DNA of 20,606 bases from a virus, in IMG/VR virus record IMGVR_UViG_3300042465_008968, positions 1 through 20,606 of that record. The stretch is one strand, 5' to 3'. The position numbers and the translations under genes are program-made. This document shows positions 1 to 20,606 of this stretch, one piece after another; position 1 is the first letter of the stretch; every line of letters starts with the position of its first letter. The notes beneath the pieces were generated by a model that made no database searches, had not been told where the DNA came from, and was given only the letters and a program-made list of their open reading frames with translations.

Positions 1-244
1 CATCGGGTATATATTTTGCACCTGTAGAAGCATCCGATTCATTGATGTTCATGTTTTTATAAACACTAACGTTACCTTTATTCGAAACAGTTACTCCGTT
101 CTTGTCATTTGCAAAATCTTGCACAAATAAGGGTTGTTCTGAATTCATACCGTAATTTGTTTTATATCCATTATATATTGATTTGTGTTGGTCAAGAATA
201 TTTTTCTTTTCTTCTTGATTCATTTTGAAAAAATATGCGTTCAT
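1..244 (-). CDS. Conserved phage-type hypothetical protein, 3' part outside the window
   Basis: The first 81 codons of a minus-strand gene are visible and run off the left edge. The protein begins MNAYFFKMNQEEKKNILDQH and continues with a hydrophilic, Asn-, Ser- and Lys-rich stretch. I chose the ATG at 244 rather than the internal Met at residue 8. The ATATTTAT box then lies 18 bases upstream, the same spacing as in several other genes here. N-termini of the type EEKxxILxxH occur in small phage proteins that I associate with virions, but I cannot name a family. No TM segment or catalytic motif is visible. The divergent neighbour starts at 307. Confidence 0.75.
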   Translation of the reverse strand, partial: MNAYFFKMNQEEKKNILDQHKSIYNGYKTNYGMNSEQPLFVQDFANDKNGVTVSNKGNVSVYKNMNINESDASTGAKYIPD

Positions 245-262
245 AACAATTTGTTTTTTTTT

Positions 263-270
263 ATAAATAT
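263..270 (-). promoter_or_regulatory. ATATTTAT late-type box
   Basis: An exact ATATTTAT on the minus strand ends 18 bases before the ATG at 244. It belongs to the long-spacing class of this repeated start-proximal motif. Read on the plus strand it looks like the T4 late box TATAAATA, but the geometry fits the minus-strand gene. Confidence 0.5.
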
Positions 271-306
271 ATTGATAATGAACAATAATTTTAATATTAT
301 TTCACT

Positions 307-597
307 ATGACAGTTGATATTAATTCATATGCAGAAAACGCAATACTTTTGGACGGTCTTGAAAGTTGCATCGTGGGTATTGTAGAAGAATTCGGAGGAG
401 GTAACAGAATTCTTTATAGTAAATCTAAAATAATTCAACTCTTATGTGAAAGAGATTTGATGACAGAAGGTGAAGCTGAAGAATTCTATGATTATAACAT
501 ATTAGGACTATACGCAGGAGAACAGAACGCGGTGTTTTTAGATTTGAAGATTAATCCTAAAAAAACATATGAAGGTTGGGATTATGAATTAGAATAA
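307..597 (+). CDS. Small conserved phage hypothetical (96 aa)
   Basis: A 96-residue acidic soluble protein with the layout LLDGLESCIVGIVEEFGGG, then CERDLMTEGEAEEFYDYN, then LYAGEQNAVFLDL. I recognise this as a small protein type common in tailed phages and some bacterial genomes, with no function I can name. The start is the first ATG after an A/T-rich leader without a Shine-Dalgarno. No clear box lies close upstream. The stop codon region overlaps the 3' end of the convergent gene at 589-1221 by 9 bases. Confidence 0.8.
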   Translation: MTVDINSYAENAILLDGLESCIVGIVEEFGGGNRILYSKSKIIQLLCERDLMTEGEAEEFYDYNILGLYAGEQNAVFLDLKINPKKTYEGWDYELE

Positions 598-1221
598 ATG
601 AATATAATTCATCAAAACTTTGGTGGAGTACTTACGCAAGTATCGATTAATGTTTTCTAAAGACATTTCTTTATTTTCTGAACCTAAAACATTCATAACC
701 CCATTAATCATTTCTGCCTGAGCTTGGTCGGAGTTATCTAATACAGTTTCAAACTCATCTTCGTTTGAAATATTTTTATATTCAAACTCATGTTGGATTC
801 TTTTCTTACCCATATAAAGATACGGTGCCGCCGCAATCATATTTACAATTCCTGAGTCTTTTATCATTTTCAAATAATCATTAAGAAATTTCATATTGAA
901 ATTTTTAAAAACGTCAACATTTGACATTAACGTCTTACTTCTTTCATATTCGTCAACCTCATTTATGTCTTTTTTGTCAATCTCAATTTCTTTACTTTCT
1001 TTTTTCTGTTTTCTTTTGTTGAAGTTTTCTAGTTTATCCCATGCGTCGGCACTAGATATCAACGATAATTGACTACCGTTCTCCCATTTTACAACGTATT
1101 GGTCATCTCCGAAAACTCTACTCTTTGAAAGGACAATTCCTTTAAGACCAGGATTCATTTCAGATTCTCCATCCATGTGTAATAAAATCACTTCATCTCC
1201 AACTTCTAATACAGGGTTCAT
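589..1221 (-). CDS. Hypothetical protein with N-terminal SH3/KOW-like segment (210 aa)
   Basis: The first 60 residues (VGDEVILLHMDG, GLKGIVLSKS, YVVKWENGSQ) read as a small beta-barrel of the KOW/SH3 type. A very charged Lys/Glu linker follows at about residues 65-95, then a helical C-terminal half with a hydrophobic stretch near IVNMIAAAPYLYMG. No catalytic motif is visible and no function can be assigned. The ATG at 1221 follows an A-run. An ATATTTAT box lies 22 bases upstream, at the long end of the spacing range. The gene is convergent with 307-597 and divergent from 1273. Confidence 0.75.
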   Translation of the reverse strand: MNPVLEVGDEVILLHMDGESEMNPGLKGIVLSKSRVFGDDQYVVKWENGSQLSLISSADAWDKLENFNKRKQKKESKEIEIDKKDINEVDEYERSKTLMSNVDVFKNFNMKFLNDYLKMIKDSGIVNMIAAAPYLYMGKKRIQHEFEYKNISNEDEFETVLDNSDQAQAEMINGVMNVLGSENKEMSLENINRYLRKYSTKVLMNYIHLF

Positions 1222-1243
1222 TTTTTTAAAGTTTTTATTGATT

Positions 1244-1251
1244 ATAAATAT
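1244..1251 (-). promoter_or_regulatory. ATATTTAT late-type box
   Basis: An exact ATATTTAT on the minus strand, 22 bases before the ATG at 1221. It overlaps the divergent promoter region of the 1273 gene. Confidence 0.4.
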
Positions 1252-1258
1252 AATACAA

Positions 1259-1266
1259 ATATTTAT
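1259..1266 (+). promoter_or_regulatory. ATATTTAT late-type box, short spacing
   Basis: An exact ATATTTAT only 6 bases before the ATG at 1273. If it is a -10-type element, the mRNA would start at or almost at the start codon. Confidence 0.45.
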
Positions 1267-1272
1267 TTATGT

Positions 1273-1911
1273 ATGAATGTTACCATTTTAATTGATGAAT
1301 CACAGAAAACCAAATTGTTACTTGAGTCAAAAGGGACACAATTTTCCAAAATCATAGAAAAAAATTATGATTTAGTCAAAAAAGTTTTGAACGAAAGTTC
1401 GAAACAGATAAATATGGACTTAAAGTTTCTTGTGACATGGGGAGCAACGTTGGGGGGTATGATAGGTCCTATCAATGATTTTGTGAAAGGAAATTTCCAA
1501 ACAATAAATGATATCCAATTAAGTCTAATACTAACAGGGGTTATCGCCACATACTATTTTGAAAATTCAGAATTAACTCAAAAGCTATATAAAAAATTAA
1601 AAGAGGAAGGTATTTTTGGTATATTCATGAAAGTTGTTAAAAAAAGTGATGAATTAATAAACGTTTTTTTGGATTTTTTGGGGAGTTTAGGAATTACTCT
1701 ACATAAAGTCACCAACATGATAAGTTATAGTTTTTTAATTCCAGTCATACCAATGATATATGACATTTGTACAAACGAAATTGGTAGCGATAAAGAAATT
1801 TCCGAAATAATTTATAGATTTTTGAGCTTCGGGTTAGTTACCGTAACAGGTGTTTTATTGAAAGAATTAGTTCTTAAAATAGTAAAAAGGTTTAGACGTA
1901 GAGATGTTTAA
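1273..1911 (+). CDS. Multi-TM protein with capsid-targeting-like N-terminus (212 aa)
   Basis: The N-terminus MNVTILIDESQKTKLLLES resembles the other targeting-like peptides in this window and ends in L-L-E at residues 16-18, a plausible T4-type prohead protease site. The body has several hydrophobic segments: about residues 50-68 (FLVTWGATLGGMIG), 80-95 (LSLILTGVIATYYF), 133-165 (FLDFLGSLGI to FLIPVIPMIY) and 188-203. The C-terminus is basic (KIVKRFRRRDV). I infer a membrane-active protein that could be packaged and delivered with the DNA, perhaps acting at the host inner membrane. No named family is recognised. The end overlaps the convergent metallopeptidase-like gene by 4 bases. Confidence 0.75.
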   Translation: MNVTILIDESQKTKLLLESKGTQFSKIIEKNYDLVKKVLNESSKQINMDLKFLVTWGATLGGMIGPINDFVKGNFQTINDIQLSLILTGVIATYYFENSELTQKLYKKLKEEGIFGIFMKVVKKSDELINVFLDFLGSLGITLHKVTNMISYSFLIPVIPMIYDICTNEIGSDKEISEIIYRFLSFGLVTVTGVLLKELVLKIVKRFRRRDV

Positions 1912-2867
1912 TTTACTAAACCCATCAATTTTTTTATCACAATGTTTTTTTCTTTATCATTAAGTTGATGTATGTCTTCGTGTGATTCGAACCAATCTAT
2001 TATTATTTTATCTAATGGTTGTTTTCTCAGTTTTGATAACCGTTTGAATCCCGCCAACTGAGCTTCTAATTCATGTTTTTGGGTATAATATTTAAGAGGG
2101 TTTTCGGGACTCTTTCTTTTTGATAATTCTCCCCTAACTGATTGACGAGAATGCTCCAACTCATGAGCAATCACCTCGTTCAATTCCCCAATTAAATCAT
2201 ACAACGATTTATCTATATTGTTCGGATTGATAATAACAAGTACTTCTATTACATCATCTTCTTGTGAAAATTCTGCGTTTACCTTAAAGGTTTCTATTTT
2301 TTTTGAAAATTTTATTATCAATTCTATAGAGATTTCCAAAGGGAAGTTTTGAAACTCATATCCCGTCCCATATTCATTTTCAGGTAAATAAAAATTACCT
2401 GTTTTCCCTTTTTTAATAATATTGACAATATCTCTTACAATATTTCTGATTGGTACTCTTGTCATTTTTTGTTCTGTTATTGTTTTAGGTTCATCTACAA
2501 TAATAGAATCTATAAAAATTGGTTTATCTTCAAAATAACGAGTTGTATTATAAATAAAATCTTTAAGATTTTGTTGAAAGTACCAAAGATTATTTTCCAA
2601 ATAAATCGAACTTATATCTTTAGGAACTCGGGAGTTGAGACCAAAAAATAATTTCGAAATATCATTATTAACTCTAATAATTTTGATTTGTACAGATAAA
2701 TAATCTTTCCATTCTCCAACACTTATTAGTTTTTTTATACCTAAAAATTTTACTTTAAAGTCTATATCCGCATTAATCGGTACACTATATATGATAGGTC
2801 CTTTGTAGGTTAAAATTTTATCATCAAAGTATTTGTTCAGTACATTTACTATAACTTTATCATCCAT
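1908..2867 (-). CDS. HExxH metallopeptidase-like protein (319 aa)
   Basis: Near residue 235 the sequence EVIAHELEHSRQSVRGE contains a zincin HExxH motif (H235, E236, H239), followed about 30 residues later by KHELEAQLAGF, which can supply the third zinc ligand (E266 or E268). About 230 residues of mixed, probably beta-rich sequence precede it, with no signal peptide. HELEH helices are typical of phage and toxin-associated zincins. A second HExxH protein of similar layout is at 10573-11607. I chose the ATG at 2867 over the in-frame one at 2873, because the latter overlaps the CTATTTAT box that otherwise sits 4 bases upstream. Substrate unknown; a structural role without catalysis is possible. 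Confidence 0.75.
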   Translation of the reverse strand: MDDKVIVNVLNKYFDDKILTYKGPIIYSVPINADIDFKVKFLGIKKLISVGEWKDYLSVQIKIIRVNNDISKLFFGLNSRVPKDISSIYLENNLWYFQQNLKDFIYNTTRYFEDKPIFIDSIIVDEPKTITEQKMTRVPIRNIVRDIVNIIKKGKTGNFYLPENEYGTGYEFQNFPLEISIELIIKFSKKIETFKVNAEFSQEDDVIEVLVIINPNNIDKSLYDLIGELNEVIAHELEHSRQSVRGELSKRKSPENPLKYYTQKHELEAQLAGFKRLSKLRKQPLDKIIIDWFESHEDIHQLNDKEKNIVIKKLMGLVN

Positions 2868-2871
2868 GAAC

Positions 2872-2879
2872 ATAAATAG
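2872..2879 (-). promoter_or_regulatory. CTATTTAT, one-mismatch late-type box
   Basis: CTATTTAT on the minus strand, 4 bases before the ATG at 2867. It has the same short spacing as the boxes before 11607, 12814 and 16285. Confidence 0.35.
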
Positions 2880-2903
2880 TTTGATTTTTTGAATTGATAT
2901 ATC

Positions 2904-2911
2904 TATATTTT
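2904..2911 (+). promoter_or_regulatory. TAnnTTTG-like -7 element (TATATTTT)
   Basis: TATATTTT matches 7 of 8 positions of the Bacteroidetes -7 consensus. It lies 6 bases before the ATG at 2918, in the same geometry as the perfect TATCTTTG elements at 5730 and 8517. Confidence 0.45.
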
Positions 2912-2917
2912 AGTGAT

Positions 2918-3364
2918 ATGGAATTAATAACAACTTACATTTGTAAGAAAAACGACATCGGAGTTCATGATAACATGTTTGGTGGGACTGTTTTGGGGTT
3001 GATAGACCAAAGTGCAGGCGCTTATTCTGCACAAATTTGCGATACCCCGAGAATGGTTACAGTCAAAATTGATGAATTAACTTTTAAGAATCCAGTAAAA
3101 GTTGGTAACATCATCAAAATATACGGAAAAGTAAAAGAATTCGGAAATACATCAGTAACAATTTACATGGAAGTTAGGAAACACAATGTTTACACTGGCT
3201 CTCAAGATGTTGTGGTTCAAACAAACATTAAATTTGTTAGAATTGATGATGAAGGTAGACCTATTCCAATTTCAGAAAGAGTTAAAAAAAGATATTTCGA
3301 AAGATATGAAGCCTTTGGAAAAGGTCTATTAACATTAGAAGAAAAACAAGAAAATATAAATTAA
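2918..3364 (+). CDS. Hotdog-fold acyl-CoA thioesterase, YciA/BACH type (148 aa)
   Basis: The N-terminal block KKNDIGVHDNMFGGTVLGLID has the family pattern N/D-x-x-G-x(n)-N-x-F-G-G-x-L-x-x-x-D, with N19 and D30 as likely catalytic residues. ELTFKNPVKVGNIIKIYGKV and the following strands continue the hotdog sheet. Length matches YciA-type acyl-CoA hydrolases, which release free fatty acid and CoA. An upstream TTG at 2894 is in frame, but the -7-like element supports the ATG at 2918. The gene lies one base from the IMPDH-like gene, so the two are co-transcribed. A phage might use it to shift acyl-CoA pools or membrane lipids; this is inference. Confidence 0.85.
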   Translation: MELITTYICKKNDIGVHDNMFGGTVLGLIDQSAGAYSAQICDTPRMVTVKIDELTFKNPVKVGNIIKIYGKVKEFGNTSVTIYMEVRKHNVYTGSQDVVVQTNIKFVRIDDEGRPIPISERVKKRYFERYEAFGKGLLTLEEKQENIN

Positions 3365-3365
3365 C

Positions 3366-4397
3366 ATGAACACAAAATTTGATTTCAAAGACATTACATT
3401 AGTTCCTGAAATAATAAGTAGCATTAATTCTAGAAACGTAATCAATATTTACGATGAAAACAATAAATTACCAATTATTGTTTCTCCTATGGACACCGTA
3501 ATAGATGAAAACAACTGTGAATTGTTTTTGAAACAAAATTTGATTGTGTGTTTACCGAGAAATGTTTTTGCTTTCGAAGGTCAGGTTTTTAATTCAGTAT
3601 CATTGGAAGATTTTGAAAAAATTGTGGAGTGGTTTGAAGATGAAAGTTTTGAAAAAGAGACTATAAATCTACTTGTCGATATTGCAAATGGTCACATGGA
3701 AAAATTGTTTCTGTTATGTGAAAAATTTGTTAAGTTCAGAAAAACTCCGTCACACAAATTAATGGTTGGAAATATCGCCAACCCTAAGACCTATCAAAAA
3801 TTTGCAGAATTAGGTGTTGATTATATCAGAGTTGGTATTGGGGGAGGAAGCGGTTGTTTAACCTCTGCTAATACAGGTGTTCATTATCCAATGGCATCCC
3901 TTATTAATGAATGTTATGAAATAAAGAAAAGAGGTGGTTATGATACAAAAATAATTGCTGATGGTGGATTTAGAAACTATGATGATGTTATCAAAGCAAT
4001 TGCTTTGGGGGCTGATTATGTAATGTTAGGAGGGGTTTTAAATAAAACTTTGGAGTCTTCATCAAAAACGAAACTTTTCAAGATGTTTAATTTATCAGAA
4101 GAGAATTCCCAATACATTTGGAATAAATTCCCAATCTTAAGAAAACATTTTTATAAAAAATTCAGGGGAATGAGTACTAAAGAAGTACAAAAAAAATGGG
4201 GTAAAACAAAATTAACCACGTCTGAAGGAATTGTCAAATACAATAAAGTAGAATACACTTTAGAAGGGTGGGTCAATAATTTCAAAGATTATCTCAAGTC
4301 CGCAATGTCTTATACTAATTCAAAAAATTTGGAAGAATTCAAAGGGTCAGAATTCGTTTTCATCACAAAAAATGCTTTGGATAGATTTCATAAATGA
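3366..4397 (+). CDS. IMP dehydrogenase / GMP reductase family enzyme without CBS domains (343 aa)
   Basis: The whole TIM-barrel signature is present: FDFKDITLVPE at the N-terminus, LPIIVSPMDTV (36-45), the catalytic loop GIGGGSGCLT with C164 as nucleophile, IIADGGFRNYDDVIKAIALGADYVMLGG (197-223), the RGMS motif (267-270) and the SEGIVKY flap region (286-292). GuaB enzymes oxidise IMP to XMP and GMP reductases convert GMP to IMP. The length without a CBS pair fits GMP reductase, but phage and short IMPDHs also lack CBS, so the direction is not settled. About 35 extra residues sit between the NAD/phosphate region and RGMS. It is the second gene of an operon with the thioesterase, and the role is nucleotide supply. 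Confidence 0.87.
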   Translation: MNTKFDFKDITLVPEIISSINSRNVINIYDENNKLPIIVSPMDTVIDENNCELFLKQNLIVCLPRNVFAFEGQVFNSVSLEDFEKIVEWFEDESFEKETINLLVDIANGHMEKLFLLCEKFVKFRKTPSHKLMVGNIANPKTYQKFAELGVDYIRVGIGGGSGCLTSANTGVHYPMASLINECYEIKKRGGYDTKIIADGGFRNYDDVIKAIALGADYVMLGGVLNKTLESSSKTKLFKMFNLSEENSQYIWNKFPILRKHFYKKFRGMSTKEVQKKWGKTKLTTSEGIVKYNKVEYTLEGWVNNFKDYLKSAMSYTNSKNLEEFKGSEFVFITKNALDRFHK

Positions 4398-4398
4398 G

Positions 4399-4406
4399 AT
4401 ATTTAT
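4399..4406 (+). promoter_or_regulatory. Orphan ATATTTAT box
   Basis: An exact box in the short convergent gap between 4397 and 4502, with no annotated gene behind it. A GTG codon at 4411 follows 4 bases later. Confidence 0.3.
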
Positions 4407-4410
4407 ATTC

Positions 4411-4509
4411 GTGAAGAATAAAAAATTATTTTCTTGGGTTCTCAGGGGATATTATAATGTATATGATTTATCAATAAAAATTTCCCAATTTCTTCAATTC
4501 CTTATTTGA
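4411..4509 (+). CDS. Possible 32-aa small ORF with GTG start
   Basis: A GTG at 4411 opens a 32-codon frame (VKNKKLFSWVLRGYYNVYDL at the start, hydrophobic end) whose stop overlaps the 3' end of the convergent 4502 gene. The only support is the ATATTTAT box 4 bases upstream, a spacing seen before real genes here. The peptide is basic and aromatic and could be membrane-binding. It may equally be chance. Confidence 0.2.
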   Translation: MKNKKLFSWVLRGYYNVYDLSIKISQFLQFLI

Positions 4510-5071
4510 AAATTACTTTTATTTTCAAATCCCCTCGACCTTTGATTACTCTGTGATATTTTCCCTCAGGTATAAAATATTCTTTACCTTTTATTAATTT
4601 CAAAGGTAATTCATCGTCCAACTGTAATTTCCAATCACTCTCAGTAAGAGGTATTACAATTCTGTCTTGTTCATCCGTATGCCACTTGAGTTCTGACTCA
4701 TCCAAATTTTGTGAAAAAGTTCTAATTCTTTCATTTTTTGTAACCATTTCATTAAAGGGGAGTTTTTCTTCGTCCAACATATATAAAGGTCTTTTGTTGA
4801 ATTGGATATTATAATCATAAAAGTCAACCCCCAATAAAGATAACGCCATTTCAATTTCATCTTGTAAAAATAATTCGATTAGTCTTTCTTTACGACCTCT
4901 CTGATTTGGAACTTTTCTGATTTCTGGTTCAGTATCTATGAAAATATAACCAATAGATTCTGATGGTTGTTTAATTCCATAAACAGAAATGTCTGTGAAA
5001 CCGTCTTTCTCTATTTTCGGTAACACATATTTTTTTAGATATCCATTGAGTTTTTTTTTCAGTCCTTCCAT
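4502..5071 (-). CDS. Cupin-fold protein with HxD...H metal site, possible Fe(II) oxygenase (189 aa)
   Basis: The C-terminal third carries W-H131-T-D133 followed by DRIVIPLTE, then GKEYFIPEGKYH (162-173), which fits cupin motif 2, G-x5-P-x-G-x2-H. H131, D133 and H173 could form the 2-His-1-carboxylate triad of Fe(II)/2-oxoglutarate-type oxygenases, and a basic HRVIKGRG follows. The N-terminal 100 residues are mostly charged helix with no known domain. I recall similar C-terminal modules in phage proteins. The gene starts 4 bases after the stop of the DUF5872-like gene and is surely in its operon. Enzyme activity is plausible but the substrate is unknown. Confidence 0.75.
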   Translation of the reverse strand: MEGLKKKLNGYLKKYVLPKIEKDGFTDISVYGIKQPSESIGYIFIDTEPEIRKVPNQRGRKERLIELFLQDEIEMALSLLGVDFYDYNIQFNKRPLYMLDEEKLPFNEMVTKNERIRTFSQNLDESELKWHTDEQDRIVIPLTESDWKLQLDDELPLKLIKGKEYFIPEGKYHRVIKGRGDLKIKVIFK

Positions 5072-5075
5072 TTAT

Positions 5076-5699
5076 TTACCAACTTCTTGATGATTTTAAT
5101 CCCAATTTTTTTCTATATCTTGAGACATTACAACTCCAATATCCTGCAGTTGTTCTATCTTTCTTTTGGTCACATTTATGACGGGCTCTGAAAGATTTTG
5201 CTCTTGCTTTACTAGCGTTTTTGATTCGTAAATTAGGGTCGCCAAACGTAACTTTTTTTATATTTCCACCAGGAGTTTTAACATATACCGCAAATTTCTT
5301 AGGTCCACCAGGTGTTCTAAATGGACTATTTAATTTGACATTTTTTCCTCTATGTTTCGCCTCAGTAATTATTTCCCAAATATCTTCTTCGTACATAGGA
5401 GCGTCTAAATAAACCTCATTACCATTCTCTAAAACTACTTTTTTTCCTAAATCCGATTCTACTAACCAAGAATCTTCTTCGTTAAGTCTCAATAAATTTT
5501 TATTGTACAATTCTCTAGCCTCATTTATTAAATCAAAATATTTTTCCGAATAAATCCTAAAAATATTTTCACTAAGACTTATCTTATTATCAAGATGATA
5601 CTCCATCTCCTTAGAAACCTTCACTTTTTCAACCAAGGACATGGGTAAATCAACATGTTCCATTAACACTTTTTTAATTATTTGGTTTAATTTTTTCAT
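5076..5699 (-). CDS. Phage protein with DUF5872-like C-terminal domain and targeting-like N-terminus (207 aa)
   Basis: Residues 120-207 have the pattern FRTPGGPKKFAVYV, then TFGDPNLRIK, then KSFRARHKCD and YWSCN. I recall this as a conserved phage module (DUF5872) found on proteins near capsid and prohead protease genes. H174, C176 and C190 could bind a metal. The first 14 residues, MKKLNQIIKKVLME, are amphipathic and end in L-M-E, like the other targeting-like peptides here. The middle region is charged helix. I infer a virion or head-associated protein. The start is the only good ATG; an ATATTTAT box lies 19 bases upstream. Confidence 0.75.
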   Translation of the reverse strand: MKKLNQIIKKVLMEHVDLPMSLVEKVKVSKEMEYHLDNKISLSENIFRIYSEKYFDLINEARELYNKNLLRLNEEDSWLVESDLGKKVVLENGNEVYLDAPMYEEDIWEIITEAKHRGKNVKLNSPFRTPGGPKKFAVYVKTPGGNIKKVTFGDPNLRIKNASKARAKSFRARHKCDQKKDRTTAGYWSCNVSRYRKKLGLKSSRSW

Positions 5700-5718
5700 T
5701 TTAAATTAGTTTTTATTC

Positions 5719-5726
5719 ATAAATAT
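5719..5726 (-). promoter_or_regulatory. ATATTTAT late-type box
   Basis: An exact ATATTTAT on the minus strand, 19 bases before the ATG at 5699. It is back to back with the host-type -7 element at 5730-5737 that serves the divergent gene. Confidence 0.5.
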
Positions 5727-5729
5727 TCT

Positions 5730-5737
5730 TATCTTTG
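5730..5737 (+). promoter_or_regulatory. TATCTTTG, Bacteroidetes -7 element
   Basis: A perfect TAnnTTTG lying 5 bases before the ATG at 5743. A transcript from it would have almost no leader. No clear TTTG -33 element is visible upstream. Confidence 0.6.
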
Positions 5738-5742
5738 TGAAT

Positions 5743-6162
5743 ATGGATAAAACATTATATATTGTTAGAGGTTTACCTGGTTCTGGAAAATCAACATTTG
5801 CCGAAAAATTAGTTGGTTCTGACTTCTTGATATGTGAAGCCGACAAGTACTTTATCGATAAAGAAACTGGTGAGTACAAATTTGACCAATCCAAAATTAA
5901 GGAAGCTCATGAATGGTGTCAATCCCAAGTTGAGACTTATATGAAAGATAGTTTAATAAATGAACAATTCTATCGAGAAATTGCTGTCTCAAATACCTTC
6001 ACACAAGAATGGGAGATGAATCCTTATTTTTTTATGGCAGAAAAATATGGATATAATGTTTTTACATTAATTGTTGAAAACCGCCATGGAGGAAAAAATA
6101 TACACAACGTTCCTGAAGATAAAATAACGATTATGCGTAATAGATTCGAAATTAAATTATGA
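5743..6162 (+). CDS. P-loop kinase, polynucleotide-kinase / NEDD4BP2 type (139 aa)
   Basis: The Walker A motif GLPGSGKST is at residues 9-17. ICEADKYF supplies the Walker-B-like Asp used by 5'-kinases of the PNK group. The C-terminal ENRHGGKNIHNVPEDKI matches the H-G-x-K-N-x-H-N-V-P signature of NEDD4-binding-protein-2-like P-loop kinases, related to the kinase domain of T4 PseT. The likely role is 5' phosphorylation of a polynucleotide or another small-molecule kinase reaction. A GTG at 5737 is in frame but overlaps the -7 element, so I take the ATG at 5743. The next gene overlaps by ATGA, indicating translational coupling. Confidence 0.82.
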   Translation: MDKTLYIVRGLPGSGKSTFAEKLVGSDFLICEADKYFIDKETGEYKFDQSKIKEAHEWCQSQVETYMKDSLINEQFYREIAVSNTFTQEWEMNPYFFMAEKYGYNVFTLIVENRHGGKNIHNVPEDKITIMRNRFEIKL

Positions 6163-6362
6163 GAGATTTTTTCAAACTTATTTTGGTTTTAATAAAGATT
6201 TACATTTTTTGTAAAATCATTTATCTGCTTTACATGACTAACCATTACCCTTCAGATTATCCTATTGAAGGTTTAACTTGGTGGATTTATTTTTTGGTTT
6301 TTGATATTTGGTTGGAATTGAACTTACCTCAAAACAATTCAGATGGGTTTGAGGACAGTTAA
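6159..6362 (+). CDS. Small membrane protein (67 aa)
   Basis: The ATG overlaps the stop of the kinase gene (ATGA), so it is translated from the same message. The sequence has two hydrophobic segments, about residues 5-25 (FFKLILVLIKIYIFCKIIYL) and 38-55 (GLTWWIYFLVFDIWLEL), with an acidic tail. No family is recognised. Being coupled to the kinase does not by itself imply a shared function. Confidence 0.65.
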   Translation: MRDFFKLILVLIKIYIFCKIIYLLYMTNHYPSDYPIEGLTWWIYFLVFDIWLELNLPQNNSDGFEDS

Positions 6363-6368
6363 AACCCA

Positions 6369-6587
6369 TCATTTAGATAATTTTCGAAAGTAAAAATAAA
6401 GACCAAAAAACAATCCCGAGATACAATACAAAATTGAATTTGCGTACCATAAACTCCCTGTTAGAGTAATAAGATAATATTGTACCGCATCGAATCCAAA
6501 TGGGTTGAAAAACATTGCTAACATTAAAAATTTTACTGAGAGATTTTCCAAAAATATTTTTCTCCACGTTCTTATTATTACATTCAT
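6369..6587 (-). CDS. Small membrane protein (72 aa)
   Basis: A 72-residue protein with a basic N-terminus (IIRTWRKIFLEN) and two hydrophobic stretches, about residues 18-45 and 48-68, ending FGLYFYFRKLSK. A second overlapping minus frame (6373-6594) is less plausible because its sequence lacks a coherent membrane pattern. The gene is convergent with the coupled pair at 5743-6362. A GGGGC lies just before the ATG, but I see no promoter box. No family is recognised. Confidence 0.5.
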   Translation of the reverse strand: MNVIIRTWRKIFLENLSVKFLMLAMFFNPFGFDAVQYYLITLTGSLWYANSILYCISGLFFGLYFYFRKLSK

Positions 6588-6616
6588 GCCCCATCTATTT
6601 GGATTTAACTTTTATT

Positions 6617-6636
6617 GATGACAAAAAACAGTCATC
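6617..6636. other. Perfect hairpin GATGAC/GTCATC
   Basis: A six-base perfect inverted repeat around an A-rich 8-base loop, in the divergent gap between 6587 and 6705. There is no T-run, so it is not a typical terminator. It could be a protein-binding site or chance. Confidence 0.25.
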
Positions 6637-6679
6637 CAACAATAAATACATTAAACTTTAAATAATCTGACCTTAGAAT

Positions 6680-6687
6680 ATATTTAT
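6680..6687 (+). promoter_or_regulatory. ATATTTAT late-type box
   Basis: An exact ATATTTAT, 17 bases before the ATG at 6705. It is in the long-spacing class. Confidence 0.5.
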
Positions 6688-6704
6688 AATAAACAAATTT
6701 CAAT

Positions 6705-7208
6705 ATGGGAATGAAATATATGAACGAATCCAAACTCAGAAAAATCATTAGAGAAAAACTTTTGTCAGAGTCTGAGATTGAACCTCAGAAAGAAAAAAAA
6801 CAAAGGTGCGTACCTGAAAACGTGATACCCTTGGATGAAATTGTAGGACCATCTGATAACTTCAAAAATTACACCAATAATCTTTATAAAAGAGAAGGGG
6901 GAATCAATGGAATGGTTGATACCATAGATATGTTAAGAACATTGAGATTACATAATATAAAAGATGGTGGTGAACATTTGTCCTACAATCTCATGAATCA
7001 TTTGAATAAATTCAGGAATAAGAATTATTTCGATGAAACAAATGGGGAATGTCTAAAATCGATGGATAAAGTTATTGAGTTGTATAAAGAAAACGAACAC
7101 GGAGAAGAATTGGTTAGAGATATCGAAAAAGTTTTAAGACACTCAGACCCAACTCCGAGAGCAAAAGAATATTTGAAAAGGTGTTTGACCTTAGTAAAAG
7201 AAAAATAA
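6705..7208 (+). CDS. Hypothetical protein with capsid-targeting-like N-terminus (167 aa)
   Basis: The N-terminus MKYMNESKLRKIIREKLLSE (from the Met at residue 3) is the clearest targeting-like peptide here: an amphipathic basic helix ending in L-S-E and followed by acidic SEIEPQ. The rest is a soluble, mostly helical protein with HSDPTPRAKEYLKRCLTLV at the C-terminus and no recognised domain. If a gp21-like prohead protease cuts after L-S-E, the mature protein would start around residue 23. I keep the ATG at 6705 because its distance from the box (17) matches other genes; 6711 is possible. I infer an internal head protein. Confidence 0.75.
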   Translation: MGMKYMNESKLRKIIREKLLSESEIEPQKEKKQRCVPENVIPLDEIVGPSDNFKNYTNNLYKREGGINGMVDTIDMLRTLRLHNIKDGGEHLSYNLMNHLNKFRNKNYFDETNGECLKSMDKVIELYKENEHGEELVRDIEKVLRHSDPTPRAKEYLKRCLTLVKEK

Positions 7209-7287
7209 TTCCCTTTATTGGGAACTTTTAGGACCGTTACTGTTATGGTAACAATAAAAGGGGAGGTTCGCTACCATCCCCTTTTTT
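7209..7287 (+). terminator. Three tandem hairpins ending in a strong intrinsic terminator
   Basis: Immediately after the stop codon are TTCCC/GGGAA (7209-7224), then CTTTTA/TAAAAG enclosing GTTAC/GTAAC (7225-7260), then AAAAGGGG/CCCCTTTT with an inner GG/CC and a T-run (7256-7287). The last is a good intrinsic terminator for the 6705 gene. The second and third helices share bases 7256-7260, so they cannot fully form together. Confidence 0.7.
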
Positions 7288-7303
7288 AATTTTAGAACAC
7301 AGA

Positions 7304-7311
7304 ATATTTAT
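7304..7311 (+). promoter_or_regulatory. ATATTTAT late-type box
   Basis: An exact ATATTTAT, 18 bases before the ATG at 7330 and just after the terminator. Confidence 0.5.
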
Positions 7312-7329
7312 TTGTAAATCTAAAAAAAA

Positions 7330-7461
7330 ATGGCATCAAAAACAAAATCGTCATCAAATTCTATCAAACAAAGTTTTGGAAAAAAAACTACAGGTAAATA
7401 CAAAAAAAAATATGGACCTAAGGAACAGAAACCAAAAAAATACAGAGGTCAAGGAAGATAA
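7330..7461 (+). CDS. Very basic 43-aa protein
   Basis: A 43-codon gene encoding MASKTKSSSNSIKQSFGKK and ending KKYRGQGR. Lys, Arg, Ser, Gly and Gln dominate, with no hydrophobic core, so it is probably disordered and may bind nucleic acid. It has its own transcription unit: a terminator just upstream, an ATATTTAT box 18 bases before the ATG, and an A-run at the start. I recall similar short basic phage peptides but cannot name a family. A DNA-condensing or virion-internal role is speculation. Confidence 0.7.
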   Translation: MASKTKSSSNSIKQSFGKKTTGKYKKKYGPKEQKPKKYRGQGR

Positions 7462-8018
7462 TTTAAAAATTTAAGAATTTTTTCTTTAACTCCTGATTGT
7501 TTGATACCTTCTGCTGATTTAGGAGTAAGAACAAAATTGTCTAATCCTGGTTGTAGATATTCATTCGACATATTCAAATCATCTACCGCTACCCAATGAG
7601 TTACACTATGATTTCTTTTTAACCATTCTTGAATTTCTAAACATCGGATTCTTTCTAACCATCCTTTCCAAGAAAACATATCTGAGGTATCTGAGTCGAA
7701 ATCTCGCAAGTTAGGAGTAACCGCAATTGGTTTTTTGATTATTCCTTGAGATTCGTAATATTCTCCGAGTTCTTCTATATTTGCATGATTCTTCCAATCA
7801 GAACTTACAACAATTTCTGCACCAGTTTCTTCTAAAATTTGATTAAGAACGGAGATTGCTTTTTTGTCAAAATTATCAAATCTCAATTCAACAGGAATTT
7901 CACCTGATATCGGTCGAGGGTTCTTTTTCGTATAAACTTTCTTCTGTTTTCTGAATCGAGTACCCCAATTCGTCGCAAGACAAATTACTCCATCGTTATC
8001 TAAAAAAATTACTTTCAT
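7449..8018 (-). CDS. HAD-superfamily phosphatase-like protein, possibly the RNA-repair (SAK) type (189 aa)
   Basis: HAD motif I is FLDNDGV (residues 5-11), with D7 as nucleophile and D9 as acid/base. EIVVSSDWK near residues 69-77 is motif II, and VAVDDLN near residue 145 is motif IV. The pattern FLDxDGV...VVSSxWK...WVAVDD resembles the HAD domains of the 'Swiss army knife' RNA-repair group, though that label is from memory. Likely a small-molecule or RNA-end phosphatase. It overlaps the cysteine-peptidase-like gene by ATGA and is in its operon. The 3' end overlaps the convergent 43-aa gene by 13 bases. Confidence 0.8.
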   Translation of the reverse strand: MKVIFLDNDGVICLATNWGTRFRKQKKVYTKKNPRPISGEIPVELRFDNFDKKAISVLNQILEETGAEIVVSSDWKNHANIEELGEYYESQGIIKKPIAVTPNLRDFDSDTSDMFSWKGWLERIRCLEIQEWLKRNHSVTHWVAVDDLNMSNEYLQPGLDNFVLTPKSAEGIKQSGVKEKILKFLNYLP

Positions 8019-8512
8019 ATTACTTCAAATGAATTTCTAATTGGTCTTTTTAGTTTAATAGCATCTTCTTTGTTACCAATAACAACACCATCTTTAATAG
8101 TGAATGCATGTCCCTTGACTAGTATAAAATATACTCCTTTTTTAAACTTTTTGGAAAATTGTCCTACAGTCATTTTTTTTCTTTTTTTAATACCATTTTT
8201 TTCAACAATGGTATCCAAATTTTCGTACAAGTCATGACCAATTTTATTACCCATAATTTGAATTTTTTTCCCATTCAAAATTAATTCATTTTCTTGTAAC
8301 TTTTTTAGTTTCCAAACAGTTCCAAACGTCCCTTTTTTGTGTTTTCTACCTAAATTTTCTTTAACAAACGCATGAGCGGTGTCATATTCTATTTCAAAAG
8401 AAGATGCGATTGCTCTAACAACACAATCATTAGATTCACTTTTAGCTATTGGGGATTCAGAGTACCCCTTGATTGCTTTACAAGTCATTTCGTATGGTAG
8501 TTCGTTTTTCAT
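8015..8512 (-). CDS. Papain-like cysteine-peptidase-type phage protein (165 aa)
   Basis: NDCVVRAIASSFEIEYDTAH near residues 28-47 carries a Cys at the start of a helix, and YFILVKGHAFTIKDGVVIGN near 127-146 carries a His on a strand. That Cys...His order and spacing is typical of papain/C39-like folds and of a widespread phage protein type I recall. A basic linker (RKHKKG, KKRKKM) lies between them. Proteolytic, deamidating or non-catalytic roles are all possible. An in-frame TTG at 8527 exists, but TATCTTTG 4 bases before the ATG at 8512 decides the start. First gene of a pair with the HAD gene. Confidence 0.72.
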   Translation of the reverse strand: MKNELPYEMTCKAIKGYSESPIAKSESNDCVVRAIASSFEIEYDTAHAFVKENLGRKHKKGTFGTVWKLKKLQENELILNGKKIQIMGNKIGHDLYENLDTIVEKNGIKKRKKMTVGQFSKKFKKGVYFILVKGHAFTIKDGVVIGNKEDAIKLKRPIRNSFEVI

Positions 8513-8516
8513 ATCA

Positions 8517-8524
8517 CAAAGATA
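8517..8524 (-). promoter_or_regulatory. TATCTTTG with TTTG -33, Bacteroidetes promoter
   Basis: A perfect -7 element ends 4 bases before the ATG at 8512. A TTTG lies 19 bases upstream, inside the loop side of the dnaK terminator hairpin, and matches the -33 consensus. This is the best complete host-type promoter in the window. Confidence 0.65.
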
Positions 8525-8525
8525 C

Positions 8526-8557
8526 AAAAAAACCCTGAATCAACAAAATTCAGGGTT
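8526..8557 (-). terminator. Intrinsic terminator of dnaK
   Basis: A ten-base perfect stem AACCCTGAAT/ATTCAGGGTT with a 7-base loop, followed on the minus strand by a run of seven T. It lies 19 bases after the dnaK stop, and its sequence overlaps the next promoter. Confidence 0.85.
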
Positions 8558-8575
8558 ATTTATAATTAATCTAAA

Positions 8576-10441
8576 TTAACCTTTTACTTCTTCGAAATCA
8601 ACATCTGAACCCTCGAAATTCATATCTCCCATAGGTTGATTTGATTGACTGTAAATATCTTGGGTTATTTTTTGAAACTTCAAATTAAGTTCATCCGTTA
8701 AATTTTTAACCGAATCAACGTCTTTTTTGGACAAAGATTCTTTTATTTTAGAAATTACTTCGGTAATCTCTATTTTTTGTTCTTCAGTAAGTTTTTCATC
8801 CAAATCTTTCATGGATTTTTCAACGTTGAAGACCATGGAATCCCCCATATTAAGAGTTTCAACATCTTCTTTATCTTTTTTATCCGACTCAGAGTTCATT
8901 TCCGCCTCCTTTTTCATTCGTTCAATGTCTTCTTTAGATAATCCTGATGAAGCCTCAATTCTAATATCTTGTTTTTTATTAGTTCCTTTATCCAAAGCAG
9001 TTACATTAATAATACCGTTTGCATCGATATCAAATGTCACTTCGATTTGGGGAACTCCTCTCATAGAAGAAGGGATTCCGTCTAAAAAGAATCTACCGAT
9101 GGTGCGGTTATCTTTTGCCATAGCTCTTTCTCCTTGAAGGACATGAATCTCAACAGATGGTTGATTGTCCACCGCAGTTGAGAAGATTTGGGATTTTTTA
9201 GTTGGAATTGTCGTGTTCGAATCAATTAATTTTGTAAACACTCCGCCCATCGTTTCAATACCCAAAGATAAAGGTGTAACATCCAAAAGAAGTACATCTT
9301 TAACATCTCCAGCAAGAACCCCACCTTGTATTGCCGCACCCAATGCAACAACTTCGTCAGGATTAACCCCTTTTGATGGTTCTTTACCAAAGAACTTTTT
9401 AACCGCATCTTGTATTGCAGGGATTCTAGTTGTACCACCAACTAAAATTATTTCATCTATTTCACCAATAGTTAGGTTTGAATTAGATAATGCTCTTTTA
9501 CATGGTTCAATGGTTCTTTGTACTAAACCATCAATTAATTGTTCGAATTTAGACCTTGTCAAAGTTCTAACTAAGTGTTTAGGTATACCGTCCACAGGCA
9601 TAATATAAGGTAAATTAATTTCTGTTGAGTTAGTTGATGACAATTCAATTTTTGCCTTTTCAGCAGACTCTCTCAAACGTTGTAAAGCCATTGAATCTTT
9701 CGACAAATCCAATCCATTTTCTTGTTTGAATTCATCTACCAACCAATTAATGATTGTTTGGTCAAAATCGTCACCACCCAAGTGAGTGTCCCCATCAGTA
9801 GAAAGAACCTCAAAAACCCCTCCACCTAAATCTAAAACAGATACGTCATGAGTACCACCTCCACAGTCAAAAACAACAATTTTCATGTCTTTAGACATTT
9901 TATCTAAACCATACGCCAAAGCCGCCGCAGTTGGTTCATTGATAATTCTTTTCACATTCAACCCCGCAATTTCACCAGCTTCTTTTGTTGCCTGTCTCTG
10001 AGCATCGTTAAAATATGCGGGTACTGTAATAACCGCTTCAGTTACTGTTGTCCCTAAGTAATCTTCCGCTGTCTGTTTCATCTTTTGAAGAATCATCGCA
10101 GAAATTTCTTGTGGAGAATACATTCTGTCTTCAATAGATACTCTCGGAGTGTTCCCATCACCTTTAACTACCTTATAAGGAACTATTTTAGATTCTCCTT
10201 TACTTTCTTCGAAACTAGTTCCCATGAAACGTTTTATAGAATAAACCGTTTTATCAGGATTAGTAACTGATTGCCTTTTTGCAGGGTCACCAATCTTTCT
10301 TTCACCACCATTAATGAATCCTACGATTGAGGGGGTGGTTCTTTTACCTTCACTGTTTGTAATAACTACAGGTTCTCCGTTTTCCATAACGGCTACACAT
10401 GAATTTGTGGTCCCTAAATCCACGCCTATTATTTTTCCCAT
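8576..10441 (-). CDS. dnaK: Chaperone DnaK (Hsp70), full length (621 aa)
   Basis: All Hsp70 landmarks are present: [13 protein letters not shown] at the N-terminus, [17 protein letters not shown] (140-156), [14 protein letters not shown] (165-178), the phosphate-2 loop [10 protein letters not shown] (192-201), THLGGDDFD, and [12 protein letters not shown]. The substrate domain follows with [17 protein letters not shown] and [19 protein letters not shown], then a charged helical lid ending EEVKG. It folds proteins using ATP with DnaJ and GrpE partners, neither of which is in this window. C193 and H198 replace the common Leu and Phe/Tyr of the LGGGTFD loop. The sequence is close to Bacteroidetes DnaK as I remember it, suggesting host capture. 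It is monocistronic with its own terminator. Confidence 0.97.
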
Positions 10442-10455
10442 TTTTTCTTTTTTTT

Positions 10456-10463
10456 CTAAATAT
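10456..10463 (-). promoter_or_regulatory. ATATTTAG / TATATTTA, degenerate start-proximal box
   Basis: The sequence TATATTTAG, 14 bases before the dnaK ATG, is one mismatch from both the ATATTTAT box and the TAnnTTTG -7 element. I cannot say which class it belongs to. Confidence 0.35.
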
Positions 10464-10520
10464 AATTTTATTTTATTATGGAATCAAGTCCGACATCTCT
10501 GTATAAAATTTGTGCCAAAC

Positions 10521-10548
10521 AAAAAAACATGACAATATGTCATGTTTT
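10521..10548 (-). terminator. Intrinsic terminator, 11-bp perfect stem
   Basis: AAAACATGACA/TGTCATGTTTT pair perfectly around a 3-base loop (10524-10548), with T-runs on both strands. It lies 25 bases after the stop of the 10573-11607 gene and ends its message. Confidence 0.75.
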
Positions 10549-10572
10549 ATGAAAAAAATATGTCATAAATTA

Positions 10573-11607
10573 TTAATCGATATCAATCGAATAAAGAGTA
10601 TTGAATTTTCTTTTCAGGTATTTTCCAGCTTTGTTGATTCTTGGTTGTAAGGTCTTCATTAACTGTAAAACATGGATTGAATTTTGAACTCTTTTGTTTG
10701 GTGTAGTTTTCAATAATTTCGATGTTTCAAAATAGTCATCCATAAACCATTTCCATAGATTTGTAAGTATAGAAATTTCGGAATCAGGATTATATATTTC
10801 AATTGATTGTCTAAGTTCATCAAATAATTTGTCCGCATTGAAATCTTCCATATGCTTAGTGGCTTTATAATACCTATGTTCTTTGAATATTTCAAAAGGA
10901 GCCCTTTCTCTAACACTGTACATTTCTTGAATCATCGCCCTCATTTCATGAGGTTCGGAATAATATACGAACAGAAGAAAATTTTTCCATATATCAAAAA
11001 TATCTCTTGGAATGTTATAATTTTTTTCTCCAGAAGTCCCCAATGAAACGTCTACATAACCTAAACCTTTTTTATTTTTTTTGAAGAATTCTAACATGTG
11101 ATTTGTTTCATGAAGAATTGTATCTCTACATTCATAAATTAATTCATTTAAACTAGACTCATCAAATTCTTTTGTAATGTAAATATAAAATTCGAATTTA
11201 GCATTTAGTGTCTCATCCAATTGTTCTTTCACATAATTTGGTAATTCTTTAGGTGGTTTCGTCAAATAAGAATCTTTAGTTGTCTTGTGTTCTATTTGTT
11301 CTGCCCCAGCAGAAGTTATAAAAGTATAACTGGAGTTTTTTTTCTCCAACACTGTTATGAAATCAATTCTTATTTCTGATATAGGAAAATCAATGAATTC
11401 GTCTATATCAGTTAACCACGCATCTTTTAACTCAGATGTAGTGATTACCACTTTCTTTTTTTCGGATTTTTTTGTTTTGATAAAATCATTTATCAATGGA
11501 GAAAGTTTATTTAAAATTATATTGGTATAAGTCACACAAACTCTACTGACACCTTTTTCTTCTTTTAATATCCCTGATACTTGATTTTCGTTTAAAATAA
11601 TTTTCAT
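10573..11607 (-). CDS. HExxH metallopeptidase-like protein with capsid-targeting-like N-terminus (344 aa)
   Basis: RDTILHETNHMLEFF contains a zincin HExxH motif (H166, E167, H170). SEPHEMRAMIQEM (217-229) can give a third ligand, E218 or E221. The N-terminus MKIILNENQVSGILKEE ends in L-K-E at residues 14-16, the predicted prohead-protease site shared by five proteins here. About 140 residues of mixed sequence precede the active site and a helical Lys-rich domain follows it. The layout parallels 1908-2867, so the two may be distant paralogues. I infer an injected protease or hydrolase; the substrate is unknown. The ATG lies 5 bases after an ATATTTAT box. Confidence 0.8.
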   Translation of the reverse strand: MKIILNENQVSGILKEEKGVSRVCVTYTNIILNKLSPLINDFIKTKKSEKKKVVITTSELKDAWLTDIDEFIDFPISEIRIDFITVLEKKNSSYTFITSAGAEQIEHKTTKDSYLTKPPKELPNYVKEQLDETLNAKFEFYIYITKEFDESSLNELIYECRDTILHETNHMLEFFKKNKKGLGYVDVSLGTSGEKNYNIPRDIFDIWKNFLLFVYYSEPHEMRAMIQEMYSVRERAPFEIFKEHRYYKATKHMEDFNADKLFDELRQSIEIYNPDSEISILTNLWKWFMDDYFETSKLLKTTPNKRVQNSIHVLQLMKTLQPRINKAGKYLKRKFNTLYSIDID

Positions 11608-11612
11608 CTATA

Positions 11613-11620
11613 ATAAATAT
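11613..11620 (-). promoter_or_regulatory. ATATTTAT late-type box, short spacing
   Basis: An exact ATATTTAT on the minus strand, 5 bases before the ATG at 11607. Confidence 0.5.
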
Positions 11621-11661
11621 AAAAAAAAAATTACTTAATCTTTCTTTTTAATGGATTTTTC

Positions 11662-11669
11662 ATATTTAT
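11662..11669 (+). promoter_or_regulatory. ATATTTAT box overlapping a -7-like TATATTTC
   Basis: An exact ATATTTAT followed at 11667-11674 by TATATTTC, a 7-of-8 match to TAnnTTTG lying 4 bases before an ATG at 11679. No full gene follows before the terminator at 11712, so the transcript would be a short leader. Confidence 0.35.
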
Positions 11670-11678
11670 ATTTCAAAT

Positions 11679-11756
11679 ATGATTACGAAAAAAAAATTTA
11701 CGAAATAATTGTCCTCCTTTGGGAGGATTTTTTTTGCCCGTACATAAACAAATAAA
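11679..11756 (+). CDS. Possible leader peptide (25 aa)
   Basis: A 25-codon frame beginning MITKKKIYEIIVLLWEDFF runs through the terminator hairpin to a TAA just before the synthetase-like gene. A -7-like element 4 bases before the ATG is the only support. It may be a leader peptide controlling the terminator, or chance. Confidence 0.2.
11712..11735 (+). terminator. Intrinsic terminator upstream of the synthetase-like gene
   Basis: TCCTCC/GGAGGA with a 4-base loop, followed by eight T (11728-11735). It is oriented with the plus strand and sits 31 bases before the ATG at 11767. No upstream plus-strand gene needs it, so it looks like an attenuator or the end of a small RNA. Confidence 0.65.
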
Positions 11757-11766
11757 AATAAAAAAA

Positions 11767-12591
11767 ATGAAAAACACAAAAATTTACGACGAATTAGTGA
11801 TGAAGTTAAGAACCTTCTTCAAATCAAAAGGGTTCAAGGAAGTTCCTACACAATCAAGATTGTCTATTTTAGCTGCGTGTGAAAATCCTCACTCAATAAC
11901 AACCTTTGAATATCAAGGACAGGTTTGGCCGTTACCTCAGACAGGTCAAATGTGGCTAGAGTATGAACTTCTTAAAAACCCTGAATGGGACGGAGTTTTT
12001 TGTATATCAACATCATATAGACAAGAAAAAAATCCGATACCTGGCAGACATGAAATGATTTTTCCGATGTTTGAATTTGAATCCAAAGGTAAAATGTCTG
12101 ATTTATTGAAATTAGAAAAAGATTTATTAGAGTTTTTAGGGTTCGATTCACCTAAGTCATTACCTTATGAATCAATTTGTGCAGAATACAAAACCTCAAT
12201 TATAGAAGCGGAACACGAAACTAAAATGTGGAAAGAAAAAGGAGATGTGATTTCATTGGAACATTTCCCTGTCAGAACTAATCCTTTTTGGAATATGAAA
12301 CATGGTACTAATGGGATTTTCAACAAAGTTGATGTTATCCTTTTCGGACAAGAAACAATTGGGTCTGCAGAAAGGAGTTGTGACAAAGATGAAATGAAAA
12401 AAATGTTCTATACAATAGAAGACGGAAAATATTCAGAAAAACTATTTGAATTGTTCGGTAAAGATAGAGTCGAAAAAGAACTCGAAGAATTTTTGTCTAT
12501 GGATTTTTTCCCTAGATACGGGGGAGGAATTGGTCTCACAAGATTATCAAGGGCATACGAGTTGAATAATTCTGAAGTTGGAGTATTTTAA
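11767..12591 (+). CDS. Class II aminoacyl-tRNA synthetase-like catalytic core, AsnRS/AspRS type (274 aa)
   Basis: Motif 2 is visible as FCISTSYRQE (78-87) leading to GRHEMIFPMFEFE (93-105). Before motif 3, FGQETIGSAERSC resembles the G-x-x-I-G-G-S-x-R region of AsnRS/AspRS. Motif 3 is GGGIGLTRLSRA (252-263), with R259 as the ATP-binding Arg. There is no N-terminal OB anticodon-binding domain, so it is not a normal tRNA synthetase. Such cores can act as amide synthetases (archaeal AsnA-like) or protein modifiers (EpmA-like). The start at 11719 would lie inside the terminator; the ATG at 11767 follows an A-run and starts the conserved sequence. Confidence 0.82.
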   Translation: MKNTKIYDELVMKLRTFFKSKGFKEVPTQSRLSILAACENPHSITTFEYQGQVWPLPQTGQMWLEYELLKNPEWDGVFCISTSYRQEKNPIPGRHEMIFPMFEFESKGKMSDLLKLEKDLLEFLGFDSPKSLPYESICAEYKTSIIEAEHETKMWKEKGDVISLEHFPVRTNPFWNMKHGTNGIFNKVDVILFGQETIGSAERSCDKDEMKKMFYTIEDGKYSEKLFELFGKDRVEKELEEFLSMDFFPRYGGGIGLTRLSRAYELNNSEVGVF

Positions 12592-12600
12592 TGTTTTTAC

Positions 12601-12608
12601 TATAATTG
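12601..12608 (+). promoter_or_regulatory. TATAATTG, degenerate -7 element
   Basis: A 7-of-8 match to TAnnTTTG, 4 bases before the ATG at 12613. The spacing equals that at 8512 and 18589. Confidence 0.35.
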
Positions 12609-12612
12609 TAAT

Positions 12613-12792
12613 ATGTCTAAGAAAAAAGAAGAAATAGTCCACAGAAAATGGGAACATCGATTTGAAGATGAAAATACTATATCTATTTGGAGGTATAATA
12701 GTAAAAAAAGTATGATAAACCCTTACGAGGTTGAGACAATCTACAAAAATGACAAACCGAATAAAGGAAAAAAAAAGGGTGGCACCAAGTAA
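12613..12792 (+). CDS. Small basic hypothetical protein (59 aa)
   Basis: A 59-codon gene beginning MSKKKEEIVHRKWEHRFEDE and ending KGKKKGGTK. It has aromatic residues and charged ends but no TM segment or named domain. It starts 21 bases after the synthetase-like gene and probably shares its message, or uses the -7-like element just upstream. The stop codon lies in the loop of the terminator hairpin that follows. Confidence 0.65.
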   Translation: MSKKKEEIVHRKWEHRFEDENTISIWRYNSKKSMINPYEVETIYKNDKPNKGKKKGGTK

Positions 12793-12801
12793 CCACCCTT
12801 T
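12774..12801 (+). terminator. Terminator hairpin overlapping the end of the 59-aa gene
   Basis: AAAGGGTGG/CCACCCTTT is a perfect 9-bp stem with a 10-base loop that contains the TAA stop. The T-tail is short and A/T mixed, so termination may be partial. Confidence 0.6.
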
Positions 12802-12809
12802 ATATTTAT
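12802..12809 (+). promoter_or_regulatory. ATATTTAT late-type box, short spacing
   Basis: An exact ATATTTAT, 4 bases before the ATG at 12814. It directly abuts the terminator stem. Confidence 0.5.
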
Positions 12810-12813
12810 TTAT

Positions 12814-13239
12814 ATGAAATTAATTCGATTATTACAAGAATCCATCGACAAGAAGGAAATGATGAAACATTTTCAAACGATGGGTATTGATAAAGATGAA
12901 GCGGAGGAACAATTAGAAAATATACTGTATCATATCAAAAATCTTCCTGACCCAGTAAAGCTTTATCGAATATTGATGGTAGACAATGAAGAAAATATAA
13001 ATACTGAAGAATTGGGGTCGCACTATTCCACAAATAAAATGGAATTATTGTCATCACATAGTTACTTGACAGGTTCAGGTGAAAAATATTTTTTAGTCAC
13101 CGTACTTTCCCCAAAAAAATTAATTGACCTTAATGAGACTGTTATTAACAACATTCTCTATCCCAATGAAAATGAAGTTACTCTAAAGAAAAAAGGTAAA
13201 GGCGTAAAAATTCATTCAATAAGAAAAATTGGAAAGTAA
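12814..13239 (+). CDS. Candidate ADP-ribosyltransferase with capsid-targeting-like N-terminus (141 aa)
   Basis: The order of motifs fits the R-S-E class of ADP-ribosyltransferases: KLYRIL with R52 on the first strand, SHYSTN with S72-T73, and YPNENEVTL with the E119-x-E121 pair, followed by GVKIHSIRKI, a typical closing strand. Such enzymes transfer ADP-ribose from NAD to proteins; T4 Alt and ModA act on host RNA polymerase. The N-terminus MKLIRLLQES is basic and amphipathic and ends in L-Q-E (7-9), a predicted prohead-protease site, so it may be packaged and injected like T4 Alt. The small size and weak STS match leave room for a non-catalytic protein. Confidence 0.6.
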   Translation: MKLIRLLQESIDKKEMMKHFQTMGIDKDEAEEQLENILYHIKNLPDPVKLYRILMVDNEENINTEELGSHYSTNKMELLSSHSYLTGSGEKYFLVTVLSPKKLIDLNETVINNILYPNENEVTLKKKGKGVKIHSIRKIGK

Positions 13240-13243
13240 ATAG

Positions 13244-13251
13244 ATATTTAT
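13244..13251 (+). promoter_or_regulatory. ATATTTAT late-type box
   Basis: An exact ATATTTAT, 16 bases before the ATG at 13268. Confidence 0.5.
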
Positions 13252-13267
13252 ATAAAAAAACAAAAAA

Positions 13268-13525
13268 ATGAAAAAATTTTTTAATCAACTTTTCTGTGAT
13301 GATAATTCAATCAATGAAAAATCTGTTGTAGGATTTATTGCATTTCTTATGATGTGTTTGTTTGCGGGTGCGGACATTGTCACAGGTTTCTTGGGAAAAC
13401 CATTAGTAGTAAATGAATTTATTTTTAATTCATTTTTAATTTTGGTTTTAGGTTCATTTGCCATCGGTTCTGTTGATAAGTACATCAACAAGAAAAAACA
13501 TGGTGATACACCTACTGAAGAATAA
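13268..13525 (+). CDS. Holin-like two-TM membrane protein (85 aa)
   Basis: Two hydrophobic segments are visible, residues 20-42 (VVGFIAFLMMCLFAGADIV) and 51-70 (FIFNSFLILVLGSFAIGSV), joined by a short loop. The cytoplasmic N-terminus is preceded by NSINEKS and the C-terminal tail is charged (KYINKKKHGD). Size and topology fit small phage holins, and I recall related two-TM phage proteins with the INEKS...GF start. Cell-wall hydrolase genes lie 3 kb downstream on the same strand, and a late-type box lies 16 bases upstream. Holin function is inferred from topology and context only. Confidence 0.6.
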   Translation: MKKFFNQLFCDDNSINEKSVVGFIAFLMMCLFAGADIVTGFLGKPLVVNEFIFNSFLILVLGSFAIGSVDKYINKKKHGDTPTEE

Positions 13526-13532
13526 AAAATTA

Positions 13533-13554
13533 ACCCCTCAAACGAGGGGTTTTT
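13533..13554. terminator. Bidirectional terminator
   Basis: ACCCCTC/GAGGGGT with a 4-base loop and T-runs on both sides lies between the holin-like gene and the end of the convergent coiled-coil gene. It can serve both strands. Confidence 0.8.
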
Positions 13555-14234
13555 CATTCCTCTTTTTTTTCAGAAGCGTATTTAACACCCATTATAGTAC
13601 CTATAATACTAAAGGCGTTAGTCAGTAAAATACCAAACATATTTGACCAAGTAGAACCTATGATTTGAGTGTCTTTATCTGTAAACATTGCAATAATGTA
13701 AAGGATGGTAGTTATGACACCAACCCCAATGATAACAAATAAAGCAACTTTTACAATTTTACCAATTAATTCGGTTTGAGTTTTTTTCTGCAACAAATCT
13801 AAATCTGTCAAAGCAATTGTTTTCGCTTGTTCAGCTTCAATTCTCGCGTTTTCGGATTTCAACATTTCGGTTTGTAAATCTTTTGTCAACCTTTCATTAT
13901 CTTCTTTCCACTCGACTAATTCTTTATTTTGTACTTCATAAGTTATTTTTGAATCCTCAACCTCTTTTAGGGTTTGTTGTAACTCTTTCATGATTCGTTC
14001 ATTTTCAGAATTCAACTTTGTCAATTCGTTGTTTTTAGTTTGGACTTGCTTAGTAATTTCGAGACGTTTTTTTCTTTTGTCAGAATCTTTTGTCTCACAT
14101 TCTTTTAAATACTTTTTGAAGTCTTCGTCATCTTCTCCATCAATAAGTTTAGTGATATTACCTTCAAGACTTATACCTTTTTTAAGGTATAAGTCCATCA
14201 AGATTTTTTTAGTATCACTATCTATTTTTATCAT
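13554..14234 (-). CDS. Coiled-coil protein with two C-terminal TM segments (226 aa)
   Basis: Residues 50-155 are a long Glu/Lys-rich heptad region (NNELTKLNSENERIMKELQ and onward). Two hydrophobic segments follow, about 161-183 (VKVALFVIIGVGVITTILYI) and 196-219, with a short charged tail. It is a tail-anchored membrane protein with a long cytoplasmic or periplasmic rod, and no family is recognised. Its ATG overlaps the stop of the response regulator (ATGA), so translation is coupled. It is probably the third gene of the sensor operon and could be the membrane target or effector of that pathway. A spanin-like or structural role is an alternative. Confidence 0.72.
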   Translation of the reverse strand: MIKIDSDTKKILMDLYLKKGISLEGNITKLIDGEDDEDFKKYLKECETKDSDKRKKRLEITKQVQTKNNELTKLNSENERIMKELQQTLKEVEDSKITYEVQNKELVEWKEDNERLTKDLQTEMLKSENARIEAEQAKTIALTDLDLLQKKTQTELIGKIVKVALFVIIGVGVITTILYIIAMFTDKDTQIIGSTWSNMFGILLTNAFSIIGTIMGVKYASEKKEE

Positions 14235-14668
14235 TTGTATACTTTGAATGGTAATGTTCTATTTTTATAACCATCATAATCATTTCTAAATTCTACTAAA
14301 CGTGGTTCGATATCGTCAGATTTAATAATCCAAAATTGAGCACCCGCTTGAATTGCCTTAGCTTGTTCTTCAGATTCATTACTTGACGAAATAATTCCAA
14401 CAACTACGTGATTACCATATTCAAAATTAATTTTTCTAATTAATTCTATACCATCAAAAGAACTACCAATGATGTTTAAATCAACAAACACACAATCAGG
14501 TTTATCATTATCACCCCCGCTTTGGAACCATTTTTCGAATTTCTTTGCCGCTTCGTCAGAACTATTTAACGCATTTAAAGACAAACTTATGTCAAGTAAC
14601 GAACAAGCGTCCTCAAACACTAAATGGAATAAGTCCTCATCATCCACTAATAAAATTGAATCAATCAT
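14231..14668 (-). CDS. Single-domain response regulator (145 aa)
   Basis: A receiver domain with the acidic pair D9-D10, the phospho-acceptor D63 in CVFVDLN, the switch Ser in GIISSSN (94-96) and the conserved K116 in FWIIKS. There is no DNA-binding or enzymatic output domain, as in CheY-type regulators, so it probably acts by protein contact. It lies 18 bases downstream of the histidine kinase gene and overlaps the coiled-coil gene, which suggests a phosphorelay from the kinase to a membrane partner. The fold assignment is secure; the output is not known. Confidence 0.9.
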   Translation of the reverse strand: MIDSILLVDDEDLFHLVFEDACSLLDISLSLNALNSSDEAAKKFEKWFQSGGDNDKPDCVFVDLNIIGSSFDGIELIRKINFEYGNHVVVGIISSSNESEEQAKAIQAGAQFWIIKSDDIEPRLVEFRNDYDGYKNRTLPFKVYK

Positions 14669-14686
14669 TTTTTCTTTTTTTGTATT

Positions 14687-16285
14687 TTATTTTATTTTTA
14701 TTTTCATTTTTGTACCTATCTCATTTTTCTCACAGGTAATATTAAACCCGTGTTCTTCCAAAATTGCCACACAAATATTTAAACCCAACCCAGAACCTGA
14801 TTCTTTTTGACCTTCTTTTCTTGTGTATGGTTTACATAGGTGATTAAAATCTTGTTGTGTAATTCCTCTACCGTTATCTTGAATGTGGACGCTATTCTCA
14901 TCAGAATAAATTTTAACAAACTTAGTATCTGAATCATTATATTTTAATCCATTTCTAATTAGGTTGTCGACCGCAGTACAGAATAAAGCTTCGTTTACCT
15001 CTATAGTTGGTAAATCCTCAATAATAACTTGACTACTGTATGCCGTTGATGACAAATAATCATTAAGTATGGTTTTTAAATTACATTCTGTCTTATTTAA
15101 GACAACGTCCTTTTTAACTAAATTGGTAAACTCATAAACCCCTTTGTAAACTTTTTGAGAATGTTTCAACCCTTCTTTAATCATTCTAATAGGTGCATCA
15201 ATTTTTAATGATATAATGTCGTCAGGACTTAATCTTCTTTCTAATGAACTTAACCCTCTTGGCATATATGTGTTAATACCTGAGTGCATATCATGTCTTA
15301 ATATCTTAGCGGCATGTTCTAAATAAGTGTTTTTCTTTTCAATCTCTTTTCTTTGTTCATACGAATCGGATACGTCTGTCGCAATTTTCATAACACGATA
15401 AATTTTACCGTCCACACCAAGAATAGGATTGTAGGTTGCTTGTAGATATACTAAAGAACCGTCCTTTTTAACTCTAGTAATTTCACCTGTAAATAATATA
15501 CCCTCATTTAATTTTTTCCAAAAAAGAGAATATTCCTCACTTTTTGAATGTTCCTCATCTATAAATATTCTATGGTGTTTCCCAACTATTTCATCCTGTG
15601 ATGAATACCCCATAGTATTTAAAAATAATTCATTAGCGAAAATAATCCTCCCTTCTAAATCAAACTCAATAACCGCATTAGATTTATTTATAGCGTTCAT
15701 TCTATTACGAATTTCTACTTCTTTTCTTTTAAGTTCTGTAACATCTTGTCTAATTGACGAAAACCCTTCTAATTTACCGTTCTTGTCGAATTTTGCTTTA
15801 ATGTACGTATCAACATAATACAATTCTCCTGTTTTTGTTTTATTGGTAACAACATCATTCCATATCTCACCTTTCATTACTTTTTCATACATCTTACCCC
15901 AATATCCATCAGGTTGTAATCCTGAGTTTACAATAACATGGTCCTTACCTTTAACTTCATCTAAAGACCAACCTGAAACTTCCTCAAATTTCTTATTAAC
16001 GTATGTAATCTTACCGTACTTATCAGCAACAGAAACAATTGTTGCGGAATCAATGAACTCTTCACTATCTTTAATTTGTTTTAATAAACCACTTTTCAAG
16101 TCCACATTTTGTTTTTTCATTAAAAAATAAAATAATGGTGAAAATGTTAAAAAACAAAACATTTCGATAAGTCTTGTGATGTCACTATGACTAATTATTT
16201 TTAATAAAATTAACATTTTAATTAATAAAAATATAACCATCAAAGATATTGAGGTATATAATAGTTTTTTACGTGAGTTTGTCAT
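14687..16285 (-). CDS. Membrane histidine kinase with two PAS domains (532 aa)
   Basis: Two N-terminal TM segments (about residues 7-30 and 40-56) are separated by a very short loop. PAS 1 (about 70-185: ITYVNKKFEEVSGW ... FSSIRQDVTELK) and PAS 2 (about 195-312: IIFANELFLNTMGY ... VMKIATDVSDS) follow. The H-box ILRHDMHSGI has H331, then come the N-box DNLIRNGLKYN (N441), the G1 box QDNGRGI and the G2 box GSGLGLNI (497-504). It would autophosphorylate and pass phosphate to the adjacent receiver. The TTG at 16303 is in frame, but an ATATTTAT box 4 bases before the ATG at 16285 favours the latter. Short TM hairpins suggest sensing inside the membrane or cytoplasm. Confidence 0.93.
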   Translation of the reverse strand: MTNSRKKLLYTSISLMVIFLLIKMLILLKIISHSDITRLIEMFCFLTFSPLFYFLMKKQNVDLKSGLLKQIKDSEEFIDSATIVSVADKYGKITYVNKKFEEVSGWSLDEVKGKDHVIVNSGLQPDGYWGKMYEKVMKGEIWNDVVTNKTKTGELYYVDTYIKAKFDKNGKLEGFSSIRQDVTELKRKEVEIRNRMNAINKSNAVIEFDLEGRIIFANELFLNTMGYSSQDEIVGKHHRIFIDEEHSKSEEYSLFWKKLNEGILFTGEITRVKKDGSLVYLQATYNPILGVDGKIYRVMKIATDVSDSYEQRKEIEKKNTYLEHAAKILRHDMHSGINTYMPRGLSSLERRLSPDDIISLKIDAPIRMIKEGLKHSQKVYKGVYEFTNLVKKDVVLNKTECNLKTILNDYLSSTAYSSQVIIEDLPTIEVNEALFCTAVDNLIRNGLKYNDSDTKFVKIYSDENSVHIQDNGRGITQQDFNHLCKPYTRKEGQKESGSGLGLNICVAILEEHGFNITCEKNEIGTKMKIKIK

Positions 16286-16289
16286 CACA

Positions 16290-16297
16290 ATAAATAT
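16290..16297 (-). promoter_or_regulatory. ATATTTAT late-type box, short spacing
   Basis: An exact ATATTTAT on the minus strand, 4 bases before the ATG at 16285. It drives the kinase, regulator and coiled-coil operon if it is a promoter. Confidence 0.45.
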
Positions 16298-16327
16298 TAA
16301 CAAACTATTGACTTTTCAACATGAATA

Positions 16328-16335
16328 ATATTTAT
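16328..16335 (+). promoter_or_regulatory. ATATTTAT late-type box
   Basis: An exact ATATTTAT, 17 bases before the ATG at 16353. Confidence 0.5.
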
Positions 16336-16352
16336 AAATAAAATTATAAATT

Positions 16353-16958
16353 ATGTACACAAAAAAACAGGTTGAGGCGGCCGTAAAATCCAAAGGTTAT
16401 GTTTGGTTCGAGGATACTGATAACAAAACTTATGATGTAAATATTGTAGGTGTGAGAAATAATAATTCATTGATTGCCGATAAGGTAACAAATTTATTTG
16501 ATGATTGTATTACAATATCATTTAAAGATGAAACTTCGAACTGGCAATTCTATTGCTGGAGTGGTACTTGTGACCCAGGTAAAAAAGGTGTTATGGAATA
16601 TCACAACAAAAAGGGTGTTGCTCGCTTAGTTCCAGGACAATATAGAGGTGTTTGGTCTATCGACAAACATCAAGGTAAATATGAGGCACTTTGCCAAAGA
16701 AATGGAAATGTGACTGTATGGAGAGACTCTAATAGGGATTTGGTTTTTGAAGAAAAAATAACTGACACTGGCATTTTTGGTATTAACATACATAAAGCAG
16801 GACAAGATTCCACTTGGGTCGAAAATTGGTCAGAAGGGTGTCAAGTATTCAAACGAGTAAAAGACTTTGATATTTTTATGTCAATATGTAAAAAAGCATC
16901 CAAAATACATGGAAACAAATTCTCATATACATTATTGGAATCCACCGACATTATTTAG
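16353..16958 (+). CDS. L,D-transpeptidase (YkuD)-like phage protein (201 aa)
   Basis: The C-terminal core GINIHKAG ... WSEGCQVF gives H147 and, 16 residues later, C163 in an S-E-G-C context. YkuD-type enzymes have the pattern H-x(14-17)-[ST]-x-G-C, so the catalytic pair is present. LVPGQYRGVWSID near 92-104 and LVFEE are typical of the preceding strands. Likely cell-wall activity: cutting or exchanging peptidoglycan cross-links. The first 60 residues resemble a small phage domain of unknown role. It lies 26 bases before the endolysin gene and probably shares its transcript. No signal peptide is seen, so release would need the holin. Confidence 0.7.
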   Translation: MYTKKQVEAAVKSKGYVWFEDTDNKTYDVNIVGVRNNNSLIADKVTNLFDDCITISFKDETSNWQFYCWSGTCDPGKKGVMEYHNKKGVARLVPGQYRGVWSIDKHQGKYEALCQRNGNVTVWRDSNRDLVFEEKITDTGIFGINIHKAGQDSTWVENWSEGCQVFKRVKDFDIFMSICKKASKIHGNKFSYTLLESTDII

Positions 16959-16984
16959 AAAAATAAACAAATAAATAAAAGAAT

Positions 16985-17863
16985 ATGAATACATTAAAAT
17001 TAGGTTCGAAAGGGAAATTAGTCGAAAGTTTACAAAATTTTTTAAAGTTGACTGTTGATGGAGTTTTCGGTGAAAAGACTAAATTAGCCGTTCAAAAATG
17101 GCAAAAAGATAATGGATTATTAGACGATGGAATAGTAGGACAGATGACATGGACTACTATGGGTTTACTAACCACTGATGTTTCAGAACAGAGAGAAACA
17201 AACAATGAATTGGTTATCAAAAAACAATTTTTACCCAAAGGTCAATATTTTGAAGGTCCAACAAAAAAACAATGGTTATTTTTACATCATACCGCTGGTT
17301 GGGAAAATCCTTACAATACAATATCAGCATGGGGTAGAGATGATAGAGGTCAAATCGCAACGGAATTTGTTTTGGGAGGACAAAAAATAACAAATGGAGA
17401 CACTACCTACGATGGGGAACTTGTCCAATCTTTTCCAACAGGTGGATATGCATGGCACTTAGGAACAGGTAACAATGTTATGCATAGAAACAGTGTCGGA
17501 ATTGAAGTATGTAATTTCGGATGGTTAAAAGATAATAAAACTTATGTTGGTACCGTTGCTCATAGTTCTCAAGTAGTTACTTTGTCAAAACCATTTAGAG
17601 GTTTTAAGACTTGGCACAGATATTCCGATAAACAATTATCAGTATTAAAAGATTTTATTTTATTTATCGCTAATAGAGATAATATCGACATTAGAAAAGG
17701 TTTACCTGAATTAATAAAGAAAAAAGGAGTCGATGCGTTTGACGTATTTGATGTCAAACTATGTGAATCAAATCCAGGACTTTGGTCTCATACAAATGTT
17801 AGAAAAGACAAAGTAGATTTGTTTCCACAACAAGAATTGATAGACATGTTACTAAGTTTATAA
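16985..17863 (+). CDS. N-acetylmuramoyl-L-alanine amidase endolysin with N-terminal peptidoglycan-binding domain (292 aa)
   Basis: Residues 5-60 (LGSKGKLVESLQNFLKLTVD ... GEKTKLAVQKWQ ... GIVGQMTW) form a PG_binding_1 domain. Residues 95-275 are an Amidase_2 domain: WLFLHHTAG supplies the first zinc His (H102), VGIEVCN the conserved Glu (E174), and SHTNVRKDKVD the second His (H269) and the fourth position (D275). It cuts the bond between MurNAc and the stem peptide. No signal peptide is present, as expected for holin-dependent release. It is the second gene of the pair with the L,D-transpeptidase-like protein and is followed by a terminator. Confidence 0.92.
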   Translation: MNTLKLGSKGKLVESLQNFLKLTVDGVFGEKTKLAVQKWQKDNGLLDDGIVGQMTWTTMGLLTTDVSEQRETNNELVIKKQFLPKGQYFEGPTKKQWLFLHHTAGWENPYNTISAWGRDDRGQIATEFVLGGQKITNGDTTYDGELVQSFPTGGYAWHLGTGNNVMHRNSVGIEVCNFGWLKDNKTYVGTVAHSSQVVTLSKPFRGFKTWHRYSDKQLSVLKDFILFIANRDNIDIRKGLPELIKKKGVDAFDVFDVKLCESNPGLWSHTNVRKDKVDLFPQQELIDMLLSL

Positions 17864-17892
17864 AAAAAGGGACTATTTCAATCCCCTTTTTT
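17864..17892. terminator. Terminator between convergent endolysin and phosphoesterase genes
   Basis: AAAAAGGGA/TCCC-C-TTTTT stem with one bulged C and a 9-base loop. The plus-strand T-run is strong, and the minus strand also has T's after the stem. Confidence 0.75.
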
Positions 17893-17893
17893 A

Positions 17894-18589
17894 TTAAATA
17901 AATTCCAACTCGTTGGTTTTGGGATTCCAATTTACAGATATCGGTTTGTTTTCATAGGAGTATCTTTCTCCGAGCACCGCCGCGTTAATAAAATGAGTAT
18001 AACCATCAAACATATACCCATGTCCAGAATGTATATGTCCACAAACGTGAATTTTAGGTTTAACCTCTTTGATTTTTTCGGTTAGCAATTCACAACCTAA
18101 ATGAGTTGTAGTACCTTTAATTGTGTCAACAAACCCCCAAGCAGGACCGTGAGTAACAAGAATATCAGTATTTACTGGAATCATATCCCATTTACCTTTT
18201 AATTCATCTCCATTGCGAGGTAGATTAAAAGCCCAATTACAAAATTCAGGTTGCCACGGGCTACCCCAAATCTTTATCATATCTTCATAGTTTTCACCAA
18301 CCATCAACAAGTCGTCCTGAAGGTAATTAATACTTTTGTGTTTATTAATTATATTTAATGAATCCGTAGGACTGTCTTGAAACCCCCAATCATGATTCCC
18401 TGAAATAAATACTTTTGTAGTGTAGTTATTAATATTATCTAACCATTTACAAAAATTAGTTATTTCATGTTCATAACCCATAGAGGATATGTCCCCAGCA
18501 TGAATTAATAAATCACCGCCAGGTAAGTCTTCCGTAATCAAATTATGTTTGTTATGGGTATCGGATATGAAAGTTATCTTCTTTTTCAT
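17894..18589 (-). CDS. Calcineurin-like metallophosphoesterase (231 aa)
   Basis: The five metal-site blocks appear in order: ISDTH (8-12), HAGDIS (30-35), SGNHDWG (63-69), LVTHGPAWG (about 144-152) and CGHIHSGHG (about 182-190). It belongs to the MPPED-type metallophosphoesterases, which hydrolyse phosphomonoesters or cyclic nucleotides with two metal ions; the true substrate is open. The ATG lies 4 bases after a perfect TATATTTG element, indicating host-type transcription with almost no leader. It is alone on its strand between the endolysin and the 19160 gene, with 22 bases to the upstream gene's stop. Confidence 0.92.
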   Translation of the reverse strand: MKKKITFISDTHNKHNLITEDLPGGDLLIHAGDISSMGYEHEITNFCKWLDNINNYTTKVFISGNHDWGFQDSPTDSLNIINKHKSINYLQDDLLMVGENYEDMIKIWGSPWQPEFCNWAFNLPRNGDELKGKWDMIPVNTDILVTHGPAWGFVDTIKGTTTHLGCELLTEKIKEVKPKIHVCGHIHSGHGYMFDGYTHFINAAVLGERYSYENKPISVNWNPKTNELEFI

Positions 18590-18593
18590 ATTA

Positions 18594-18601
18594 CAAATAT
18601 A
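18594..18601 (-). promoter_or_regulatory. TATATTTG, Bacteroidetes -7 element
   Basis: A perfect TAnnTTTG on the minus strand, 4 bases before the ATG at 18589. No TTTG is seen at -33. Confidence 0.6.
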
Positions 18602-18611
18602 ATAATTTTTT

Positions 18612-19160
18612 TTAATCCCACCAACGTTCTATGTTATTTTCCATCAATTTAAAAAGAGTCTTTCTTGCTCTGATATGATTTTCAAAACTCATTTTCATCG
18701 CAATTCTGTCTTTTGACTCTTCAGGGTACTTTTCTTTAACTTTTTTATATACAAGTGGATATTTTTTAAAGTAATCATCAAACCACTCTTTGTTTTGAAC
18801 AATATCTAATTGTTTATAACCTGGTGTATCGCAATCAACCCAATTATAGTCTGAATCATGGTAATCCATGTACTCCATACCATAATACTCTTCTTTTACT
18901 CTTTTCATCAACTCAACACAAGTCCTCATGATTTCAGCATCTCGTTTAGCAGATAAATGCCTGTCCTTATCTCCGATATATTTCGCCTGAAATTTCAATT
19001 TTTGTATCATTAAGGACCAAATGAAGTGGGCATCCCAGTCTCTATCTTTCCATATAATTGGAAACCAACGAATTAGGTTCTTAACTCCATTTATAAAATC
19101 TTTGTGGTAGTATCTTCCTTCGAACTTCCACCATAAACGTATATTTTCAAATATTTTCAT
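18612..19160 (-). CDS. Hypothetical phage protein rich in Trp, Tyr and charged residues (182 aa)
   Basis: The protein starts MKIFENIRLWWKFEGRYYHK and has many aromatic and charged residues, including DWDAHFIW, a conserved-looking RHLSAKRDAEIMRTC and RKTLFKLMENNIERWW at the C-terminus. I recall similar proteins in marine phages, without any known role. No TM segment is obvious. An in-frame TTG at 19175 adds 5 residues, but it lies 2 bases from the -7 element. I take the ATG at 19160, 17 bases after TATCTTTG. The element may instead give a leaderless TTG start. Confidence 0.75.
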   Translation of the reverse strand: MKIFENIRLWWKFEGRYYHKDFINGVKNLIRWFPIIWKDRDWDAHFIWSLMIQKLKFQAKYIGDKDRHLSAKRDAEIMRTCVELMKRVKEEYYGMEYMDYHDSDYNWVDCDTPGYKQLDIVQNKEWFDDYFKKYPLVYKKVKEKYPEESKDRIAMKMSFENHIRARKTLFKLMENNIERWWD

Positions 19161-19177
19161 TGTTTTTTTTTTCAATA

Positions 19178-19185
19178 CAAAGATA
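19178..19185 (-). promoter_or_regulatory. TATCTTTG, Bacteroidetes -7 element
   Basis: A perfect TAnnTTTG on the minus strand, 17 bases before the ATG at 19160. Confidence 0.55.
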
Positions 19186-19202
19186 ATAACTTTTTTTGAA
19201 AT

Positions 19203-19232
19203 AAAAAGGGGAAACCGAAAAAAGTCCCCCCC
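19203..19232 (-). terminator. Terminator for the 19292/19510 gene pair
   Basis: GGGGA/TCCCC with a 12-base loop and, on the minus strand, TTTTTATTT after the stem. A second small hairpin CTCTC/GAGAG lies upstream at 19251-19265. The 116-base gap between 19176 and 19291 holds nothing else that I can see. Confidence 0.5.
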
Positions 19233-19291
19233 GATTGTTATATATAGAGTCTCTCTCGATGAGAGTAATAGTCTAAAATAAAAAAAAATAA

Positions 19292-19510
19292 TTATATCTG
19301 ATTCGTAGAAACGTTTTTTTCTATCTTATATAATGTAGTTTTTTTGATTCTATCGAACAATGATATATAACTTTGTTTTATGAAGTCTGAAATATCTTCC
19401 TTCCACTTGATTAAAAATATAGAAAATAAATTTTCAGCACTTTTGACTTGTGTTTTAGTTTCACAGGATTCCAATACTTTCAGTACCCAAGAATATTCTT
19501 CAATTAACAT
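19292..19510 (-). CDS. Hypothetical protein (72 aa)
   Basis: A 72-residue, probably helical protein (starting MLIEEYSWVLKVLESCETKT) with alternating charged and hydrophobic residues and no TM segment. Its start overlaps the stop of the upstream TM gene by one base (TAATG), so translation is probably coupled. No family is recognised. Confidence 0.6.
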   Translation of the reverse strand: MLIEEYSWVLKVLESCETKTQVKSAENLFSIFLIKWKEDISDFIKQSYISLFDRIKKTTLYKIEKNVSTNQI

Positions 19511-19728
19511 TATTTCTTTTGTTTTATATTTGACATAAATTTATTCAGTTCATTAAACACACCCCCTATATCAGGTTGATTCAGATTACCCCCCTTGGGA
19601 AGTAATTTGTTCATATCTAACATAGAATTCACAAGTTTTTTTCCATATTTCTTCCACCAAACAATTGCAAGGATTGTCATGGTGACTAAAACTATAACTA
19701 ATATTGTTAAAACAATGTTCAAATACAT
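19510..19728 (-). CDS. Single-TM membrane protein (72 aa)
   Basis: A strong N-terminal hydrophobic helix (residues 3-24, NIVLTILVIVLVTMTILAIV) is followed by WWKKYGKK, which places the rest in the cytoplasm. The tail is soluble (LLPKGGNLNQPDIGGVFNEL, ending NIKQKK). No family is recognised. A perfect TATATTTG lies 9 bases before the ATG. It is coupled to the 72-aa gene downstream. Confidence 0.65.
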   Translation of the reverse strand: MYLNIVLTILVIVLVTMTILAIVWWKKYGKKLVNSMLDMNKLLPKGGNLNQPDIGGVFNELNKFMSNIKQKK

Positions 19729-19737
19729 AATCTTTTA

Positions 19738-19745
19738 CAAATATA
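19738..19745 (-). promoter_or_regulatory. TATATTTG, Bacteroidetes -7 element
   Basis: A perfect TAnnTTTG on the minus strand, 9 bases before the ATG at 19728. Confidence 0.55.
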
Positions 19746-19809
19746 GAAAAATAATTTCATAGTTCCAAATCCTTACATAAAAAAAGTATCTTAATAATTT
19801 TTTATGTTT

Positions 19810-19817
19810 ATATTTAT
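19810..19817 (+). promoter_or_regulatory. ATATTTAT late-type box inside the longest ORF's 5' end
   Basis: An exact ATATTTAT located 4 bases after the ATG at 19804 but 16 bases before an in-frame TTG at 19834. The spacing supports the TTG as the true start. Confidence 0.45.
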
Positions 19818-19833
19818 ACAAAAGACAAGACAT

Positions 19834-20109
19834 TTGAGAAACGCATTGACCATTTTATTGAATATTGTCTATAAAAAAGATTTAGAATTGTTGTACGGTG
19901 AAGGTTCGACAGTCGAAATAAACAACGTTCAAAATTGTACAACTAAAAAAAACCATTCAATTGATTGTAAATTAAAAATTGGGGATATCAATCTGTTCAA
20001 TCAAACAGGTCCTGAAGGATTAAAGTACCTTATTGAAGAAAGTTGGAAATTTTTGGGAGACAAAAATCCTTCAATAAATTTGATTATGACTTTTGACGTA
20101 ATACCCTAA
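19834..20109 (+). CDS. Hypothetical protein, probable TTG start (91 aa)
   Basis: From the TTG the protein reads (M)RNALTILLNIVYKKDLELLY, then a hydrophilic stretch with VEINNVQNC and IDCKLKIGDINLF, then EGLKYLIEESWKFLGDK. It is soluble with no known domain. The ATG at 19804 would add MFIFIQKTRH, but that places the ATATTTAT box inside the coding sequence. Starting at TTG 19834 gives the 16-base box-to-start spacing seen before 13268 and 16353. The stop overlaps the convergent 20106-20282 gene by 4 bases. Confidence 0.6.
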   Translation: MRNALTILLNIVYKKDLELLYGEGSTVEINNVQNCTTKKNHSIDCKLKIGDINLFNQTGPEGLKYLIEESWKFLGDKNPSINLIMTFDVIP

Positions 20110-20282
20110 TAAGGGATTTTACCTTCTTTTACCAATTTATAAAAAACCTCGCTCAATACCTCTTGAAAAGTTCTTGGGAAGTTCGTCTTCATTTGTATAT
20201 CAACTTCGTTCAAAATATCGTTATAAACCCCATGTTGATGAGCGGTATAAAGGATTTCTTCTACGTATTCTTCGTTTGTCAT
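20106..20282 (-). CDS. Small acidic hypothetical protein (58 aa)
   Basis: A 58-codon gene (MTNEEYVEEILYTAHQHGVY ... KEGKIPY). It is helical and acidic, with no TM segment. N-termini of the type NEEYVEEILYxAHxxG are common in small phage hypotheticals. An ATATTTAT box lies 22 bases upstream and a perfect TATCTTTG 54 bases upstream, so either or both may be used. It is convergent with the 19834 gene. Confidence 0.65.
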   Translation of the reverse strand: MTNEEYVEEILYTAHQHGVYNDILNEVDIQMKTNFPRTFQEVLSEVFYKLVKEGKIPY

Positions 20283-20304
20283 GATTAGGTAATTTAATGT
20301 TTTA

Positions 20305-20312
20305 ATAAATAT
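20305..20312 (-). promoter_or_regulatory. ATATTTAT late-type box
   Basis: An exact ATATTTAT on the minus strand, 22 bases before the ATG at 20282. Confidence 0.35.
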
Positions 20313-20336
20313 TTCTTAATGATTATTTAATCATCA

Positions 20337-20344
20337 CAAAGATA
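20337..20344 (-). promoter_or_regulatory. TATCTTTG, Bacteroidetes -7 element
   Basis: A perfect TAnnTTTG on the minus strand, 54 bases before the ATG at 20282, implying a longer leader that includes the ATATTTAT box. Confidence 0.45.
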
Positions 20345-20418
20345 CAAAATCTTTCAAATAAAAAACAAAAAATTTGATTATTTTTTTTTATTACCTATAA
20401 TTTATAAAAAAATACAAA

Positions 20419-20606
20419 ATGAAAAAAGTAGAAAACGGAAAAACAGTAAAACTCAATTATACGGGTCGTTTGGAAGACGGGTCTGTATTTGATTCATCTC
20501 TAAACGAAGGAAGAGAACCATTAACAACAACATTGGGACAAGGACAATTAATCAAAGGATTTGAATCTGGTCTAATTGGAATGTCGGAAGGTGAAAGAAA
20601 AACAAT
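20419..20606 (+). CDS. FKBP-type peptidyl-prolyl isomerase, N-terminal part
   Basis: The 62 visible codons read MKKVENGKTVKLNYTGRLED, then GSVFDSSLNEGREPLTTTLG, then QGQLIKGFESGLIGMSEGER. This is the FKBP signature: Y-T-G-R-L-E-D-G-x-x-F-D-S-S, and G-x-G-x-L-I-x-G-F-E-x-G-L-x-G-M. The visible layout fits either SlyD-like or short FKBP forms; the gene runs off the right edge, so this cannot be decided. Such enzymes speed cis-trans isomerisation of proline bonds. With DnaK it adds a second folding factor in the window. The ATG follows an A-rich leader with TATAATTTATA about 13 bases upstream. Confidence 0.9.
   Translation, partial: MKKVENGKTVKLNYTGRLEDGSVFDSSLNEGREPLTTTLGQGQLIKGFESGLIGMSEGERKT

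What the first reader, a model, noticed from the sequence alone, without database searches (positions are those of the whole stretch)
12814..13239. Possible Alt-like packaged ADP-ribosyltransferase of only 141 residues
R52, S72-T73 and E119-x-E121 appear in the order and context of R-S-E ADP-ribosyltransferases, and the protein starts with a targeting-like peptide. T4 Alt has the same combination (head-packaged, protease-processed, ART activity on host RNA polymerase). A minimal version from a Bacteroidetes phage would be new to me.
Basis: inference. Interest (0 to 1): 0.78.

Follow-up and report, generated by a model that had tools for sequence, protein, structure and literature searches.

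The report
Tiny capsid-targeted phage ADP-ribosyltransferase family
A 141-residue protein of an uncultured T4-like phage looks like a very small ADP-ribosyltransferase with a tag for loading into the virus head, probably injected to modify host proteins as T4 Alt is, and it belongs to a family that no database searched here has named.

Summary
The ORF is real (window 12814-13239, +, 141 aa) and conserved: 38 diverse relatives from uncultured phage contigs keep R52, G68, H70, P117, E119, E121, T123 and G128 in every row. Confident AlphaFold models of two members (pLDDT 87.9, 87.3) match ADP-ribosyltransferases (ARTs) almost exclusively (top 24 and top 26 PDB hits). Profile comparison with T4 ModA/ModB beats all 300 column-shuffled controls.

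Packaging is supported by inference. The N-terminus MKLIRLLQE|S carries the T4 prohead-protease motif [LI]xE at residues 7-9; 18 of 19 close relatives keep it. Relatives' contigs encode the gp21-type protease (11 of 15) and Gp23 capsid protein (9 of 15). An RTATTTAT element 12-14 nt before these ART genes also precedes the protease genes. Some relatives fuse the ART to a capsid-tagged membrane protein whose homologue sits separately in this window, or to ART-PolyVal.

Corrections: S72-T73 is not a family motif (S72 in 24 of 38); the invariant strand-2 residue is H70. Membership in the Alt family is not shown; ModA/ModB are the closest named proteins. Host, activity, target and presence in virions are untested. 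Best reading: a new, minimal, capsid-targeted ART family, a new variant of a known kind.

The parts
12814..13239 (+). Small ADP-ribosyltransferase-fold protein, 141 aa (P0001)
   Evidence: ORF; family alignments; AF2 models; Foldseek
12814..12840 (+). Predicted capsid-targeting propeptide MKLIRLLQE (residues 1-9); cleavage predicted after E9
   Evidence: [LI]xE at residues 7-9 in 18 of 19 relatives of this subgroup; residues 1-10 low confidence in both models (mean pLDDT 65 and 47); T4 gp21 cleaves after L/I-x-E (PMC9026906)
12967..12969 (+). R52 codon, predicted NAD-binding arginine of strand 1 (LYR)
   Evidence: invariant 38/38; aligned with the LYR/LWR arginine of ModA/ModB
13021..13029 (+). 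H70-Y71-S72 codons, strand 2
   Evidence: H70 38/38, Y/F71 38/38, S72 only 24/38
13162..13176 (+). P117-N-E-N-E121: ExE motif at the start of a late core strand, predicted catalytic glutamate E121
   Evidence: P117, E119 and E121 invariant 38/38; strand 121-124 in the model
12802..12809 (+). ATATTTAT element 12 nt before the ATG, late-promoter-like (inferred)
   Evidence: RTATTTAT at -12 to -14 in all 19 relatives of the subgroup; same element upstream of the prohead-protease genes of relatives; 20 copies in the window against 6.9 expected
12774..12801 (+). GC-rich hairpin between the tRNA-synthetase-like gene and the ART gene, possible terminator
   Evidence: fold -13.2 kcal/mol, z -2.4; similar hairpins at the same place in L011 and L012
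1273..1911 (+). Capsid-tagged membrane-type protein (N-term MNVTILIDESQKTKLLLE|S); its homologue is fused to the ART domain in other phages
   Evidence: phmmer E 1.5e-8 (L075) and 3.2e-6 (L060), second-round E down to 3e-49; BLASTP E 2e-6

Best explanation
The gene encodes a minimal mono-ADP-ribosyltransferase made late, carried into the prohead core by its N-terminal tag and trimmed after E9 by the phage's gp21-type protease. It is then ejected with the DNA and transfers ADP-ribose from NAD+ to one or more host proteins in the first minutes of infection. Shown by computation: conserved family, ART fold, invariant R and ExE, conserved tag, presence of the protease and capsid genes in relatives, association with a late-type upstream element. 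Inferred: catalysis, packaging, ejection. The target is unknown. The ExE pair makes arginine the most likely acceptor residue, and RNA polymerase or translation proteins are guesses by analogy with Alt, ModA and ModB.
For: Two independent confident models with ART-only top PDB hits. Invariant R52/E119/E121. Profile score 29.4 against ModA/ModB, maximum 21.8 in 300 shuffles. [LI]xE at residues 7-9 in 18 of 19 relatives. Peptidase_S77 in 11 of 15 and Gp23 in 9 of 15 contigs. RTATTTAT before both ART and protease genes. Fusions with a capsid-tagged membrane protein, a DHH-like protein and ART-PolyVal. T4 precedent: first 10 residues of IPIII suffice for targeting, gp21 cuts after L/I-x-E, Alt loses 7 residues (PMC9026906); ModB R73A abolishes activity (PMC10468400).
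Against: No PDB Foldseek hit has E below 0.05 and TM-scores are about 0.5. No sequence-profile hit to a solved ART is significant. S72 is lost in 14 of 38. Nine of 35 standalone members lack [LI]xE in the first 20 residues (for example L025, L059, L080, L109, L166), so packaging is not universal. [LI]xE occurs in the first 20 residues of about 26% of other genes that lack the upstream element (46 of 178). No proteomics exists for these phages.
Confidence: 0.66

Rival explanations
1. It is an active ART but is not packaged: like ModA/ModB it is made inside the infected cell and acts there, for example to switch transcription late or to block defence systems or superinfection. The N-terminal peptide is then just a hydrophobic start.
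For: Closest named relatives by profile are ModA/ModB, which are not packaged (PMC5512222). Some standalone members lack the tag.
Against: [LI]xE at a fixed position in 18 of 19 relatives while the following residues vary; the tag sits at the N-terminus of 10 of 12 fusion proteins rather than at the ART domain; the same contigs carry the matching protease.
Confidence: 0.17
2. An ART-fold protein that uses NAD+ differently: an NAD+ glycohydrolase, a nucleic-acid-modifying ART, or an RNA-attaching enzyme like ModB.
For: H70 is invariant while S72 varies, so the active site is not the textbook R-S-E; ModB shows that phage ARTs can use NAD-capped RNA (PMC10468400).
Against: The ExE pair is invariant (38/38), which fits protein-arginine transfer.
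Confidence: 0.12
3. A structural or scaffolding head protein that keeps a degenerate, inactive ART fold.
For: Capsid tag; S72 substituted in many members.
Against: Strict conservation of R52, E119 and E121, the residues that an inactive relative would be free to lose.
Confidence: 0.05

Closest known systems
T4 Alt (packaged, protease-processed ART)
   Same: Short N-terminal propeptide (T4 Alt starts MELITELFDE in the record read here) removed by the prohead protease, T4-type capsid and protease, predicted early delivery
   Different: Alt is 682 aa against 141; no significant similarity to Alt found: adding Alt to the ModA/ModB profile removed the signal
T4 ModA and ModB (R-S-ExE ARTs)
   Same: Marginal but above-control profile similarity; LYR and ExE align; the only named hits in tblastn of 50,697 phages, E 4-8
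   Different: About 200 aa, not packaged, catalytic serine; 21-29% identity
ART-PolyVal (PF18760) and polyvalent proteins
   Same: ART domains in predicted injected phage proteins; one relative (L172) is ART-PolyVal fused to this domain (E 3e-9)
   Different: PF18760 does not match this domain; polyvalent ARTs have an H-Y-D site (PMC5512222)
Cholera-toxin-type R-S-E ARTs (fold comparison only)
   Same: Best PDB fold matches, probability up to 0.99, TM about 0.5
   Different: 11-16% identity, larger domain, different biology

Membership tests
ART superfamily | ART fold (split beta-sandwich around the NAD+ cleft) | tested here: met
   Two AF2 models, pLDDT 87.9 and 87.3; top 24 and top 26 PDB Foldseek hits are ARTs, though individual E-values are 0.05-1.4
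ART superfamily | NAD+ binding and ADP-ribosyl transfer | not testable with these tools
   Needs an assay
R-S-E clade of ARTs | Strand-1 Arg and ExE/QxE glutamate | tested here: met
   R52, E119, E121 38/38
R-S-E clade of ARTs | Strand-2 Ser-Thr-Ser motif | tested here: not met
   S72 24/38, T73 8/38; this protein has S72-T73-N74; H70 invariant
R-S-E clade of ARTs | Arg and Glu converge on one pocket | not testable with these tools
T4 Alt family | Sequence homology to the Alt catalytic domain | tested here: not met
   hhalign with Alt in the profile P 0.059; no hit in the T4 genome with profile A8
T4 Alt family | N-terminal capsid-targeting propeptide with [LI]xE cleavage site | tested here: met
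   [LI]xE at residues 7-9 in 18 of 19 relatives; rule from PMC9026906
T4 Alt family | Present in virions and injected | not testable with these tools
   Needs proteomics
ModA/ModB family | Significant profile similarity | tested here: inconclusive
   Score 29.4 against 21.8 maximum in 300 shuffles, but HH probability 26%
ART-PolyVal PF18760 | Pfam match | tested here: not met
   No match in 23 members scanned

The most novel reading that the evidence does not exclude
A new ART clade with an R-H-ExE active site, spread through uncultured large T4-like phages and delivered as interchangeable parts: sometimes as separate capsid-tagged proteins, sometimes as a polyprotein (membrane protein-ART, DHH-like-ART, ART-ART) that the prohead protease cuts at internal [LI]xE sites inside the head.
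Probability: 0.35. Interest if true: 0.75.

Novelty: new variant of a known kind. Interest (0 to 1): 0.6.

Why it matters
T4 Alt is the model for ARTs injected from a phage head. A much smaller, unannotated family with a recognisable capsid tag would show that this mode of attack is widespread in large uncultured phages. It would give a compact enzyme for study, and the tag rule gives a way to list the other injected proteins of these phages from sequence alone. The invariant His in place of a conserved Ser would also be a useful test of how ART active sites vary.

Tried and rejected
Pfam, PHROGs, NCBIfam and PADLOC gave no usable match. Sequence-profile searches of the PDB gave only chance hits. 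No relative in bacterial and archaeal genomes by pattern scan or in 50,697 phage records by tblastn with three other members. Profile search of Tenacibaculum phage PTm1 and Flavobacterium phage immuto found nothing, so the BFVD fold hit to a PTm1 protein was not confirmed by sequence. ART-PolyVal occurs in only 1 of 20 records searched, so that fusion is rare. An ordinary sigma-70 promoter is not supported: hits are at the chance level. The reverse-strand reading of the ORF is full of stops. A chance origin of the motif was rejected because of the conserved family.

Full report
Observation. The ORF at 12814-13239 (+) starts with ATG and encodes 141 residues. It has no match in PHROGs, NCBIfam or PADLOC and only a chance-level one in Pfam. 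In 50,697 phage records the only tblastn hits, all non-significant (E 4-8), lie in T4-like phages, and those annotated as more than hypothetical are ModA-type RNA polymerase ADP-ribosylases.

Family. Iterated scans of IMG/VR found 7, then 19, 33, 53 and 79 loci encoding relatives. A 38-row alignment shows L44, R52, G68, H70, L78, P117, E119, E121, T123 and G128 invariant. No relative turned up in bacterial or archaeal genomes by pattern scan.

Fold. AlphaFold with 23 sequences gave pLDDT 87.9 for this protein. A different member, from a 261-kb contig, gave 87.3 with the same order of core elements. Each E-value is weak (best 0.051, probability 0.99, TM about 0.5); the case rests on their agreement. 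In the viral library three unnamed phage proteins match with E below 0.001.

Profile test. hhalign of the family against ten ModA/ModB proteins scored 29.4 (P 7e-4). None of 150 shuffles of either side exceeded 21.8, and the reversed profile scored 15.7. R52 aligns with the LYR/LWR arginine and, in a global alignment, E119-E121 with the ExE of ModA. In ModB that arginine, R73, is essential (PMC10468400). Adding full-length Alt to the profile removed the signal, so homology to Alt in particular is not shown.

Active site. S72 is Ser in 24 of 38 rows, otherwise Val, Ala or Gly; T73 is Thr in 8. H70 is always His and residue 71 always Tyr or Phe. 'R-S-E' therefore fits this protein but not its family; R-H-ExE is the family signature. 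Whether H70 takes over the serine's role is an inference.

Packaging. T4 prohead protease cuts after L/I-x-E, and the first ten residues of IPIII suffice for targeting (PMC9026906). This protein begins MKLIRLLQE|S. Of 19 standalone relatives of the same subgroup (this protein included), 18 have [LI]xE at residues 7-9; the exception, L066, has LGQ. Some of these 19 are close to each other, so they are not 19 independent cases. Across all 35 standalone members 26 have [LI]xE in the first 20 residues, and 10 of 12 fusion proteins do at their own N-terminus. The motif alone is not rare: 46 of 178 other genes without the upstream element have it. Its fixed position is what carries weight. Relatives' contigs encode the T4-type protease (11 of 15) and Gp23 (9 of 15). 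The named records closest to their capsid protein are an uncultured 484-kb phage, a Microcystis phage and Flavobacterium phages, so the host is open.

Regulation. RTATTTAT lies 12-14 nt before the start codon in all 19 subgroup members. The same element precedes the protease genes of relatives but not their capsid genes. It is enriched in the window (20 against 6.9 expected), and genes that carry it more often have [LI]xE near the N-terminus (33 of 67 against 46 of 178, P 7e-4; related genes are counted separately, so P is optimistic). I read it as a late promoter; its orientation is the reverse of the T4 late promoter TATAAATA (own knowledge, not tested here). A hairpin separates the gene from the upstream synthetase-like gene.

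Fusions. In L060, L075, L077, L079 and L162 the ART domain follows a homologue of the window's own tagged membrane-type protein at 1273-1911. In L006 it follows a protein with a sub-threshold DHH match, and in L172 an ART-PolyVal domain (E 3e-9). Linkers before the ART often contain [LI]xE, for example LIKE|S in L060 and LDE|S in L075. This suggests, without proof, that such proteins are cut inside the head.

Conclusion. It is best called a new ART family that works like Alt, not a member of the Alt family. Catalysis, packaging and target remain to be shown.

Noticed in passing
10573-11607 (-): Capsid-tag-like N-terminus MKIILNENQVSGILKE and an HExxH motif (HETNH): possible packaged metalloprotease; homologues lie next to the ART gene in many relatives.
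   Followed up: partly
1908-2873 (-): Second protein with an HExxH motif (HELEH), also present in L001.
   Followed up: no
14231-16303 (-): Response regulator and PAS-type histidine kinase encoded side by side on a phage.
   Followed up: no
11719-12591 (+): Class II tRNA-synthetase-type catalytic core in a 290-aa ORF, directly upstream of the ART gene here and in L001, L002 and L005.
   Followed up: partly
12802-12809 and 19 other sites: RTATTTAT element, enriched in the window, upstream of tagged genes and, in relatives, of protease genes; opposite in orientation to the T4 late promoter.
   Followed up: partly
5076-5699 (-), 6705-7208 (+): Two more proteins with N-termini ending in [LI]xE and the upstream element; further candidates for packaged proteins.
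   Followed up: no
8576-10441 (-), 3366-4397 (+), 20419-20606 (+): Phage DnaK-like chaperone (sequence only), IMP dehydrogenase/GMP reductase domain and FKBP-type isomerase.
   Followed up: no
L139:1274-4390: 1039-aa protein with repeated segments and the ART domain at its C-terminus; no Pfam match.
   Followed up: no
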